NCBI GenBank assembly: GCA_029565415.1
Contig: JAKQOH010000075.1
Location: 1 to 63,879 of the forward strand
From: Candidatus Rifleibacteriota bacterium
GTDB taxonomy: Bacteria > Riflebacteria > Ozemobacteria > Ozemobacterales > Ozemobacteraceae
Reading direction: 5' to 3'
DNA: 63,879 nt
Shown piece by piece: positions 1 to 63,879 of this stretch (position 1 is its first letter; each line of letters opens with the position of its first letter). The position numbers and the translations under genes were made by a program. Below the pieces are notes generated by a model that saw only the letters and a list, made by a program, of their open reading frames with translations, made no database searches and was not told the DNA's origin.

Positions 1-754
1 GCAGGCCGAAGCCCTCCTGACCGTCCAGGACGAGGTCGATCGTCGAGTGGGTGGCGGACACCTTCGCCAAGAGAACTTCCTGGTCCGAGGTGATGACCGG
101 CCGGGCGTTCAGGGTATGGGAATGAAGCGGGCAGATCAGCAGCGCGTTCATCCAGGGCGGCACGATCGGGCCGCCGGCCGAGAGGGCGTAGGCGGTCGAG
201 CCGGTCGGTGTCGAGAACAGCACCCCGTCCCCGCGGAACGAGGTGATGTAGGTGCCCGAGATCGAGACGTCGATGTCGATCACGCGCAGGATCGGACCTT
301 TGACGATGACCGCATCGTTGAGGGCGATGCCCCGGAACACCTCGTGGCCGTTTCGCGACACCACGGCCCGCAACATCATCCGATTCTCGATGCGGTACTG
401 GCCCAACCGGAGACGGTCGAGGATCGCTTCGGCGCGTTTTGCGTCGCCCAGCGTCAGGAAGCCCAGATGACCGAGGTTGATGCCCGCCACGGGGATCCCG
501 TCCGGTGCGGCGGTGCGGACGGATTCGAGGATCGAGCCGTCCCCGCCCAGCACGACGAGCATATCGACGAGGCCGCTCATCTCGCGCCGCGGAACCCCGA
601 GCCCGGGGCGCCGGACGCGACGGGCCATCGTCTCGTCGAGCCGGATTTCGATCTCGTGACGTTTTGCCCAGACGAGGATCTGCCGGAGCAGCGGCGGTGC
701 CGACTCTCGGGTCGGGTGGCAGAGAACGCCCAGACGTTTGACGGGTCTGATCAT
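1..754 (-). CDS. nadK: NAD kinase (3' end off the left edge)
   Basis: ATP-dependent NAD kinase, which makes NADP in the cytosol. Only the first 251 codons are inside the window. Translation of the minus strand from the ATG at 752-754 gives the family's nucleotide-binding GGDGS motif at residues 70-74, then NLGHLGFL, an LND motif and the C-terminal-domain signature TPTGSTAYALSAGGPI. Together these are diagnostic of the family. The start lies 3 bp after the stop of the upstream TPR gene, so it is the distal gene of the minus-strand operon that begins near 5907. Nothing looks broken before the edge. Identification is confident; the C-terminus cannot be assessed. Confidence 0.95.
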   Translation of the reverse strand, partial: MIRPVKRLGVLCHPTRESAPPLLRQILVWAKRHEIEIRLDETMARRVRRPGLGVPRREMSGLVDMLVVLGGDGSILESVRTAAPDGIPVAGINLGHLGFLTLGDAKRAEAILDRLRLGQYRIENRMMLRAVVSRNGHEVFRGIALNDAVIVKGPILRVIDIDVSISGTYITSFRGDGVLFSTPTGSTAYALSAGGPIVPPWMNALLICPLHSHTLNARPVITSDQEVLLAKVSATHSTIDLVLDGQEGFGL

Positions 755-757
755 CGC

Positions 758-1945
758 TCAGTTCGGCGGGAAGATCTGATAATAGTTGCGGCCGGCTCGT
801 ATAGATCCGGCTATACTTCTCGCCGCCAGCCCATACACCGTGCCGGGAAACTTTTTCGAAATGCCGTCGAGAAGCTTGAGGGCCGTTTCCTTGTGGCCGG
901 TTTTGAAATACAGATTGGCCAGAAGCAGGGTTGCATCAGGGTTGCCGGGATCGAGTTTGAGGCAGGTGCGGAGCCGCTCGATCGCCCGGACGTCCTCGCC
1001 GGTCCGGAACAGGGTGTCGCCGAGCTGGAAATGGGCTTCGGCCCAGCGCGGATACGCGATCACGACCTGCTCGAACCCCTTGACCGCTTCGGGATAGTTG
1101 CGGCCGAGTTTCGCCTGCATCGCCCGGTTGAAGTCCGAGAAAACGGTTTTGACCTCGGCCTGGACCGTCGCGAACGAACCGTGTTTGGAGCATGTCGGAC
1201 CGTCTCCCGACCATTCGTAGCTTCCGCCTTCCGGGCAGGCGGGAACGGCCGACAGCAGTCGCGCATCGACGAGCGGCTTGGGATCATACTTCCCTTTCGC
1301 GTCGGGGTGATCTTTGACATAGGCGTCCTGCGCCTGCTTGAGAGAGGCCATCAGCTGTTCACACCGCTGTTTCTGCTTGGCCTGGGCGAAATAGCCGGTG
1401 TCGAGAGCCGGTTTGGCGGCCGTCTCCGGTCGTTCCGCGGCCGTCGTCGAACCGGACGACCCCGCGGATCCGGTTTCGACCTTGACGGGGGCGACGGGCG
1501 CGGCTTCCCGGGGCGGGGGGCGCACCGGCGTGGTCACGACCGGGGCGACGGGCCTGGGAAGAAGGGCGCGCAGGGATTCGCGGGCATAGGTGTCGTCGGG
1601 CACGGCGGCGAGAATGCGCTTGAACTCCTCGATCGCCTCGTTCCGGCGGCCGGTTCTGGCCCAGAGCGCTGCCCGCAGATTGCGCAGCTTGATGCTCTGG
1701 GGCTCGATCTGAAGGCCGGTTTCGACGGCCCGCAGGGCTTCCAGATCCTCGCCTTTCCGGGCGGCCTGGAGTCCCATCAGGTAGTAGGTGTCGGCCCGGG
1801 GCCTGGCCTGGCGGCCGGCGATGATGTCACGCGCCGAGCCGTCCCGGACGGCGATGTCCTGGAACGATGACTGGGCGACGGCCGGCATGGCCCCACCGCT
1901 GAGCGACAGGATGAGCAGGGCAGCGGGCAAACGATAAATATTCAT
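758..1945 (-). CDS. Secreted TPR protein with pseudopilin-like motif
   Basis: A 395-residue protein with an N-terminal signal sequence (MNIYRLPAALLILSL... ending near AVAQS) and TPR-like helices at about residues 45-110 and 275-385. A proline-rich linker (about 120-165) separates them. The middle (about 185-260) carries a short segment of the type KYDPKPLVDARLL...PACPEGGSY...CSKHG, which resembles the C-terminal part of type IV pilins and competence pseudopilins, but no class III prepilin leader is present. The start is fixed by the 4-bp ATGA overlap with the stop of the preceding zinc-ribbon/TPR gene. Function unknown; probably a periplasmic or membrane-associated scaffold. Confidence 0.8.
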   Translation of the reverse strand: MNIYRLPAALLILSLSGGAMPAVAQSSFQDIAVRDGSARDIIAGRQARPRADTYYLMGLQAARKGEDLEALRAVETGLQIEPQSIKLRNLRAALWARTGRRNEAIEEFKRILAAVPDDTYARESLRALLPRPVAPVVTTPVRPPPREAAPVAPVKVETGSAGSSGSTTAAERPETAAKPALDTGYFAQAKQKQRCEQLMASLKQAQDAYVKDHPDAKGKYDPKPLVDARLLSAVPACPEGGSYEWSGDGPTCSKHGSFATVQAEVKTVFSDFNRAMQAKLGRNYPEAVKGFEQVVIAYPRWAEAHFQLGDTLFRTGEDVRAIERLRTCLKLDPGNPDATLLLANLYFKTGHKETALKLLDGISKKFPGTVYGLAARSIAGSIRAGRNYYQIFPPN

Positions 1946-4386
1946 GACTTTTTCTGGAGCCGGCGGCGCATCAGCTCCGCCCAACTGACCATCTCGGGGT
2001 CGGCCTGCGTCGAGTTGGCCACGAGGGTGAATTCGCGCAGCGCACGCGGGGCAAGCCCCTTCGCAAAATAGATCTTGCCCAGCAGGAAATGGATCCGCGG
2101 ATCCTCCGGCAGGAGCTTCTGGGCGACCACCGCATGTCGCAGCGCCTCGTTGACGAAGCCCAGGGCGAGGTGCCCCCGGATCAGGTGCAGGCGGGCATCG
2201 GCATGATCGGGGCGGATCTTCAGGATCTCGCGATAACAGCGCATCGACATCTTGAGTTTGCCGCGCCGCTTGAGCAGATCCGCATACGCGGTCAGCCCCT
2301 CGACCGAGTCGGGCTTGATCGAGAGCATGCGCTGGTAGGCCATCATGGCCTCGTCGGGCCGGTCGATCATCTCGTAGGCCATGCCCATCTTCAGATACGC
2401 GCCGAGATCGCTCGAGTCGAGCGCGAGCGCCTCTTCGGATGTTTCGATCGTGCGCCGGCAGTTCGATTCGATCTTTTTCTGGACCGCCTTGAGATTGTTC
2501 TGGATCTGGGTGTCCGAGTAGTCGAAGCTCAGGGCCTTGCGGAACGCCTTCAGCGCTTCGGCGTAATCCCGGCGGTTGGTCAGAAGCACGCCGATCGTGT
2601 TCCAGACGCCGGCCTGGTCGGCGGCATTGGGGGAGGCCTTCGTGAACGCCGCGATCGCCTCTTCCTCCTTGCCCTGGGCCTGGTAGAGTTTGCCGAGCTC
2701 GAGCCAGGCCTCCGCGCGGTCGGGAACGGCTTCGAGAAGCTCCAGCAGCGTGGCGATCGCCTTCGCGTGATCCTGGTCCGCGATATAAGCCTGGGCCAGC
2801 AGGAACATCGCGTCCGGATTTCCCGGGGAAAGGCGCAGAACTTCGAGCATCTGCCCCGACAGATCCCGCATACGGCCGAGCGAGCGCAGGACGCGGCCGA
2901 GGGTGATCATCGTCCGCGGCTCGGGATGAAACTGGTGGGAAAGGGCCTCCTGGAGCAGTTCGGCAGCACGCGCATGCTCGCCTTTCTCGATCATGACCTC
3001 TCCCAGCTTCTCGAGGACGTAGGGGTCGTTCGGCTTGAAGCTGAGAGCCTGGGAATACTCGAGAATCGCCTGGTCCCACTGGTGGGCGGTCTGGTAGGTC
3101 TGGCCGAGCTGGCTGTGGCCGTAGGAATCGGTCGGATGGAGCATGCAGGCCCGCTTGAGTTCGAGCTGGGCAAGCTGCATCTCTCCCAGTTCGCGATACA
3201 CCATGCCGAGCTGATAATGGGCGTAGGGATCGTCGGGGGTGAGCTGAATGCACTTCTGGAGGGCATCGCGGGCCTCGGGAATGCGTTTCGCGGCCCGCTC
3301 GAGACTGCCGAGCTGGTAATGCGCCTTCGCGAGATACTTGTTCAGGGCGAGGGCTTTCTGGAACGCTTCGCGAGCCTTATCCGGCTCGCCGGCCCGCCGG
3401 AGAAGCGATCCGTGATACAGATGCACTTCGGGGGCCTGGGGACCGCTCTTGAGACAGCCGTCCATCGTGTCGAGGGCGTTGCTGACTTCGCCGCGCTCTT
3501 CCTGAAGCTGGGCCAGCCGGAGCATGAGCGGATAGCTTCCCGGATTCTTCGCGAGCTTCTTGCGGACGAGGGTGATCTCCTGGGCGATCCCGTCGTCGAG
3601 GAACTCGGCGAGCGTCTGGGAGGCCTTTTCCCGGCGGGTCAGCTCGGCCTCTTCGGCCCCGAGAATCGGCTCGTCGGCCGGCATGCTCTGCGGCACCACG
3701 TCGGCCAGGGCATCCGGGGCGGAGGGGGCCGGTTGGGGGCGCGGTCGCGACGACGGCTCGGTTTCGAGATCGGGCATGCTTGCCACCATCGATGAAACCA
3801 TGCCTTCGGGCTTGACCAGCCGCGCCTCCTTGTCGACCTCCTCGAACGAGCCGCCGATGGGCTCTGTATCCGGGGCAAGAGGCGCCGGCAGCTCCTCGGC
3901 GAGCTCCTGGGATTCGGCGATCAGCTGGGCCGCCTGCCGCGGATCATGCCGCTCGAGCGCCCAGAGCGAGAGCTCGACGGCGCCCCAAAGCGTGATCAGG
4001 CCGCTCGCCAGGCCGGCCAGGATGCCGGCGAGGGGATACCCGCTCAGCGCCTGGCTCAGATACAGGAAGGCGAAGGCGAAGCCCCCCAGCACGACTTTCA
4101 TGAAGGGGGCGCGGGGCGGGAGATCCGGTGTGCGGGACGCGGCCGCGGGGGAGGCGAGGGGGACCGTCATCGGTGCCGCCGGATCGGCCGGGATGCCGGC
4201 TTCCGGAGCGATCTCACCCGCCGCCGGGGACTGGCTCAGGGCACGCCCGCACGAGGAGCAGAACGTCGCGGCGGGGGCGTTTCGGGTGGAACACTGGGGG
4301 CAGATGACCGTGAGAACGCGGTCACACGCGACGCAGGTGACCGCATCGTCGGCGTTGACCGCTCCGCAGCCGTGACAGTAGGCCAT
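1942..4386 (-). CDS. Zinc-ribbon, two-TM, TPR-repeat membrane protein
   Basis: An 814-residue protein. It opens with two CxxC...CxxC zinc ribbons (Cys4/7/18/21 and Cys29/32/43/46). A low-complexity stretch and a hydrophobic region follow (about 95-140, probably two membrane helices). An acidic, proline-rich linker leads into about 14 TPR units from about residue 265 to the C-terminus. The arrangement suggests a cytosolic zinc ribbon at one end of the membrane anchor and a large TPR protein-binding surface at the other. The gene sits 3 bp after the 133-residue unknown and overlaps the next TPR gene by 4 bp, so the two TPR proteins are co-translated and may act together. No enzymatic domain is seen. 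Confidence 0.85.
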   Translation of the reverse strand: MAYCHGCGAVNADDAVTCVACDRVLTVICPQCSTRNAPAATFCSSCGRALSQSPAAGEIAPEAGIPADPAAPMTVPLASPAAASRTPDLPPRAPFMKVVLGGFAFAFLYLSQALSGYPLAGILAGLASGLITLWGAVELSLWALERHDPRQAAQLIAESQELAEELPAPLAPDTEPIGGSFEEVDKEARLVKPEGMVSSMVASMPDLETEPSSRPRPQPAPSAPDALADVVPQSMPADEPILGAEEAELTRREKASQTLAEFLDDGIAQEITLVRKKLAKNPGSYPLMLRLAQLQEERGEVSNALDTMDGCLKSGPQAPEVHLYHGSLLRRAGEPDKAREAFQKALALNKYLAKAHYQLGSLERAAKRIPEARDALQKCIQLTPDDPYAHYQLGMVYRELGEMQLAQLELKRACMLHPTDSYGHSQLGQTYQTAHQWDQAILEYSQALSFKPNDPYVLEKLGEVMIEKGEHARAAELLQEALSHQFHPEPRTMITLGRVLRSLGRMRDLSGQMLEVLRLSPGNPDAMFLLAQAYIADQDHAKAIATLLELLEAVPDRAEAWLELGKLYQAQGKEEEAIAAFTKASPNAADQAGVWNTIGVLLTNRRDYAEALKAFRKALSFDYSDTQIQNNLKAVQKKIESNCRRTIETSEEALALDSSDLGAYLKMGMAYEMIDRPDEAMMAYQRMLSIKPDSVEGLTAYADLLKRRGKLKMSMRCYREILKIRPDHADARLHLIRGHLALGFVNEALRHAVVAQKLLPEDPRIHFLLGKIYFAKGLAPRALREFTLVANSTQADPEMVSWAELMRRRLQKKS

Positions 4387-4389
4387 GGA

Positions 4390-4791
4390 TCAGTGCCTGC
4401 TTTCTTCGAAGTGATGGTCGATGATATGCCACTGGGGCCCGATCGCATACCGCTGTTCGGATTCGTCGTCGACCTGGTGTGTGCCGTTGTGCCGCCGGAG
4501 CGTGCCTTCCGGCCGCAACGGCTGGTATTCCTGGAACGACTCGATGCAACTGTGCTCCCAACTGATGACCAGAAGCCCGTCCCCCGTACCCTCGAGCAAC
4601 GGGGACGGATCGAGATTCGAGTCGAAATGCTCCCGGAGCCCCGCGTCGATCTCGCCGATCAGCGGCCAGAACGACGCGATGTTCGTCGCCCCTCTTGCTA
4701 TCGCTGAAAGAATAGAATCGATCGCGTGGGAAGGCACCAGCCCCGAGACCGCTTCCTCCCCGTCGAGCATGACAAGCCGGATGATGCTCAT
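4390..4791 (-). CDS. Small protein of unknown function
   Basis: A 133-residue, acidic, probably cytosolic protein. I do not recognise its family. It has no signal peptide or membrane helix and ends in a His/Glu-rich tail. A longer open frame extends to 4974, but the ATG at 4789-4791 overlaps the upstream stop by exactly 4 bp (ATGA), matching the coupling pattern of this operon, so I use that start. It lies between a small membrane protein and the zinc-ribbon/TPR protein. Its conservation with them would suggest a shared membrane-associated function, but that is inference only. Confidence 0.7.
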   Translation of the reverse strand: MSIIRLVMLDGEEAVSGLVPSHAIDSILSAIARGATNIASFWPLIGEIDAGLREHFDSNLDPSPLLEGTGDGLLVISWEHSCIESFQEYQPLRPEGTLRRHNGTHQVDDESEQRYAIGPQWHIIDHHFEESRH

Positions 4792-5180
4792 GCCTTGGGC
4801 TCTCCATCCCCCTGGACATCCTCGTCCGTCTCGCGCCAGAAAAAGGCGAGCGGCTCGCCGAGCACCGCTCCGAGCAGCGAGAAAATGAAGACGACCATAT
4901 ACGACGTCTCGAAATCGAGAATCATGTACACGAAGGGCGCGGCGATCAATCCGACGAGCATCCCGCCGAGACAACCGATCAGGGTCGACTCATGAACGGC
5001 GATGAACGCCCCCAGCGAGGAGCCCACCAGCAACCCGACGAGCGCGTATTCCGGCGCCCAGAACGCGGCGATGAAAATCCCGAGAGCCGCAAACGCCACG
5101 ACCAGCGTGCTGATCATGGCGTATGCGAGAAGGCGTGTCGAAAGTCGTGCCGACGTTGCCAGGGAGAAGGGTGCGGCCAT
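4788..5180 (-). CDS. Small integral membrane protein
   Basis: A 130-residue hydrophobic protein with about four predicted membrane helices (about residues 15-38, 40-62, 67-88 and 92-112) and a charged, acidic C-terminus. No family recognised. It starts 43 bp downstream of the preceding secreted-protein gene and is coupled to the next gene by an ATGA overlap, so it belongs to the operon running to nadK. The glycine-rich helices resemble small glycine-zipper-like membrane proteins, but this is not diagnostic. Confidence 0.75.
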   Translation of the reverse strand: MAAPFSLATSARLSTRLLAYAMISTLVVAFAALGIFIAAFWAPEYALVGLLVGSSLGAFIAVHESTLIGCLGGMLVGLIAAPFVYMILDFETSYMVVFIFSLLGAVLGEPLAFFWRETDEDVQGDGEPKA

Positions 5181-5223
5181 TACCTCATTCCGGTAGGGAG
5201 GGCGACAGGACAGCGCAACGCGT

Positions 5224-5907
5224 TCAGGGATTCAGGACGGTTTTTTCGTAGTAATACTTGTTGCGCGGGTTGATGGCGATGAAGGTGGTCAGTTCGCTCA
5301 GATACTGGACGTTGTCGATCGTGCCGGCCTGGAGGCACATATCCTTGATCTGGGCGAGGTTGTTCTGGATCTCGCGATACGAGTCTTTCGAGGTGACCGG
5401 CTTGATCACGCGCACGACGGCCCGAACCTGTGGATTGCCCAGGTTGGCGGGAGTGTCGACCAGGTCGAGCTGCTTCAGTTCGTATCCGGCACCGGTCAGC
5501 GCCTGCATCAGCGCCTCTTTCAGGCGGCCGCGCAGCTCCTCGCTCAGAGGGGCCACGGTCTCGGTCCTGCCGGCATTCATCTGCTTCCAGAACGAGTCGA
5601 GCTTGGTCTTCGATTCTTCGGAGGTGACGGGGGTTTCGGGCGTGAGCGAGCGGGTGCGGCCCAGCTCGGTCAGTTGCTCTTTCACGGCATCGGCCTCGTC
5701 GAGAATGGTCGGGGTTTTTGCGGCCTCTTCGGGCGTCGGAGCGGGCTTTTTGTGCGTCCGATCATAGGAATCGACGGCGAAGCTCGCGAGTTCATCCGAG
5801 TAGCCGAGATACTTCAGCTCGTCTTCCACGGCCGCCGTGCCTACCACGGGGCACAAAGCCAGAGCTGCTGTCATCGCAATCAACGCGCGGCCGATAAACC
5901 TCTTCAT
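5224..5907 (-). CDS. Secreted protein of unknown function
   Basis: A 227-residue exported protein. The signal peptide is MKRFIGRALIAMTAALALC..., with likely cleavage near VGTAA. The mature part is charged and mostly helical, with no recognised domain. The frame is open to 5940, but the ATG at 5905-5907 is preceded by a well-spaced Shine-Dalgarno (CAGGAGAG) and gives a standard signal peptide, so it is preferred. This is the first gene of the operon towards nadK. A promoter candidate lies at 5962-5989. Confidence 0.75.
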   Translation of the reverse strand: MKRFIGRALIAMTAALALCPVVGTAAVEDELKYLGYSDELASFAVDSYDRTHKKPAPTPEEAAKTPTILDEADAVKEQLTELGRTRSLTPETPVTSEESKTKLDSFWKQMNAGRTETVAPLSEELRGRLKEALMQALTGAGYELKQLDLVDTPANLGNPQVRAVVRVIKPVTSKDSYREIQNNLAQIKDMCLQAGTIDNVQYLSELTTFIAINPRNKYYYEKTVLNP

Positions 5908-5961
5908 GTTACTCTCCTGATTATCTGTATTGATATACAATGAGCGGACCGATCTCCATCG

Positions 5962-5989
5962 AGTATATCATACCCCCGGGAAGATGCAA
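5962..5989 (-). promoter_or_regulatory. Candidate sigma70 promoter for the 5907-to-nadK operon
   Basis: On the minus strand, TTGCAT (5984-5989) and TATACT (5962-5967) are separated by 16 bp. They lie about 55 bp upstream of the start at 5907. Sequence match only. Confidence 0.5.
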
Positions 5990-6064
5990 ACGGTGTCACG
6001 ATACCTTCGCCGGAACCGATGACATCCCCGTGCCGTTCTGACGAATCACGACCCGCCTCTTCAT

Positions 6065-6610
6065 TCACGGGGACCGCTTGCGGGCCGTCGGGCGTTTGGG
6101 GGGCTCGGGAGGCGTGAGGCGCGGGGCGATCGCCGCGCGCAGCTTCTCCATCGTCACGTGCGGATCCTCGATGATGATCTTCGCCCCGGCGCAGATATCC
6201 ACGAAGCCCAGTTCCTTCGGATATCGGGGAACGATATGCTGGTGCAGATGCTCGATGCTGGCTCCGGATGCCTCGCCGATATTCGATCCGATATTGTATC
6301 CGGCGGGCTCGTATACCTTGTCGAGGGCGTCGAGGCAGATGCTCTGCACCTCGGCCATGCGGGTGACCTCGGCCGGTGTCAGTTCCCGCGGATCGAGGAT
6401 GTGCCGCCGGGGGAACAGCAGGAGGTGGCCGGCATTGTAGGGATACAGGTTCGCCGAAACCACGAACAGCTCATCCTCCCAGATCATCAGCCGGTCGACC
6501 CGGGCGTTTCCGTCGAGAATGGCACACAGGATGCACCCCACGTCGGGGCGCCGCTGTCCCTTGATGTAGTCGCGCTTTCCGGGAATGTACAGTTGGCGTT
6601 TGAAGGTCAT
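6065..6610 (-). CDS. HIT-family nucleotide hydrolase/transferase
   Basis: A 181-residue histidine-triad protein. It has the catalytic HLHQH at His121/123/125, the upstream substrate-loop motif YPYNAGHLLLFPRRH (about 56-70) and a CxxC (Cys26/Cys29) that often binds zinc in the branch related to Ap4A phosphorylase. It is expected to act on dinucleoside polyphosphates or adenylated metabolites in the cytosol. It overlaps the stop of the upstream DUF885 gene by 4 bp, so the two form a two-gene operon. The basic, proline-rich C-terminal tail is outside the conserved fold. The exact substrate cannot be assigned. Confidence 0.9.
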   Translation of the reverse strand: MTFKRQLYIPGKRDYIKGQRRPDVGCILCAILDGNARVDRLMIWEDELFVVSANLYPYNAGHLLLFPRRHILDPRELTPAEVTRMAEVQSICLDALDKVYEPAGYNIGSNIGEASGASIEHLHQHIVPRYPKELGFVDICAGAKIIIEDPHVTMEKLRAAIAPRLTPPEPPKRPTARKRSP

Positions 6611-8286
6611 GATCTCTGCTCCCGCTGGCCGGCTGCCAGCTGCTCCTCGAGCAGCTTCGGATAATATTCGCGAGCGAGGAACAACGGCAGGCTGCCCTCG
6701 TTGATGACGAGGTCGTGGAACGCCCGGTCGGGGCAGTCGGCCCCATACCGCTGCTGGAGCGAATTCTTCAGCTCGAGCAGCAGATGCTTCCCGGCCATGT
6801 AGCTCAGCGGATACCCCGGTGTCTGGGTGTACCGCCGCATCTCGGCCTCTGCCGATGCACGGTTCATCGCCGTGTGCTCCATCAGGAAGGCCAGCCCTTC
6901 GTCGTAACTCCAGCTCTTCTGGTGCAGGTTGATGTCGATGAGGATACGCGCCGAACGCCAGGCCTCGTCGCGGCCCTGGACCAGCCGGTTCTCGTGGTTC
7001 GCCTCGATGCCGCCGGCCAGAACCGCCTCTTCGCAGTAATGGGCCCAGCCCTCCATCAGCTCGATGCTGTCGGCAAGCCCACGCCAGAGGCCCGGGTGCA
7101 GATTCTGGCCCGAGAGCTGGAGGTGATGCCCCGGGTACCCTTCATGGATCGAGGTGTTCGCGATATCCGCATAGTTGTGCATGCTCTGATCGCCCGCGTG
7201 CCGCGTGACGAGATAGATGCCCTTCTGGGGCCGCGCCGTGCGTTCGGGCGGCATGTAGGCCGCGAACGGAATCAGATGCGCCAGATACGACGGGGTCTCG
7301 ATCACCTCGAGCTGCTCGCCCTCCGGAATCGCGGCGAACCCGGTCATCTCGACCCAGGCGCGGCTGCGTGCCACGGCGTCGCGATAGGCTGCCAGCGCCT
7401 GCTCGAAAGTGGCCGGCGCGTGGGCCTGGATGCGCTCGATCGCCGCCTTCCGGAGGCCGGCCGTGGTGCCGTGCTGCGAGCCGCTCAGGGCACGGGCGTG
7501 GAGGTCGACTTTGTTCTGCGCCTGCCGGAGGCTCGTTTCGCCCAGCTCGAGCAGCTCTCCGGAGGTGAGACCGAGCTGACGTGCGCCCAGCAGAGCCTGG
7601 AACGGGCCTTTTTCCATCGCCCAGTCCCCGGTCGCCTGGGGCATGATCGCGAATTTGAGCCAGTGCGCGTGTTCGGCGACGGCGCGGCGGGCTTCCTGGG
7701 CCGCATGCGCGAAACTCTGCATCACCGGCGGCGGCAGCCGCCCCGACAGCCCCCCCTCGATCGCGGAAAGCAGGTCGGGAAGCCGCTCGGCCGACTCGAT
7801 GAAGATCTCGCCCCACAGGGGCGGAACGTGCTGGAACAGCGTCCGGCCGCTCATCAGATAGGCCGGAACGGCCCGAAGCCGGGCGAGCATCGACTCCACC
7901 CGCTCGTGAAGCGGGGCGAAATCCCGCACGAACAGCATGAACAGGGCATCCCCGATCATCATCGCCAGATCGCAGCCCAGCCGCCATCGCCGCACGTCCT
8001 CGAGCAGGAACAGCTGCATCCGGGCCATGTGCAGGGCGAGCTCCCGGTCGAGCCGCTCGTCGATGCTCAGCTCCCGCTCGGGCAGACTCTGGAACGCGTC
8101 ACGCATCTCCCGGAGACCGGCGATCTCCCGGTCCACCGCTTCGGCTCCGACTTCCGGCAGCAGCCCGTCATAGGCGTGCTCGCCCAGCGTCGTGGCGGTG
8201 ATCGGGTTGCGTCGCAGCAGTTCCGCGTAGAAGTGTCCGGCAATCGCCTTGAAGCCTGCATGTCGGTAGACGGCGCGTCGTCGCAT
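6607..8286 (-). CDS. DUF885-family protein, predicted metallopeptidase
   Basis: A 559-residue protein of the DUF885 family. Its signature SIHEGYPGHH lies at about residues 378-387 and is thought to be a gluzincin-like metal site, with further conserved acidic residues downstream (ELMEGWAHYCEE). DUF885 proteins are generally taken to be zinc carboxypeptidase-like enzymes, but the substrate is unknown. No signal peptide is visible, so it is probably cytosolic. The open frame runs to 8610, but the ATG at 8284-8286 has a good Shine-Dalgarno (CAGGAGAA, about 6 bp away), and the upstream extension is the antisense of the epimerase gene. Coupled to the HIT gene by an ATGA overlap. Confidence 0.85.
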   Translation of the reverse strand: MRRRAVYRHAGFKAIAGHFYAELLRRNPITATTLGEHAYDGLLPEVGAEAVDREIAGLREMRDAFQSLPERELSIDERLDRELALHMARMQLFLLEDVRRWRLGCDLAMMIGDALFMLFVRDFAPLHERVESMLARLRAVPAYLMSGRTLFQHVPPLWGEIFIESAERLPDLLSAIEGGLSGRLPPPVMQSFAHAAQEARRAVAEHAHWLKFAIMPQATGDWAMEKGPFQALLGARQLGLTSGELLELGETSLRQAQNKVDLHARALSGSQHGTTAGLRKAAIERIQAHAPATFEQALAAYRDAVARSRAWVEMTGFAAIPEGEQLEVIETPSYLAHLIPFAAYMPPERTARPQKGIYLVTRHAGDQSMHNYADIANTSIHEGYPGHHLQLSGQNLHPGLWRGLADSIELMEGWAHYCEEAVLAGGIEANHENRLVQGRDEAWRSARILIDINLHQKSWSYDEGLAFLMEHTAMNRASAEAEMRRYTQTPGYPLSYMAGKHLLLELKNSLQQRYGADCPDRAFHDLVINEGSLPLFLAREYYPKLLEEQLAAGQREQRS

Positions 8287-8443
8287 ACGTTCTCCTGTGA
8301 TGGGGTGGTGGAGCAAGTATAGCATGGTCCGGATTTCCCGCTTGCCACATCTCCGCCCCCTGTGGCACCATGCTGACGCGCCCGGGACGAAGAGAACGCC
8401 CGGGTGCCGCGTTTTCATCGCCATCATCGGGAGGGAAGAGAGC

Positions 8444-9382
8444 ATGCAGACGGCGCTCGTCACCGGCGGAGCCGGATTCATCGGGTCGCACATCGTGGCC
8501 GGTCTGTTGGAACAGGGGGTTCGGGTTCGCGTTCTCGATGACCTTTCCTCGGGACGCCGCGAGAATCTCGCGCCCTGGCTCGACCGCATCGAGTTCCGGG
8601 AAGGAAGCATCTGCGACGCGGAAGCCTGCCGCCAGGCCGTTGTGGGAGTCGACGTCGTCTTCCACCAGGCGGCGATCGCCTCGGTCCCGCGCTCCGTCGC
8701 CGAACCCGAACGGACGCACGAGGTGAACGTGAACGGCAGCCTGCGTCTGCTCGTCGCCGCCCGGGATGCCGGTGTCCGGCGCGTCGTATTCGCCAGCAGT
8801 TCGGCGATCTACGGGGATGACCCGGTCCAGCCGAAAACCGAGGGCATGATTCCCTGCCCGATCAGCCCGTATGGCCTCCACAAGCTGACCGTCGAGTATT
8901 ATCTCGGCCTGTTCCACCGCCTGTATGGGCTCGAAACCGTGGCCCTGCGCTACTTCAACGTTTTCGGCCCGCGGCAGGATCCGAACTCCGAGTATGCGGC
9001 GGTCATCCCGAAGTTCATCACCCGGATGCTCCGGGGAAGCGCGCCGACCGTCTTCGGGGACGGCCGTCAGACGCGGGATTTCATCTACGTCGGCGAAATC
9101 GCCCGGGCGAATCTGCTCGCGGCCACCGCCCCGAAAGCTCCCGGGCGCATCATCAACATCGCCGGCGGACGCCGCATCGATCTGCTCGAGCTGATCGAGG
9201 CGATAAACGGGGTTCTGAAGACCGGTCTGAAGCCGGTCATGGCGCCGGCCCAACCCGGCGACGTCCGGGACTCGGCCGCGGATATCCGTCTTGCCGGCGA
9301 ACTCCTCGGGTTCGAGCCCGCGGTCGGGTTTGCCGCCGGCCTCGAACGGGCCATCGCCTGGTACCGGGAACGCGTGGCCTGA
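8444..9382 (+). CDS. NAD-dependent sugar epimerase/dehydratase
   Basis: A 312-residue extended short-chain dehydrogenase of the UDP-glucose 4-epimerase type. The Rossmann motif GGAGFIGSH is at residues 8-16. The catalytic region has FASSSAIYG (the Ser/Thr of the triad) and SPYGLHK (YxxxK). The nucleotide-sugar-binding region FNVFGPRQDP and the C-terminal DVRDS follow. It probably interconverts a UDP- or GDP-sugar for cell-surface glycans. The start at 8444 is preceded by GGGAGGGAAG; an upstream extension to 8297 lacks a good ribosome-binding site. Its stop overlaps the start of the glycosyltransferase (TGATG), so the two are coupled and likely serve one glycan pathway. Confidence 0.9.
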   Translation: MQTALVTGGAGFIGSHIVAGLLEQGVRVRVLDDLSSGRRENLAPWLDRIEFREGSICDAEACRQAVVGVDVVFHQAAIASVPRSVAEPERTHEVNVNGSLRLLVAARDAGVRRVVFASSSAIYGDDPVQPKTEGMIPCPISPYGLHKLTVEYYLGLFHRLYGLETVALRYFNVFGPRQDPNSEYAAVIPKFITRMLRGSAPTVFGDGRQTRDFIYVGEIARANLLAATAPKAPGRIINIAGGRRIDLLELIEAINGVLKTGLKPVMAPAQPGDVRDSAADIRLAGELLGFEPAVGFAAGLERAIAWYRERVA

Positions 9383-10581
9383 TGATCGATCGTCCCGGGC
9401 CGAACGGGCCACCCGTGCGCGTTCTACGGCTTCTCAGCCGGATGAACGTGGGCGGCCCATCGATCCACGTGATCAATCTCACCCGGGGTCTTGCTCCCTG
9501 GGGCTTCGAGACGCGCCTCCTCGTCGGCGATCCGCCGATGGTCGAGGGAAGCATGATCCCTCTCGCCCGGCAGGAAGGTATAGAGCCTGGTATTATTCCA
9601 GGTCTCACCCGCGAGATCCGCCCGTTCGGCGATCTGAGCGCCCTCGCCGCGATCGTTGCCGAAATCCGTCGGTACAGGCCCCATGTCGTCGAGACGCACA
9701 CGGCCAAGGCCGGCCTTCTCGGGCGGCTTGCGGCCGTGCTCTGCGGTGTTCCCGTGACGGCGCACACCTTTCACGGCACCGTGTTCGAGGGCTATTTCAC
9801 CCCCGCCGGAACCTGCGGCATTCTGGCCGTGGAACGCCTCCTGGCGCGCCTCAGCGACTTGATCATTGCGCTCAGCCCCGGTCAGCGCCGCGAGATCCTG
9901 GCGCGCCTCCGGCCCGTCGAGCCCGGTAAGGTCCGCGTCGTGCCGCTGGGCCTCGACCTGACGCCGTTTCTTCCGCTGTCGCGGAAGCCCGGAAGCTGGC
10001 GCCGGAGGGTCGGGGTTCCCGATGATGCCTGCCTGATCGGCATCGTCGCGCGGCTCGTTCCCGTGAAGAACCATCTCGGCCTGCTGGAGGCCTTCGCCAG
10101 GCTTGCCGCAGAGAACGAACACCTGCATCTCGCGATCGTCGGCGGCGGCGAGCTCGAGGAGGAGCTGCGCCGGCGCGTCGCCGCGCTGGGGCTCGAGCGC
10201 CGGATCCATCTGACGGGCATCGTCCAGCCGATCGGCCAGGTCTATGCCGACCTCGATCTGCTGGTGCTCCCTTCCCGCAACGAGGGAACCCCGCTCGTGC
10301 TGATCGAGTCTCTCGCATCGGGCTGTCCCGTCGCGGCGACGGCCGTCGGGGGGGTCCCCGAGCTTCTCGAGGGAACGGGCGGCAGCCGTCTGCTCGGCAC
10401 CGGCCCCGAGGCGCTCGTCGCGGGCCTCCGGGAGACCCTGCGCGACCTGGGCCGCCTCGCCCGAGCCGCGGAAGAGGAGCGCCACCTCATGCAGCGCCGG
10501 TTCCCCATCGAAACGCTGGCCGGCACCATGGCGCGGATCTACCGCGAAGCCCTGCGCCGGCGAACCGGCGGATCATGGTAG
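9382..10581 (+). CDS. GT4-type glycosyltransferase
   Basis: A 399-residue GT-B fold glycosyltransferase of the GT4 class. The N-terminal domain has GGPSIHV and HTAKAGLLGRLAA. The C-terminal nucleotide-sugar domain has GIVARLVPVKNH (about 212-223) and the E-x7-E motif within SRNEGTPLVLIES (about 297-309). It is expected to transfer a sugar from an NDP-sugar onto a membrane lipid or nascent polysaccharide. Its start shares one base with the epimerase stop. The stretch around 9577-9603 uses AT-rich codons unlike the rest of the gene. The acceptor is unknown. Confidence 0.9.
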   Translation: MIDRPGPNGPPVRVLRLLSRMNVGGPSIHVINLTRGLAPWGFETRLLVGDPPMVEGSMIPLARQEGIEPGIIPGLTREIRPFGDLSALAAIVAEIRRYRPHVVETHTAKAGLLGRLAAVLCGVPVTAHTFHGTVFEGYFTPAGTCGILAVERLLARLSDLIIALSPGQRREILARLRPVEPGKVRVVPLGLDLTPFLPLSRKPGSWRRRVGVPDDACLIGIVARLVPVKNHLGLLEAFARLAAENEHLHLAIVGGGELEEELRRRVAALGLERRIHLTGIVQPIGQVYADLDLLVLPSRNEGTPLVLIESLASGCPVAATAVGGVPELLEGTGGSRLLGTGPEALVAGLRETLRDLGRLARAAEEERHLMQRRFPIETLAGTMARIYREALRRRTGGSW

Positions 10582-10590
10582 AATACCTTC

Positions 10591-11943
10591 ATGCCCGATC
10601 TGTTCGACGTCGCCCCGCCCCCTGCCGGAAACACCCCCTTCCAGCCCCTTGCTGACCGTGTCCGGCCGGTTCTGCTCGACCAGATCCGCGGGCAGGACCA
10701 CCTTCTCGGCCAGGGAAAGCCGCTGCGCACCCTCCTCGAGGCCGGCTCCTGCCCCTCGATGATCTTCTGGGGACCGCCCGGCTGCGGCAAAACGACGCTG
10801 GCGCGGGTGATCGCAAGCCTGGTCGATGCCGAGTTCATCCAGCTTTCGGCCGTGACCTGCGGCCTCAAGGAGCTGCGCGAGGCATTCGAGAATGCCCGCA
10901 TCCAGCGCACCCGCTACGGTCGTCGCACCGTGTTGTTCATCGATGAGATCCATCGGTTCAACAAGGCCCAGCAGGATGCCCTGTTGCCGCATGTCGAATC
11001 CGGTGCCACCGTGCTCATCGGGGCGACCACCGAGAACCCCAGCTTCGAGGTCAACTCGGCGCTGCTTTCCCGCTGCCAGGTGTTGACGCTCCAGTCCCTC
11101 CCCGTCACGGATCTTCGACAGCTTCTCCAGAGTGCCCTCGAGCGAGACACGCACCTGATGCGGGCACCGAAGCCCGACGTGGTCCCCTCGGTGCTCGATC
11201 GTATCGCCGAGCTCTCGGCGGGAGATGCGCGGATCGCCCTCAACGTGCTCGAGACGTGCTGCGAAGTGGCCCGCCAGGAGATGGCCCTCGCCCCGCAAGT
11301 GGACGACCGGCTCGTTTCCGAGGTGTTCCAGAACAAGGCGCTCCGGTATGACAAGGGCGGTGAGGAACATTACAACCTGATTTCGGCCCTGCACAAATCG
11401 ATGCGTGGGTCGGATCCCGACGCCGCGATCTACTGGCTGTACCGGATGCTCGACGGGGGCGAGGATGCAAGATTTATATTGAGGCGTATGATAAGATTCG
11501 CCTCCGAGGACGTCGGGATGGCCGATCCCTTCGCGCTCACCCTCGCGATGTCCGCCGCCCAGGCGTTCGACTACCTCGGCCCGCCCGAAGGCCACCTGAT
11601 CCTCGCCCATCTGGCCGTGTATCTCGCCGCGGCCCCGAAGAGCAACGCCCTTTACCTCGCGGAAAAGGCCGTGCGCGACGAGATCCATACCGGCCGTGAG
11701 CCGGGGGTGCCGCTCCATCTGCGGAATGCCCCGACCCGCCTCATGAAAGAGCTCGACTACGGCCGCGAATACCGGTATCCCCACGATTACCCCGGCGGTT
11801 TCCTGCGGGAGGAATACTTCCCCGACGGCGTGAAGAACCGCTCGTACTACCAGCCGAAGCCGATCGGCCGCGAAAAGGCGACCGCCGACCGGCTTCGCCT
11901 CCTGTGGCCGGAACGGTATCCGAAGGGCCGATCCGAGCCGTGA
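10591..11943 (+). CDS. rarA: RarA/MgsA replication-associated recombination ATPase
   Basis: A 450-residue AAA+ ATPase related to clamp loaders and RuvB; the family acts at stalled replication forks. Walker A is GPPGCGKTT (about 61-69) and Walker B is LFIDEIHRFNKAQQDALLP (about 115-133). The sensor ATTENPSFEVNSALLSRCQV follows, then the C-terminal tetramerisation domain with DYGREYRYPHDY near residue 390. Family length is usually 430-450, so it is full-length. It begins 9 bp after the glycosyltransferase stop and may be read from the same transcript. A tract of AT-rich codons lies at 11466-11498. Confidence 0.95.
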   Translation: MPDLFDVAPPPAGNTPFQPLADRVRPVLLDQIRGQDHLLGQGKPLRTLLEAGSCPSMIFWGPPGCGKTTLARVIASLVDAEFIQLSAVTCGLKELREAFENARIQRTRYGRRTVLFIDEIHRFNKAQQDALLPHVESGATVLIGATTENPSFEVNSALLSRCQVLTLQSLPVTDLRQLLQSALERDTHLMRAPKPDVVPSVLDRIAELSAGDARIALNVLETCCEVARQEMALAPQVDDRLVSEVFQNKALRYDKGGEEHYNLISALHKSMRGSDPDAAIYWLYRMLDGGEDARFILRRMIRFASEDVGMADPFALTLAMSAAQAFDYLGPPEGHLILAHLAVYLAAAPKSNALYLAEKAVRDEIHTGREPGVPLHLRNAPTRLMKELDYGREYRYPHDYPGGFLREEYFPDGVKNRSYYQPKPIGREKATADRLRLLWPERYPKGRSEP

Positions 11944-11994
11944 CCGGCCGGGGCGAGAATCGTCGTGATTAATATATATGAAAAAGTATTATAT

Positions 11995-12447
11995 ATGGCG
12001 CGGCGGATTCTGTATCGGGTGCGCCAGTTCCGGTCGGTCGTTCGTCCAATCGTCGATCCTTCGGAACTCGCCGCGGCGCGGGAGATCCTGCCGGCCGCGT
12101 GGCGGCCGCGGTTCGACGCGCTGGGCGCGTCGGAACAGGCGCACGTGCTCCGCCTCGTGCGCGCGATCCGGGCGGATGCCGGGCTCTCCGACGAGGACCG
12201 GGAACAGCTCCTGCTGCTTGCCGTCACGCACGATCTCGGCAAGGCCGTGACCCGGCCGCGGCTGTGGGAACGGGTGTTGCGGACCCTGTTCTCCCTGCCC
12301 AACGAAGCCCACCCGATCCAGAGCGCCAGCATTCTCCGCAGGCTGGGTGCCCCCCGCGCGCTGATCCGACGTGCCCGGCACCACCACCACGATCCCGGCT
12401 CCGATCGTCTTCTGGCATTATTCCAGAAGTTCGACGACGGCGCGTAG
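11995..12447 (+). CDS. HD-domain protein, function unknown
   Basis: A small protein (150 residues from the ATG at 11995) with a single HD-type phosphohydrolase core. LLAVTHDLGKAVTRP supplies the His-Asp pair, and RARHHHHDP is a candidate downstream metal-binding cluster. An alternative GTG start at 11965 would add ten residues; neither start has a strong Shine-Dalgarno, so the N-terminus is uncertain. The start sits in a strikingly AT-rich patch. The gene follows rarA by about 50 bp and is convergent with the operon ending at 12474. The substrate cannot be told; small HD proteins of this type often hydrolyse nucleotides. Confidence 0.7.
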   Translation: MARRILYRVRQFRSVVRPIVDPSELAAAREILPAAWRPRFDALGASEQAHVLRLVRAIRADAGLSDEDREQLLLLAVTHDLGKAVTRPRLWERVLRTLFSLPNEAHPIQSASILRRLGAPRALIRRARHHHHDPGSDRLLALFQKFDDGA

Positions 12448-12466
12448 CCTGCACGGCTGTGCGGGC
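12447..12466 (+). terminator. Weak hairpin between convergent genes
   Basis: An 8-bp stem (gcctgcac/gtgcgggc, one G-T pair) with a 4-base loop directly after the HD gene stop. There is no T-tract, so it is a weak terminator candidate at best. Confidence 0.3.
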
Positions 12467-12473
12467 GGCCTGC

Positions 12474-12872
12474 TCATTCCCCGTTGGGGCGGGTCGAGGC
12501 GATCATCAGCTTCGTGCCGCGCCAGAACAGCCAGACGAGGGCGGCGAGCATCGTATAGTGCAGTTCCCGGGAAAGATCCGTTTCCCTGAACGGCAGCGTC
12601 GCATCGCCGGGCCGTGCGGGATCGATCGTGAGCAGGATCGTGTCGGTGCCGGCATACGCGTCGGGAACGGGGATCTGCATGCTCCGTGTCCAGTCCCGGC
12701 CGGCGGCCCGGTAGGTGAACTTCACGTAGGTCGCTTTCTTCGAGGTCTCGCGGTCGATGATCTTCGCGGCGATCGTGACGCCCGCCTGTTTGAGCCGGAT
12801 GCGCGTCGTCAGGTGGTTGTAGCCCCACCCGATCAGCGCGCAGATGACGAGGGTGACGAGAATCTCCTTCAT
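12474..12872 (-). CDS. Small membrane protein, DUF3592-like
   Basis: A 132-residue protein with an N-terminal membrane helix (about 4-20), a beta-rich soluble part (about 30-105, with TYVKFTYRAAGRDW and PVPDAYAGTDTI) and a second helix near 108-124. The layout resembles DUF3592-type membrane proteins. It begins 4 bp after the stop of the M50 protease gene and is the last gene of the minus-strand operon from 23421. Function unknown; its place next to a membrane protease may be coincidental. Confidence 0.65.
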   Translation of the reverse strand: MKEILVTLVICALIGWGYNHLTTRIRLKQAGVTIAAKIIDRETSKKATYVKFTYRAAGRDWTRSMQIPVPDAYAGTDTILLTIDPARPGDATLPFRETDLSRELHYTMLAALVWLFWRGTKLMIASTRPNGE

Positions 12873-12876
12873 CGGA

Positions 12877-13656
12877 TCAGACGAGGCCCCAGAAGTTCAG
12901 GATCGAGGTGTAGCCGAACCGGACCAGCGGCGAGAGGAAGCCGCCGATGAGGCCGAAGGCGAGCAGCATGACGAGCAGAAACGGCCCCATCTCCTCGATG
13001 GCGCGGTACTGGAGCCGATACCGGGTCGGCAGGAAGTAGGCGAGCACCTTCGAGCCGTCGAGCGGGGGCAGCGGAATCAGGTTGAAGCAGGCCAGGCTGA
13101 GGTTGATGATGATCATCGACAGGGCGAAGGCGACGAACAGCTTGCTCGCCAGGATGGGCAGGGCCATGGTCGGGATCAGCCGGTAACCCACCCACAGCAG
13201 GCCGCCGCCGCAAAAGGCCAGGAACAGGTTCGAGACCGGCCCGGCGAGGGAAACGGCCATCATGGCCCGCCCCGGAATGCGGAAGTTCGAGGGGTCGACC
13301 GGCACCGGTTTCGCCCAGCCGAAGTTCGTGAACAGCAGCATCAGCGTCCCGAACAGCTCGAGATGCCGCATCGGATTCAGGCTCAGCCGGCCCATCCGGG
13401 CCGGCGTCGAGTCGCCCAGGAACACCGCCATCGCCGCGTGGGCCCACTCGTGGAACGTCAGCGAGATCAGGATGACCGGAATCGTCACCAGCGACTCGAT
13501 CATCGAGCCGATCAACCGGTCCCGGCCCGACAGGGCGAAACTCAGCAGGAACAGGGCGAGAATGACGCCCCCGATCAGATACAGTTTGCGGAACGGGTCA
13601 CTGCCCGGGCCGCCCGACGTGCGGAATACGTAGATCCGCGAAGATCCGTTGGGCAT
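12877..13656 (-). CDS. Site-2-protease family (M50) membrane metalloprotease
   Basis: A 259-residue polytopic protein of the Rv0359/YwhC-like M50 branch. The zinc motif HEWAH is at residues 69-73, the third ligand region is NLIPLPPLDGSKV, and AGPVSNLFLAF lies between them. No PDZ domain is present, unlike RseP. It probably cleaves transmembrane substrates within the bilayer. The start at 13656 has AGGAAG about 9 bp upstream and means the first 59 bp overlap the 3' end of the CCA gene. No alternative start nearby would remove the overlap. Last but one in the signalling operon. Confidence 0.9.
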   Translation of the reverse strand: MPNGSSRIYVFRTSGGPGSDPFRKLYLIGGVILALFLLSFALSGRDRLIGSMIESLVTIPVILISLTFHEWAHAAMAVFLGDSTPARMGRLSLNPMRHLELFGTLMLLFTNFGWAKPVPVDPSNFRIPGRAMMAVSLAGPVSNLFLAFCGGGLLWVGYRLIPTMALPILASKLFVAFALSMIIINLSLACFNLIPLPPLDGSKVLAYFLPTRYRLQYRAIEEMGPFLLVMLLAFGLIGGFLSPLVRFGYTSILNFWGLV

Positions 13657-16276
13657 GGTCCAGTTCTTCCTTTCTCGATGTGATGGTGCCTTCCAGGCGC
13701 CCCCGGAGGAGCGCGTCGAAGATCGTGCGCATGTGCGCCCCGGGCGGGATGCCCGCGGCGATCAGGTCGGCGCCCTTCGTCTCGATACGCACGTGGCGCA
13801 GGCGCGTGAGGTGGTCGAACACCCGCCGCGCACCCGCCTTGTCCAGGACGAAGGCGATCAGCGCGACGAGCCCCTCGAGCGGCAGGGGCGACAGCAGCGC
13901 GTGCAGCCCGGCGTCGTCGGCCGCCCCCAAACGGGCGAGCCGCGGCGGCACGTCGGTCAGAGCTTGTATCGATGTTACAATAATAGTTCTGCGTATAGCA
14001 GGAGTTCCCATCTCGACGAGCAGCTTGTCCGCCTTGTCGGGGGTGAGAGGGGCCAGCAAGCCGATCCAGTGGACGAGCTCGGAGCTGATCGGCTCCTTCA
14101 GCGGGGCGAACCGCCGGAGCATGCCCGGAATCAGCTTGAACCGCGCCGGCAGCACCGATGCGTCGGTCAGATCGGGATGGACCACCCGCATCAGTTTCGC
14201 CGCATACAGCCGGTCGATGATCCGGCCGGGAGCCTCCTCGTGCAGGCAGCGCGTGATCTCGGCCCCGATCCGTTTGAGGGACAGCGTCGTGAGCGCCTCG
14301 CGCTGGCGCGCCAGATCGAAGGCCCGCTGGGTGTCGTCGGCCAGCTCGAACCGGAATCGGACGGCGAACCGAATGGCCCGGAACATCCGGGTCGGATCCT
14401 CGAGAAAGCTGAACGAGTGCAGGATGCGGATCCGGCGGCCATGCAGATCGCGCAGGCCGCCGTACAGATCGACGAGTTTCAGGAACGAGTCGGCCGAAAG
14501 GTCGAGCGCCATGGCGTTGATCGAAAAATCCCGCCGGCTCAGATCGTTGGCGATTCCGCCCAGCTCGACCTGAGGCAGGGCGCCGGCCTGGGCGTAATGC
14601 TCGCGCCGGGCCGAGGTGAAATCGATCTTCAGCTCCTCGTAGGTGACGCGCGCCGTCTTGAACCGGTCGAACACCGTCAGATGCGCCTTCAGCTCCGTCG
14701 CGACCGCTTCGGCGAAAGGCAGGGCATCCCCGATCACGACGACATCCATGTCGAGGTTGGGCCGTTCGAGAAGCAGGTCCCGCACGAATCCGCCCACGAC
14801 ATAGACGGCCAGGCCCCGCGCATCGGCGGTGGCGCCCACTTTGCGCAGCACATGGAGCACCTTGATCGGGGTCAGGCGCTTGAGAAGCGCTTCCATCGCG
14901 TGCGGGTCGGGCACGGGCACGGGCTCGATCTGCGGCAGAAACTCGGCGGGTGGCGGCAGCCGTTCCCGCAGGCCCCGCATCACCTCGCGTGCGGCGATGA
15001 TCCCGACGACCTTCCCCTCCTCGATGACGGGAAGCTTCGTCACATCGTGCCGCACCATCAGCCGCCGCACGATCCGTACCGGCGTGTCGCGCGTGACGAA
15101 GGGCGGGCTGCTGGGCACGAAGGGCGCGATCGGGCTGTCCCACAGATCCATCTGGACGGCCCGGTCCAGATCGCGCCGCGTCACGATGCCCGCGAAGACC
15201 CCCTTCCGCAGCACGACGAGCGACATCAGATTGAACCGCAGCATCATGTCGTGCGTGTTCGCCACGGTTTCGGTTTCCTCGACGCATTTCGGGCTGGCCG
15301 TCATGAACTCCCCCGCCGTGCTGTCGGATGGAAGCCGCTCCGTGAGCAGTTCGTGCAGCGTGCGGCGCACCGTGTCGGGATCGCCATCGGGAAGCACGAT
15401 GCGTGTCCATTTCTCCTCGGGACGGGGGTGCAGATCCTTGAAGACGCCCGGCATATCGATCTCGGGCAGCCGCGACCGGGCATACACCAGCGCCTGCCGG
15501 CCGCTCGTCACCGCCGCGACCAGCAGATGCGCGTCCAGCCGTGACCAGAGCGTGTCCATCACCGGCGTCAGGTCCTGGACGTTGCCGAGCGTTTTCGCGA
15601 CCGCGATCGTCGCCGGCCAGTGCCGGATATCGGCCTGTTCGGCGCCGGTCAGCAGATCGTTCAGCAGCCCCCGCTGCCCCTCGCGCAGCCCCAGCAGGAT
15701 CTGGTTGGCGACGGCCCGCGGCGGGGTGGGGTAGCCGCGCAGCGCCTGGATCATGTCCAGATCCCGTGGTGTCACCCGCGAGCTGAGGCCGGCCCAGGTC
15801 TTTTCCGTGATCCCCATCAGCATCAGCGCGGCATCCTCGTCCGACAGCCGTTCGTGCCGGCAGAACAGCTCGGCGAGACAATGCGCCGTGACGCTGAACG
15901 ACCGCACCTGCATCGACGTTGCGCGGAACGGCAGATGCGGCGTTCCATGCGCATACACGAAGATCTCGGCATCCGTGCGCATCAGCGCGTCGACGAGCTC
16001 CGGATTATGGCGGGGAAGCGCGATCCCGAGCAGGTGAACTTCGCGAAGCCGCTTCCAGTCGACGCGGGCTGGCGGAATCGTGTGGAACCACGGCGACCGG
16101 CGCGCGAGATTCCAGGCGTTCGCCGCAAGCCGTGACGGATGCAGCAGCAGCGCGTCCGGCCGGCCGAGCAGCAGGCAGCGCGCGGCGGCCAGCAGATCGA
16201 GATCGCCGCCGTGGGCGATGGCGATGAGTTCCGCTCCGCACGAGGCGGGAAGCGGGCCAGCGGCTGCCGCGTGCAT
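13598..16276 (-). CDS. CBS/DHH-type tRNA nucleotidyltransferase (CCA- or A-adding)
   Basis: An 892-residue multidomain enzyme of the long CCA/A-adding class. In order it has a DHH/DHHA1-like domain (1-300), two CBS domains (about 325-440) and a class II nucleotidyltransferase head (from about 480) with VGGFVRD (494-500) and the metal-binding DxD (509-511). RRDFSINAMAL and EDPTRMFRAIRF follow, then a helical tRNA-binding body. The nucleotidyltransferase motifs are intact, so 3'-end tRNA addition is likely. Whether it adds CCA or only A cannot be told from one sequence. The DHH part looks degenerate: HGGDLD replaces the usual HxNxDxD, and YAHGTPH stands where DHH is expected. It starts 11 bp after the HD-GYP gene. 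Confidence 0.9.
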   Translation of the reverse strand: MHAAAAGPLPASCGAELIAIAHGGDLDLLAAARCLLLGRPDALLLHPSRLAANAWNLARRSPWFHTIPPARVDWKRLREVHLLGIALPRHNPELVDALMRTDAEIFVYAHGTPHLPFRATSMQVRSFSVTAHCLAELFCRHERLSDEDAALMLMGITEKTWAGLSSRVTPRDLDMIQALRGYPTPPRAVANQILLGLREGQRGLLNDLLTGAEQADIRHWPATIAVAKTLGNVQDLTPVMDTLWSRLDAHLLVAAVTSGRQALVYARSRLPEIDMPGVFKDLHPRPEEKWTRIVLPDGDPDTVRRTLHELLTERLPSDSTAGEFMTASPKCVEETETVANTHDMMLRFNLMSLVVLRKGVFAGIVTRRDLDRAVQMDLWDSPIAPFVPSSPPFVTRDTPVRIVRRLMVRHDVTKLPVIEEGKVVGIIAAREVMRGLRERLPPPAEFLPQIEPVPVPDPHAMEALLKRLTPIKVLHVLRKVGATADARGLAVYVVGGFVRDLLLERPNLDMDVVVIGDALPFAEAVATELKAHLTVFDRFKTARVTYEELKIDFTSARREHYAQAGALPQVELGGIANDLSRRDFSINAMALDLSADSFLKLVDLYGGLRDLHGRRIRILHSFSFLEDPTRMFRAIRFAVRFRFELADDTQRAFDLARQREALTTLSLKRIGAEITRCLHEEAPGRIIDRLYAAKLMRVVHPDLTDASVLPARFKLIPGMLRRFAPLKEPISSELVHWIGLLAPLTPDKADKLLVEMGTPAIRRTIIVTSIQALTDVPPRLARLGAADDAGLHALLSPLPLEGLVALIAFVLDKAGARRVFDHLTRLRHVRIETKGADLIAAGIPPGAHMRTIFDALLRGRLEGTITSRKEELDHAQRIFADLRIPHVGRPGQ

Positions 16277-16287
16277 GTCGTTCTTCC

Positions 16288-18510
16288 TCAGCCCTTCTGC
16301 TGTTGTTCGCGCCGGATGATGCCCAGGAAGGCCTCGACGACCTTCGGGTCGAGCTGGCTGCCCGAAACCTTCTTCATCTCCCGCACGACGTGGTCATACG
16401 GAAACGCCTTGCGGTACGGCCGGTCGGCGATCATCGAGTCATACGTGTCGGCCACGGCCAGAATGCGCGCCCCGAGCGGGATGTCGTCGCCTTTCAAGCC
16501 GAGCGGGTAGCCGGTTCCGTCGTAGCGTTCATGATGATACAGCGTCAGCGGCGCGATATCTTTCAGGAAGTCCACCTGCTCCATGATGAAAGCGCCGTAT
16601 TTCGGATGGTTGCGCAGCTCCTGGCGTTCCTCCGGGGTGAGCGCCTCCTGCTTCGTCAGGATCACGTCCTTGATACCGATCTTGCCGATGTCGTGCAGCA
16701 GCCCGGCATACCGGATCGTCTCGATCTCGTCCTCGCCCAGCTCGAACTCCCGCGCGATCTTGACGGCATACTCCATCACGTTCTTGCTGTGGCCGTGCGT
16801 GTAGGCATCCTTCGTCTCGATTGCCGCCGCCAGCGCCGCGACCATCGACAGATACTGATCCTTCATCTTCGCATACAGCCGGGCGTTCTCGATCGCGACG
16901 CTTGCCTGTGATGCAAACGTCGAGAGCAGGTCGATCTCGTTCTGGGTGAAGTCGCGCGGCTTGCTCGTATACACCGTGATGACCCCGACCGGCACGTTGC
17001 GCTGCAGGATCGGCACGGCCAGCAGGCCCGCCAGCCGCTCCCGCTTCGTCAGGCTCAGATACTTCGTGCGCGGATCCTTGCGCACGTCGACGACGGTGAT
17101 CGGCAGCTTCGTCTCGACCACGCTTCCGAGCAGTCCTTCGCCGACCCGGATCGGCGTGGCCGAGAGGAAGGATTTCGAAAGGCCGCGCGAGGCGCGGGTC
17201 TCGAGGAACTGGCCGGACGGATCGACCAGTCGCAGTTCGCACCGCAGCGCGTGCATCATCTCCATCGAGAAGTTGACGATCGAGTCGAGAACCTCGTCGA
17301 GCACCAGGGTCGAGGTGATCGACTGGGAGATCTCGAACAGCACCGAGATCTCCTCGATGCGCCGTTCCAGATACAGTCGGATCTTGACGTTCTCGATCGC
17401 CGTGGCGAGCAGGTTGGAAAGGGTCGTGAAGGCCCGCAGGTGGTCGCGGTTGAAGGCGTTGACGCGCGTGGCCGAAAGGTTGATCAGGCCGATGTTCTGG
17501 CTCGCGACCGTCAGCGGCACCGTCAGGAACGACTGGATGCGGGTGCGGAACACCTGGGCCATCGGCAGCGTCTCGCGGCCGGGCAGAAAGATCTGCTGGC
17601 ATCGCACGCTTTTCGGGGGCTTCTGGCGCAGACTCGCCGAGATATCCTGCAGGTGGGCGGTCAGGTTCTGGAGGCTGCCCGGTGACAGCGGCCGCGGCGA
17701 GACGAAATACCGCATCTCCTCGTCGTGATGATACAGGCTGACCACGCCCAGTTCGTGCGGAATGATCTGGCTCAGATACTCGAACGAGAGCCCGATCAGG
17801 CCCTCCAGGGTCTGCACCGTCGAGAACCGCTTCGCCAGCAGGTTCAGCTTCTCCATCTCGCGGATACGGCCTTCGCGCTCGTGAACCAGTTTCTGGTGCT
17901 CGACGGCCATCGCGGCGAGGTTCGCGAACACGGTCGCCTCTTCCATGTCGGTCACCGTGAAGGGGCGGTCGTTCGTGATGTTCGCCACGACCAGCAGGCC
18001 CACGGCCTGGGTCGTCGTCACCAGCGGCAGAACCATGGCCGAGCGGTACCCGACGCCCTTGAACAGCGGGTCTTTCAGCTCTCGGGTGAACATCAACCGC
18101 TGCCGGCCCGTGAACGCGTTGCGCAGCATCAGCGCCTCGGGATCGGTCGGCGTCTCCGGGCTCGCCGAGACGCGTGGGGAAGGGGCGAAGCCATACTCGC
18201 CGGCGACGGCCAGGCTGGTGCGCCGCTCAGGGCATTTCACCCGCGACGGCCGTTTACGGCGCTTGCCGCCCGCGGCGGTCAGCACCAGCTCGAAGCTGTC
18301 GGGATCGAGCAGCAGGAAAAACGCCTCGTCGGCTCTCATCGCCGATCGCACCGACTCGACCATCCGGCGCAGCAGTTCGTCGCGCTCGATGCCGGCCGAA
18401 AGGTCCATCGAGAGATCCGACAGCCGCGACAGGCGTTCGAACGTCTGTCCGTTGGCGGCCGGCTCCGGCTTCTGCCGGCGGTTGCAGGGGGAAATGGGGT
18501 GTTCAGACAT
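16288..18510 (-). CDS. GAF-domain HD-GYP cyclic-di-GMP phosphodiesterase
   Basis: A 740-residue cytosolic signalling protein with three GAF-like sensor regions (about 30-190, 210-375 and 385-545) and a C-terminal HD-GYP domain. The catalytic HDIGKIG is at about 605-611 and HHERYDGTGYP at about 657-667. All signature residues are present, so hydrolysis of c-di-GMP is expected. The chosen ATG (18508-18510) overlaps the stop of the diguanylate cyclase gene by 8 bp; a longer frame to 18570 would overlap much more. No membrane helix is seen, so it likely senses small molecules or partners through the GAF domains. It is paired with its opposing cyclase in one operon. Confidence 0.9.
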   Translation of the reverse strand: MSEHPISPCNRRQKPEPAANGQTFERLSRLSDLSMDLSAGIERDELLRRMVESVRSAMRADEAFFLLLDPDSFELVLTAAGGKRRKRPSRVKCPERRTSLAVAGEYGFAPSPRVSASPETPTDPEALMLRNAFTGRQRLMFTRELKDPLFKGVGYRSAMVLPLVTTTQAVGLLVVANITNDRPFTVTDMEEATVFANLAAMAVEHQKLVHEREGRIREMEKLNLLAKRFSTVQTLEGLIGLSFEYLSQIIPHELGVVSLYHHDEEMRYFVSPRPLSPGSLQNLTAHLQDISASLRQKPPKSVRCQQIFLPGRETLPMAQVFRTRIQSFLTVPLTVASQNIGLINLSATRVNAFNRDHLRAFTTLSNLLATAIENVKIRLYLERRIEEISVLFEISQSITSTLVLDEVLDSIVNFSMEMMHALRCELRLVDPSGQFLETRASRGLSKSFLSATPIRVGEGLLGSVVETKLPITVVDVRKDPRTKYLSLTKRERLAGLLAVPILQRNVPVGVITVYTSKPRDFTQNEIDLLSTFASQASVAIENARLYAKMKDQYLSMVAALAAAIETKDAYTHGHSKNVMEYAVKIAREFELGEDEIETIRYAGLLHDIGKIGIKDVILTKQEALTPEERQELRNHPKYGAFIMEQVDFLKDIAPLTLYHHERYDGTGYPLGLKGDDIPLGARILAVADTYDSMIADRPYRKAFPYDHVVREMKKVSGSQLDPKVVEAFLGIIRREQQQKG

Positions 18511-20617
18511 GTTCGAGATGTTCGCTTTCGAAAGTCTTGACCTGGTTACGTCCCGCATCCTTGGCTGCATACAGGGCGGAATCGGCCGCGGCGATCAGGT
18601 CCGAGGTCTTGGTGCAGTTCGTCACGAGCGTGCAGGCAACGCCGATCGAGATCGTGACCGGGAGCGTCTTTCCGTCGGCCTTCACGGGTGAGGCCTCGAC
18701 GGCAGCCCGGACGCGTTCGGCGAACAGGTGCGCGCCCTTCAGCGGCGTTTCGGGAAGCAGGATCGCGAACTCCTCGCCGCCGTATCGCGCCACCGTATCG
18801 ATCTTGCTTCGCACCGACCGCTCGAACACCTGGCCGACGTGAATCAGCACTTTGTCGCCCGTCAGATGACCCCAGGTGTCGTTGAACTTCTTGAAATGGT
18901 CGATGTCGATGATCATCAGGGACAGCGGCTTGTCGTAACGCCGCGACCGGATGAATTCGGGCAACAGGGTCTCCTGAAAATATCTGTGATTATATAAGCC
19001 TGTCAATGGATCCGTGAACGCGAGCTTCTCGGTCCGCTTGTGGATCAGGGCGTTCTTGATGCTGGTGACGAAGATGGCCGTGAACTGGCTCAGCTTGTTG
19101 AAGTCGGACCGGCCGAACGTCACGTCCTCGACCCGCGACAGATGGACCATGCCCGTGATCTTCCCGTTCAGCACGACCGGCATCTGCATCGACTGGCGGA
19201 ACTTCGCCGGGGCGCCCGGTGTCGGATTCTGCGGATGGAACACGTCGAGCATCGGGGCTCTGCCGGCATCGATCGAGGGCTCGGCCGGATACTCGCGGAA
19301 CGTGCTCACGACCTCCTCGCGCAGCTGGCGCAGGTAGGCCGGGGCCAGGCGCCGCGAGGGCTGGACGATGATGTGATACGCCTGCTCGATCTCGTCGAAC
19401 AGCATGATCGTGAACGTCGTGTAGGGGACCAGCTTGTTGAAATGGTCGAAGGCCTTGCGCAGCACCAGGTGCGGATCCAGCGTCGAAGCGAGCTCGGTGC
19501 TGATGCTGAGGAAGATCTCGTTCGTCAGCGCGTTCTCGAGCAGCACCGACTTGTCGATCCGGAGCTGCTCGATCATCTCGGCCCGTTCCAGCGCCGTCGC
19601 GATCTGGCGCGCGGCCAGCGACAGGAACCGGTAATGCCGGCGCGCCGCCTCGGGATCGCCCCGCCGCGGCTCGCGGATCGCGCACAACACGAACGAGTCC
19701 GACTCGATGGTGACCAGGGGCAGACAGAACAGTTCGAGCACCTGCTTTCCATCCCGGAACGGCAGGGAAACCGGCGGCCCGCCGAGCTGGTCGGCCCGGC
19801 GCGCCCGTTTCGAAAGCGAAAGCTCGGTGCGCAGGCTCGTCCCGACGGCCGAAGACAGGCGTTTCAGATGTTCCGCGCCGAACTTCCACGCGGCGACGAT
19901 CTCGGGCGGCTGCTCCTCCCCGCCGTGGCCCGAGGGCAGCGAGAACCGGATGACGGCCGCGCGGCCCGCTTCCAGATCGCCGGAGATCTTGCGCAGAGCT
20001 TCCCCCAGCAGCGTCTCGACGGCTTCGTCTCGGCTCAGCAGCACCGCGAGATCGTACAGCCGCTGGGTCTCGTCATGGGCCCGGCGCACCTCCTCCAGGA
20101 GCCGCCCCTTCTCGACCAGGGCCGCGACCGAGCCGGTCAGCGACGTCACGAGCCGCACGTCCTCGTCCGTGAACCCCTCGCGGTCGGGGCTGCCGTTGAG
20201 ATTCAGCACGCCGATGACCCGGCGCTGGATGCACAACGGCAGCGACATGAAGCCGCCCCCGCCCCGCCGGCGCTTCCAGGGAAGCGACTCGCCGGCCTTG
20301 GTGCGGTCCGTGACGATGACGGGCGCGTTTTCCCGGAACACCTTCCCCGCGATTCCCTCGTCGACCGGAAGAGCGGTCCCCGACGGAAGGCTGCGACCGC
20401 CGATCCGGCCGGGATGGCGGGCCGAGACATACAACCGGAGCCGGTTCAGCGCCGGGTCATGCACCATGATCGAGCCCGACGAAGCCCCGACCAGGGTCGT
20501 CACTTCGCCCAGAACCGCCTTCAGCAGCTTCTCCAGGTCGACCATGTCGGCCGTGCGAGCAGCTAGCCGCTCGTGAAACGCGATCAGTTTTGTTGTAATG
20601 TTTGCGCTATATTTCAT
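18503..20617 (-). CDS. GAF-domain GGDEF diguanylate cyclase
   Basis: A 704-residue cytosolic protein with three GAF-like regions (about 10-170, 185-350 and 370-535) and a C-terminal GGDEF domain. The latter contains DPLTGLYNHRYF, IDIDHFKKFND and the active-site RYGGEEF (about 611-617), so GTP to c-di-GMP synthesis is likely. The inhibitory RxxD position before the active site reads SKID, so product inhibition through the usual I-site is probably lost. The start overlaps the phosphatase gene stop by 4 bp (ATGA). The codons for GLYNHRYF are unusually AT-rich. A longer open frame to 20917 is antisense noise from the neighbour. Confidence 0.93.
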   Translation of the reverse strand: MKYSANITTKLIAFHERLAARTADMVDLEKLLKAVLGEVTTLVGASSGSIMVHDPALNRLRLYVSARHPGRIGGRSLPSGTALPVDEGIAGKVFRENAPVIVTDRTKAGESLPWKRRRGGGGFMSLPLCIQRRVIGVLNLNGSPDREGFTDEDVRLVTSLTGSVAALVEKGRLLEEVRRAHDETQRLYDLAVLLSRDEAVETLLGEALRKISGDLEAGRAAVIRFSLPSGHGGEEQPPEIVAAWKFGAEHLKRLSSAVGTSLRTELSLSKRARRADQLGGPPVSLPFRDGKQVLELFCLPLVTIESDSFVLCAIREPRRGDPEAARRHYRFLSLAARQIATALERAEMIEQLRIDKSVLLENALTNEIFLSISTELASTLDPHLVLRKAFDHFNKLVPYTTFTIMLFDEIEQAYHIIVQPSRRLAPAYLRQLREEVVSTFREYPAEPSIDAGRAPMLDVFHPQNPTPGAPAKFRQSMQMPVVLNGKITGMVHLSRVEDVTFGRSDFNKLSQFTAIFVTSIKNALIHKRTEKLAFTDPLTGLYNHRYFQETLLPEFIRSRRYDKPLSLMIIDIDHFKKFNDTWGHLTGDKVLIHVGQVFERSVRSKIDTVARYGGEEFAILLPETPLKGAHLFAERVRAAVEASPVKADGKTLPVTISIGVACTLVTNCTKTSDLIAAADSALYAAKDAGRNQVKTFESEHLEHV

Positions 20618-23421
20618 TCCGTGACTCCGATATACTCGACCGCCATCACCGTGAGATCGTCGTGGGCCTCGCCTTCCGACCGCCAGGCCTCCGCCGCGGC
20701 GAACACCTCCTCCACGAGCTGCTTCGCCTGCCTGTCGCGCAGGGCGCCGAACAGTTCGCACGTCCGGTCCATCCCGAACATCTCGCCGGTGGGGGCGCGA
20801 TCCTCCGTCAGGCCGTCCGTGAAGAACAGCAGCCGGTCGCCCGCGATCAGCCGGAACTGGACCGCATCGAAGGCGGCTTCGTTCCCCCCGACGTTGAGCG
20901 GAAACCCGCCCTTGCACTCGAGTTGCGTGAGGCTGCCGCCCAGGCAGGCCAGCAGCGGGCCATGGCCGGCCGAAACCATCTCCCCATCCCCGGTCATCGG
21001 ATCGATCGCCACCGCCTGCATCGTGACGAAGAAATACCCGTCCAGCTCGCGACCGAGCTGCTGGTGAACCCTGCGCAGGATCTCGGTCGGGTCGGAGGTG
21101 GTCTGCACGACGGAGCGCAGGATGATCCGCGTCGTCGCCATCAGGATCGCCGCCGACATCCCTTTCCCCGAGACATCCCCGATCGCGGCGAACCAGCGGC
21201 CGTCGGCCAGCGGCAGCCCGTCGTAGAAATCCCCGCCGATCTGGCGGGCCGGATCACTCCGGCCATACATGCCGATCTGGCTCGGAATGCTGTCGAACAC
21301 CTTGGGCAGCAGCGAGGTTTGCACCTCTTTCGCCATCGTGAGCTGAAGCTGCAACAAATCGTTTTCATGTCGGGTCTTCAGCAGGTTGATGTTCGTCAGA
21401 GCCGCCACGACGAGGTGGGCGAGCGACTCGAGCATCTGTTGGTCCTGTTTCGTGAACGTCAGCCCGTTGATCTTGTTGTTGACGTTGATGACGCCGAGCA
21501 CCTCCGTCTCGCCGCGCGGCCCCTTCGACACGAGGGGAACCGACAGCAGCGACCGGTTGAAATAATGCTCGAGCGACCGCTTCTGGAACTTGGTCGCCGT
21601 CTCCTCGATGTTGTCCAGTCGCAGCGTCTCCCCCGTGCTCGCGACATACCCCGAGATGCCCTCGCCAAGCGGGATCTGCATCGTCTGGATCACGCCGGGG
21701 GGAAGATCGCGGCCGTCCTTGATCGACAGCGTCCGGCCGTCGGGATTCAGCGTCAGATACGAGATGCGCTTCACCTTCAGCAGCTTCTGGATCACGTCGA
21801 TCATCTTCGACAGCAGCCGGTCCTGGTCGTCGGACTGGGCGATCAGCCCCTCGAGCTCCTCGATCGTCTCGAGCTTCTCGCGGTAGTTGAGCGAGACGCG
21901 CAGGGCTGCGCTGAACCCGTTCAGAAGCGAGTTCAGCATTTCAAGCAGATCCTCGCCTAACGGCCTGTTCCCCGGCGCGTTGTACAGGATCACGCCGCCG
22001 AGCGCCCGCTGGTGAAAGATGTCGTCGCTGCCCACCGTCACCTGCGGCGTCGGACTCAGCGGAAAGACGAACCGGACCGGCTCGTCGGAATCGGCGGCGA
22101 CGGGGCCGAACGCGGACCCGTCCGCGATGTAATCCCGCACGATGCCGGGCGTCTTCACGGCCCTGTCGGGATCGAAGCCGGCCGGTGTCGTGCCGAACCG
22201 TCGCACGATCTCCAATTCATGCGAGGCGGAAAAGGCGGCGACGGCGCCGTGTTCCTGGCCGAACAAGGTTCTCAGGTTGTCGCAGAGCTGATCGTAGATC
22301 CCTTCGACCTCGAGGCTGCCGGTGATCACGTTGAAGGTCATGTTGATCTGCTTGCGCAGCCGGGATCGGTCGGCTTCGCGGCGGAGGCGGTATTGGTGGG
22401 CGAACCAGAAGCCGAGATGGTTCGAGATCAGCGTCATCAGACGCAGGAACGAGCCGGGGTCCGGCCGGCGGATCATCAGCACGCCCAGATGCCCGAACGT
22501 CTCTCCGGCGACCTGGCAGGGGAACGACTGAACCGTCGGCTGGCTCAGCGGGGTGGTCGTGCTCTGGCTGCCGCCCGGAAGCAGCGTCAGCCGCGCCCCG
22601 TCGATCGGGTAGAGCTGGGCAGCCTCGCTCAGGTCCGTGAGCAGTTCGGCGAAATCGCCAGGGAGCTGCTGAAGGAACGTGTCGGGCGTGGCAGACGGCG
22701 TGAAGGTCGTGACGAGCGGCGAGATCGCCAGGATATGCACGTGCTCATCCGAGACGCGCTGCATGACGAAGGCGCTTTCGATCGAAAACGCGGTCTGGAA
22801 CCGACGCAGGAATCCGCCCAGCCGTGTTTCGCTCTCGGCGTGCCAGGGCTCGGGGAACGTCGGATACGTCGTCGTGGTGCGCGATCCGACCGGCTCCGGG
22901 GCGAACATGCGCTGCATGTCTGCCAGAAACTCCAGCGCTGCGCGCGGATCGTCGAGTTCGACCGTCTGGGATCGGGGATGATTCAGGTGGCGACTGAAAA
23001 GCAGATCCGCGAGTCGCTCGGTGAACCGCATCCAGTCGAGGTGGATTTCCCTGGAGAGCGGCTGAGTGACGATGACAAGGCAGCCGCAGCACATGTTGCG
23101 GAACACGAACGGCGCGATCAGCGTCATCACGTGGGTGCCGTCGGGGGAGAGACCATATCCGGCGCCGGTGTCGGCAGGCGCCACGGGGGGAGTGCTGTCG
23201 AACGCGTGGCCCCAGTCCAGCATGGCGCGCAGAGTGTCGGCGGAAACCGGCTTCAGAAGATGAAATTCGGGCCTGGTTTCCGGAACGGTCCGCTCCAGAC
23301 GAACGCCGATCGCGATGAATTCGGGCATCTCGGCAAGCCACTCGGCCAGCAGGGGGTTCCAGAGGTCGTTGATCGGCAGCCGCGCCGCACGCGTGAGCAG
23401 GTCGAGAAACGCCGTCCGCAT
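20614..23421 (-). CDS. GAF-domain SpoIIE-type PP2C serine phosphatase
   Basis: A 935-residue regulator. Its N-terminal half has GAF-like folds (about 20-160, 190-350 and 365-520), followed by a clear GAF near 545-690 (GEGISGYVASTGE). A short coiled segment leads into a C-terminal SpoIIE/RsbU phosphatase domain with GGDFYDG (about 726-732), IGDVSGKGMSAA, ATTRIILR, GHGPLL, FFTDGLTE and HDDLTVM. It probably dephosphorylates an anti-anti-sigma-like protein. The ATG at 23421 is preferred over 23430 because the AGAGGT ribosome-binding site touches the earlier ATG and is 9 bp from the later one. First gene of the operon ending at 12474. Confidence 0.9.
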   Translation of the reverse strand: MRTAFLDLLTRAARLPINDLWNPLLAEWLAEMPEFIAIGVRLERTVPETRPEFHLLKPVSADTLRAMLDWGHAFDSTPPVAPADTGAGYGLSPDGTHVMTLIAPFVFRNMCCGCLVIVTQPLSREIHLDWMRFTERLADLLFSRHLNHPRSQTVELDDPRAALEFLADMQRMFAPEPVGSRTTTTYPTFPEPWHAESETRLGGFLRRFQTAFSIESAFVMQRVSDEHVHILAISPLVTTFTPSATPDTFLQQLPGDFAELLTDLSEAAQLYPIDGARLTLLPGGSQSTTTPLSQPTVQSFPCQVAGETFGHLGVLMIRRPDPGSFLRLMTLISNHLGFWFAHQYRLRREADRSRLRKQINMTFNVITGSLEVEGIYDQLCDNLRTLFGQEHGAVAAFSASHELEIVRRFGTTPAGFDPDRAVKTPGIVRDYIADGSAFGPVAADSDEPVRFVFPLSPTPQVTVGSDDIFHQRALGGVILYNAPGNRPLGEDLLEMLNSLLNGFSAALRVSLNYREKLETIEELEGLIAQSDDQDRLLSKMIDVIQKLLKVKRISYLTLNPDGRTLSIKDGRDLPPGVIQTMQIPLGEGISGYVASTGETLRLDNIEETATKFQKRSLEHYFNRSLLSVPLVSKGPRGETEVLGVINVNNKINGLTFTKQDQQMLESLAHLVVAALTNINLLKTRHENDLLQLQLTMAKEVQTSLLPKVFDSIPSQIGMYGRSDPARQIGGDFYDGLPLADGRWFAAIGDVSGKGMSAAILMATTRIILRSVVQTTSDPTEILRRVHQQLGRELDGYFFVTMQAVAIDPMTGDGEMVSAGHGPLLACLGGSLTQLECKGGFPLNVGGNEAAFDAVQFRLIAGDRLLFFTDGLTEDRAPTGEMFGMDRTCELFGALRDRQAKQLVEEVFAAAEAWRSEGEAHDDLTVMAVEYIGVTE

Positions 23422-23558
23422 ACCGAACATACCTCTGAGTGAGAGATGACAGGGTGGATCCCATTATACGTGAGGGCCCCGGTCCGCACAAGCGCCCGGA
23501 GCATTCCGCTCCTTCCAAGGCGAAGGGAAACCTCGGGCGTCTTCGTTTGTGAAAGAGA

Positions 23559-23588
23559 TTCACCGGCGTGGGAAAAAATTGCTATACT
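23559..23588 (+). promoter_or_regulatory. Candidate promoter for the methyltransferase/glycosyltransferase pair
   Basis: TTCACC (23559-23564) and TATACT (23583-23588) are separated by 18 bp, about 35 bp before the start at 23624. The -10 is good and the -35 weak. The rest of this roughly 200-bp divergent region shows only a small ATCCGA/TCGGAT hairpin near 23599. Confidence 0.4.
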
Positions 23589-23623
23589 TGCCACGGCCAT
23601 CCGAATGTATCGGATAAGTATAT

Positions 23624-24367
23624 ATGACAAACTATAACAAACATTTTCTCCGCCTGGGAAACGCCGATCCGCGGTCGCAGATCGACGAGTTCTCCCTGTT
23701 GGCGGACCACGAGCGGCCCTGGATGCGAAACCTTCCGAAGGATGCCCGGATCCTCGACTGCGGCTGCGGCTTCGGCCACTTCCTGTATGCGCTCGACCGC
23801 CTGGGTTTTCACTGCCTCGAGGGTGTCGAACGCGATCCCGATGCCTGTCGGATCGCCCGGGAAGCCCTCGGGGACCGGGCATCGATCCGCGAGGCCGATG
23901 CATTCGTTCATCTCGGGGAGAACCCCTGCCGATTCGATCTCATCATCTGCCAGGACGTGCTCGAACATTTCACGCCCGACCAGGGCGAACGCCTGCTTCT
24001 GGCGATCTTCCGCGCCCTTCGCCCCGGTGGGCTCCTCCACCTCCGCGTGCCGAACATGTCCTCCCTGCTTGCCGGCTACTCCCGGTATCTCGATATCACC
24101 CATCTGAACGGCTTCACCGAGTATTCTCTGGCCCAACTCTGCGACCAATGCGGATTCACAGGTCACGAGCTGCTGCCCGAACATCCCCGGCTGGTGTGTG
24201 CACCCGCCTGGCCGCTGCGCATGGTGAAGCGCGTTGCCCGGTTCCTGGTGTACGCAGTGAACCACCTCCTCCATCGGGCGCTGTACGCATTGCGGCTCCA
24301 GCAACCGATCCCCACGCGGTTCGGCATGAATATCGAGCTGGTGACCCGCAAGCCGGAAGCGGGATGA
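23624..24367 (+). CDS. SAM-dependent methyltransferase
   Basis: A 247-residue class I methyltransferase. The SAM-binding motif I is ILDCGCGFGHFLYAL (about 43-57), followed by an acidic residue in GVERDPDA and motif IV in FDLIICQDVLEHF (about 103-115). ALRPGGLLHLRVPN is typical of the Methyltransf_11/23 group that modifies glycans, lipids or small molecules. The C-terminal half is basic and hydrophobic, possibly membrane-associated. Its start codon lies in an AT-rich stretch; the next gene overlaps by 4 bp (ATGA), so methyltransferase and glycosyltransferase are coupled and probably decorate one surface glycan. The acceptor is unknown. Confidence 0.85.
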   Translation: MTNYNKHFLRLGNADPRSQIDEFSLLADHERPWMRNLPKDARILDCGCGFGHFLYALDRLGFHCLEGVERDPDACRIAREALGDRASIREADAFVHLGENPCRFDLIICQDVLEHFTPDQGERLLLAIFRALRPGGLLHLRVPNMSSLLAGYSRYLDITHLNGFTEYSLAQLCDQCGFTGHELLPEHPRLVCAPAWPLRMVKRVARFLVYAVNHLLHRALYALRLQQPIPTRFGMNIELVTRKPEAG

Positions 24368-25593
24368 ACGGCTCCTTTCGGCTGCTGTTCATCGTCACGA
24401 GTCTCGCCGCCGGCGGGGCCGAACGCTCCCTCCTGCGGCTCTGCGGTGAGCTTGCCGCCCGCGGCCACACGATCACCCTCGTTTCCCTTCAACACCGCAA
24501 CGATTATTCCCGCGAGATCCCCACGGGAATCCGCCTGGTGCGCCTGTTGCCCGATCACATCCGGCTGCGTCGGGGCCTCCTCTTCTGCCTGCACCGCCTC
24601 TGCCGGGAAGCGGCAGGTCACGATCTCGTCGTGGCCGGAATGGAAGGCGTTCCCTGCCTGGCGGGCGCGGCCGCGGCCCGGATCGCACGAAAGCCCTTCA
24701 TCGCCTGGATCCACACGATGCTTTCGGAACATGCGGCGGATGAATGGGGGGGCCTTTTTACGCGGCTTCATCGGCTCGCCATGCGGCAGGCCGACTCCAT
24801 TGTCGGTGTTTCGAATGGCGTGACGACTGAGGTTCGGAGGTTCTGCCCCGTTCTCGATGAGAGAATGTGTGAAACAATATATAATATGCAGAACACTTCT
24901 GTCGGCCTGCTTCCGCATCAGAAACCCGCCCGCCCGGCTTCGGGAATTCCGGTCGTGCTTGCCGCGGGCCGGATCCGGCTTCAGCTCAAGGGGCTCGACC
25001 TGCTCGTCGCGGCTCATGCCTGCCTGATCCGCTCGGGATGCCTTCATCGTCTCGTCATCGTCGGCGATGGCCCCGACCGGCTTCGGTTGCTGGAAGTGAT
25101 CCGGGAGCTGGGCGTCGAGGCGACCGTCGATTGTCCAGGCTTCGAGCCCGAGATCGAAAAACGGCTTGCCGCAGCCGATCTTTTCGTGCTTTCCAGCCGC
25201 CGGGAGGGGCTGCCCCGAACCCTTCTCGAGGCAATGGCCCAGGGGGTTCCGATCGTGGCCGCGGATTGCCCGTCGGGCCCCCGGGAGATTCTGCTCGACG
25301 GCCTCTGCGGGAGACTCGTGCCGCCCGGCGATTCCGTGGCTCTCAGCGAGGCGATCCGGGAGATGCTCGCTTCCCCCGACATGCGTCGGCGCTACGTCGA
25401 ACAGGGATTGGCGCGGATCCGCGACTTTTCTCCCGAACGCGTTGTTCCCCGCTGGGAAGCCCTGTTCGCCCGTTTGACGAGCCGCACCTCGTGCCGACTC
25501 CACGGGATGTTGTGCCGCCTTGCCCCGCTCGCCTGCGACATCTGCGGATGGGGGGCGTGCAGCGGTCTGTACCTCTGGGATTCTGCGAGGTGA
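24364..25593 (+). CDS. GT4-type glycosyltransferase
   Basis: A 409-residue GT-B glycosyltransferase. The N-terminal acceptor domain opens with TSLAAGGAERSLLRL, a typical GT4 start. The donor domain has AAGRIRLQLKGLDLL, IVGDGPDR and the E-x7-E motif in SSRREGLPRTLLEAM, followed by DCPSGPREIL. It is expected to build a polysaccharide or glycolipid at the inner face of the membrane. The C-terminal 45 residues (Cys-rich, after about 365) lie outside the usual fold. Codons around 24865-24905 are AT-rich and include a perfect TATAAT at 24880-24885. Coupled to the methyltransferase by an ATGA overlap. Confidence 0.9.
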   Translation: MNGSFRLLFIVTSLAAGGAERSLLRLCGELAARGHTITLVSLQHRNDYSREIPTGIRLVRLLPDHIRLRRGLLFCLHRLCREAAGHDLVVAGMEGVPCLAGAAAARIARKPFIAWIHTMLSEHAADEWGGLFTRLHRLAMRQADSIVGVSNGVTTEVRRFCPVLDERMCETIYNMQNTSVGLLPHQKPARPASGIPVVLAAGRIRLQLKGLDLLVAAHACLIRSGCLHRLVIVGDGPDRLRLLEVIRELGVEATVDCPGFEPEIEKRLAAADLFVLSSRREGLPRTLLEAMAQGVPIVAADCPSGPREILLDGLCGRLVPPGDSVALSEAIREMLASPDMRRRYVEQGLARIRDFSPERVVPRWEALFARLTSRTSCRLHGMLCRLAPLACDICGWGACSGLYLWDSAR

Positions 25594-25627
25594 TACCCTG
25601 GGGATTCGTTTCTGGGGTACCGGGTGC

Positions 25628-25656
25628 TTGCATTGTCGGCGAATGCGTGGTATGAT
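25628..25656 (+). promoter_or_regulatory. Promoter of rpsT
   Basis: TTGCAT (25628-25633) and TATGAT (25651-25656) with an ideal 17-bp spacer, about 40 bp before the rpsT start. A ribosome-binding site AAAGGTGA follows at about 25679-25686. Confidence 0.75.
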
Positions 25657-25694
25657 AGCTTTCTACCATATCACAATGAAAGGTGATGTCCGTC

Positions 25695-25970
25695 ATGGCT
25701 AACACTTCCTCTGCCGCCAAGAACGCCCGCAAAGCCCAGCGCCGCCACACCCTGCGCGTTGCTGTGAAATCCGAGCTCAAGACCCTTCGCAAGAAGACTC
25801 TCGAGACCGCCGAAACCGGCAAGGGCAACCTCGCCGAGATCGCCAACAACGCCTACAGCCGCATCGCGAAGGCCGGCTCCAACGGGTATATCCACCCCCG
25901 GACCGCTGCCCGCAAGATCGGCCGCCTGATGCGCGCCGTCAACAAGCTCCAGACCACCAAGAGCGCCTGA
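25695..25970 (+). CDS. rpsT: 30S ribosomal protein S20
   Basis: A 91-residue basic protein of the S20 family, which binds 16S rRNA in the 30S body. The family pattern is seen in SSAAKNARKAQRRHTLR at the N-terminus, RSxLK-like KSELKTLRKKT, and IHPRTAARKIGRLMRAVNKL near the C-terminus. The start at 25695 rather than 25683 is supported by Shine-Dalgarno spacing (about 8 bp from AGGTGA) and by the usual MANxxSA start. Monocistronic, with its own promoter, and convergent with holA. Confidence 0.97.
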   Translation: MANTSSAAKNARKAQRRHTLRVAVKSELKTLRKKTLETAETGKGNLAEIANNAYSRIAKAGSNGYIHPRTAARKIGRLMRAVNKLQTTKSA

Positions 25971-25992
25971 TCTTCCGGCGTCTCTGCGCCGA

Positions 25993-26010
25993 ACGGCCGC
26001 TCGCGGCCGT
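25993..26010 (+). terminator. Hairpin after rpsT
   Basis: A perfect 8-bp inverted repeat (acggccgc/gcggccgt), 22 bp after the rpsT stop. There is no T-tract, so termination is uncertain. Confidence 0.4.
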
Positions 26011-26012
26011 CC

Positions 26013-27173
26013 TCACCAGCCACCCTCGCCCTGCGATGGTGGCTGGTGGCGTTTCCCCGTGACGACTTCGGCGATGAACCGCTGAAGCAGCAAGGCCTCG
26101 TTCGGTGGCGAGTTCTTGAGCGCGGCATCCATCTCGACCAGCCTTGGTGTCAGTCCGGTCAGCTCGTCCCGCGTGAATCCGGCCGCCATGGCGAGCGTTT
26201 TCACCCGCATTGCCTGGTCGATGCCGAGAGCTTCGGTCAGCACGGGCGGCCACGATGCCGCTTCCCGCTGAATCGTTTCGGTCAGACTTTTTCGCTCCTG
26301 GTTCGACCGGAAATCCGTCTTTCCGCTCAACTGCCGGATGGATCGAAGAGCCTCGAGCAGCGGCCGTCCCAGGTCGGGCCGGTCGGCGGCGATATCGTGT
26401 ACCAACCGGAAATCTCTCAGCATGCGGCTCAGCAGATACCAGATCGGAACGGGCGACTCGCCCTTGAGCAGCAGGCTGTCGACCAGCCGCATCGCCTCCG
26501 GCAGCCGCCGCATGCCGACCGCATCCAGCAAATCGAAGATCGTGTCCTGGCGCAGATATGCCACGGAAGCGGCCACCTGGGCCGCCGTGATGCTCTTGCC
26601 GGGGCCGGCAGCCAGGCACAGCTTTTCCAGTTCCTGGGAAAGCAGGCGCAGATCTCCGCCGATATTCTGCAGCAGGAGATCCGCCGCATCCGGCGCCAGG
26701 GCGGCACCGAGCTGGCGGGCCTCCTTCTGGAGCCACTCGGGCAGCTTGTTCTCGAACGGGGGCCAGAAGTCGATCTTCTCGGCCCGATCCTCGAGGGCAA
26801 GCGCATACTCGCCGATGATCCGCGCCTCGCTCGAGAGAACGAGCAGAAATGTCCGCTCGGGAAGCCCCCCCGCCAGCTTCTCGAGCATCCCCCGCCTGGT
26901 CGAGGCCGCGAGACTCTCGGGATGGGTGACGACGAAGACGCGATGGCTCAGGTTGAACGAGAAGCTGCCCAGATCGCCCAGGAGCGTGTCAGCCGTGGCC
27001 GTGCCGAAATCGATGCGCCGGACGTTGTCGCTCCGGTCCTCCGGGGCGACATACGCTTCGATCAGCTTGACGACCGCCCGCTCCTTCAGGAACTCTTCCC
27101 GTCCCGCGAAGAGCAGGACAGGCTTGTCGAGCCGCTGAGCCGCGATGGCCGATTCCAGAGAAGGTAAATCCAT
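26013..27173 (-). CDS. holA: DNA polymerase III delta subunit
   Basis: A 386-residue clamp-loader wrench subunit. It matches the HolA pattern: LLFAGREEFLKERAVVKLIE near the N-terminus, the Walker-like region where delta lacks a P-loop, then LLSQELEKLCL, DTIFDLLDAV (about 220) and the C-terminal collar helices. Its role is to open the beta sliding clamp in the replisome. Family length is usually 330-360, and the C-terminal extension of about 30 residues is unusual. It lies downstream of the M18 aminopeptidase, separated by a strong terminator, so it probably has its own promoter near 27175-27190, which I cannot define. Confidence 0.88.
   Translation of the reverse strand: MDLPSLESAIAAQRLDKPVLLFAGREEFLKERAVVKLIEAYVAPEDRSDNVRRIDFGTATADTLLGDLGSFSFNLSHRVFVVTHPESLAASTRRGMLEKLAGGLPERTFLLVLSSEARIIGEYALALEDRAEKIDFWPPFENKLPEWLQKEARQLGAALAPDAADLLLQNIGGDLRLLSQELEKLCLAAGPGKSITAAQVAASVAYLRQDTIFDLLDAVGMRRLPEAMRLVDSLLLKGESPVPIWYLLSRMLRDFRLVHDIAADRPDLGRPLLEALRSIRQLSGKTDFRSNQERKSLTETIQREAASWPPVLTEALGIDQAMRVKTLAMAAGFTRDELTGLTPRLVEMDAALKNSPPNEALLLQRFIAEVVTGKRHQPPSQGEGGW
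26014..26048. terminator. 11-bp stem hairpin inside the holA 3' end
   Basis: Perfect 11-bp arms (26014-26024 and 26038-26048) with a 13-base loop. They lie within the last codons of holA and downstream of rpsT. It could terminate the rpsT transcript, but there is no clear T-tract on either side. Confidence 0.4.
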
Positions 27174-27190
27174 AATCGTCTCTATAGAAT

Positions 27191-27222
27191 AAAACGGGCG
27201 CCCGCCGCATCGACGGGCGCCC
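27191..27222 (-). terminator. Rho-independent terminator of the M18 gene
   Basis: On the minus strand, a perfect 9-bp GC stem (27214-27222 with 27196-27204) is followed by GTTTTATT (27188-27195). It lies 10 bp beyond the aminopeptidase stop. Confidence 0.75.
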
Positions 27223-27231
27223 CGGAGATCG

Positions 27232-28713
27232 TCAGAACTTCTTGGATAAAAACACGCGGTAGGCGTTGATCGTGTGGTGGTAGTCGGCCTTCGAAAGAAT
27301 CTCGAAGGGGGAGTGGAGGCTGAGGACCGGCAGGCACAGATCGAGCACGTGCATGTTCATCTGGGCCATGAACTTGGCCACGGTGCCGCCGCCGCCCTCG
27401 TCGACCTTGCCCATCTCGCCGAACTGGTAGGGGATCTTCTCCTCGCTCAGCAGGGCCCGGATGCGCGCGATGAACTCGATATCGGCCTCGCTGCTGCCCG
27501 ACTTGCCGCCCGCTCCGGTGAACCGGCAGATCCAGACGCCGTTTCCGAGATAGCCCGAGTTCGACGGGTCGAACGCTCCGTCGAACGTCGGATCGATCGG
27601 GATGCTGGTGTCGCCGGACAGGACGTAGGTGTTCGAGATGGCCCGGCGCAGATCGCTGTAGTCGGCGTTCTTCGCCGTCGAGCGCAGCAGCACGTTCATC
27701 ATGTCGGAAATCATCATCGACTGGGCGCCGCTGGCACCGGCAGAACCGATCTCTTCCTTGTCGAACAGCAGGGCGATCGCGGTGTACTCCGGCACCTTGA
27801 CCTCGCGGATGGCTTCGAACGCAGCCATGACGCAGGCGCGGTCGTCGTGGCCGAAACCGCCGATCATGCCGGCGTCGAACCCGACTTCGCGGGGCTCGAA
27901 CGCCGGCGTGGCCTCGATCTCGGCCCAGGCCAGGTCCTCTTCCTCGAGGCCGAAATTCTTGAACAGATGCTCGAGAACCGCGCCCTTCACCCGCTCCTCA
28001 CCCTTCGAGGCCGGGGCGTTCCGGTCCTTCTTCGGCAACGGCCGGTGGCCGACGAGGATGTTCAGCTCCTCGCCGCGCAGCGTCTCGTTGGCCTTGCGGT
28101 CGTTCTGGATCTTCGCGGCCAGGTGCGGCGCGATGTCGGTGATCGTGAAGACCGGCTCGCCAGGCTTCTCGCCGATCGAGCACCGGATCGTCTTTCCCGC
28201 CTTGGTGATCGCGAAAATGTGCAGGGAAAGGGGGATCGCGGCCCACTGGAACTTCTTGATGCCGCCGTAGTAATGCGTCTTGAACAGCGCCGTGCCGTAT
28301 TTTTCATACAGGGGCAGGGATTTGAGATCGAGGTGCGGCACGTCATGATGCGCCGCGACGATGCGGAATCCCTCGACGGTGGGCTTTTTCCCGATGACCA
28401 CGAGGGCCATCGCCCGGTTCTTGCTCATGATGAACACCCGGTCGCCGGCCTTCAGGGAGCGGGGCTCGTCGAGCGACAGGGGCTTGAACCCCTCGGCTTT
28501 CGCCGCTTTTTCGATATAGGTGAGCGTTTCGCGCTCGGTCTTGCAGGTGGAAAGGAACTCGAGATACCGCTTGGAGCGGCTCTGCAATACCTTTTCATCC
28601 GCCGTTTCCAGGACATCCCAGCCGTTCACCTGCTGGTATTTGCGAATGTTCGGATTCGGCGAGGCGGCTGCCGGTGCGGCCTCTTTAGAAGCGGGTTTTC
28701 TGGTTTTTTCCAT
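27232..28713 (-). CDS. M18-family aminopeptidase
   Basis: A 493-residue zinc aminopeptidase of the M18 (aspartyl aminopeptidase / aminopeptidase I) family, acting in the cytosol on peptide N-termini. Visible metal and catalytic motifs are HHDVPHLDLK (first ligand and Asp), FGHDDRACVM, LFDKEEIGSAG (Glu-Glu pair), LSGDTSIPID and, near the C-terminus, SKADYHHT (last His ligand). The start at 28713 is chosen because GAAGGAA sits 5-6 bp upstream; a longer frame to 28848 has no such site. The first 30 residues (Lys/Ala/Pro-rich) precede the fold. A possible extended -10 (TGCTAGAAT) lies near 28780. Confidence 0.92.
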   Translation of the reverse strand: MEKTRKPASKEAAPAAASPNPNIRKYQQVNGWDVLETADEKVLQSRSKRYLEFLSTCKTERETLTYIEKAAKAEGFKPLSLDEPRSLKAGDRVFIMSKNRAMALVVIGKKPTVEGFRIVAAHHDVPHLDLKSLPLYEKYGTALFKTHYYGGIKKFQWAAIPLSLHIFAITKAGKTIRCSIGEKPGEPVFTITDIAPHLAAKIQNDRKANETLRGEELNILVGHRPLPKKDRNAPASKGEERVKGAVLEHLFKNFGLEEEDLAWAEIEATPAFEPREVGFDAGMIGGFGHDDRACVMAAFEAIREVKVPEYTAIALLFDKEEIGSAGASGAQSMMISDMMNVLLRSTAKNADYSDLRRAISNTYVLSGDTSIPIDPTFDGAFDPSNSGYLGNGVWICRFTGAGGKSGSSEADIEFIARIRALLSEEKIPYQFGEMGKVDEGGGGTVAKFMAQMNMHVLDLCLPVLSLHSPFEILSKADYHHTINAYRVFLSKKF

Positions 28714-28863
28714 CACATTCCTTCCTTCGCCTTTTCTTGGAATCTCGACGCAATTCTGTCTCTGCGTCGGCGACAATTCTAGCACAAACAAGTGCGACAT
28801 GCCCAGGAAAGCGTGCAGCAGTTCCCTTTCCCGGCCATGCCTTGGCAAAATCGCAACAAAGGA

Positions 28864-28895
28864 AACGGCGCCGTTTCCGGAGAAACGGCGCCGTT
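28864..28895 (-). terminator. Terminator of the cpaB-cpaC operon
   Basis: A perfect 14-bp stem with a 4-base loop, 20 bp after the secretin stop. Each arm contains the self-palindrome AAACGGCGCCGTTT. The minus-strand tail is TTCCTTTGTTG, moderately T-rich. Confidence 0.65.
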
Positions 28896-28914
28896 GGGGT
28901 GACGGAAGGGATCG

Positions 28915-30657
28915 TCAGTTGTTTTCGCTGGGGAAATGACTGCCCTTGATCTGCTGGAACATCTCGTGGAGCTGCTCGAGCCGCTCGGTGCGCCGGGGGA
29001 CGGGAACCGTCTCGAACTTCTTCGTGTTGCCGATACCCGTGTCCCGGCCGACGATCTGCGGGGTGAGCAGGATCACGAGCTCGTTCTTGCTCTTCAGGAC
29101 GGAGGTCGTCCGGAAGAATTTCCCCACGAGCGGCAGCCGGGAAAGGCCCGGGACGCCGGTGCGGGTGAGACTGTCGCTTTCGTTGATGAGGCCGCCGAGC
29201 ACGACCGTCTCGTTGTTCTTGATCTTCACGGTGGTCATGACAGAGCGCTTCAGGATGTTGGGCGGAGCGTTGGTTCCGCGGGTGAAGGAGGGCTCGTCCT
29301 GCTTTGCGAACACCGAGAACTTCAGATCGTCATCCTTCACGAACAGATCGCGCACGACCAGCTTGAGAGTGGCCTGGGCGGCCGCGTAGGTCGGATTGCC
29401 CGACGCATCGATCGTGCTGGGGTAGTAGATGTCCTGTCCGACCTTCACGAATGCGAGGCCGCCGTCGCCTTCCGCCTCGCCTTCGCCGGATGTCGAGGTT
29501 GTCTCGTCGATCCAGCCGGATTTGGCGATCTTCGTGGCTTTGGCATTGGCATACACCAGAAGCTTGGGATTCGCCACGACCTTGACCTTGCCCTGGGATT
29601 CCCAGGCCTGGACACGGGCGGCAATCAGATCGAACCGGTTGATGTTGTTCATCTTGAACGGGTTCGGATACTTGCCGATCGGAGCCCCGGCGGCCTGAGC
29701 GTCGCCTCTGAAGGCATTGGTGATATTTTCGGTGAAGTTGAGAATGCCGGAGCTCGGATCGCCGCCAAGGGCTGAGGTTCCGCCCCATTTGATTCCCAGG
29801 TCGCGGGTGTTGTCTTTGCTGACCTGAAGAACATAGGCCTGGAACACCACCTGGATCGGGTTTTCGATCGTCACCAGATTGGAGATCTGCGTTTCTTCGG
29901 AGGTCACGAAGCCGCGCACGACTTCCTGCAAGTGCTGATACTCCATCTGGTCCTGCACCGAGCCCTCGAGTACGATCTTGATGAGCCCCTCGAGATTCTG
30001 GGTTGCCGAAGCGGCGGGGTTCGCGCCCGGATCGTTCTCATTGGTCGTCATGATCGTTCGCGGATTGAGAACCGTGACTTTCACGGTCGGGACCTTGATC
30101 GCATCGATGATGCGCTCCTTGAGAACCTGCTCGTAGGTCTTGTAGGTTTTCCCTTCTTCCTTCAGGCCCATCAAGTTGATCAGCTTGCGATCCGTCACCA
30201 GCGTGGTGGCGATCGTCGAGATCTCCTTGATTTTGTCCTGGGAGTCGACAAAGCCGCGGAGATAAGCGGCGTCGGGGAAGAGCGTCAGCGTAACACCAGG
30301 TACGGTGACGAGCGTGGAGAATTTGCGCTGGATCAGATCCGCTTCCCGGAACGTTTCGACATCCACCACATGCTGGCCGGTTGCATCCCAGTAGATGATC
30401 TGCGTGATGTCAGGAGCCATGCCGACTCCGGAAAGAATCACTTCCTGCTCCGACACGTTCAGCACCTCGACCACCCCGTCTTTCACGGCAATGATCTTGG
30501 TGACGCCGGGGGCCTGCATCGTGTGGGCCTTGCCGATCGGGATCATGATCTTCTCCGCGAAGGCGGCAGGGCTTCCGAACAAGCTCAGAGCCCCTGCAGC
30601 GAGGAGGGAAATGAAGGCTTTTTTCATATGCGGAAGAAACGGAAATCGCGTATTCAT
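28915..30657 (-). CDS. cpaC: Flp/Tad pilus secretin (CpaC/RcpA-like)
   Basis: A 580-residue outer-membrane secretin. It begins with a signal peptide (MKKAFISLLAAGALSLFGSPAAFA, from residue 12). An N-terminal BON-like and pilus-secretin domain follows (about 40-160: QAPGVTKIIAVKDGVVEVL), then the type II/III secretion secretin domain (about 265-540) with NNETVVLGGLI and LVILLTPQIV. It forms the gated channel through which a Flp-type pilus or secreted protein crosses the outer membrane. The ATG at 30657 has GAGGAGAGG 4-8 bp upstream; the in-frame ATG at 30678 is less well placed. It starts 17 bp after cpaB and ends at a strong hairpin. Confidence 0.9.
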   Translation of the reverse strand: MNTRFPFLPHMKKAFISLLAAGALSLFGSPAAFAEKIMIPIGKAHTMQAPGVTKIIAVKDGVVEVLNVSEQEVILSGVGMAPDITQIIYWDATGQHVVDVETFREADLIQRKFSTLVTVPGVTLTLFPDAAYLRGFVDSQDKIKEISTIATTLVTDRKLINLMGLKEEGKTYKTYEQVLKERIIDAIKVPTVKVTVLNPRTIMTTNENDPGANPAASATQNLEGLIKIVLEGSVQDQMEYQHLQEVVRGFVTSEETQISNLVTIENPIQVVFQAYVLQVSKDNTRDLGIKWGGTSALGGDPSSGILNFTENITNAFRGDAQAAGAPIGKYPNPFKMNNINRFDLIAARVQAWESQGKVKVVANPKLLVYANAKATKIAKSGWIDETTSTSGEGEAEGDGGLAFVKVGQDIYYPSTIDASGNPTYAAAQATLKLVVRDLFVKDDDLKFSVFAKQDEPSFTRGTNAPPNILKRSVMTTVKIKNNETVVLGGLINESDSLTRTGVPGLSRLPLVGKFFRTTSVLKSKNELVILLTPQIVGRDTGIGNTKKFETVPVPRRTERLEQLHEMFQQIKGSHFPSENN

Positions 30658-30674
30658 GTGTCCTCTCCTCACTG

Positions 30675-31760
30675 TCATTCGCGGATGGGGTTGATCATCG
30701 GCCTGGAGGCGTCAGAAGAATCGAGGGGCATGGTCGGAGGAACGGCCGGATTCTCAGGGGAGGAGGGCAACTGAGGAGCCTCGAAACCAGCTGGAACCGG
30801 CGGATTGACGGGGGGCAGCTCCTTCATCGACGGGGTGACGGACACCATGCCGAACTTGTTCATCTCGAAGTGGCGCCTGCTGCCATACATGATCTCGACT
30901 CTACCGGTGTCATAGGTTTCCATTACTTGCTGAGCGGGGGGAGCTACAGGCTTGGTCACCTCGATCGGCGGCTGTACCGGAGCCGGAGTAGGCTCGCTGT
31001 ACCCAATCGCCCTCATGACGATTTTTTCGGTGGCACCCTTGGTCTGGACCTGCTCTCCCTTGTCTTTGGGATTCTTGAGCACCAGCCGGAAGATCACCCC
31101 GCTGTCGAGATAGACCAACCGCTCGAGTTCGTCTGGAGCAACGGCCAGCGTCACCAGTTCCATTTTGGCCGCGGCAATCGCCGGGGCCGCCGTTGCAACG
31201 CCCGGATCGAACGCATACGTATTACCGGCCGCCAGGACCAGGATGTCCTGCATGACGATCTTCGTGATGGAATCAGGCGAACCAGGCTTGAAGCTTGCGA
31301 TCACGTCGACGTAGTCCCCCTGCTGAATGAAGCCACCAACACCGGAGGTTCGCGTCACGGCAATCGTGACCGCCCGTTTGCCCTGGGGAACGGCAAACGA
31401 AAGCGCCGGAATCACATCTTTGTCCAGCATGCGGTTCGGCGTCATGATATCGCCGCCAAGAACCGTGATGGCCGTGTATTTCTTGGTGAGGGAGGCCATA
31501 TCCGTGAAAGCATCAGGCGGAACGGCGGATGCAACGATTTCCTTGATTTCGAAAAACTCGTTCATCTTCGCCGGCTCGAGCATCGTGCGCGCCGGAATTT
31601 TCCGGCGGGCGACCACGACGTTCTTCGTCGGAATCTTGGGTGGCGCAACAAAGATCGGCTCTCCGCCCTTTTTTCCCTGATCCTGTTGGACCTTTTTCCA
31701 GAGAATGGCGGAAAACACCATACTCACGATGAGGGCTACAATGATTGCTCGTCGATTCAC
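30675..31760 (-). CDS. cpaB: Flp pilus assembly protein CpaB/RcpC
   Basis: A 361-residue protein with an N-terminal membrane anchor (about 5-23). An SAF domain follows, preceded by VVVARRKIPARTML (about 50-63), and then the CpaB/RcpC region with SFAVPQGKRAVTIAV and GFIQQGDYVDVIASF (about 150-164). The rest is proline-rich and extended. CpaB is a periplasmic partner of the CpaC secretin in Flp/Tad pilus assembly. It has its own promoter (31798-31826) and no overlap with the TadG-like gene upstream, so cpaB-cpaC is a separate unit from the TadE/G genes. Confidence 0.9.
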   Translation of the reverse strand: MNRRAIIVALIVSMVFSAILWKKVQQDQGKKGGEPIFVAPPKIPTKNVVVARRKIPARTMLEPAKMNEFFEIKEIVASAVPPDAFTDMASLTKKYTAITVLGGDIMTPNRMLDKDVIPALSFAVPQGKRAVTIAVTRTSGVGGFIQQGDYVDVIASFKPGSPDSITKIVMQDILVLAAGNTYAFDPGVATAAPAIAAAKMELVTLAVAPDELERLVYLDSGVIFRLVLKNPKDKGEQVQTKGATEKIVMRAIGYSEPTPAPVQPPIEVTKPVAPPAQQVMETYDTGRVEIMYGSRRHFEMNKFGMVSVTPSMKELPPVNPPVPAGFEAPQLPSSPENPAVPPTMPLDSSDASRPMINPIRE

Positions 31761-31797
31761 GACACGAGATCCTCCTCCCCGGTGGGCTAGAAGCGGG

Positions 31798-31826
31798 ACT
31801 ATACCATAGGGTCAGATGTACTGCAA
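31798..31826 (-). promoter_or_regulatory. Promoter of cpaB-cpaC
   Basis: On the minus strand, TTGCAG (31821-31826) and TATAGT (31798-31803) with a 17-bp spacer, about 40 bp before the cpaB start. Confidence 0.65.
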
Positions 31827-31917
31827 CCTCAGCGGTCGAATGTACACCCGACGTCCTCTCAAAAAGAGATAATATATGTACTATGCCCTCTTTCGGCAAG
31901 TACTATTTTTTCATGAG

Positions 31918-31949
31918 GAGAGCGGGAGGGATTTTTTCCTCCCGCTCTC
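31918..31949 (-). terminator. Terminator hairpin of the TadE/G operon
   Basis: A perfect 12-bp inverted repeat with an 8-base AT loop, 19 bp past the TadG-like stop. The tail lacks a continuous T-run, though CATGAAAAAATAG follows on the minus strand. Confidence 0.6.
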
Positions 31950-31968
31950 GAAGAAAAGAAGCAGCGGT

Positions 31969-33057
31969 TCAGTTCAACTCCAGGGTGTCTTTCGTCGGTC
32001 TCACGAGGTAATCGACGAACCTGCCCCGGATCTGGGTTTTGGTATACTGGCCGAGATCGACGTCGTAATCCGTCTCCTCGATCGAGGAGATGACGACCCG
32101 GGCGAATCCGACGATGACGAGGGTCTTGCTGCCACCCGTGTTGTAGAGAAGCGTGTCTTCTCCCACGACCTTGATGATGGGGACGGTGACCATGTCGCCG
32201 AGAGCGGCACGATACTCGCGTCCTTCGATCGTCTTGTTGGTGACCTCGCCCTGCGCCGTGTTCACGTAGTCGCCGACACTCAGGCTGCCGGCATACCCAT
32301 ACAGCATGTTTTCCAGCCAGTTCGCGGCGCCCTGGCCACCGAGGTCGAGAGAGCCCTCGTTCGAGTTGCCTCCCCCGGTGACGAAAATGTTGTAGTCGTT
32401 CGGAACGGGAGGTGCCGAGGCGACGTTCGTTTTCTGGGGCCCCAGCTTCAGAATATACTCTTCCGAGGCGACATAGCCTTGGTCCGTATCGAAGTCATGA
32501 TAATCGAAAGGGTTGTACCAGTATCCCGTTTGATAGATGGGATTTCCTTTGTTGTCTTTGCCTGTCTCTTTGCTCCCGAACTTGATGTCGCCCGGAACCA
32601 GGCAGAGCGGAATCATGCCTTCACCCCCCAGGCCCGTGCGAAGGGCGTCGACCGAATGAGGCATTGGCTCCCCCGTCTTTCGATCACGGGTGACGAAGTT
32701 GGCGAAAAACAGGGGAGGCTTCGTGATGCCATACGTTCTCAGCCCTCGACCATGATACTCAGTGGGAAAGGTAACCTGGAGGCTCTGGGGATCGAAGCCG
32801 TTTTGGGCGTAGACGTTTTTGGCACGTTGGATGACGTTCGCTTCGGAGACGGACTTCCCGTTGTTGGCGGACATGATGATCTCGTCCATTCCGGCCCGCC
32901 AGGCTGCGTTGACGGCGCTATTGATGCGGATTTTCTGGTAGTACAGCCAGGAGATGTCGATGACCAGGGCCAGCATGCCCACCAAAAACAGCATGCCCAC
33001 GGCCGTGCCGATGAGAACACTGCCGAGCCGCTGATTAGATCTTCTCTCCGTTCTCAT
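31969..33057 (-). CDS. TadG-like pilus assembly/minor pilin protein
   Basis: A 362-residue protein with one N-terminal membrane helix (about 16-37), preceded by basic residues (MRTERRSNQRLG). The sequence just after the helix, DISWLYYQKIRINSAVNAAW, is typical of TadE/TadG-like proteins (Tad domain). The remaining about 320 residues are a periplasmic or extracellular domain that I do not recognise. The start at 33057 has AAAGGAG 7-8 bp upstream; the longer frame to 33111 overlaps the preceding gene by 50 bp. It follows the TadE gene by 4 bp and probably anchors or decorates the Flp pilus. Confidence 0.8.
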   Translation of the reverse strand: MRTERRSNQRLGSVLIGTAVGMLFLVGMLALVIDISWLYYQKIRINSAVNAAWRAGMDEIIMSANNGKSVSEANVIQRAKNVYAQNGFDPQSLQVTFPTEYHGRGLRTYGITKPPLFFANFVTRDRKTGEPMPHSVDALRTGLGGEGMIPLCLVPGDIKFGSKETGKDNKGNPIYQTGYWYNPFDYHDFDTDQGYVASEEYILKLGPQKTNVASAPPVPNDYNIFVTGGGNSNEGSLDLGGQGAANWLENMLYGYAGSLSVGDYVNTAQGEVTNKTIEGREYRAALGDMVTVPIIKVVGEDTLLYNTGGSKTLVIVGFARVVISSIEETDYDVDLGQYTKTQIRGRFVDYLVRPTKDTLELN

Positions 33058-33061
33058 GGGG

Positions 33062-33505
33062 TCACTCCTTTCGCTGGACGGCATTCCCGTGAAGGGTGAG
33101 CGTCCCGTCACTGCTTTTTCCGATCAGTCGGGAAAGGCCCGGGAACCAGGGTTTGAAGCGGTAGGTGCAGGTGATCGTGACCGTGTCGGTAGCCTGGCCG
33201 ACGCCCGTGAAGTTGACGGTAATGGATTCCGAGGCGGTCATCGGGGAGATGTAGCGATAGAACGCCTGCCGCGTCGTGGTGAGGGACTCATGCGTATCCG
33301 GTCCGAAAAAGTTGGGGATGACGCGGAAGTTCTTTCGTTGAGAGGCTGTACGGGCTGCCTCGATGCACATGTGATTGATCGTTGACCAGCAGTGGAAGGC
33401 CCTGGCACAGTCGACGATACCGATGAAAATCATGACCAGAAACGGCATGATGAGGGCCATTTCGACGAGAGCCTGGCCGGAATACCGCTTTGTGCGCACT
33501 GACAT
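33062..33505 (-). CDS. TadE-like pseudopilin
   Basis: A 147-residue protein whose N-terminus (GQALVEMALIMPFLVMIFIGIVD, split by the usual conserved Glu) is the TadE signature: a prepilin-peptidase-like site followed by a hydrophobic stem. It is expected to be a minor pilin of the Flp/Tad system. The ATG at 33505 is preceded by GGGGGAG 8 bp away; the ORF extension to 33667 is an out-of-operon artefact. It lies 1 bp after the other TadE gene and 4 bp before the TadG-like gene. Confidence 0.85.
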   Translation of the reverse strand: MSVRTKRYSGQALVEMALIMPFLVMIFIGIVDCARAFHCWSTINHMCIEAARTASQRKNFRVIPNFFGPDTHESLTTTRQAFYRYISPMTASESITVNFTGVGQATDTVTITCTYRFKPWFPGLSRLIGKSSDGTLTLHGNAVQRKE

Positions 33506-33506
33506 A

Positions 33507-34013
33507 TCAATAACTCCCCCACAAGTTCCTTGGAATCTGGAATGCAACCGACGTGGTAAGGGGAATGCCTTCCTTCCAGTTGGTAACCTTGGCGATCGTC
33601 TGCCAGAAAGGGGTGATGAACGGGGAGCGATAGAAGAGGGTGACTCTGCGGATATTCGCGAGCCCATCCGACGTTTTGTAGATCGGAGGGAGGGTGACCG
33701 TCAGCTTGTTGTGGGTGGTGGACGATCCTTCGGTCATTTCCCAGGCGGGGGGTTTATGAGCGGCAACGAAGTCTTTGACCGCCTGATCGGACTGGCCGAT
33801 ATCGCTCGTGCCGGAGGCATTGTCGGGGGTGATGGGGACATACGGGCTGGCAGCGAACATCGCCGTATCGTTGCAGAGCTGCTGAAGGGTGATGTAGTTG
33901 TAGAACACATACCCGAAGTCAACGATTCCCCCGAGAAAAATGAGGAGAAGCAATGGGAGGACAAGACAAAGCTCCACCATCGCCTGCCCATCGTTTCTGA
34001 TCTTCTTGTTCAT
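33507..34013 (-). CDS. TadE-like pseudopilin
   Basis: A 168-residue paralogue of the next gene. After MNKKIRNDGQAMVELCLVLP comes a hydrophobic helix (about 14-36) and a soluble domain of about 130 residues. The Gln-Ala-x-Val-Glu pattern is the TadE hallmark. The start at 34013 is supported by AGAGGTG 6-8 bp upstream. It is the first gene of the three-gene TadE-TadE-TadG unit; transcription must start within 34020-34200, where I see only weak candidates. Confidence 0.85.
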   Translation of the reverse strand: MNKKIRNDGQAMVELCLVLPLLLLIFLGGIVDFGYVFYNYITLQQLCNDTAMFAASPYVPITPDNASGTSDIGQSDQAVKDFVAAHKPPAWEMTEGSSTTHNKLTVTLPPIYKTSDGLANIRRVTLFYRSPFITPFWQTIAKVTNWKEGIPLTTSVAFQIPRNLWGSY

Positions 34014-34499
34014 GGTTTGCACCTCTTCAGCCCCGGTATGTTTGGTGATCGAACCACCGGTCTCGATCAACTCTTCATGACAGACATCTTCTTTCTGCTA
34101 CTCTGAACGAAACTGTATCACAACATGAAATGCAAATCCCATGCCCAAAGATCTTCACATCTTGCCAGAGAGCCCCTCGCCCCTGTTCCCATCGTGTAGC
34201 TCTGATGTTGCAGGGAAAAGACCAGTGAAGCCTCATGAGACGCGATTTGTCCTTAGGCCGGGGAATCCTGCCTCCCGGTAAGGGGATTTTCTACCCACGG
34301 TACAACCGGCCTGTCGGAAATGGACGCGCAGATACCTCGGGTGAGGTTATTTTACCGCGCCGCGGGGTGAAGAATGACGTTCTTGATGATGCGCCGGTGG
34401 GCGCTTCCCTCGCTTTCTCCGCAACTCGGGAGTTGACAGGTGTACCGAGGTGGTATATATTACAACTTTCCACTTCGGTTATTTTGAAGGAGACGACCA
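34014..34499. other. Divergent intergenic region, TadE operon / rpmH
   Basis: A 486-bp non-coding stretch with lower GC than the flanks. The right end holds the rpmH promoter (34433-34461) and the ribosome-binding site AAGGAG. Near 34110-34130 the minus strand has TGATACAGT, a possible extended -10 for the TadE operon, without a convincing -35. Despite the origin-like rpmH context I see no run of DnaA boxes (TTATCCACA-like) and no ORF with coding character. Confidence 0.6.
34433..34461 (+). promoter_or_regulatory. Promoter of rpmH
   Basis: Consensus TTGACA (34433-34438) and TATATT (34456-34461) with a 17-bp spacer, about 38 bp before the rpmH start. Confidence 0.8.
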
Positions 34500-34634
34500 A
34501 TGAGCTTCACGTATAACCCCAATAAACGCAAGCGCCAGAAGACCCACGGATATCGCAAGCGGGCCGCGACGGTTTCCGGTCGCAAGGTTCTCAAGCGCCG
34601 CCGCCTCATCGGCCGCAAGCGCGTTTGCCTCTGA
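34500..34634 (+). CDS. rpmH: 50S ribosomal protein L34
   Basis: A 44-residue, very basic protein. [21 protein letters not shown] and [15 protein letters not shown] align with the L34 pattern (TYQPS-RKRKRTHGFR ... GRKVLARRRAKGRKRL). The N-terminus [10 protein letters not shown] departs slightly from the usual RTYQPSxRKR. It is preceded by AAGGAG about 8 bp upstream and a strong promoter. First gene of the rpmH-rnpA-yidD-yidC-jag-mnmE cluster that is common near bacterial replication origins. Confidence 0.96.
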
Positions 34635-34649
34635 TCCCCTGAGCGCGGG

Positions 34650-35027
34650 GTGTCTCCTCGCCGGACGTTTTGCACGTTACGAACCCGGGCGGATTTCGAT
34701 CGGGTTTTCACGGGCGGGCGTCGTTTTTTCAGGCTCGGCCTGGGATTCTACTACCGGCTGACCTCAGAAGAGGTTTTTCGGTATGGAATCTCGGCGCCGC
34801 GCCGTTTCGGCATCGCCGTCGAGCGGAATGCGTTCCGACGGCGGCTCAAGGAGGCGCTGCGCCTGTCAGAAGAACGCTCGCCGGGCGTCGAGATGATCAT
34901 CTGCCTTTCCCGCTCCTGCGGTGGCCTCGGGTATGCCGAGATCTGCTCCATCATCGGATGGGCATTGAAGCGTATCCAGCGCGAGGCGGCCACTGCCGCG
35001 GCTCCCCATGATGCCGTCGCACGCTGA
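34650..35027 (+). CDS. rnpA: Ribonuclease P protein component
   Basis: A 125-residue RNase P protein, which partners the catalytic RNA in 5' maturation of tRNA. The RNR motif is intact as [16 protein letters not shown] (about 56-71), after the [12 protein letters not shown]-terminal region. The GTG start at 34650 lies 15 bp after rpmH, consistent with co-transcription. The 3' end overlaps yidD by 20 bp. The alanine-rich tail after about residue 110 lies outside the conserved fold. Confidence 0.93.
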
Positions 35028-35256
35028 GCCGACGCGGCGGAATGTCGCCGTGCGCGGCAGCCTCGCTTTCATCCGCCTGTATCAGCGCTGGCTTTCTCCC
35101 ATCATGGGAACCCACTGCCGATTTGAACCGACCTGCTCGCGTTTCACCTTCGCGGCGATCGAGCGATACGGCTTCCTGAAAGGCTGGGCGCTTGGCTTGT
35201 ACCGAATCCTCCGGTGTAATCCCTTTTCTCCCGGAGGATTTGATCCTGTACCGTAA
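35008..35256 (+). CDS. yidD: Membrane protein insertion efficiency factor YidD
   Basis: An 82-residue member of the YidD family. The signature [26 protein letters not shown] (in parts) with the conserved Cys residues and [24 protein letters not shown] is unmistakable. YidD is a small inner-membrane-associated factor that helps YidC/Sec insertion. Start ATG at 35008 or the adjacent ATG at 35011. It overlaps the rnpA end by 20 bp, and yidC follows 50 bp later, the usual gene order. Confidence 0.95.
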
Positions 35257-35306
35257 TTTTCCGACCAGCCATCTACACCATCCCTGATTTCCCCGGAGGC
35301 TGCCCC

Positions 35307-36911
35307 GTGACATCGACCGCCACCTGCTTTGCAACCTCGGCGTTGCGCCCCCGTCCGTCGGTTCTCCTTTTCATCCTTGTCATCATCGCATTGTTCGTCT
35401 CCGCCGGAGAACTTGTCGCCCAGCAGACGCCATCCGGCCAGCCGGCGACCGTTTCCCTGGCCGATGTCGATCGTGACGGCCTTGGTGACGCCACCATCGA
35501 GACCCGGCGCCTTCGCATCATTCTCTCCAGTCGGACGGGGGATATCTCGGTCTACTATCTCAAGGGCGTGAATTACGAGGAAAATCTGTTCCCGCCGATC
35601 CTGATGGATGCCGGGTATCCGTTCGCCACGGGAACGATCGCGCCGTTCTCGGCGACGATCGGCGCCGAGTCGATGAATACGCGCGGCTATACCATCGCCG
35701 TTGCCGAAAAAACCGCCGATCGCCTCGTCATCAAGGCGACCTACAACAATGTCGTTCCCGGCTCCCAGGCTGGCGGTGTCGGGCTGGTCAAACAGTATAC
35801 CTTCAGCACCACGGGGTATGCCTTCGAAGTCGCCTATCTGCTCACGAATCTCGGTTCCCAGCTCATCGAGGTGGCCGATGGGCGGCAGAATGGCCTGACC
35901 GTCAGTTATGGTCCCGGCCTGTTCCTCGATCCGTTCAACCCCTCTTCGGTTCTTGCGCTCAAGCCGGACACCCATGAAACATACGACTCTCCCGAGACGT
36001 TCATGCAGAAAACTGTCGCCGGCGGGTATACCGGTGTGGGTCTCAAAACCACATATTTCTGCATGCTGCTCGACGCGAAACAGCCCGTGAAGCTGGCTGC
36101 AACGGGATTCCCGGTCAAATCCGACGATTCCCGCAAGCGCGAATTCAAAGGCGAGCTGGTCTCGGCTGCGATCCCCGCGTTCACCCTCAAACCCCAGGAA
36201 GGGAAGACCTTCTCCTTCCAGGTGTATTTCGGACCCAAACTGCTCGACGAGCTGCTCGCCATCAAGCGCGATGCCGTCACGGATTACGGCTTCCTCAGCA
36301 CCCTGCTTCTGCGCATCCTCCAGTTCTTCAACGCGATCTATCCGAACTTCGGCCTCTCGATCGTGTTCCTCACCATCGTCGTGCGGCTGATCCTGTATCC
36401 GCTGACCCTCAAGTCGACCAAGTCGATGGCCCAGGTCCAGAAGCTCCAGCCCCTGGTCCAGGACCTGAAAGACCGGCATCGCGACGATCCCCAGAAGTTC
36501 AACGAGGAAGTGCTCAAGCTCTACCAGAAACACAATGTGAACCCCCTCGGCGGCTGTCTGCCGATGCTTCTCCAGTTGCCGATATTGATTGCGCTATATA
36601 ATACGATAAATATTGCGGTCGAACTTCGCAAGATGCCGTTCCTCTGGATGGCGGATCTGTCGAAGGCCGACCCGTATCTCATCCTGCCGATCGCGATCGC
36701 GGCCCTGATGTATTACCAGCAGGGAACCAGCAACATGGATCCGCAGCAGCAGCAGATGATGGCGTTCATGCCGATGTTCATGTTCGTCATCACCTGGTCG
36801 CTGCCCGCCGGGCTTCTGGTATACTGGTTCACGAGCAGCGTCATCGGCATCATCCAGCAGATCCAGGCCAACAGAATCATGTCGGCCGCGAAGGAGAAAA
36901 TCACCCCATGA
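35307..36911 (+). CDS. yidC: Membrane protein insertase YidC
   Basis: A 534-residue insertase of the diderm type. It has an N-terminal helix (about 14-31), a periplasmic beta-domain (about 50-325) and the conserved five-helix core (from about 330), including FGLSIVFLTIVVRLILYPLTLKS, GGCLPMLLQLPILIALY and LVYWFTSSVIGIIQQ. It folds and inserts inner-membrane proteins with or without SecYEG. The GTG start at 35307 has GGAGG about 7 bp upstream. The large periplasmic domain supports a two-membrane envelope. A tract of AT-rich codons at 36580-36617 encodes part of the core and contains TATAAT at 36597-36602. Coupled to jag by an ATGA overlap. Confidence 0.95.
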   Translation: MTSTATCFATSALRPRPSVLLFILVIIALFVSAGELVAQQTPSGQPATVSLADVDRDGLGDATIETRRLRIILSSRTGDISVYYLKGVNYEENLFPPILMDAGYPFATGTIAPFSATIGAESMNTRGYTIAVAEKTADRLVIKATYNNVVPGSQAGGVGLVKQYTFSTTGYAFEVAYLLTNLGSQLIEVADGRQNGLTVSYGPGLFLDPFNPSSVLALKPDTHETYDSPETFMQKTVAGGYTGVGLKTTYFCMLLDAKQPVKLAATGFPVKSDDSRKREFKGELVSAAIPAFTLKPQEGKTFSFQVYFGPKLLDELLAIKRDAVTDYGFLSTLLLRILQFFNAIYPNFGLSIVFLTIVVRLILYPLTLKSTKSMAQVQKLQPLVQDLKDRHRDDPQKFNEEVLKLYQKHNVNPLGGCLPMLLQLPILIALYNTINIAVELRKMPFLWMADLSKADPYLILPIAIAALMYYQQGTSNMDPQQQQMMAFMPMFMFVITWSLPAGLLVYWFTSSVIGIIQQIQANRIMSAAKEKITP

Positions 36912-37924
36912 AACGATTCATCGAGATCACGGCACGAACGGAAGACGAAGCGATCCAGCTGATCGAGCGCGAGCTCAAGCCGAACGAGACGATCACCGGG
37001 CGTGAAGTGCTTGCAGCGCCGCCGCGCGGCCTGTTCGCCGCCGTCGGGAACCCCGAGATCCGCATGCGGTTCGCAATCGAACCCAAGGTGTCCGCCGCCC
37101 CCGCCGAGCCGCGCCCCATCGCCCCGGCTCCCCAGCCCGCGGTGGCGCCTGCCCCGGCGCCCGCCCCCCGGCGGCCGGCTCGTCCCGAGAGGCCCGCGGT
37201 TGCAGCTGCTCCGACCCCTGCGGCTGAAGAAGGGGACGAATACGACTTCGAGGATGCCGAATCCGACGTCGCCCCGGGCCATGGCGGCAAACAGGCCCCC
37301 CTGGGAACCGATCACCCGATGCACGACACCGTCCACCAGATCGTGACCCATGTCGCCGGCTTCGTCGGCGTCACGGATGTCGAGCTGGTCGACCGCGTCG
37401 CCGACGGGGTCTGGACCGTCGATGCCGCCGGAACCAACGTATCGCAGCTGATCGGCAAGCACGGCCGGACGCTCGATGCCATCCAGTACATCGTGAACAT
37501 CATCGCCAACAAGGGCCGGGAAGGCCGCGCGAAGCTCGTCATCGACGTCGAGGGCTACCGCGAGAAGCGGCACAAGGGCCTCGTTCAGCTCGCCAACCGC
37601 ATGTACCACAAGGTCATCGACTCCGGCCGCCAGGTCGAACTCGAGCCGATGTCGACCCTCGACCGCCGCACGATCCACCTCGCCCTGAAAGACCGCAACG
37701 GCATCGAAACCTTCTCCAAGGGCACCGAGCCGATGCGCCGTGTCGTGATTGCCCCGACCCGGCCCGCCGGCGATCCGATGCCGCCCCGCCGGCCCCGCTC
37801 GGGCGGCGGATACCGCGGAAACCGCGGCGGCGACCGGCCCCAGCGGCCCGCCGGAGAGCCGGCGACCGAGCCGAAGAGCACCTCCGTCCCGATGTTCATG
37901 GAGGACTTTTCCGACGAAGATTGA
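36908..37924 (+). CDS. jag: RNA-binding protein Jag (KhpB)
   Basis: A 338-residue protein with all three Jag domains. Jag_N is at 1-55 (MKRFIEITARTEDEAIQLIERE split by family consensus). A proline/alanine-rich and acidic linker spans about 58-130. A KH domain carries LIGKHGRTLDAIQYIVNIIANK (about 175-200). An R3H domain carries EKRHKGLVQLANRMYHKV and DRRTIHLALKD (about 215-265). It binds RNA and is linked to cell-division and envelope control in other bacteria. The C-terminal Arg/Gly/Pro-rich tail is unusual. It overlaps yidC by 4 bp, and its stop TGA overlaps the inferred mnmE start. Confidence 0.92.
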   Translation: MKRFIEITARTEDEAIQLIERELKPNETITGREVLAAPPRGLFAAVGNPEIRMRFAIEPKVSAAPAEPRPIAPAPQPAVAPAPAPAPRRPARPERPAVAAAPTPAAEEGDEYDFEDAESDVAPGHGGKQAPLGTDHPMHDTVHQIVTHVAGFVGVTDVELVDRVADGVWTVDAAGTNVSQLIGKHGRTLDAIQYIVNIIANKGREGRAKLVIDVEGYREKRHKGLVQLANRMYHKVIDSGRQVELEPMSTLDRRTIHLALKDRNGIETFSKGTEPMRRVVIAPTRPAGDPMPPRRPRSGGGYRGNRGGDRPQRPAGEPATEPKSTSVPMFMEDFSDED

Positions 37925-39284
37925 CACGATCGCAGCCGTGGCCACGCCGCCAGGCCGTTCGGCCATTGGCGTGATCCGCGTGTCGGGCCCCGAAGCCGGC
38001 ACGATTCTGCAGAAGATCTTCAGGCCGCGGGGGAAGCGTGTTTTCCCCGCGGCTTTTTCCGCCTATGCCGGCGAAATCCGCGATCCCGCCGACGGCCTCG
38101 TCGTCGACCGGGTCGTCGTCCAGACCTTCCTCGCGCCGGCATCCTACACGGGGGAAGACCTGGCCGAGATCGGTGCTCACGGCAATCCGGCCGTCCTGGC
38201 GCGTCTGCTCGGCGTCGTGCTTGCCGCCGGTGCCCGGGTCGCCGAGCCGGGAGAGTTCACGAGACGGGCGTTTCTGAACGGCAAGATGAGTCTGCTCGAC
38301 GTCGAGGCGACGGCCCGGCTGCTTGATGCCACGACCCCCGGCCAGATCCGGGTCGCCATGAACCAGCTCGACGGAGCCCCGACCCGGCGCGTGAAAGCTC
38401 TCCGGCAGCGGCTTCTCGACCTTCTTGTCCAGCTCGAGGCCGGTCTGAATTTTCCCGAGGATGCCATCGAGGATGTCGATCCGGAACGCATCCTGAAAGA
38501 ACTGACCAGTGCCGAGGCGGATCTGCGGAGATTCGCCGAGTCGGCCCGCCATGGGGACCAGGTGGCGGCCGGCCTCCGGATCGTCATTGCCGGGCCGCCG
38601 AATGCCGGAAAATCCAGCCTCATGAATGCCCTGCTCGGCCGTGACCGGGCGATCGTCACCGAGATCCCCGGCACGACGCGCGACACGCTCGAGGAGTCGA
38701 TCTCCCTGCATGGCGTCCCCGTGCGGCTCGTCGACACCGCCGGTCTGCGCGAGGCCGCCGACCCGATCGAGGAGCTCGGCATCGGCCGCACGCGGCGGGC
38801 GATCGAACGGGCCTTCGCCGTCGCGGCCGTGTTCGACGTCTCGGTCAATGCCGGCATCGAAGAAACCAGGATCATCCATGAACTTCAGGAGGCCGGTCGG
38901 CCGGTCATCGCGGTGCTGAACAAGACGGATCTGCCGGCGGCCGTGAAGCTTCCCGCGATTCCCCCCGAGTGGCCGGTGGCGCGGATTTCCGCGACCGAAT
39001 CCCGCGGGATGTCCGAATTGATCGCCATCATTGGCGAACTCGTGCGTGAGGCAGGGCTGGATGCTCTGGATGAACTGCTGCTCCTCGGCGCCCAGCAGCG
39101 CCAGGCGCTTGGGGCGGCTCTCGAGGCCGTGACGCGCGCCCGTGACGGGGTTGGAAAAATATATGAAGATATGCTTGCGCTCGAGATCGAGGAGGCGGTT
39201 CGTCAGATGGGCCGGATCACCGGCGAAACGGCCGACCTGGGGATGCTCGACCGCATCTTCGAACGGTTCTGCATAGGAAAATGA
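37920..39284 (+). CDS. mnmE: tRNA-modifying GTPase MnmE
   Basis: A 454-residue enzyme that, with MnmG, builds the 5-(carboxymethyl)aminomethyl group on wobble U34 of certain tRNAs. The N-terminal tetrahydrofolate-binding domain begins DTIAAVATPPGRSAIGVIR. The G domain has GPPNAGKSS (about 223-231), GTTRDT, DTAGLRE and NKTDL, and the C-terminal CIGK is the catalytic CxGK. No ATG, GTG or TTG lies where the family starts. The only codon giving the expected length is ATT at 37920-37922, overlapping the jag stop (ATTGA). An open frame runs to an ATG at 37749, but its extra 57 residues are jag in another frame. The start is therefore inferred. Confidence 0.9.
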   Translation: MDTIAAVATPPGRSAIGVIRVSGPEAGTILQKIFRPRGKRVFPAAFSAYAGEIRDPADGLVVDRVVVQTFLAPASYTGEDLAEIGAHGNPAVLARLLGVVLAAGARVAEPGEFTRRAFLNGKMSLLDVEATARLLDATTPGQIRVAMNQLDGAPTRRVKALRQRLLDLLVQLEAGLNFPEDAIEDVDPERILKELTSAEADLRRFAESARHGDQVAAGLRIVIAGPPNAGKSSLMNALLGRDRAIVTEIPGTTRDTLEESISLHGVPVRLVDTAGLREAADPIEELGIGRTRRAIERAFAVAAVFDVSVNAGIEETRIIHELQEAGRPVIAVLNKTDLPAAVKLPAIPPEWPVARISATESRGMSELIAIIGELVREAGLDALDELLLLGAQQRQALGAALEAVTRARDGVGKIYEDMLALEIEEAVRQMGRITGETADLGMLDRIFERFCIGK

Positions 39285-41191
39285 CGACGATGATCCATGT
39301 TCCCGTGATCGTGGTCGGCGCCGGGCATGCCGGCTGCGAGGCCGCCCTTGCCTCGGCCCGCCTGGGGGTGCCCACGCTGCTGCTGACGATGAACCTCTCG
39401 ACCGTCGCGCTGATGCCGTGCAATCCGAGCATCGGCGGCCCGGGGAAAGGCCATCTGGTGCGCGAGATCGGGGTTCTTGGCGGCGAGATGGCCGCGGCGA
39501 TCGATGAGACCTGCATCCAGCTCAAATGGCTGAACACCTCGAAAGGGCCCGCCGTGCGGGCGCGACGCGCCCAGGCCGACAAGGAACTCTACCGGCGCCG
39601 CATGCTCCAAGCCTTGTTCGAAACGCCCGGACTGACCCTGCGCCAGGGGCATGTCACCGCGATCCTGACCGCGAACGGCCGGGTGTGCGGGGTCGAGCTC
39701 GAGACCGGCATCCGGTTCGGCTGCGATCGTCTCGTCCTCGCCACGGGCACGTATCTGGAAAGCCGGATCATCGTCGGCCGCGAAACGTGGCCGGGTGGTC
39801 CGCACCAGCAGCGCGCCGCGACGGGGCTTTCCGGATCCCTGCAGGCCGCCGGGGTGGCGATGCGCCGTCTCCAGACCGCGACGCCGCCCCGCCTCGACGC
39901 CGCTTCCATCGACCGCGCCCGGATGCGCGAGATGCCGGGAGACCCTCTTGCCGGCGGCTTTCTGTGGGAACACCGACTCCGCCGTCTCCACGACCAGCTC
40001 TCCTGCTGGCTCACCTTCACCGACGAACGCACGATCGCCGCGGTGCGCCGGCACATCCAGGACAGTCCGCTGGTGGTGGGCAACATCACGAACGTCGGCC
40101 CCAAGCACTGCCCCTCGATCGACCGCAAGGTGCTCAAATTCCCCGAGATGGCGCAGCACCAGATCTTCGTCGAGCCCGAAGGGCGCGAATCCGGCGAAGT
40201 GTATCTCCAGGGGCTGACCACCAGCATGCCCCCCGAGGCCCAGCGCGACGTCGTGACGAGCGTGGCGGGCCTCGAAAACGCCCGGATCGTGCGATACGGC
40301 TACGCGATCGAGTATGACGCCCTCGCTCCGGGCTGCCTGCGCAAGAGCATGGCCTCGCGGGCGCTGGAGGGCCTGTACACGGCCGGCCAGATCAACGGCA
40401 CCTCGGGATACGAGGAAGCCGCGGCCCAGGGATTGATCGCCGGCATCAACGCGGCCCGGTCGGTGCTCGGGCTGCCTGCCTTCCTGCCATCGCGAACCGA
40501 TGGATATATCGGCGTGCTTATAGATGACCTCTCGCTCTGGGACCACCCCGAACCGTATCGCATCACCCCTGCAAATGCCGAGTTCCGCCTCCATCTGCGG
40601 GACGACACGGCCGAGGCCCGGCTGATCGATGCCGCCCGCCGGGTCGGTCTCGTGAGCGGGGACCGCCACGAAAAAATCGGGGCCTGGCTCGGGGAGATCG
40701 TCGCTGAGGCCGGCCGGCTCGATGGGATTTCCGTAACGCCGACGGCGGCGCTGCGCGAGAAATTGGCCGAGACCGGAACGGGGGGACTCAAAAAGCGGGT
40801 GACCGCTTCCGAGATTCTGCAGCGGCCCGGGGTGGGGTATGCCGATCTTGCAAGCCTCGTCGAGGGGTTCGCGCCCGCCCTTTCCGCGCCGGACCAGGTC
40901 GAAACGCTCGAAATCGGGGTCAAATACCGCGGATACGCGGCCCGCGAGGCCGAACGCATGGAGGAAACACGTCGCCTGGAGCAGCTCCGGCTGCCCCTGC
41001 CTCTGCCGCCCGGAGCGGGAGCCGGTCTCACCGAGGAAGCCCGCGAAGTGATCGGCTCGAACAGGTTCGAGGATCTGGCCCAGGCTGCACGAACCCGTTG
41101 CCTCGGACGGGCCGATCTTGCTATGCTGTGGACGCTGTTCGGCGGTCGACCCGTTCCGTCACTCCAGCAGGAAGATGAGGTTACCCCATGA
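39281..41191 (+). CDS. mnmG: MnmG (GidA) tRNA modification flavoprotein, copy 1
   Basis: A 636-residue GidA-family FAD protein, partner of MnmE. It keeps the FAD motif GAGHAGCEAALASARLG, the cysteine motif CNPSIGGPGKGH, the second cysteine in GPKHCPSI, and AGQINGTSGYEEAAAQG. It departs from the family elsewhere: LQTATPPR replaces the usual KTGTPPR, SIDRK replaces SIEDK, and TPANAEFRLHLRDD stands for the TSRAEYRLxLRxDN signature, so the TSR is lost. The C-terminal helical domain is present. It overlaps mnmE by 4 bp (ATGA) and is followed by a HEAT gene and a second MnmG. It may act alone or with copy 2; activity is not certain. Confidence 0.88.
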   Translation: MTTMIHVPVIVVGAGHAGCEAALASARLGVPTLLLTMNLSTVALMPCNPSIGGPGKGHLVREIGVLGGEMAAAIDETCIQLKWLNTSKGPAVRARRAQADKELYRRRMLQALFETPGLTLRQGHVTAILTANGRVCGVELETGIRFGCDRLVLATGTYLESRIIVGRETWPGGPHQQRAATGLSGSLQAAGVAMRRLQTATPPRLDAASIDRARMREMPGDPLAGGFLWEHRLRRLHDQLSCWLTFTDERTIAAVRRHIQDSPLVVGNITNVGPKHCPSIDRKVLKFPEMAQHQIFVEPEGRESGEVYLQGLTTSMPPEAQRDVVTSVAGLENARIVRYGYAIEYDALAPGCLRKSMASRALEGLYTAGQINGTSGYEEAAAQGLIAGINAARSVLGLPAFLPSRTDGYIGVLIDDLSLWDHPEPYRITPANAEFRLHLRDDTAEARLIDAARRVGLVSGDRHEKIGAWLGEIVAEAGRLDGISVTPTAALREKLAETGTGGLKKRVTASEILQRPGVGYADLASLVEGFAPALSAPDQVETLEIGVKYRGYAAREAERMEETRRLEQLRLPLPLPPGAGAGLTEEAREVIGSNRFEDLAQAARTRCLGRADLAMLWTLFGGRPVPSLQQEDEVTP

Positions 41192-43302
41192 TTCCCAAGC
41201 GACAGCAGGACCTGATCATCCAGAACCTCCGCTCGATCTCGGCGGAAGTGCGTCTCAAATCGGTTCGCCAGGTGCCGAACCTGACGCTTCCGGATGACGA
41301 AAGAATCAGGCTGCTGACGCCCCTGCTCGAAGATGCCGAGGAAGAGGTGCGAACCGCGGCCAGGCGCATGCTGACCGAACTGGGAGGCAGTGTGCCAGTT
41401 GCGGCACCGATTCCGCAGAAGCCCACCGACCCGGTCCCAGATCTCCCGCTTCCGCCTGCGGATGAGCCGGTGCCTTCCGAACCGCCTGCCCCGGCAGTTC
41501 CGGCCGTTGCTGCGGCGTTGCCGTCTCTGACAGACGAGGTGCCCGAGATCGATGCCTCGCTTCTTTCGTCCAGCACCGGCAAGAAGCCGGCATTGTCGGG
41601 GAAACGGCCGGCGGGGCCTCTCGTCATCGAAGCGCCGGATCTCGACGAACAGGTCGACCCGGCGCTGCCCGATCCCGAGAAAATGAAAAGCATTCCGGAG
41701 CTGCTCGAGCACAGCCGGTTTCTGGTCCGGAACCGCCCCCCCGGCCATCTGACGCAGCTTCTCTGGATGGCCCGCCAGGTGCACGAAGAGGTCGCCCTGA
41801 CCGCTCTCCAGGGGCTTCTGACGCTCAAGGACCCCCGGGTTCCGGTCCAGGTGCTTCCGTTCCTGGCCATCCCGAACTTCTCGTCGCAGCGGCGGTTTCT
41901 CGTTCTGAAAATCATCATGGAGACCCGTTCGGCGCTCGACGTCGAGCCGCTGGAACAGGTGCTGCTCGCCGAGAAGGACGTCATCGTCAAATCCGGGCTG
42001 GTCAAGGTGTTCGCCCGCATGGCCGGCGAGAACGGCGTCGAGACGATCCGCCAGTGTCTTGCCGACCCGGATGCCCGTGTGCGCGCCAACACGGTCGAGG
42101 TGATCGAGGAGCGGAACATCCGCAGCTGCGAAGACGATGTCGCGAAGCTGCTGAAGGACCCCGAGAACCGGGTCAAGGTCAACGCCGCGAAGTTTCTCGT
42201 CAAGTGCGGCCACGCCGAAGCCTTCGCCACCCTGCGCTCGATGCTTGGCTCGTCCGAGGTCTGGCTGCGCGACAGCGTGATCTTCGCCCTCGGCGAGATC
42301 GGCGACCAGCCTTCTCTGACGCTGCTCAAGGCGGCGCTCAAGGATACGAACCAGGGAATCCGCCTGAGCGTTCTCAAGGCTCTCGCGAAGATCAACAACA
42401 CGGTGTCGCGCGAGGTCCTTCAGTCCACGATTTCCGACCCCGACAACGTCGTGGCCCAGGTGGCGCGCGGTCTGTGGGAAAAGATCAAGGATGCCCCGAA
42501 GCCGGGAACTTCCGCTGCCCAGGCCCCCGTTCCCGCTCCGACATCGGTAGAGCCGGCGATGAAGCCCGTTGCGGGCGGCACCGTCGGTCAGCCTCCCGTC
42601 GGGCTGATCGCGCCTTCCGCTGCGCCGGCGGCCGTGCCGAAGTTCTCCCTGTCGGCCGCGAAACCTCCTGCGAAGGCGCCGGTTCCCGAGCCTGAACCTG
42701 AACCGGAACCGGAACCCCAGCCCCCCGAGCCGGTGTTGCCGCCGGTCGCCGAGGAAGCCCTTTCCCTGCCCCCCGTGCCTCCGGCCCCGGCACCCGAACC
42801 GCCGCCGCCGCCCCCTGCCGAACCGGCCCCCGAGCTCCCGCTTCCGGAGCTGGAAGACGTTCCGCCAGCGGTCGCCGGCAAACCCGCGCATGTCCACGAA
42901 GCGCCGTCTGACGAGGCCCCGGCCCGGTCGCCGCAGCCTTCTGCGACGGCTCCCGCCGCACCGCGCCCGTCTGCAACCGCAGCCGAGCCGGTCGTTCCGC
43001 TGCCACCCGGGGTGAAATTCCAGAAGCCCCGCTCGATCCAGGTGTACAACCGCCTCATGTCAGGGGATGACGGAGAGGCTGCGAAAGCGATCGCCGACAT
43101 GCCCTTCATCGTCGGTGACGACCAGAATATCCTCATCTACTTCGCTGCCCAGCATGCCAACGACGGCGTGCGCCTGGCCGCGGCAAAACTGCTTGCCCGC
43201 AAACGCGGTCCCCATGCGGTCGAACTGATGAAGGTGCTGCTCGATGATCCTTGCGAACTGGTCAGCTCCTTCGCTGCAAAAGCCTTGACGATCCTCAAGT
43301 GA
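41188..43302 (+). CDS. HEAT-repeat protein with proline-rich linkers
   Basis: A 704-residue protein without signal peptide. A short HEAT pair occupies about 1-70, a Pro/Ala linker about 75-125, a main HEAT/ARM solenoid about 165-435 (for example DPDARVRANTVEVIEE, LKDTNQGIRLSVLKALAK), and a long Pro/Glu/Ala-rich segment about 440-615. A final HEAT pair (about 625-704) ends the protein. HEAT solenoids are protein-interaction scaffolds; no catalytic motif is seen. It is coupled by ATGA to mnmG copy 1 and by GTGA to mnmG copy 2, so it is made together with both and might scaffold the modification complex. That link is inference from position. Confidence 0.85.
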   Translation: MIPKRQQDLIIQNLRSISAEVRLKSVRQVPNLTLPDDERIRLLTPLLEDAEEEVRTAARRMLTELGGSVPVAAPIPQKPTDPVPDLPLPPADEPVPSEPPAPAVPAVAAALPSLTDEVPEIDASLLSSSTGKKPALSGKRPAGPLVIEAPDLDEQVDPALPDPEKMKSIPELLEHSRFLVRNRPPGHLTQLLWMARQVHEEVALTALQGLLTLKDPRVPVQVLPFLAIPNFSSQRRFLVLKIIMETRSALDVEPLEQVLLAEKDVIVKSGLVKVFARMAGENGVETIRQCLADPDARVRANTVEVIEERNIRSCEDDVAKLLKDPENRVKVNAAKFLVKCGHAEAFATLRSMLGSSEVWLRDSVIFALGEIGDQPSLTLLKAALKDTNQGIRLSVLKALAKINNTVSREVLQSTISDPDNVVAQVARGLWEKIKDAPKPGTSAAQAPVPAPTSVEPAMKPVAGGTVGQPPVGLIAPSAAPAAVPKFSLSAAKPPAKAPVPEPEPEPEPEPQPPEPVLPPVAEEALSLPPVPPAPAPEPPPPPPAEPAPELPLPELEDVPPAVAGKPAHVHEAPSDEAPARSPQPSATAPAAPRPSATAAEPVVPLPPGVKFQKPRSIQVYNRLMSGDDGEAAKAIADMPFIVGDDQNILIYFAAQHANDGVRLAAAKLLARKRGPHAVELMKVLLDDPCELVSSFAAKALTILK

Positions 43303-45161
43303 TCCCGCACGCGCAGGTCATCGTGGTGGGTGCCGGCCACGCCGGCTGCGAGGCGGCCCTGGCTTCGGCCCGGGCGGGCGCCGAGACGCTCCTGCTCACG
43401 ATCAGCCTCGACACGATCGCGGCCATGCCCTGCAACCCCAGCATCGGCGGCCAGGGAAAAGGCCACCTGGTGCGCGAGATCGACGCGATGGGCGGGGCCA
43501 TGGGTATCGTCGCCGATGAAACCAGCCTTCAGGCGCGTCTCCTGAACACCCGCAAAGGTCTCGCCGTCCAGGCGATTCGCATCCAGTCCGACAAAGAGGC
43601 CTACGCGCGCCGGATGCGCCAGGTGCTGCGATCCACCCCTCGCCTCCATCTCGCCCAGGCGACCGTGACCGGCCTTCTGCTGGAAAACGGCCGCCCGGCC
43701 GGCGTAACGACCCAGGCCGGCGATGTCTGGCGCGCGCCGGTGGTCGTGCTCGCCCCGGGAACATTCCTGCGGGGCGTGATCCATATCGGCGAAGCCCGCT
43801 TTGGCGCAGGCCGCGCGGGAGAACCCCCGGCGGATGCCCTGGGCGAAGAACTCGAACGGATCGGGCTGCCGGTGCGCCGGTTCAAGACCGGTACCCCACC
43901 CCGGATCGCCTCGGCGACGATCGATTTCTCTGGACTCGAACGCCAGGATGACGAGCCCGCCACACCGATGTTTTCCCTCTGGTCGGCCCGCGGCGCGGCT
44001 TCCGTGCGTCTGCCCTGTCATCTCACGCGCACGACCGAGGCGACCCATGCGGTGATCCGCGCGCACATGCACGAGTCGGCCCTGGTCGCGGGGCGGATCT
44101 CGGGCACGGGGCCCCGATACTGCCCGTCGATCGAGGACAAGGTCGGCAAGTTCCCGGAAAAAACGGCGCACAAGGTGTTTCTCGAACCCGAAGGCGCGGA
44201 CGGCCGGGAGATCTACCTGCAGGGGATGTCGACGAGCCTGCCCGAAGCCGTGCAGGAAGAGTATGTCCGCACGCTGCCGGGACTCGAAAACGCGCGTCTG
44301 ACGCGGCCGGGATATGCGATCGAGTATGACGTGGCGGATCCGAACGCCTTGTACCCCACCTTGATGTCGAAGCGCGTGCCGAACCTGTTTTTCGCGGGCC
44401 AGATCAACGGCACCTCGGGGTATGAGGAGGCCGCCGCCCAGGGGCTCCTGGCTGGCTGGAACGCGGCGGCCGTCGCTCTGGGCCGGCCACCGGCCATTCT
44501 GTCGGCCCGTGACTCGTATCTCGGGCTGCTGGTCGAGGAGATCACGATGCAGCCGCTTCACGAGCCGTACCGGATCTTCACCTCGCGATCCCCCTGGCGG
44601 CTGGAGCTGCGCATGTCGAACGCCGAGGCGCGCTTGTCACGAATCGCCGCCGATGCCGGTCTGATCGACGAGACCCGGCGGACGGTTCTCGGGGAACGGC
44701 AGCACCGGCTGGACGAGGCCGCCGCCCTCCTGGCCGGCCGCCAGATCGAACCTGCCGTCGCCGTCGCTCTCACGGGAGGGCCGGTCCAGGGCCGGGTTTC
44801 GCTGGAGCAGGTGCTGAAGCGGCCTGAGGTGCGGCTCGAAGCCATGCGCGAGCTGGTGCCGGAAATCGGGACGCTCGACCCGCTCGCCCGTATCGAGCTC
44901 GAGGCCCGCATCAAGTATGCCGGATACGCCGCCCAGCAGGAGCGCGAACTCGAACTGCTGGAACGGTTTCGGGAGCTGGCGCTGGCCCGGGAGTTCCTGG
45001 AAAAGCTGCCGACGGCCGTCTCGACCGAGGCCCGACAGCGCATCGCGGCCGTGCGGCCGGCCACCCTGGGCGAGCTGAGCCGCATTCCCGGTGTCCGCGC
45101 CGCGGATGTGGCCGCCGTCCTTGCCGCCCTGAAAGCCTCCTCCGGTCGACCGGAAAAATAA
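43299..45161 (+). CDS. mnmG: MnmG (GidA) tRNA modification flavoprotein, copy 2
   Basis: A 620-residue GidA-family protein, clearly diverged from copy 1. It has the FAD motif GAGHAGCEAALASARAG, CNPSIGGQGKGH, the canonical FKTGTPPR, GPRYCPSIEDK, RPGYAIEYD and GQINGTSGYEEAAAQG. It keeps FTSR but then reads SPWRLELRMSN where most MnmG have AEYRLxLREDN. A GTG at 43299 overlapping the HEAT stop (GTGA) is the best start; the TTG at 43251 would overlap more and adds residues outside the fold. In most motifs it is closer to typical MnmG than copy 1. It is followed 33 bp later by rsmG, the usual neighbour. Confidence 0.9.
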   Translation: MIPHAQVIVVGAGHAGCEAALASARAGAETLLLTISLDTIAAMPCNPSIGGQGKGHLVREIDAMGGAMGIVADETSLQARLLNTRKGLAVQAIRIQSDKEAYARRMRQVLRSTPRLHLAQATVTGLLLENGRPAGVTTQAGDVWRAPVVVLAPGTFLRGVIHIGEARFGAGRAGEPPADALGEELERIGLPVRRFKTGTPPRIASATIDFSGLERQDDEPATPMFSLWSARGAASVRLPCHLTRTTEATHAVIRAHMHESALVAGRISGTGPRYCPSIEDKVGKFPEKTAHKVFLEPEGADGREIYLQGMSTSLPEAVQEEYVRTLPGLENARLTRPGYAIEYDVADPNALYPTLMSKRVPNLFFAGQINGTSGYEEAAAQGLLAGWNAAAVALGRPPAILSARDSYLGLLVEEITMQPLHEPYRIFTSRSPWRLELRMSNAEARLSRIAADAGLIDETRRTVLGERQHRLDEAAALLAGRQIEPAVAVALTGGPVQGRVSLEQVLKRPEVRLEAMRELVPEIGTLDPLARIELEARIKYAGYAAQQERELELLERFRELALAREFLEKLPTAVSTEARQRIAAVRPATLGELSRIPGVRAADVAAVLAALKASSGRPEK

Positions 45162-45194
45162 TAGAATAATAAATATATACGGAGAACGAATCCC

Positions 45195-45929
45195 ATGTCC
45201 GTGATGGAATATATCGAGCCCTACCTCGGCCCGCTGGGCCTCGCAGTCGGCGGTGAGACGCGCGAAGCGCTCGAGCGATGGTGTGGTGTGATGCTGGCGG
45301 ATCCTCTGTATCCCAGCGTGTCGAAGATCAGGGAGCCGGAGGAGATCGCGACGAAGCATGTGCTCGACGCGCTCGCGCCGTTGGGCACGACCGCGCATCT
45401 CCCGTGCTGGAAGGGAGCCGACACGATTCTCGATATCGGCACCGGAGGCGGGTTTCCGGCCGTTCCGCTCGCGATCGCGCTTCCGAACAGCCGGGTGTAT
45501 GCGATGGATGCCAAGGGCAAGGCGGTCGATTTCGTCGGCCGCATGAAAAGCGGTGCCGGCATCGGCAATCTCGAGCCGGTGCTTGCCCGGGCCGAAGAGC
45601 TGGGCCGCGATCCGGCCTTCCGGGAAAAGATGGATCTCGTCGTGACCCGCGCCGTCGCCTCGGTCCGGATTCTTCTCGAACTCTGCCTCCCGTTGGTGCG
45701 CGTTGGCGGATATCTGCTGCTCTATAAGGGGCCGGCCTTGCAGGAGGAGCTTGCCGAGGCGGGCAAGGCCATGCAGGTGCTCGGTGTCCGGGTCGATGCC
45801 GTGCGGACCTTCACGTTCGAGCCTCCGCTGCTCCCCTTCACGCGCGGGTATGTGCTGATCCGGAAAAGCGCGCCGGTGCCGGCCGCCTATCCGCGGCGCA
45901 ACGGGGTTCCGGCCTCGCACCCGCTGTGA
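45195..45929 (+). CDS. rsmG: 16S rRNA (guanine-527-N7) methyltransferase RsmG
   Basis: A 244-residue SAM-dependent methyltransferase of the GidB/RsmG family, which makes m7G527 in 16S rRNA. The motifs ILDIGTGGGFPAVPLAIALP (about 77-96), MDAKGKAVDF and VVTRAVASVRILLELCLPLVRVGG (in parts) are family-typical. The start ATG at 45195 is preceded by ACGGAGAA and an unusually AT-rich 30-bp gap after mnmG. The C-terminal tail (PRRNGVPASHPL) is the usual RNGxP end. Together with mnmG it preserves the ancestral gidA-gidB order. Confidence 0.95.
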   Translation: MSVMEYIEPYLGPLGLAVGGETREALERWCGVMLADPLYPSVSKIREPEEIATKHVLDALAPLGTTAHLPCWKGADTILDIGTGGGFPAVPLAIALPNSRVYAMDAKGKAVDFVGRMKSGAGIGNLEPVLARAEELGRDPAFREKMDLVVTRAVASVRILLELCLPLVRVGGYLLLYKGPALQEELAEAGKAMQVLGVRVDAVRTFTFEPPLLPFTRGYVLIRKSAPVPAAYPRRNGVPASHPL

Positions 45930-45949
45930 CGGAACAAGGGAGAACAACC

Positions 45950-46648
45950 ATGCGAACGGGTGATCTGGTGTGGGTGGGCGTGCTCGGAGGGATTTCCTGC
46001 GGCCTGCTGCTGCCGCAGACGCATGAGGCGTTCCTCGCCGCGACCCGCGCTCATCCGTATCTGATGGGCTTCGTCAAGGTCGGCGTGCTGGCGACGATGG
46101 GCGAGTGGCTGGCGCGCCGCCTCGCGGGCGGCAGTTGGGCGGCCCCGGTCGGGCTCCACTGGCGCGCCTTTGTCTGGGGGTTGTTCGGCGTCGCGTTCGC
46201 GCTCGTGTTCGACGTGTTCGCGACGGGGACGGCGGCGGTCATCGGCAAGGGGCTGCTGCCGGTCTTCGCCGACGGCTTCCCCGCCGATCTGTCCAGGGCG
46301 TTCTGGACGAGCGCCCTGATGAACCTGATCTTCGCCCCCGTGTTCATGGCATTTCACCGTGTCACGGACGGGTACATCGATGCCGGCAACGGAAACGCGG
46401 CGGGTATGCTCGGTGTCCGGCTGGAGGATGTGCTCCGGCGCATCGACGGGGTCGGCTTCGTCTCGTTCGTCCTGTTGAGAACGATTCCGTTGTTCTGGAT
46501 TCCGGCACACACGATCACCTTCCTGCTGCCAGCCGAGTACCGGGTGCTGGTCGCGGCGTATCTTTCGATCGCCCTCGGCGCCATTCTGGCGTTCGCTCGG
46601 CTGAGACAGAAGCCGCCGGCACCGGCGGAGGGTACGGAACGGCGCTGA
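45950..46648 (+). CDS. Polytopic membrane protein, Mpv17/PMP22-like annotation group
   Basis: A 232-residue integral membrane protein with about five to six helices. It contains HPYLMGFVKVGVLATMGEWLARR, MNLIFAPVFMAFHRVTDGYI and FWIPAHTITFLLPAEYRVL (in parts), a pattern I recall from bacterial proteins annotated as Mpv17/PMP22-like. The assignment is from memory and function is unknown. The ATG at 45950 has AAGGGAG 8 bp upstream; an earlier GTG at 45926 overlaps rsmG. It may be the last gene of the rpmH-mnm-rsmG transcript, because rpmF has its own promoter immediately downstream. Confidence 0.7.
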   Translation: MRTGDLVWVGVLGGISCGLLLPQTHEAFLAATRAHPYLMGFVKVGVLATMGEWLARRLAGGSWAAPVGLHWRAFVWGLFGVAFALVFDVFATGTAAVIGKGLLPVFADGFPADLSRAFWTSALMNLIFAPVFMAFHRVTDGYIDAGNGNAAGMLGVRLEDVLRRIDGVGFVSFVLLRTIPLFWIPAHTITFLLPAEYRVLVAAYLSIALGAILAFARLRQKPPAPAEGTERR

Positions 46649-46652
46649 GTAT

Positions 46653-46681
46653 TTGACTCCGCGCGCAATATCTGCTATATT
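46653..46681 (+). promoter_or_regulatory. Promoter of rpmF-plsX
   Basis: TTGACT (46653-46658) and TATATT (46676-46681) with a 17-bp spacer, about 40 bp before the rpmF start. Confidence 0.8.
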
Positions 46682-46720
46682 GGCCGAACTTCATTCCTAT
46701 TTTGATCTGGAGGAACTACC

Positions 46721-46909
46721 ATGGCTGCGTGCCCGAAGCATCGTGTATCCAAGATGAACCAGCGGAAGCGCCGGAACCACTACCGCGCTCCCGCCCTTAC
46801 GCTCGCGAAATGCCCCCAGTGCTTCGAGACCAAGCTGGCTCACCGGGTTTGCCCGGCCTGCGGCCACTACAACAAGAAGGTCAAGGTCCTGGACGTCGAG
46901 AAAGCCTGA
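46721..46909 (+). CDS. rpmF: 50S ribosomal protein L32
   Basis: A 62-residue L32. It starts MAACPKHRVSKMNQRKRRNHYR, close to the usual MAVPKRRxSKxRRDxRRAH pattern, and has a zinc ribbon formed by CPQC and CPAC, so it is the zinc-binding (C+) form. The Shine-Dalgarno GGAGGAAC lies about 5 bp upstream. It is followed 27 bp later by plsX, the ancient rpmF-plsX-fab order that ties ribosome and lipid synthesis. Confidence 0.95.
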   Translation: MAACPKHRVSKMNQRKRRNHYRAPALTLAKCPQCFETKLAHRVCPACGHYNKKVKVLDVEKA

Positions 46910-46936
46910 GCTCCGATACTCCCTGACTCCTGACGA

Positions 46937-47941
46937 ATGAAAGTCGCCATCGATGTCATGGGCGGGGACTTCGCTCCCCGTGAGCTCGTCCTCGGTGCCC
47001 GCCAGTATCTCGAAACCGGCAAGGCCGGGCTGATTCTGGTCGGTCGCCGGGACGACATTCTTGCCGTCTGGCCCGAAGCCGAGGCGAGTTGCGAGATCGT
47101 CGACACGCCCGAGGCGGTCGAGATGGGCGAACCGCCCACCACGGCTCTTCGCAAGAAGAAGAACGCCTCCGTGGCGGTTGCCGCGCGCCTGGTCAAAGAG
47201 GGCCGCGCGAGCTGCTTCCTCTCGGCCGGCAGCACCGGAGCCCAGATGGCCGCTTCCCTGCTTGAGATCGGGCGCGTTCCCGGTGTCGAGCGGCCTGCCA
47301 TTGCCGTCATGCTTCCCACCGCGACGGGAAACGGCGTGCTCGTGCTCGATGTCGGCGCTAACGTCGACTGCCGGCCCAATCACCTCGTCCAGTTCGCCCA
47401 CATGGGCGTTTCCTACTACGGGGCGATCTGCCGTGTCGAGAAACCGAAAATCGGCGTGTTGAACATCGGCGGCGAGGCCGGCAAGGGAAACGAGCTGACC
47501 AAGGCCGTCTACGAGGCTCTCGAGAAACAGACCGGCGCTCTCAACTTCGTCGGAAACGTCGAGCCAGACTCGCTGTTCGAAGGCCACGCCCACGTCGTGG
47601 TCTGTGACGGCTTCGTCGGAAACATCCTGCTCAAGGCCAGCGAAGGCCTTTCAGATCTGATCATGGGCACGATCAAACAGGGTGTGGCCAAAGCCGGTAT
47701 TCCGGCCGAGATGGCAACGTCCATCCTCGGGAACCTGCGCCGCGTGCGCACCGATGCCCCCGAATACAGCGGAGCTCCGCTCCTGGGCATCGCCGGCTGC
47801 TCGATCGTCTGCCACGGCAAGTTCAAGGCACCTTCTATCGCCAATGCTATTCATCTGGCGGCCCAATACGGGGCGTCGGATGTCGTTCGGCATATCGCGA
47901 GCCGCCTGCACGTCGATGCGGGCACCGCCGCGGTGTCGTGA
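46937..47941 (+). CDS. plsX: Phosphate acyltransferase PlsX
   Basis: A 334-residue enzyme that converts acyl-ACP and phosphate to acyl-phosphate, the first step toward phosphatidic acid with PlsY and PlsC. Family motifs are IAVDxMGGD-type AIDVMGGDFAPRELV at the N-terminus, SAGSTGAQMAAS, GANVDCRPNHLVQFAHMG (in parts), LNIGGEAGKGNEL, FEGHAHVVVCDGFVGN and GAPLLGI. Cytosolic, peripheral to the membrane. It lies 27 bp after rpmF and is followed by a strong terminator, so rpmF-plsX is a unit separate from the fab genes. Confidence 0.97.
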   Translation: MKVAIDVMGGDFAPRELVLGARQYLETGKAGLILVGRRDDILAVWPEAEASCEIVDTPEAVEMGEPPTTALRKKKNASVAVAARLVKEGRASCFLSAGSTGAQMAASLLEIGRVPGVERPAIAVMLPTATGNGVLVLDVGANVDCRPNHLVQFAHMGVSYYGAICRVEKPKIGVLNIGGEAGKGNELTKAVYEALEKQTGALNFVGNVEPDSLFEGHAHVVVCDGFVGNILLKASEGLSDLIMGTIKQGVAKAGIPAEMATSILGNLRRVRTDAPEYSGAPLLGIAGCSIVCHGKFKAPSIANAIHLAAQYGASDVVRHIASRLHVDAGTAAVS

Positions 47942-47954
47942 GAATGCGCTAACG

Positions 47955-47989
47955 ACCGGCGCGGGGAAACCCTGCGCCGGTTTTGTTTG
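47955..47989 (+). terminator. Rho-independent terminator of rpmF-plsX
   Basis: A GC-rich stem (accggcgc/gcgccggt, extended inward by ggg/ccc) followed by TTTTGTTTG, 14 bp after the plsX stop. Confidence 0.8.
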
Positions 47990-48037
47990 TACCGGAACCG
48001 ACGCGTTCCATTTTCCTGAACGAAAGAGGAACAACAG

Positions 48038-49033
48038 ATGATCTCCACCCGCATTACGAAGCTCCTCGGGATCAAATACCCCGTTTTCCAGGGGGGCATG
48101 GCCTGGGTCAGTTCGGCCCCGCTCGTCGCCGCGGTCAGCAACGCCGGCGGTCTCGGCGTTCTCGGCTCCGGCTCGATGATGCCCGACGACCTGCGTCGCG
48201 AGATCCGGGAAATCAAGTCGCGCACCGATAAGCCGTTCGGGGTCAACCTGATGCTGCTGATGGCCCAGACCCCGGAAAACGTGAAGGTCTGCATCGAGGA
48301 GCGCGTGCCGGTCATCACCACGGGCGCCGGCAATCCCGGCCCGTATGTGAAGGCCTTCAAGGAGATCGGTTCGAAGGTGATTCCGGTCGTTTCCTCGGTC
48401 GCACTCGCGAAGCGGCTCGAACGCTCCGGCGTCGATGCCGTGATCGCCGAGGGGAACGAGTCGGGCGGCCATATCGGCGAGATCACCACGATGGTTCTCG
48501 TGCCCCAGGTGGTCGATGCGGTCTCGATCCCCGTCATCGCGGCCGGCGGCATCGGCGACAGCCGCGGTATCCTCGCGGCATTCGCTCTGGGGGCCGAAGG
48601 CGTCCAGATGGGCACCCGCTTCATCCTGTCGGATGAGTGTCAGGTGCACGAGAATTACAAGAAGGTCGTTTCCCAGGCGAAGGACCGCGACACCATCGCG
48701 ACCGGCATCACGACCGGCCACCCGGTCCGCGTGATCCGCAACAAGCTGGCGAAGAACTACGTCGAGGCCGAGTTCAAGGGCGCGACCCCCGAACAGCTCG
48801 ACGAGATGGCGAAAGGCAGCCTCCGCAAAGCCGTCGTCGAGGGCGATGTCGAGGACGGTTCGGTCATGGCGGGCCAGATCAGCGGCTTGATCGCGACGTG
48901 CGAGCCGTGCGCCGAGATTTTCCGGAAGCTCGAGGCGCAGTTCTTCGTCGAGTTCGACCGGATCGCTTCCCTGATTCCGGCTCTTCGGCCGGCCCGCGAG
49001 GCCGCCGCAGCGGAAAAGGTAGCTACCGCATGA
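48038..49033 (+). CDS. fabK: FabK-type enoyl-ACP reductase (NMO-family flavoprotein)
   Basis: A 331-residue FMN-dependent TIM-barrel protein of the FabK/nitronate-monooxygenase family. Motifs seen: YPVFQGGMAWVSSAPLVAAVSNAGGLGVLGSG (in parts), KPFGVNLMLL, the flavin/catalytic GNESGGHIGE (about 148-157), AAGGIGDSRGI and GVQMGTRF. FabK performs the last step of each fatty-acid elongation cycle, reducing enoyl-ACP with NAD(P)H. Its position directly before fabD, with a 4-bp overlap, strongly favours a fatty-acid role over nitronate oxidation. A fabI gene is not present in this window. Confidence 0.9.
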   Translation: MISTRITKLLGIKYPVFQGGMAWVSSAPLVAAVSNAGGLGVLGSGSMMPDDLRREIREIKSRTDKPFGVNLMLLMAQTPENVKVCIEERVPVITTGAGNPGPYVKAFKEIGSKVIPVVSSVALAKRLERSGVDAVIAEGNESGGHIGEITTMVLVPQVVDAVSIPVIAAGGIGDSRGILAAFALGAEGVQMGTRFILSDECQVHENYKKVVSQAKDRDTIATGITTGHPVRVIRNKLAKNYVEAEFKGATPEQLDEMAKGSLRKAVVEGDVEDGSVMAGQISGLIATCEPCAEIFRKLEAQFFVEFDRIASLIPALRPAREAAAAEKVATA

Positions 49034-49968
49034 AAACCGCATTCGTCTTTCCCGGCCAGGGTTCCCAGAAGGTTGGCATGGCCTCCGCCATGGTCCAGGC
49101 GTATTCCTGGGCCGCCGAGATGGCCGCCCGTACCGATGCCGTGCTCGGACGTCCGCTGACCGGCACCTGCTTCAACGGCCCGGAAGAAGCGCTCAAACAG
49201 ACCGTGAACACCCAGCCCGCCATCTTCTTCGCTTCGGCGCTGATGGTCGAGGCCGCCCGCCGCGAGGGAGTCGCCTTCGAGGCGGTCGCCGGCCACAGCC
49301 TGGGCGAGTATGCCGCGCTGTATGCTGCCGGCGTCGTCGAATACGATGATCTGCTGCGGCTGGTCGATGCCCGGGCCCGGGCGATGGAAACGGCCTGCCC
49401 GGCCGGTGTCGGCGCGATGAGCGCGGTGCTCAACCTCGATCGCGCGCTCCTCGAAGAGGTGTGCGCGGCGGCCAGCGACCTGGGCGTGTGCGTCGTGGCC
49501 AACTACAACTGCCTCGGGCAACTGGTCATTTCGGGGGCCGCCGCGGCCGTCGCCAAGGCCGGAAAGCTGGCCGCCGAGAAGGGCGCCCGCCGGGTCATGC
49601 CCCTCGACGTGTCGGGGCCGTTCCATTCGCCACTGATGCAGCCGGCCCGCGATGCGCTGGCGGTCGCGGTCGAGAAGGTGGTGTTCCGGGATGCGAAGGT
49701 GCCGGTGTATACCAATGTCGATGCCGCACCGACGACATCCGCTGCCGAGTTCCGACGCAAGCTGCTGGAGCAGCTGACCGGCTCGGTGCGCTGGGAGGAC
49801 ACCATCCAGCGCATGGTGGCGGACGGCTTCGGCCGCTTCATCGAACTGGGCACGGGAAAAGTGCTGAACGGATTGATCAAGAAGATCGCCCCGGCGGCGG
49901 AACTCGCTGCGGCAGGCGATCCCGAGAGCTTCGCGGCCCTGCTGGGCCAGGCGAAGGCCGCTTCCTGA
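49030..49968 (+). CDS. fabD: Malonyl-CoA:ACP transacylase FabD
   Basis: A 312-residue enzyme loading malonyl groups onto acyl carrier protein. It shows VFPGQGSQKVGM at the N-terminus, the nucleophile Ser90 in AGHSLGEYAAL, the catalytic His in SGPFHSPLM, and GxGxVL-type LGTGKVLNGLIKK at the C-terminus. The start overlaps the fabK stop by 4 bp (ATGA). Full length for the family (about 310). A promoter-like sequence follows it, so fabG may be transcribed both with fabD and alone. Confidence 0.97.
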   Translation: MKTAFVFPGQGSQKVGMASAMVQAYSWAAEMAARTDAVLGRPLTGTCFNGPEEALKQTVNTQPAIFFASALMVEAARREGVAFEAVAGHSLGEYAALYAAGVVEYDDLLRLVDARARAMETACPAGVGAMSAVLNLDRALLEEVCAAASDLGVCVVANYNCLGQLVISGAAAAVAKAGKLAAEKGARRVMPLDVSGPFHSPLMQPARDALAVAVEKVVFRDAKVPVYTNVDAAPTTSAAEFRRKLLEQLTGSVRWEDTIQRMVADGFGRFIELGTGKVLNGLIKKIAPAAELAAAGDPESFAALLGQAKAAS

Positions 49969-49982
49969 CCCGGCCGGTTCAC

Positions 49983-50011
49983 TTGACAAGCCGTCCCGAA
50001 TCGTGTAGAAA
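49983..50011 (+). promoter_or_regulatory. Candidate promoter for fabG-acpP
   Basis: Consensus TTGACA (49983-49988) and TAGAAA (50006-50011) with a 17-bp spacer, just past the fabD stop and about 90 bp before fabG. Confidence 0.55.
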
Positions 50012-50098
50012 AGCCCATCCCGCCCCACGGATCAAGCATCCGGCGCCGGCGGGTCCGGACGAACGAACCCACAGAATCAGACGACAACGAGGCTACGC

Positions 50099-50866
50099 AT
50101 GACATCGAACGCACCGGCCACCCCTTCCCAGACCCGTCGGGTCGCCCTCGTCACCGGCTCCGCTCGCGGCATCGGATTCGAGATCGCGCGCGTGCTCGGC
50201 GCCGACGGCTACGCCGTCATGCTCTCCGACGTGAATGCCGAGGGGCTCGAGAAGGCGCGGGCCGAACTGGCCGCCGCCGGCTGCACGGTCGAGACCTGCG
50301 CTGCCGACGTGTCGAAGGCCGCCGATGCCGACCGGCTCGTCGCCGAGACGGTCACGAAGCTGGGCAGCCTCGACGTGCTCGTCAACAATGCCGGCATCAC
50401 CCGTGACGGGCTGATCATGCGCATGAGCGACGAGCAGTGGGAACTTGTGCTGAAGATCAATCTGACCGGCACGTTCCTGATGTCGCGCGCCGCCTGCAAG
50501 GTGATGCTGAAGCAGAGGCGCGGCAGCGTGATCAACATCGCCTCGGTCATCGGTCTGATGGGCAACGCCGGCCAGGCAAACTACGCGGCCAGCAAAGCCG
50601 GCATCATCGCCTTCACCAAGAGTTTCGCCAAGGAGTTCGGAAGCCGCGGCATCCGCGCCAACGCGATCGCGCCCGGCTTCATCCAGTCCGACATGACCGC
50701 CGTCCTCACCGACAAGGTCAAGGAGCAGATGCTCGCGCAGGTGCCGATGGCCCGCTTCGGCCTGCCCACCGACGTCGCTCACGCCGTGTCGTTCCTGGCT
50801 TCCGACCGTTCGTCCTACATCACCGGCCAGGTGCTCACCGTGGACGGCGGCATGGTCATGTCCTGA
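50099..50866 (+). CDS. fabG: 3-oxoacyl-ACP reductase FabG
   Basis: A 255-residue classical short-chain dehydrogenase. The cofactor motif TGSARGIG is at about 19-26, NNAG at 96-99, and the catalytic Ser149, Tyr162 and Lys166 lie in INIASVIGLMGNAGQANYAASK (in parts). It reduces beta-ketoacyl-ACP with NADPH in elongation. The N-terminal ten residues precede the fold and are rich in Ser/Thr/Pro. It starts 130 bp after fabD and is followed by acpP, the common order fabD-fabG-acpP-fabF, here interrupted by a second FabK-like gene. Confidence 0.95.
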   Translation: MTSNAPATPSQTRRVALVTGSARGIGFEIARVLGADGYAVMLSDVNAEGLEKARAELAAAGCTVETCAADVSKAADADRLVAETVTKLGSLDVLVNNAGITRDGLIMRMSDEQWELVLKINLTGTFLMSRAACKVMLKQRRGSVINIASVIGLMGNAGQANYAASKAGIIAFTKSFAKEFGSRGIRANAIAPGFIQSDMTAVLTDKVKEQMLAQVPMARFGLPTDVAHAVSFLASDRSSYITGQVLTVDGGMVMS

Positions 50867-50924
50867 TTTTCTATAACTGTATCTATTCATTCAGAACATT
50901 CGTACACAATCACAGGAGGTCGTC

Positions 50925-51164
50925 ATGAGTAATCACTTTGAGGAAGTCAAGCGCATTGTCGTCGACAAGCTGCAGGTGGATGAGAAGCAGGTGACCCTGA
51001 ACGCCAGCTTCATCGAGGACCTGGGCGCCGACAGTCTGGACACCGTCGAGCTGGTCATGGATCTCGAAGAGCATTTCGGGATCGAGATTCCCGACGAGGA
51101 CGCCGAGAAGCTCAAGACCGTCAAGGACGCCGTCGACTACATCGAAGCGAAGAAGAAGGCCTGA
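50925..51164 (+). CDS. acpP: Acyl carrier protein
   Basis: A 79-residue acidic four-helix protein with the phosphopantetheine site DSL (Ser37 in [13 protein letters not shown]), the carrier for growing acyl chains in the type II fatty-acid system. A strong Shine-Dalgarno (CAGGAGGT) about 7 bp upstream fits the high expression expected for ACP. The 58-bp leader is AT-rich. It ends in EAKKKA, with an efficient terminator 20 bp later. Confidence 0.98.
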
Positions 51165-51184
51165 GGGCCCTCTCCGACAGGATG

Positions 51185-51226
51185 AGGCCGCCTGGGGGGC
51201 CACCCCGGCCCCTCAGGCGGCCTTTT
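51185..51226 (+). terminator. Rho-independent terminator of acpP
   Basis: A 10-bp stem (aggccgcctg/caggcggcct) with a GC-rich inner loop, followed by TTTT at 51223-51226. Confidence 0.85.
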
Positions 51227-51250
51227 CCGTGAACTCGAAACGAGCGTTCC

Positions 51251-52204
51251 GTGAAGATCCTTCCCAGGCTTAGAATTGGCAAGTTACAGCCGCGCTTCCC
51301 GATCATCCAGGGCGGCATGGCTATTCGTGTGTCGACCGGCAGGCTGGCCGGCGCGGTGGCCCGCGAGGGTGGCATCGGCCTGATCGCCGGCTCCGGCATG
51401 GAGCCCGACGAGCTTCGGGCCGAGATCCGTCTGGCGCGCAGCATCGCGAACGGCGGCATCGTCGGCGTGAACTGCCTGGTCGCCGCGGCCAAATTCATGA
51501 ACGTGATGCAGACCGCCGTCGACGAGGGCATCGATCTGCTCGTCGCGGGAGCCGGCTTTTCGCGCGATCTGCTGGCGCTCGGACAGAAGCACGGCGTGCC
51601 CGTCGTGCCGATCGTTTCGACGGCCCGTCTCGCCCAGCTCGCCGAGTCTCTCGGCGCATCGGCGGTCGTCGTCGAAGGGAAAGAGGCCGGCGGCCATCTC
51701 GGCACCACCAAATCCTCCCGCCTCCTGTTCCCGCTCGTGAAAGAGGCCGTGAAGATTCCCGTCGTGATCGCCGGCGGAATCACCGATCGCGAGGACTTCG
51801 AAGAAGTGCTCGAGCTCGGCATTGACGGCATCCAGGTCGGAACGCGGTTCGCCGCCAGCGTCGAGTGCAACGCCGCCGATGCCTTCAAACAGCGGTATCT
51901 GCAGGCGAAGGAAGGCGACGTGTTCAAGGTCCACAGCCCCGTCGGCCTCCCGGGAAACGCTCTCTCGACGCCCTTCTCCGACGCCGTGGCCCAGGGCGGC
52001 TTCCGCCCCGAGACCTGTGACGGCTGTCTCAAGCGCTGTTCTCACATCTTTTGCATCGTCAAGGCCCTCGAAGAAGCCAAGAACGGCAATCTCGACAAGG
52101 GCCTCGTATTTGCCGGCGAGCATGTCCACAAAGTGCGTAAGATCATGACCGTGCAGGAGATCTTCCACATGTTCTTCGACGGCCTCGAGTTCGTCGACGC
52201 CTGA
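51251..52204 (+). CDS. Second FabK/NMO-family flavoprotein with Cys cluster
   Basis: A 317-residue relative of the FabK at 48038, with PIIQGGMAIRVSTGRLAGAVAREGG (in parts), GVNCLVAA, the flavin motif GKEAGGHLG (about 142-150), IAGGITDRED and GIQVGTRF. It differs by four cysteines near residues 257-269 in the pattern C-x2-C-x3-C-x4-C, which could bind zinc or an iron-sulfur cluster. GTG start at 51251. It may be a second enoyl-ACP reductase, a 2-nitropropane-dioxygenase-like enzyme, or an electron-transfer variant. Its place between acpP and fabF favours a lipid role. Confidence 0.85.
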   Translation: MKILPRLRIGKLQPRFPIIQGGMAIRVSTGRLAGAVAREGGIGLIAGSGMEPDELRAEIRLARSIANGGIVGVNCLVAAAKFMNVMQTAVDEGIDLLVAGAGFSRDLLALGQKHGVPVVPIVSTARLAQLAESLGASAVVVEGKEAGGHLGTTKSSRLLFPLVKEAVKIPVVIAGGITDREDFEEVLELGIDGIQVGTRFAASVECNAADAFKQRYLQAKEGDVFKVHSPVGLPGNALSTPFSDAVAQGGFRPETCDGCLKRCSHIFCIVKALEEAKNGNLDKGLVFAGEHVHKVRKIMTVQEIFHMFFDGLEFVDA

Positions 52205-52241
52205 AGAGCGTGAATCACGTCATCAGAAGGAGTCCGTTACG

Positions 52242-53474
52242 ATGAAACGGGTGTTCGTGACCGGAATGGGAGCCGTGACTCCCATCGGTATCGGCATTGA
52301 GGAGTTCGCCGCCGGCCTGAAGGCGGGTGTGAGCGGCGTCGGGCCCATCACGCAGTTCGACGCATCGAAACACACGGCGCGCATTGCGGCCGAGGTCAAG
52401 AACTTCGATCCGACGCTCTACATCAACAAGAAGGAAGCCCGCCGCCATGACCGGTATTCCCAGTTCGCGATGGCCGCGAGCGATATGGCGCTCAAACAAT
52501 CCGGTCTGACCGTGGAGCATCTCGATCCGGCCCGCGTCGGCGTGATCATCGCTACCGGCATCGGGGGCATCGCAACCCTGGAAAACGAGTACGACACGTA
52601 TCTGAAGTCCGGCCCCGGCCGTGTCAGCCCGTTCCTGGTCCCGATGATGATCTGCAACATCGCGGCCGGCTGCGTCGCCATGGCCCACGGCTTCAAGGGC
52701 CCCAACTACTGCGTCGTTTCGGCATGCGCCTCGGGGTTGCATGCGATCGGCGAAGCCTGGCAGAAGATCCAGCTCGGCCTGGTCGATGCCATGGTCTGCG
52801 GCGGCGCCGAAGCCGGCATCACCCCGCTCACCGTCGCCGGATTCGCCCAGATGAAGGCCCTTTCGACCCGCAACGACGAGCCGACGAAGGCCTCCCGCCC
52901 GTTCGACAAGGACCGTGACGGCTTCGTCATGGGCGAGGGCAGCGGCGTTCTCGTCATCGAGAGCGAGGAGAGCATGAACCGGCGCGGCGCGAAGCCGATC
53001 GCCGAGCTCATTGGCTACGGCTGCAGCGCCGATGCGCACCACCTGACCGCTCCGCATCCCGAGGGCGAAGGGGCGTTTCTGGCCATGAAACAGGCGCTTG
53101 CCTGGCAGAATGTCCCGGTGACCCAGGTCGATTACGTGAATGCCCACGGCACCTCAACGCCGGTCGGGGATCCCACCGAAGTAACGGCCGTGAAGCGCGT
53201 GTTCGGCGATCATGCGAAAAACCTCGCCGTGAACTCGACCAAATCGATGATCGGCCACCTGCTCGGGGCCGCCGGCGCGGTCGGCACCATCGCCACGCTG
53301 ATCCAGATGAGCCGCGGTTTTCTCCACCCGACGATCAATCACGATGCGCCGGGTGAAGGCTGCGACCTCGACTTCGTTCCGAACAAGGCCCGGGAAGCGA
53401 AGATCGGCTGTGCCATCGTGAACTCGTTCGGGTTCGGGGGCCAGAACGCCAGCCTCCTGTTCAAAACTTTATAA
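52242..53474 (+). CDS. fabF: 3-oxoacyl-ACP synthase II FabF
   Basis: A 410-residue condensing enzyme. The Cys-His-His triad is intact: Cys162 in VVSACASGLHAIG, His302 in NAHGTSTPVGD and His339 in KSMIGHLLGAAG. It elongates acyl-ACP with malonyl-ACP. No fabH is present in the window, so initiation must come from elsewhere or from this enzyme after malonyl-ACP decarboxylation. The start at 52242 has AAGGAG upstream, 37 bp after the FabK-like gene. A strong terminator ends the fab cluster. Confidence 0.97.
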   Translation: MKRVFVTGMGAVTPIGIGIEEFAAGLKAGVSGVGPITQFDASKHTARIAAEVKNFDPTLYINKKEARRHDRYSQFAMAASDMALKQSGLTVEHLDPARVGVIIATGIGGIATLENEYDTYLKSGPGRVSPFLVPMMICNIAAGCVAMAHGFKGPNYCVVSACASGLHAIGEAWQKIQLGLVDAMVCGGAEAGITPLTVAGFAQMKALSTRNDEPTKASRPFDKDRDGFVMGEGSGVLVIESEESMNRRGAKPIAELIGYGCSADAHHLTAPHPEGEGAFLAMKQALAWQNVPVTQVDYVNAHGTSTPVGDPTEVTAVKRVFGDHAKNLAVNSTKSMIGHLLGAAGAVGTIATLIQMSRGFLHPTINHDAPGEGCDLDFVPNKAREAKIGCAIVNSFGFGGQNASLLFKTL

Positions 53475-53490
53475 TACGTTATCCTATAAA

Positions 53491-53525
53491 ACGCCGGGGC
53501 GACGATCGGCTGCCCCGGCGTTTTT
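53491..53525 (+). terminator. Rho-independent terminator of the fab cluster
   Basis: A perfect 10-bp stem (acgccggggc/gccccggcgt) with an 11-base loop and a T5 tail, 17 bp after the fabF stop. AAA before the stem makes it work in both directions in principle. Confidence 0.9.
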
Positions 53526-53545
53526 CATGGATGATCGAGAGAAAG

Positions 53546-53574
53546 TTGCGCGGTCGTGATCCGGGCTTTATAAT
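53546..53574 (+). promoter_or_regulatory. Promoter of spoVS
   Basis: TTGCGC (53546-53551) and perfect TATAAT (53569-53574) with a 17-bp spacer. An AT-rich leader of about 65 bp leads to spoVS. Confidence 0.75.
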
Positions 53575-53641
53575 TGAATCAGAGAAAAGTCCGAAACATG
53601 CATCTTTGAGCTGTCGATCAACAGGAGAGAGGAGCCACACA

Positions 53642-53902
53642 ATGGAAGTATTGCGAGTCGCATCATCGTCGAACCCCAAATCCGTTGCCGGAGCCATTGC
53701 CGCCGTTCTGGAGCATGATTCCCGCGTGGAGTTGCTCGCCGTGGGCGCCGGAGCCGTCAACCAGACGGTCAAGGCGATCGCGGTCACCCGTGGCTACGTT
53801 GCCCCCAAAGGCATCGAACTGGTCACGATCATCGCATTTGCCAAAATAGACATTGACGGGAACGAGAAAACCGCCATCAAATTTATCGTCGAAGCCCGCT
53901 GA
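53642..53902 (+). CDS. spoVS: SpoVS-family protein
   Basis: An 86-residue Alba-like fold protein of the stage V sporulation protein S family. MEVLRVASSSNPKSVAGAIA, AVNQTVKAIAVTRGYVAP and LVTIIAFAKIDIDGNEKTAIKF (in parts) match the very conserved family. In Bacillus it affects spore coat assembly and septation; SpoVS is also found in many non-sporulating bacteria, where the role is unknown and nucleic-acid binding is suspected. The ATG at 53642 is preceded by GAGAGGAG. It has its own good promoter, which implies high expression. The downstream TPR gene overlaps its 3' end if the TTG start is right. Confidence 0.93.
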   Translation: MEVLRVASSSNPKSVAGAIAAVLEHDSRVELLAVGAGAVNQTVKAIAVTRGYVAPKGIELVTIIAFAKIDIDGNEKTAIKFIVEAR

Positions 53903-55403
53903 CAGAGCGAGACTCGGTCGATTCCCCCGGCTCCTGCGCGGCTTGGCCGCCGTGGGCGCCGGGATGCTGCTTTTCACCGCCTTCCCCTCCCTGCCGACCT
54001 TTGGCCAGGAACTCGGAGGGCCTCCTTCCGGCCGTATCGCCGAGCTCCAGAAGAAGCTGCAGCTCGATCCCGAGGACACCGAGGCCCTGCTGGCCCTCGC
54101 GCTCGAATACTCCCTGCAGAAACAGTATGCGAAGGCCGTCGATCTGTATTTCAAGGTATTGAAGATCGAGCCCCGCAACTTCCATGCATTCAACAACCTC
54201 GGCATCCTGTACAAAAAAACCGGCCAGTATGCCGACGCCATCCACTGTTACGAACAGGCCCAGAAGCTCCAGCCCGACTCCTACTGGGTGCCCTACAACA
54301 TGGGCCTCGCCTACGAGTCGATGGGCCGCATGCAGGAAGCCCGTGAATCCTACGGAAAAGCGCTCTCCCTGAATCCCGACTTTTCCCAGGCCCTCCAGCG
54401 CCTGCGCGAACTCTCCGACGAGCCCTCGGGAAGCACGCCGCTGCCGCCCCCGCCCGGGGCCCAGGTGCTCGTGGCGGATGCACCCGCCGGGCAGCCGAAA
54501 TCCGTCGCCGCCCCGCCGGCCGCCGAGCCTGCGGCAGCCACTCCCGCCAAGGGCGAAAAGCCGGAGCCGGCAGCCAGGCCCGAGAAACCGGAAAAGCCCG
54601 TCAAACCCGAAAAGGGCGCCCCGTCCTCGCCCATGATCCGCACCCTCCGCACGGGGCCTGCCGCGACCCTGTACAACGAAGCCATGGATGCCCTCGAAAA
54701 AGAGGAGCTGACGAAGGCCGTCGAGATCTACGTGCGGTGCGTCGTCATGGAGCGCGAGTTCCTTTCGGAACCCGAAAACGGCCTGATCCAGAAGGGGCTC
54801 GAACTCCTCAACGACCGGCCGAACAGCATGAAAGACGGCCTCTTCTACCGCGGATTCCTCCTCTCGATCTCACGCAGTCTCGAAAAAGCCATTCCAGATT
54901 TGCAGATGTATATCGAGAAGAATCCGAACGGCCCGTTCGTCGCCGAGGCGAAAAAGATCATCACCCGCCACGAGAGCGATCTCGCAGCGGCCGAACTGGC
55001 GAAGCAGAAGCAGGCCTCGGCTGCCGCCGCCCTCGAGGCCGCGAAAGCCGGCGCTGCCGAGCCCGCCCCGGGCAGCTTCACGCCGCGCGTCGACGACGTC
55101 ACCCTCAAAACCTACAGCATTGACCAGATTCTCGACGAGGCGAACCGCCTCTCGCGTGACAACCGCACCCGTGATGCCATCGCCGTGTTGCGCAGCGGCC
55201 TCGAGAAGGAGCCCGACAACATCCGGCTGCTGATGGCTGCTGGAAACGCCTACGTCGACCTGCTGCTCCAGAAGAACGAGCGCGATGCCGGCCTCATGGC
55301 CCGGGACCTGTTCGAAAAAGTGTCCCGCGTTGCCCCGGCCGACTCGAAAGAGGCGGGGATCGCCGCAAGCATGATCCGGGAACTCGACTCCCGGCTGAAG
55401 TGA
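53853..55403 (+). CDS. Exported TPR-repeat protein
   Basis: About 516 residues from a TTG at 53853 that would overlap spoVS by 50 bp. No ATG or GTG lies before the hydrophobic segment (GLAAVGAGMLLFTAFPSLPTFGQ split over about 30-52), so the true start is uncertain. After this signal or anchor come about four TPRs (60-190), a Pro/Ala/Lys linker (about 195-265) and a second helical TPR-like half (about 270-516). Likely periplasmic or membrane-tethered. It may be co-transcribed with spoVS. Function unknown. Confidence 0.75.
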   Translation: MTGTRKPPSNLSSKPADRARLGRFPRLLRGLAAVGAGMLLFTAFPSLPTFGQELGGPPSGRIAELQKKLQLDPEDTEALLALALEYSLQKQYAKAVDLYFKVLKIEPRNFHAFNNLGILYKKTGQYADAIHCYEQAQKLQPDSYWVPYNMGLAYESMGRMQEARESYGKALSLNPDFSQALQRLRELSDEPSGSTPLPPPPGAQVLVADAPAGQPKSVAAPPAAEPAAATPAKGEKPEPAARPEKPEKPVKPEKGAPSSPMIRTLRTGPAATLYNEAMDALEKEELTKAVEIYVRCVVMEREFLSEPENGLIQKGLELLNDRPNSMKDGLFYRGFLLSISRSLEKAIPDLQMYIEKNPNGPFVAEAKKIITRHESDLAAAELAKQKQASAAAALEAAKAGAAEPAPGSFTPRVDDVTLKTYSIDQILDEANRLSRDNRTRDAIAVLRSGLEKEPDNIRLLMAAGNAYVDLLLQKNERDAGLMARDLFEKVSRVAPADSKEAGIAASMIRELDSRLK

Positions 55404-55413
55404 GCCTTCGGCC

Positions 55414-56385
55414 CTACCAGCGCACCGTCGCCCCGATCTGGAGCCGGTCGTCCCAGCCGAACTCGCGGTAGGTCCGCAGGTTTTTCGTGTAGGCCAGCTC
55501 GAGAACCCCTTTGGGCGAGGGCGCCAGCCGGATCCCCAGAACCATGTCGAGCGTGTCCTTGTCGGCGCCGCCAAGCACTTCGCCGGCGAACTCCCCGATC
55601 AGCGCCGCATGGGCCGTGGGCTCGTAACTGAGGCCGATGCGGTAGATGAACCGGTTGTCGATCGCCTGGGAGTCGATGATCGCGCCGAGCTCCAGATTCG
55701 CCGTGGCCGAGTCGGTCTCCTTCGTCGTCACGCAGCCGAACAGCTTGATCTCGTCCGAATGGTCCGAGCCGGCCGGCCGCATCGCGTCGGTGTTGCCGGT
55801 CGAGGCCTCCACCACCGCCCCGTAGGCGAACCGGTAGTAGCTCTTGTCGGGCAGATACGTCGCCTTCCAGCCGAACCGCATGTCGCCAATGCCTTCGCCT
55901 TCCTCGGCCGGCTTGTTGAGCGTGCGAGGCGCCGAAAGGTCATACTTCTGGATCGGTAGCACGACGGACCATTCGGCCCAGTCGCCGAGCCAGTTCGCCG
56001 CGAGCTGCAGCGTGCCGATCGAGCCCGTGTCGGGGTTCAGGAACGCCTTTCCGTACCGCGAGGTGAGCTCCCGGTAATCATACCGCAAGCCGGTGAACAT
56101 CCGCTTCGAGGCGAGCCGGTCGGCCGTTTCCGAAACGAAGAAGCCGACCAGGCCGTCCTCGTTCAGGGCATGGCGCGGCGATTCTTTCAGCAGGCCGCTT
56201 TCCACCGCCGTCGATGCCTGGGGCAACCGGCCCGTCGAGTAGACCTCGTAATCCCCATATCCCGGCAGGTTCAGCACCTGGACCTCGGCACCGGCCGGAA
56301 CCGCCCAGACCGTCAGGCAGAGCAGCAGAACGGCCCCGGCAAACGAGTGGAGCGGGGTCATCACGAAACGACGGATGATGGTCAT
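55414..56385 (-). CDS. Probable outer-membrane beta-barrel protein
   Basis: A 323-residue protein with a signal peptide (hydrophobic core about 13-30, cleavage near PAGAE) and a mature part rich in alternating polar/hydrophobic strands with Tyr and Trp (for example FTGLRYDYRELTSRYG, LELAYTKNLRTYREFG). It ends in VRW, an aromatic last residue typical of outer-membrane barrels recognised by BamA. Family not identified. The start overlaps the stop of the giant TPR gene by 4 bp, so the two are coupled. The 10-bp gap to the convergent TPR gene at 55403 leaves no room for a separate terminator. Confidence 0.75.
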   Translation of the reverse strand: MTIIRRFVMTPLHSFAGAVLLLCLTVWAVPAGAEVQVLNLPGYGDYEVYSTGRLPQASTAVESGLLKESPRHALNEDGLVGFFVSETADRLASKRMFTGLRYDYRELTSRYGKAFLNPDTGSIGTLQLAANWLGDWAEWSVVLPIQKYDLSAPRTLNKPAEEGEGIGDMRFGWKATYLPDKSYYRFAYGAVVEASTGNTDAMRPAGSDHSDEIKLFGCVTTKETDSATANLELGAIIDSQAIDNRFIYRIGLSYEPTAHAALIGEFAGEVLGGADKDTLDMVLGIRLAPSPKGVLELAYTKNLRTYREFGWDDRLQIGATVRW

Positions 56386-59300
56386 AGGGTCTCCAGATAC
56401 TGCCGGAGGCTGCGCGAATGCGGGAACGGCGGCGCCTGTGTCTCGAGCTCGACGAGAGCGCCCTTGGCTTCCTTTTTCGTCGCGGTTTTATTGTTGCCGC
56501 AATACAAAATCGTCCAGGCCATCGCCTTGTAGAACACGTGCTCCTGGCGGGCAGGCGCGACGGCCAGCACGCCCTGGAACTCGGCAATCGCATCCGTCAG
56601 CCGCTGCGAGAACAGGTAGACGATGCCGAGATTCGAGTGCGCGTCGGGATCGGTGGGATTCGTGTCGAGAACGCGCTTCCAGGCTTTTTCCGACCGGCGG
56701 ATGAAGCTGAACTTCGGGTCGAACGCGACCTTGCCGATCATCCCCTTCCACTGGGCGACCGCTTCCGGCCCCTTGCCGCCGAGCCAGTAGAGGTTGCCGA
56801 GCGCGAGCTTCGGGGCCGGGTGCTTGGGATGGTGCAGCGCCGCCTGGGAAAACGCCTCGAACGCGTTCTTGAAGTTGCCGAGCAGCGTGTGCAGGAAGCC
56901 GAGGTTCATCAGCACGTCGAGATTCTTCGGCGAAAGCGATCGCGCCTTCTCGAACCGTTCGAGCGCCTCGCTCATGAAGCCTTTTTCCGCCGACTCGAGA
57001 CCGGCCAGCGTGTCGGCATCCGACGGATCCTCGGGCCGCTGCGGTTTGGGAGCCTCATGCAGCTTGTATTTCGAGGTGACGCTCGGGGGCGGCGGCGCAT
57101 ACTGCTCCTTGACCGACTTGAGCCCCTCGAGCCGCTTGAGCACCCACAGCTTCTCGTCGTTGCTGAGCGTCGAACCCGTCGTGCCGGGGCCGTACGAGTA
57201 GGGCGCCTGGCGCGCGATGACGGGGAACTGCTCGAGCCGCTTGAGCACCCACAGCTTTTCGTCCGTCGTCATGGTGTGGCCGTATTCCGGAACGGGCTTG
57301 CCGGCCGCCTTCGGCGATACGCTCTGGGAGTTGGTGCCGCCCTCGACCCGGCGCTGGATCTGCTCCTGCACCTGTTTTACGTTGGCATACGAGGGGCCCT
57401 TCTCGGGGGCGAGCAGTCGCGACAGCTCCCACAGCTTCTTGCGGGCGTGCCGCCGGATCGCCGAGTCGGCCGGAGCCTTCGCATACAGCATCTCGTAGGC
57501 ATCCCGGGCCGGCAGATACCGGCCGAGATGGATCCGGGCCATGCCGAGCAGGGCCATCGCCTTGTAGAACCGCGGCTTGAGCCGCAGCGCCGCGAGGGAC
57601 GAGCTTTCGGCCGACTCGAACCGCTTCTCCTCGAACGCCATCAGGCCGAGATAGTAGTGGGGTTCCGGGTCTTCCGGCCGCAGCGACTGCGCGTTCACGA
57701 AGGCCTGGCGGGCCTTGTCACGCTTCTGGAGCCGGTATTGCATGCGGCCCATCTTGAACTGCAGCTCATACGAGTTCGGATTCAGTTCGAGCGCCTTTTC
57801 CCAGGCGTTCAGCGCGGGCCGCGACAGCCCGGCGTTGGCGTACATGTCGCCCATCTCGTACCAGGAGGCGAACTCGCGCGGGGCGAGCCGCTGGCACTCG
57901 AGATACAGTTCTTTCGCGTGGTTCACCAACCCCTTCGAACGGTAGGTGCGGGCCTGCGCCAGCAGCTTCGCGATCGGGGCGTGACTCTTCATCTCGGGAA
58001 TGGGCAGGTCGGTGTTGCGCTCTTCGGCCAGCTTCAGCCGGTCATGCAGCGTCGCGACAACCTTTCCCAGCGTCTCTTTTTCGGGCAGGGTTTTCTGCAG
58101 CTTCTCGAGAAGCGCCAGCGACTCGGCCGTCTTCTTCAGCTTGGCGAGCGTCAGCGCCTTGAACAGGGCCGCTTTCACATGGCCCGGGTTCTTCAGCAGC
58201 ACGCCGTCGAACGAGACGAGCGCCATCTCGAACGTGCCGGCGAGATACTGGGCCAGACCAAGGTTGTACCGGGCCAGGGTGTAATTCGGATCCAGCTCGA
58301 CGGCGCGGTTCAGCTCGGCGATCGCCTTGTCGACCTCGCCCTGCTTGAACAGCACCCAGCCCAGCGTGTGATGGAACGCGGCCCGGCCGTCGTCGAGGCC
58401 GACCGCCTTCTTCGCCATCTCGAGCGCCTTGTCGAGCTGGGTGCCGCGCAGGGCGTTGATGTAGGCGAGATTCGAGAGACTCTGGGCCTCGTTTGGATTT
58501 ATAGCGAGAGCTTTTTTGAAGCTGTCCTCCGCGTCCGTCCAGCGGTTCTGCTCCATGTAGCAGAAGCCCAGCACGGCATGCACCTCGGCGATGTTCGGAT
58601 GCTCGAACCGGAGATGGATCAGCCGCCGGACCGCTTCCGGAACGTTGCGCTTGTCGATCAGGCTCTGGATTTCCGCCATCACCGGGAACAGGCTTTCCCA
58701 CTCTTTCTCCGCCGCGCGGCCGCCGATGCCGGGCTGGTGCTTGACCTGCGCATCAACCTCGACGGACCGGACGGCCTCCTTGCGGGCGGCGACCAGGTGC
58801 GGCTGCGTCGTGGCCATCGACTGGTCCATCAGCAGCTTGAGGGTCTGGACGGCGCGCTTCGCTTCGGGGCTGTTGGGCGCGGCTTTCTGCAGCACCTGGC
58901 GCATCTCGTAGAGGGCCGACTGGTACTCCCGCTTCGCCGCGAGGAAGATGGCACGGGCAAACCGGGCCTGAAGGAAGTCGGGCTTGAGCTCGAGCGCCTT
59001 GTCGATCGCCTCCATCGCGGTGGTGGGGTCGGACCGGCGGTGGTTCGCGACGGCGAGGCCATACTGGCAGAGAGCCAGCCGGCCGGCCATCATCTTCGTG
59101 CGCAGTTCGGCTTCGACCGCGGCATCGGGCTTGCCGTCATCGAGCAGCTTCTTTGCCCGGGCGCGATCCTCTTTCAGCGTGTTCTCGCCGATCAGGATCG
59201 CCTGCTCGAACGCCACGGTCGACTGGTGGAAGATCTCGAGCCGCAGATACACCTTGCCGAGATGGTAATACCCGTCCATCGAGGTCGGGTCGAGCCTGAC

Positions 59301-60098
59301 CGTGCGTTCGAGGGCCGTCTTGGCATCCTGCAGCGCCCCGCGGGTCTCGGTCAGCAGGCCGAGCATGTACGAGGCCTGGGCGAGGTTGCGCTTCGCGGCG
59401 CCGATTTTGCGGGCCGTGGCGATCGCCTTGTCGTTGAGGTTCGCGGCGCGCTGCTCGTAGAACAGGCTGTTGAGCTGGTCGAGCTGGTTCTCGATCTCGG
59501 TGATCAGCCGCCGCGAAAACTCCTCGGCCTCACTGTTCTTCTTCGACTTGAATGCCAGCTCCGCGAGATGGAACAGGGCCCGCGGATGCTTCCCGTTCAG
59601 TTTGATGCACTGTTTGTAGGCACCATAGGCGTCATACGGCTTGTCGGTGCGCTGGAACGCGTAGCCGAGCAGATACCACGTCTCGGCGTCGCCCCCGAAC
59701 GACCGGACGGCGCTCTTGAACTTGTCGAGCGCCTCGGCGAACTTTTTCTCACTCATCAGCTTCGAGCCTTCGGCAACGAGCTGTTCGGACGTCTGGCGGT
59801 TCTTCTGCTCGGTCACCCGCTGCTGCTCGCCGAGCCGCTCCTGGGCCTGCTTCTCGGTCGCGAGCAGCACCAGGTCGTAAGCCCGCTGCTTCGCCGGATG
59901 GTCGGCGGGCGCATCCTTCATGATCTGTCGGGCGAGGGTCAGGACCTTGTCCCACTGGCCGGCCTGATACAGCCCCTCGGCGTTCGAGATCGAGGCCGAA
60001 AGCTTCGTCTCCAGGCCGTAGTCCATCGCGGCGTGTGCCGGAAGCACTGAAGCCGCCAGCCATGCCGCAAACAGCAGGGAGAGTCGCGTTCTGCTCAT
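56382..60098 (-). CDS. Very large exported TPR protein
   Basis: A 1238-residue protein with a classical signal peptide (MSRTRLSLLFAAWLAASVLPAHA) followed almost entirely by TPR helices: about 25-420, 470-700, 735-900 and 1045-1215. A less structured insertion near 900-1045 carries two copies of DEKLWVLKRLE, 35 residues apart. There is no catalytic domain. It is probably a periplasmic scaffold for assembly or export of an envelope component, analogous in architecture to AlgK- or BcsC-type TPR exporters, whose partner is an outer-membrane barrel. Here a separate barrel gene follows with an ATGA overlap. A 1210-codon antisense open frame is a codon-bias shadow. Confidence 0.88.
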   Translation of the reverse strand: MSRTRLSLLFAAWLAASVLPAHAAMDYGLETKLSASISNAEGLYQAGQWDKVLTLARQIMKDAPADHPAKQRAYDLVLLATEKQAQERLGEQQRVTEQKNRQTSEQLVAEGSKLMSEKKFAEALDKFKSAVRSFGGDAETWYLLGYAFQRTDKPYDAYGAYKQCIKLNGKHPRALFHLAELAFKSKKNSEAEEFSRRLITEIENQLDQLNSLFYEQRAANLNDKAIATARKIGAAKRNLAQASYMLGLLTETRGALQDAKTALERTVRLDPTSMDGYYHLGKVYLRLEIFHQSTVAFEQAILIGENTLKEDRARAKKLLDDGKPDAAVEAELRTKMMAGRLALCQYGLAVANHRRSDPTTAMEAIDKALELKPDFLQARFARAIFLAAKREYQSALYEMRQVLQKAAPNSPEAKRAVQTLKLLMDQSMATTQPHLVAARKEAVRSVEVDAQVKHQPGIGGRAAEKEWESLFPVMAEIQSLIDKRNVPEAVRRLIHLRFEHPNIAEVHAVLGFCYMEQNRWTDAEDSFKKALAINPNEAQSLSNLAYINALRGTQLDKALEMAKKAVGLDDGRAAFHHTLGWVLFKQGEVDKAIAELNRAVELDPNYTLARYNLGLAQYLAGTFEMALVSFDGVLLKNPGHVKAALFKALTLAKLKKTAESLALLEKLQKTLPEKETLGKVVATLHDRLKLAEERNTDLPIPEMKSHAPIAKLLAQARTYRSKGLVNHAKELYLECQRLAPREFASWYEMGDMYANAGLSRPALNAWEKALELNPNSYELQFKMGRMQYRLQKRDKARQAFVNAQSLRPEDPEPHYYLGLMAFEEKRFESAESSSLAALRLKPRFYKAMALLGMARIHLGRYLPARDAYEMLYAKAPADSAIRRHARKKLWELSRLLAPEKGPSYANVKQVQEQIQRRVEGGTNSQSVSPKAAGKPVPEYGHTMTTDEKLWVLKRLEQFPVIARQAPYSYGPGTTGSTLSNDEKLWVLKRLEGLKSVKEQYAPPPPSVTSKYKLHEAPKPQRPEDPSDADTLAGLESAEKGFMSEALERFEKARSLSPKNLDVLMNLGFLHTLLGNFKNAFEAFSQAALHHPKHPAPKLALGNLYWLGGKGPEAVAQWKGMIGKVAFDPKFSFIRRSEKAWKRVLDTNPTDPDAHSNLGIVYLFSQRLTDAIAEFQGVLAVAPARQEHVFYKAMAWTILYCGNNKTATKKEAKGALVELETQAPPFPHSRSLRQYLETL

Positions 60099-60150
60099 AC
60101 GTCAGGTCTCTTATCGGCAGAATCGCAGGGAACCTTGAATCGATGGCTTG

Positions 60151-61884
60151 TCAGGAGACTCCGGAAGCGGGGGTGCGCACGGCGCGGATCGCGCTCTGAA
60201 GCAGCCAGAGCGTTGGCAACAGGAGCGTGCGGGCGTAGGTGGCGGTCATCGAGGCGAGAATCTCGAACCGGACGAACCCCTGGAAAAACCGGACCACCCA
60301 CAGAAGCACCATGACCGCAACGAGAATAGAGGCGATCCGCCCGGCCGGACTGCGCCATCCGGAGGGATCGCGATCCGCCCCGGCGATGGTCGAATCATTC
60401 GTAGGGGCGCATCGCGATGCGCCCGGGGTGGTGCCGTCCGTGAACCGGGTCCAAAATATTCCCGCGAGAGCCGGCCAGTAAACGGCGACGACCGCCAGAG
60501 CAAGCACTGTCGAGGGAACATACGGCAATGCGATCGGATCGGCCCGACGGGCGAGGGAGGTCGAAAACAGTGCCAGTTTCACCAGCCACGCAGGGAGATA
60601 CCAGGCCGCCATCGCCGGAAGCCAGAGGAGCCCCTCGGCGAGATGCTCCTGGAACCAGGCCGAAGCTACGGCGACGTTGGCCGCCATGAGTCCCCAGAAC
60701 GTGACGATGACCCGCACGGTGCGGAGAATGGGAAGCGGCCCCGTGACCATTCCGAGAAGCCCGGCGAGAGCGGGACCTTTGGTCCACTCGACCGTGGAAC
60801 CGACGATCCAGAGAACGAGGAAGCCGCCCGCAAAAGAGGGCCGGTAGCTCCGCGACTCGGAGGCCGCCGCCGTTCCGCCGATGAAGGCGAGCACGTGGAT
60901 GGCGGCGTAGAGAAGCAGGGATAGCGTCGGCAGCCAGGGGGAAACCGGGGCGCGGATGATGAACGAGAGAATGGCCGAAATCAATAGTGGATCATATTGT
61001 TCCACGAAATGATCCGAGAGCCAGGAAACGGTGAGCGGCGTCTTCGCCCGGTGCGATTCGTCGAGGGACGCCCGGATCTCGGCCACCGGAAACACCTGGT
61101 CGAACGCCCCCGCAAACGCTGCACAAGTCGCAATACCGTTCTCCCCGCTTCGCCCCCCTTCGTGCCGTTGTGTCTTTGCGGTAAACGATTCCGCTCTGTG
61201 TCTCTGTGCCTCTGTGGTTCGTATTTCTTCGTGCCTTCCTGCCTTGGTGGTGAACGAAAATTCTCCGTGTCTCTGTGTCTCTGTGGTTCGTCCCTCTTCG
61301 TGTCTTCGTGTCTTCGTGGTGAACGAATAATCTCCGTGTCTCTGTGCCTCTGTGGTTCGTTCCCCCTCCCCGGCCTGCGTCGCGAATGACCCCAGAATGA
61401 GCGCGCGGAACGGCCTTCCCTCGCCCGTGGCCGCGAACTCCAGGGCGGGCGGCACCCCGTCGGAATGGCCGAGGACGGAACTGATCGAGGCGGTTGGATA
61501 CCGCTTCGTGAGAGCTCGTGCAGCGGCTGCCAGCTCTTCGCTTCGAATGGTGACTCCCTCGTCCGTCGTGACCGTCGGGGAGTCGAAGGTGAAGAGGGAG
61601 ACGCTTCGACGGGTGCATTCCCAGGCCAGCTGCAGGAAGATCTCGCGATGGGAGTTCGTTCCGTGGGCTGCCAGAAGCACGGTTCCGGGCAGACGACCGT
61701 ATCCCGAGGGCGAAAAGAGCAGCCCCTCGAGACGTCCGGACGGGGCATCGAAAGGGATGGAGATAGCCCGCCAGGCGTGCAGGCCTCCTTCCGTGAACCT
61801 GGCCGTCAGGGCGGCGAGAAAGAACACGAGCCAGATGAGCCACTGCCGGTCGTTCCAGTGACGGGGTTGCGGGGCGGTGCTCAT
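60151..61884 (-). CDS. Membrane protein with alpha/beta-hydrolase domain and inserted repeats
   Basis: A 577-residue protein. A first membrane helix (about 14-30) precedes an alpha/beta hydrolase-like domain (about 45-310) with LLAAHGTNSHRE (oxyanion region) and the nucleophile motif GHSDG (GxSxG). A hydrophobic half (about 315-577) with about seven helices follows. Between SFATQAGEGE and the end of the hydrolase fold lie three 23-residue repeats of the type RTTEAQRHG...TKTRRHEEG, encoded by 61156-61362. The frame is kept, but the repeats probably disturb or extend a surface loop. It starts by ATGA overlap with the ligase-like gene. The substrate may be a lipid or glycan; not known. Confidence 0.75.
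   Translation of the reverse strand: MSTAPQPRHWNDRQWLIWLVFFLAALTARFTEGGLHAWRAISIPFDAPSGRLEGLLFSPSGYGRLPGTVLLAAHGTNSHREIFLQLAWECTRRSVSLFTFDSPTVTTDEGVTIRSEELAAAARALTKRYPTASISSVLGHSDGVPPALEFAATGEGRPFRALILGSFATQAGEGERTTEAQRHGDYSFTTKTRRHEEGRTTETQRHGEFSFTTKAGRHEEIRTTEAQRHRAESFTAKTQRHEGGRSGENGIATCAAFAGAFDQVFPVAEIRASLDESHRAKTPLTVSWLSDHFVEQYDPLLISAILSFIIRAPVSPWLPTLSLLLYAAIHVLAFIGGTAAASESRSYRPSFAGGFLVLWIVGSTVEWTKGPALAGLLGMVTGPLPILRTVRVIVTFWGLMAANVAVASAWFQEHLAEGLLWLPAMAAWYLPAWLVKLALFSTSLARRADPIALPYVPSTVLALAVVAVYWPALAGIFWTRFTDGTTPGASRCAPTNDSTIAGADRDPSGWRSPAGRIASILVAVMVLLWVVRFFQGFVRFEILASMTATYARTLLLPTLWLLQSAIRAVRTPASGVS
61156..61362. repeat. 3 x 69 bp tandem repeat array
   Basis: Three tandem units, each made of two related half-units. 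On the plus strand one half reads like TCTTCGTGTCTTCGTG..GGTGAACGA and the other like TCTCCGTGTCTCTGTG..GGTTCGT. The inner period is 9 bp (TCTTCGTGT / TCTCTGTGT). The array is exactly 207 bp, a multiple of three, and is read in frame by the minus-strand hydrolase gene. Similar phrase-like repeats (translated TTEAQRHR, KTRRHEG) occur, as I recall, in many unrelated environmental genomes, usually outside genes. Confidence 0.9.
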
Positions 61885-63818
61885 CGGAGGCCTGTCCCCG
61901 TGGCCGTGGACGGTTCCGGAGGGAGGGTGCGGAGAAGCTCGGCGCGCAGCTCCTCGACCTTCAGGTAGGTGCGGTACACGTCGTGAAAGCCCGGGGAGGT
62001 GCGGAGAGCTGCATCGAGCTCGGCAAGGGCTTCCCGGGGTTTTCCGAGCGAGACGAGCCGCCGTGCGGCCTCGAGCCGGTACTGCTCCGAGGCGGGGTCG
62101 AGTTCGATCGCATGTCGAAGCGCTTCGAGGGCGGCGGCGGGGCTTGCCGCCTGGTCGAGCAGACGGGCTTTCTCGGCGTGAAACAGGGCCTCCATCGGGT
62201 TGGCGGCGATCCCCCGGTCGAGATGCACCAAGGCTAGCGGGATCTCGCCTGCCGCCTCGGCCGCCCGTGCGGCGAGCGATTGAACGACCGGATCGGCGGG
62301 GTGAGCCGCTTCGAGCACGGCAAGCCTTGCCTGCGCCGTGCGGAGCTCGCCCGAGCCGAGCTCCGTCGCGACGGCGGCGAGTTCGAACTGGTGCCGGGCC
62401 GCTCCCGCGGCGGCGAGCAGATAGACCGTCAGAGCGAGAGCGACCGGAAGGCGCCATGATCCGGGCGCGGACGGGGGCTCGCCGGCCTTGTCGCGCCGCG
62501 AGGCTGTAGCAAGGAGGCTGCCGGTCACGAGGGCGAGGAAGGCGGCGGTTGGCAGCATGCGGGCCGAAAAGCCGCTCAGATTGTGCAGGAAAAAGACGGC
62601 GACCGAACCGGCCGCAGCCCCGCCGGCCCAGACAGAATCGGCGTCTGAGTTCCGCCAGAGCCGGACGAGGGCCCAGCCGAGGCAGATCGACAAGAGGCCG
62701 AGCAGAAGGGCCGCCCCGGGGCCGGCTTCGATGAAGATCTGGTAGAACTCGTTGTGGGCGTTCATCGGGTAGTCCCCGCCCACGCGCCGGAACCGTGGAT
62801 ACACCTGGGAAAACGTGTGCAGCCCGTAGCCCGTCAGGGGAACTCCGGCTGCGGCGGCATATATTCCCCGATTGATCAGCGTTCGCTGGGAAAACGTCAT
62901 GTCCTTCGTGTTCGCGATGCTGATGAACCGGTATTTGAAGGGCCCTGCGACGAAGATCAGGAGCAGAACGACCCCGACGAGGCCGACCAGCTTGCCGCCG
63001 AACCGCCAGGAGCCCCGCAGGGAAATATTCCATAGTATGGCTGATAGAACAACCCCGGCGATTCCGGCAAGATATGCGCCGCGGCTGAACGTCATCAGCA
63101 GGGCGGTTCCGGTCACCAGCAGGCTTCCGGCGAAGAAGGCCTGGGCTGCTTCCGGCCGCTCCCGGGGCGGCGTCGCGATCCCGGCGAGTTGCCAGGGGAG
63201 CAGCGAGGCCAGGAAGGCCCCGAACACATTCGGGTCTGTGAACAAGCCGGCGCAGCGGGTCCGGATGAGGCCGCGCAGGGCGGGATCGGCCCAGGTTGCC
63301 GGCATCGGGGCGCCCTCGAGATACTCGACGACGCCGAGCACCCCGTGCAGCCACCCCGCGACTCCGGCCGAGAGAATCATGCCGCGGAACCAGGCCTGGC
63401 CGCGGCCCGACCACCCGGCGCTCATGGCCAGCAGCAGAAGCGCCAGGAGCTTCAGAAACACGGGGTAGGATGCCGCGCTGTTTTCGGACGTGACGACCGA
63501 CAGGCCGACGAACACAGCCCAGAGCGCCGTGAGCCGCCAGAACCAGCGCACGAGCGGGTCGGGGTCGGCCGAACCGCGCCATCCGGACGCCGCATCGGCG
63601 ACCGGAATCAGGCCGAGAAGAGCCGCGAGGGTGTAGCCGGCAGCCGCAACTTCACAGGCGAAGACGGCCGTGGTCTCGTCGAAGCCGTAGACGAGCGGCA
63701 GAACGATCAGAACGAAAACGGGCAGCGATCCCTGTATGAGACTGGCTGCGCCGGTATTGCCCTGCTCCGCCGGCTTGCGTTCCGCTTCCTGCCGGGCGTC
63801 ATTCCCGGTCCGAGCCAT
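61881..63818 (-). CDS. O-antigen ligase/polymerase-like membrane protein with TPR tail
   Basis: A 645-residue protein of the Wzy_C/WaaL superfamily. About ten to twelve membrane helices span about 28-455. The large periplasmic loop carries GVPLTGYGLHTFSQVYPRF and the conserved HNEFYQIFIEAGPGAALLL (about 345-365). A soluble TPR tail spans about 475-640. Such fusions of a ligase-like domain to TPRs are known in PglL-like oligosaccharyltransferases and polysaccharide polymerases. It may polymerise or attach a surface glycan. It is coupled to the hydrolase by ATGA, and a stop codon of a possible upstream gene lies 2 bp before its ATG. AT-rich codon patches at 62860-62876 and 63029-63055. Confidence 0.88.
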   Translation of the reverse strand: MARTGNDARQEAERKPAEQGNTGAASLIQGSLPVFVLIVLPLVYGFDETTAVFACEVAAAGYTLAALLGLIPVADAASGWRGSADPDPLVRWFWRLTALWAVFVGLSVVTSENSAASYPVFLKLLALLLLAMSAGWSGRGQAWFRGMILSAGVAGWLHGVLGVVEYLEGAPMPATWADPALRGLIRTRCAGLFTDPNVFGAFLASLLPWQLAGIATPPRERPEAAQAFFAGSLLVTGTALLMTFSRGAYLAGIAGVVLSAILWNISLRGSWRFGGKLVGLVGVVLLLIFVAGPFKYRFISIANTKDMTFSQRTLINRGIYAAAAGVPLTGYGLHTFSQVYPRFRRVGGDYPMNAHNEFYQIFIEAGPGAALLLGLLSICLGWALVRLWRNSDADSVWAGGAAAGSVAVFFLHNLSGFSARMLPTAAFLALVTGSLLATASRRDKAGEPPSAPGSWRLPVALALTVYLLAAAGAARHQFELAAVATELGSGELRTAQARLAVLEAAHPADPVVQSLAARAAEAAGEIPLALVHLDRGIAANPMEALFHAEKARLLDQAASPAAALEALRHAIELDPASEQYRLEAARRLVSLGKPREALAELDAALRTSPGFHDVYRTYLKVEELRAELLRTLPPEPSTATGTGLR

Positions 63819-63820
63819 GG

Positions 63821-63879
63821 TCAGCCCTGCGGGTCGGGCATGACTGGCCCCGGAAGCCCGACCGGGGCTGTGATCGGGG
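63821..63879 (-). CDS. Possible 3' end of an upstream gene
   Basis: The minus strand is open from the right edge to a TGA at 63821-63823 that ends 2 bp before the ATG of the ligase-like gene (TGACCATG), as expected for a tightly packed operon. Only about 18 codons are visible (…LPGPVMPDPQG), so identity and even reality are uncertain. Confidence 0.3.
   Translation of the reverse strand, partial: PITAPVGLPGPVMPDPQG

What the first reader, a model, noticed from the sequence alone, without database searches (positions are those of the whole stretch)
39281..45161. Two divergent mnmG (gidA) genes in one operon, joined by a HEAT-repeat gene
The cluster mnmE - mnmG copy 1 - HEAT - mnmG copy 2 - rsmG is translationally coupled (ATGA, ATGA, GTGA). 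Both copies keep the FAD motif and the two conserved cysteines (CNPSIGG and GPxxCPSI). They differ elsewhere. Copy 1 lacks KTGTPPR, SIEDK and FTSR but keeps AEFRLHLRDD; copy 2 keeps KTGTPPR, SIEDK and FTSR but has SPWRLELRMSN. The losses look partly complementary. MnmG is a homodimer in known systems, so this pair could form a heterodimer, or split two U34 modifications or tRNA sets, with the HEAT protein as scaffold. A coupled MnmG-HEAT-MnmG arrangement is not one I know.
Basis: partly seen in the sequence, partly recalled or inferred. Interest (0 to 1): 0.75.

Follow-up and report, generated by a model that had tools for sequence, protein, structure and literature searches.

The report
Ancient paired MnmG tRNA-modification enzymes
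This bacterium carries two very different versions of an enzyme that normally occurs once and modifies the anticodon of transfer RNAs; the same pair, one of each type, recurs in distantly related bacteria, so the two probably work together as one mixed complex.

Summary
In detail: yidC-jag-mnmE-mnmG1-HEAT-mnmG2-rsmG, with both MnmG copies full-length (44% identical) and over the MnmG family cut-off. The window is very probably from Riflebacteria/Ozemobacteria. The copies are not recent duplicates but belong to two classes. MnmG1 has Q198, A200, D281, R282 (E. coli numbering; QTATPPR...SIDRK). MnmG2 has K198, G200, E281. Of 525 aligned rows (464 distinct), 223 are QADR, 298 KGE-type, 4 neither. 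'Losing' KTGTPPR and SIEDK is thus a class signature, not decay. In the genomes searched QADR was not seen without a KGE partner, except where a contig ends. It lies in mnmG in 11 of 299 sampled Bacillota genomes, exactly the 11 with two full-length copies. All 21 Bacillota pairs examined (Halanaerobiales and a Limnochordia-like group) and 29 of 39 genomes of the window's phylum hold one of each. HEAT marks one clade only, so pairing does not need it. Known catalytic residues are conserved in both classes. Best reading: a two-class MnmG working with one MnmE, most likely as a heterodimer (untested). Rival: two homodimers with different substrates. The papers searched held no description of it.

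The parts
37926..39284 (+). mnmE (GTPase partner of MnmG). True start uncertain; the frame is open upstream and an in-frame ATT at 37920 overlaps the jag stop
   Evidence: TIGR00450 365.3 bits against cut-off 252.6 (NF003661 371.7, just under its cut-off of 380) and MnmE Pfam domains; ends in FCIGK; start is my reading
39281..41191 (+). mnmG1, QADR class (QTATPPR, CPSIDRK); FAD motif and both catalytic cysteines kept; FTSR replaced by TPAN
   Evidence: AlphaFold2 model pLDDT 91.7, best PDB match 9hip_C
41188..43302 (+). HEAT-repeat protein with long Pro-rich linker, between the two mnmG genes
   Evidence: Pfam HEAT_2 109.3 bits; same place in the 14 phylum genomes whose mnmG1-HEAT-mnmG2 stretch lies whole on one contig
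43299..45161 (+). mnmG2, KGE class (KTGTPPR, CPSIEDK), GTG start overlapping the HEAT stop; AEY replaced by SPW, REDN by RMSN
   Evidence: AlphaFold2 model pLDDT 91.0
45195..45929 (+). rsmG (gidB), 16S rRNA G527 methyltransferase, end of the conserved cluster
   Evidence: TIGR00138 110.9 bits against cut-off 99.5
35307..36911 (+). yidC, conserved upstream neighbour (start as listed by the ORF tool)
   Evidence: same order in relatives; the name is recalled from the sequence and its place, no family scan was made
36908..37924 (+). jag/khpB, conserved upstream neighbour
   Evidence: Pfam KH_KhpA-B and R3H domains

Best explanation
The two genes encode two ancient classes of MnmG that act together with a single MnmE in wobble-uridine (U34) modification, most likely as an asymmetric QADR:KGE heterodimer in place of the usual MnmG homodimer. 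Shown by computation: two separate classes; a single origin favoured for QADR; co-occurrence of QADR with KGE in the genomes searched; neighbouring genes in most; no genome with two MnmE; intact FAD and cysteine sites in both; class-specific changes concentrated in insertion domain 2, which holds the loop that receives the MnmE C-terminus. Inferred: that they bind each other; that the KGE protomer does the standard chemistry; and that the QADR protomer supplies the other half of the dimer with altered active-site or tRNA duties, fixing in the genes an asymmetry that known homodimers show in some states. HEAT is a later addition in one clade, possibly an accessory subunit.
For: Class split at sites 198/200/281/282: 223 QADR, 298 KGE, 4 other of 525 rows (464 distinct: 194, 266, 4). 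QADR is one side of a branch with those columns removed (SH-aLRT 93, 128 rows; UFBoot 76/SH-aLRT 96, 54 rows). CPSIDRK lies in mnmG in 11 of 299 Bacillota genomes, the same 11 with two full-length copies; in 0 of 264 single-copy genomes (Fisher P 7e-20, not corrected for shared descent). 21 of 21 Bacillota pairs are QADR then KGE, 29-43 bp between matched stretches. In the window's phylum 29 of 39 genomes hold both, in the order QADR-KGE in all 22 that have them on one contig; the 3 with QADR alone end at a contig edge where KGE would follow. One MnmE over the cut-off in 29 of 39 genomes, never two. C277 and K283 are invariant in all 521 class members, C47 in all but two gapped rows; no invariant FAD-domain site is lost in either HEAT-clade copy (0 of 34). 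His252 is kept in 283 of 298 KGE and 0 of 223 QADR rows; 313 and 316 also differ by class; 9 of 13 class sites lie in insertion domain 2 (P 0.002). In the HEAT clade MnmE D175, which contacts MnmG S431 in the E. coli cryo-EM complex (PMC12397908 section 20), is N or S in 19 of 19, against D in 63 of 63 other Bacillota plus E. coli, 3 of 3 Bacillota-pair and 11 of 11 other phylum sequences; in that clade MnmG1 has lost T430/S431. One tRNA per MnmG dimer (Aquifex, PMC4027165 section 16); one MnmE-engaged, FAD-bound subunit in the a2b2 complex (PMC12397908 section 18).
Against: No physical evidence of a heterodimer; no complex could be modelled. Both copies keep every known catalytic residue, so each could work as a homodimer. 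Losses in the two copies overlap as chance predicts (1 against 0.95) and are not enriched at the MnmE interface (4 of 20 against 17 of 98, P 0.50). In the a4b2 state the E. coli MnmG dimer is symmetric, with MnmE and FAD on both subunits. In G005 and G006 the two genes are not adjacent. Three related genomes (G029-G031) keep KGE without QADR and without MnmE. No MnmE was found in G002 (QADR, HEAT) and G033 (both classes), although in G002 the contig holding jag ends right after it. The MnmE D175 change is one event on one branch.
Confidence: 0.5

Rival explanations
1. Two separate homodimeric enzymes: KGE does the standard cmnm5U34 reaction, and the QADR class serves another tRNA set, another amine (glycine or ammonium), or even another RNA, sharing MnmE.
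For: Both copies keep the known catalytic residues. Class-specific sites, including His252 absent from all 223 QADR rows, lie mostly in insertion domain 2, as expected for changed chemistry. E. coli MnmEG uses glycine or ammonium, with output depending on conditions and tRNA (PMC3936742, title and abstract start in the listing). The related flavoprotein TrmFO has a paralogue retargeted to 23S rRNA (PMC4081110 abstract). G005/G006 show the genes need not be adjacent.
Against: An independent enzyme should sometimes be found without its partner; in the genomes searched QADR was not, except at contig ends. Neighbouring genes in fixed order are kept across two phyla.
Confidence: 0.33
2. MnmG1 (QADR) is a regulatory or tRNA-binding helper that does no chemistry and tunes MnmG2.
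For: QADR was found only with KGE, whereas KGE alone is common. Riflebacteria QADR copies have changed tRNA-binding positions R275 and R432 (sites from PMC4027165 section 16).
Against: C277 and K283 are kept in all 223 QADR rows and C47 in 221 (two gapped); no FAD-domain invariant site is lost.
Confidence: 0.12
3. A lineage-specific tandem duplication without special meaning.
For: Holding both phylum clades together is not formally rejected (p-AU 0.055).
Against: The QADR signature and further class sites are shared with Bacillota, whose QADR genes form one group with MnmG1; the pair is kept through the phylum.
Confidence: 0.05

Closest known systems
MnmG/GidA homodimer of the MnmEG complex (E. 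coli, Aquifex, Chlorobaculum)
   Same: Fold, FAD and cysteine motifs, family HMM; neighbours mnmE and rsmG in Bacillota loci, rsmG alone beside mnmG in E. coli
   Different: Those are homodimers from one gene; here two genes of two classes
Tandem MnmG pair of Halanaerobiales and Limnochordia-like Bacillota (found here)
   Same: One QADR and one KGE gene, QADR first; between mnmE and rsmG in the 3 loci looked at
   Different: No HEAT gene between; both copies keep most of FTSRAEYRL; the KGE partners are not sister to phylum MnmG2 (p-AU 0.009)
RlmFO/TrmFO paralogues (PMC4081110, abstract seen)
   Same: Folate/FAD family with a paralogue that changed substrate
   Different: Shorter proteins, no MnmE (recalled), a methylation reaction
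Heterodimeric tRNA modifiers of the Trm6/Trm61 kind (PMC6382703, abstract and outline seen)
   Same: Precedent for heterodimeric tRNA-modifying enzymes
   Different: Unrelated fold; there one subunit has lost catalysis (recalled)

Membership tests
MnmG (TIGR00136) | Family HMM over curated cut-off, full length | tested here: met
   630.6 and 690.4 bits against 524.85
MnmG (TIGR00136) | FAD Rossmann motif and cysteines C47, C277 | tested here: met
   Both window copies; all class members, two gapped rows set aside
MnmG (TIGR00136) | MnmG fold | tested here: met
   Models pLDDT 91.7 and 91.0; MnmG1 model against 9hip_C TM 0.88/0.90. MnmG2 was not run in the fold search
   Met by MnmG2, not by MnmG1 (QTATPPR, CPSIDRK), as in the whole QADR class. 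MnmG1 passes the HMM without them
MnmG (TIGR00136) | Homodimer that binds MnmE and tRNA | not testable with these tools
   No complex prediction or experiment available
QADR class with KGE partner (proposed here) | QADR signature with a KGE MnmG in the same genome | tested here: met
   Window 39281-45161; 21 of 21 Bacillota pairs; 11 of 11 two-copy against 0 of 264 single-copy genomes
TrmFO | TIGR00137 or NF003739 over cut-off | tested here: not met
   67-71.5 bits against 428.65 and 79.2-88 bits against 262

The most novel reading that the evidence does not exclude
A second, ancient class of MnmG (QADR) exists that is an obligate partner of the ordinary class. Together they form a heterodimeric MnmG in which one protomer carries a rebuilt insertion-domain-2 active site, so the asymmetry of the MnmEG machine is genetically fixed and each half can be studied separately.
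Probability: 0.45. Interest if true: 0.85.

Novelty: new variant of a known kind. Interest (0 to 1): 0.7.

Why it matters
MnmEG is nearly universal in bacteria and, as GTPBP3/MTO1, in mitochondria (general knowledge); how its two MnmG active sites share the work is open. A natural two-gene MnmG with a strict class signature would let each protomer be mutated on its own. It also shows that genome annotation lumps two distinct protein classes under one name.

Tried and rejected
Complementary-loss idea: tested as a whole and not above chance. Enrichment of changes at the MnmE interface: not significant. An exploratory result not predicted beforehand: MnmG2 losses concentrate in residues 398-540 (8 of 24 against 6 of 94, P 0.001). 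In-phylum duplication: p-AU 0.055, disfavoured but not rejected; the pair moved as a unit between phyla: p-AU 0.009 (both groups were named after the tree was seen). HEAT as a general scaffold: rejected, no HEAT match between the genes outside one clade. Own-genome search: none is held for the window. Dimer-interface residues were not found in the passages and sections read, so interface co-evolution could not be tested. Evolutionary-rate covariation was considered and not run. Other phyla were not censused, since handles existed only for Bacillota and the window's phylum; the three protein searches list the best 120 hits each, most without organism or neighbours, so QADR genes elsewhere, or alone, may have been missed. 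In one search only the four best candidates per genome were scored. The pattern census needs a near-exact CPSIDRK and would miss divergent QADR genes; its degenerate codons also hit CPRIDSK in G224 and CPWIDRK in G261 and G358. Many phylum genomes are fragmented and their completeness is not told. No tRNA gene lies in the window. Paper searches that gave no description of the pair: (PMC open-licence library only; listings read, few papers opened).
Full report
WHAT IS THERE. The window holds yidC-jag-mnmE-mnmG1-HEAT-mnmG2-rsmG on the + strand (yidC named from recall). The mnmE/mnmG1 and mnmG1/HEAT junctions are ATGA and the HEAT/mnmG2 junction is GTGA; rsmG follows after 33 bases. Both MnmG proteins are full-length, pass the NCBIfam MnmG cut-off, align nearly end to end with solved MnmG and fold confidently (pLDDT 91.7 and 91.0; fold search run for MnmG1 only, best hit the MnmG chain 9hip_C). 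They are 43.8% identical. Close relatives whose source names an organism are labelled Riflebacteria, Rifleibacter or Ozemobacter(ales), apart from one copy-2 hit labelled Clostridiales (P0152), so the window is very probably from that phylum; no whole genome is held for it.

TWO CLASSES. In one search I aligned 327 sequences: 110 of the MnmG1 clade, 128 of the MnmG2 clade, 89 others (some genes present twice, from a genome and from the protein database). Four positions (198, 200, 281, 282, E. coli numbering) split them: MnmG1 Q,A,D,R in 109 of 110 (the other has a masked X); MnmG2 K,G,E,D in 128 of 128; others QADR 21, KGE types 67, KDED 1. With all later sequences (525 rows, 464 distinct): QADR 223, KGE[D/V/T/S/A] 298, four others (one masked, KDED, NTED, one truncated odd gene). 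The labels QADR and KGE are mine. Further class-specific sites are 87, 252 (His in 283 of 298 KGE rows, none of 223 QADR rows), 313, 316 and 505; 9 of 13 such sites lie in insertion domain 2. That domain holds the loop 273-287, which becomes ordered on MnmE binding and, with K283, anchors the MnmE C-terminus (PMC12397908, sections 17, 18, 20, 21 read).

QADR WITH KGE. Two Bacillota loci of the first set were QADR (L012, L061). Their genomes, and that of Fuchsiella (L034, found QADR), turned out to have two MnmG side by side, while the other 14 genomes of that check had one. In the order that includes Halonatronum, 13 of 13 genomes have two. Among 299 Bacillota genomes drawn evenly, 277 have an MnmG match at E 1e-100 or better and 13 have two matches. 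Of those 13, one (G178) is a single gene split over contigs and one (G109) pairs a full KGED gene with a 474-residue odd copy; the other 11 are full pairs (G058, G059 and G062). The motif CPSIDRK lies inside mnmG in exactly these 11; the pattern also hits 3 single-copy genomes outside that motif or gene (G224, G261, G358). All 21 Bacillota pairs examined are one QADR and one KGE, QADR upstream, 29-43 bp between matched stretches. Of 44 single-copy Bacillota genes typed (30 of the 264 single-copy genomes, plus the 14), none is QADR. The three loci looked at (L012, L034, L061) show the order yidC-jag-mnmE-QADR-KGE-rsmG.

THE WINDOW'S PHYLUM. In 39 genomes (places read; genes under 400 aa, in G007, G018 and G028, assigned by best match only): 29 have both classes; 3 have QADR only (G002, G014, G037), each with the contig ending where KGE would follow; 5 have KGE only (G026 and G039 at contig edges; G029-G031 not); 2 have neither (G008, G011). 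Of the 29, 14 have HEAT between the genes on one contig, 8 have them adjacent with no HEAT match between (gaps up to about 0.8 kb, G032), 5 are broken by contig ends with a HEAT piece beside one of the genes, and 2 (G005, G006) have them apart. HEAT marks one clade, to which the window belongs. At the family cut-off 29 of 39 genomes have one MnmE and none has two. Of the other 10, three have a piece at a contig edge (G014, G024, G026) and seven have none (G002, G008, G011, G029-G031, G033). In G002 the contig ends directly after jag, and mnmG1 there follows a cNMP-binding/ParA-like gene instead of mnmE. A search with the window's Jag found none in G029-G031, but also none in G008 and G033, so it says little.

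HISTORY. With the four signature columns removed, QADR is one side of a branch in a 128-row tree (SH-aLRT 93) and a 54-row tree (UFBoot 76, SH-aLRT 96, 78% of 200 bootstrap trees). Phylum MnmG1 is a clade in all three trees (SH-aLRT 99, 100, 98). Phylum MnmG2 is a clade in two (78; 90/91) and unresolved in the third. In the 54-row tree it groups with Geothermobacter-type and E. coli MnmG (100/98), not with the KGE partners of the Bacillota pairs (p-AU 0.009 against one clade). Those partners form one group (87) but two. The simplest history is one origin of QADR and its later arrival in the other phylum beside a resident KGE gene; direction and date are not resolved. Forcing all phylum MnmG together is disfavoured but not rejected (p-AU 0.055).

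HOW IT MAY WORK. C277 and K283 are kept in every class member, C47 in all but two gapped rows, and N48, R96, R427 and R436 at 99-100%; none of 34 FAD-domain invariant sites is lost in either HEAT-clade copy. So neither copy looks dead. In known systems the MnmG homodimer can work asymmetrically: one tRNA per dimer (Aquifex, PMC4027165 section 16), and FAD and MnmE engaged on one subunit in the a2b2 complex, although both subunits are engaged in the a4b2 complex. Two genes that occur together, with class-specific changes in the MnmE-receiving domain and a single MnmE, are best explained by a mixed dimer with unlike halves. This is inference.

CO-CHANGE WITH MnmE. In the HEAT clade MnmG1 has lost T430, mostly S431, and R432, and MnmG2 has mostly lost E434 and D442. 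S431 contacts MnmE D175 in E. coli. MnmE D175 is D in 63 of 63 other Bacillota plus E. coli sequences, 3 of 3 from Bacillota pair loci and 11 of 11 other phylum members, but N (17) or S (2) in 19 of 19 of this clade. The MnmE hinge helix, which packs on the MnmG C-terminus, also changed there (126, 131, 133). This fits MnmE touching the altered copies, but it is one event on one long branch, and overall the lost invariant sites are neither enriched at the MnmE interface (P 0.50) nor more complementary between copies than chance.

tRNA CONTACTS. Of the Aquifex tRNA-binding residues (mapped by me to E. coli N48, R96, R275, K283, R286, R432, R436, Y551, R554), phylum MnmG1 mostly changes R275 (to K, 93%) and R432, and phylum MnmG2 mostly changes R554 (to Q, 86%). 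Bacillota pairs largely keep R275 and R432 in both copies and K or R at 554, though R286 varies in their KGE copies, so the phylum changes look like a later specialisation.

VERDICT. The pair is the HEAT-bearing branch of a two-class MnmG arrangement found in two phyla, for which the papers searched held no description. A heterodimer is the leading but untested mechanism.

Noticed in passing
window 37900-37940: mnmE has no ATG, GTG or TTG near the expected start; an in-frame ATT at 37920 overlaps the jag stop and could be a rare start codon.
   Followed up: no
L155, L156, L157 (G029-G031): Three related genomes carry a KGE-class MnmG beside rsmG, but no QADR MnmG and no MnmE was found; a MnmG without MnmE is odd.
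   Followed up: partly
L130 7729-9639 (G007): The QADR mnmG is interrupted by one in-frame stop codon; whether error or decay is unknown.
   Followed up: no
L122 (G001), L141 (G017); P0130, P0147, P0214: MnmG2 of the Ozemobacter group is 683-722 aa long; in P0130 and P0147 the alignment shows a low-complexity insert in the helical domain (P0214 judged by length only).
   Followed up: no
L304 (G109): A Bacillota genome has a 474-residue MnmG-like gene lacking the C-terminal region directly upstream of a normal KGED mnmG.
   Followed up: partly
L003: A record titled Candidatus Methylomirabilis holds the Riflebacteria-type mnmE-mnmG1-HEAT-mnmG2 cluster and is probably misnamed.
   Followed up: no
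L128, L129 (G006); L126, L127 (G005): In this branch the QADR and KGE genes are on separate contigs and not neighbours.
   Followed up: partly
L123 6828-8033 (G002): mnmG1-HEAT follows a gene with cNMP-binding and ParA-like domains instead of mnmE.
   Followed up: partly
MnmE of the HEAT clade (window 37926-39284 and 18 of the loci L172-L201): MnmE D175, D in all other sequences aligned, is N or S, and the hinge helix is changed, only in the clade with HEAT.
   Followed up: yes
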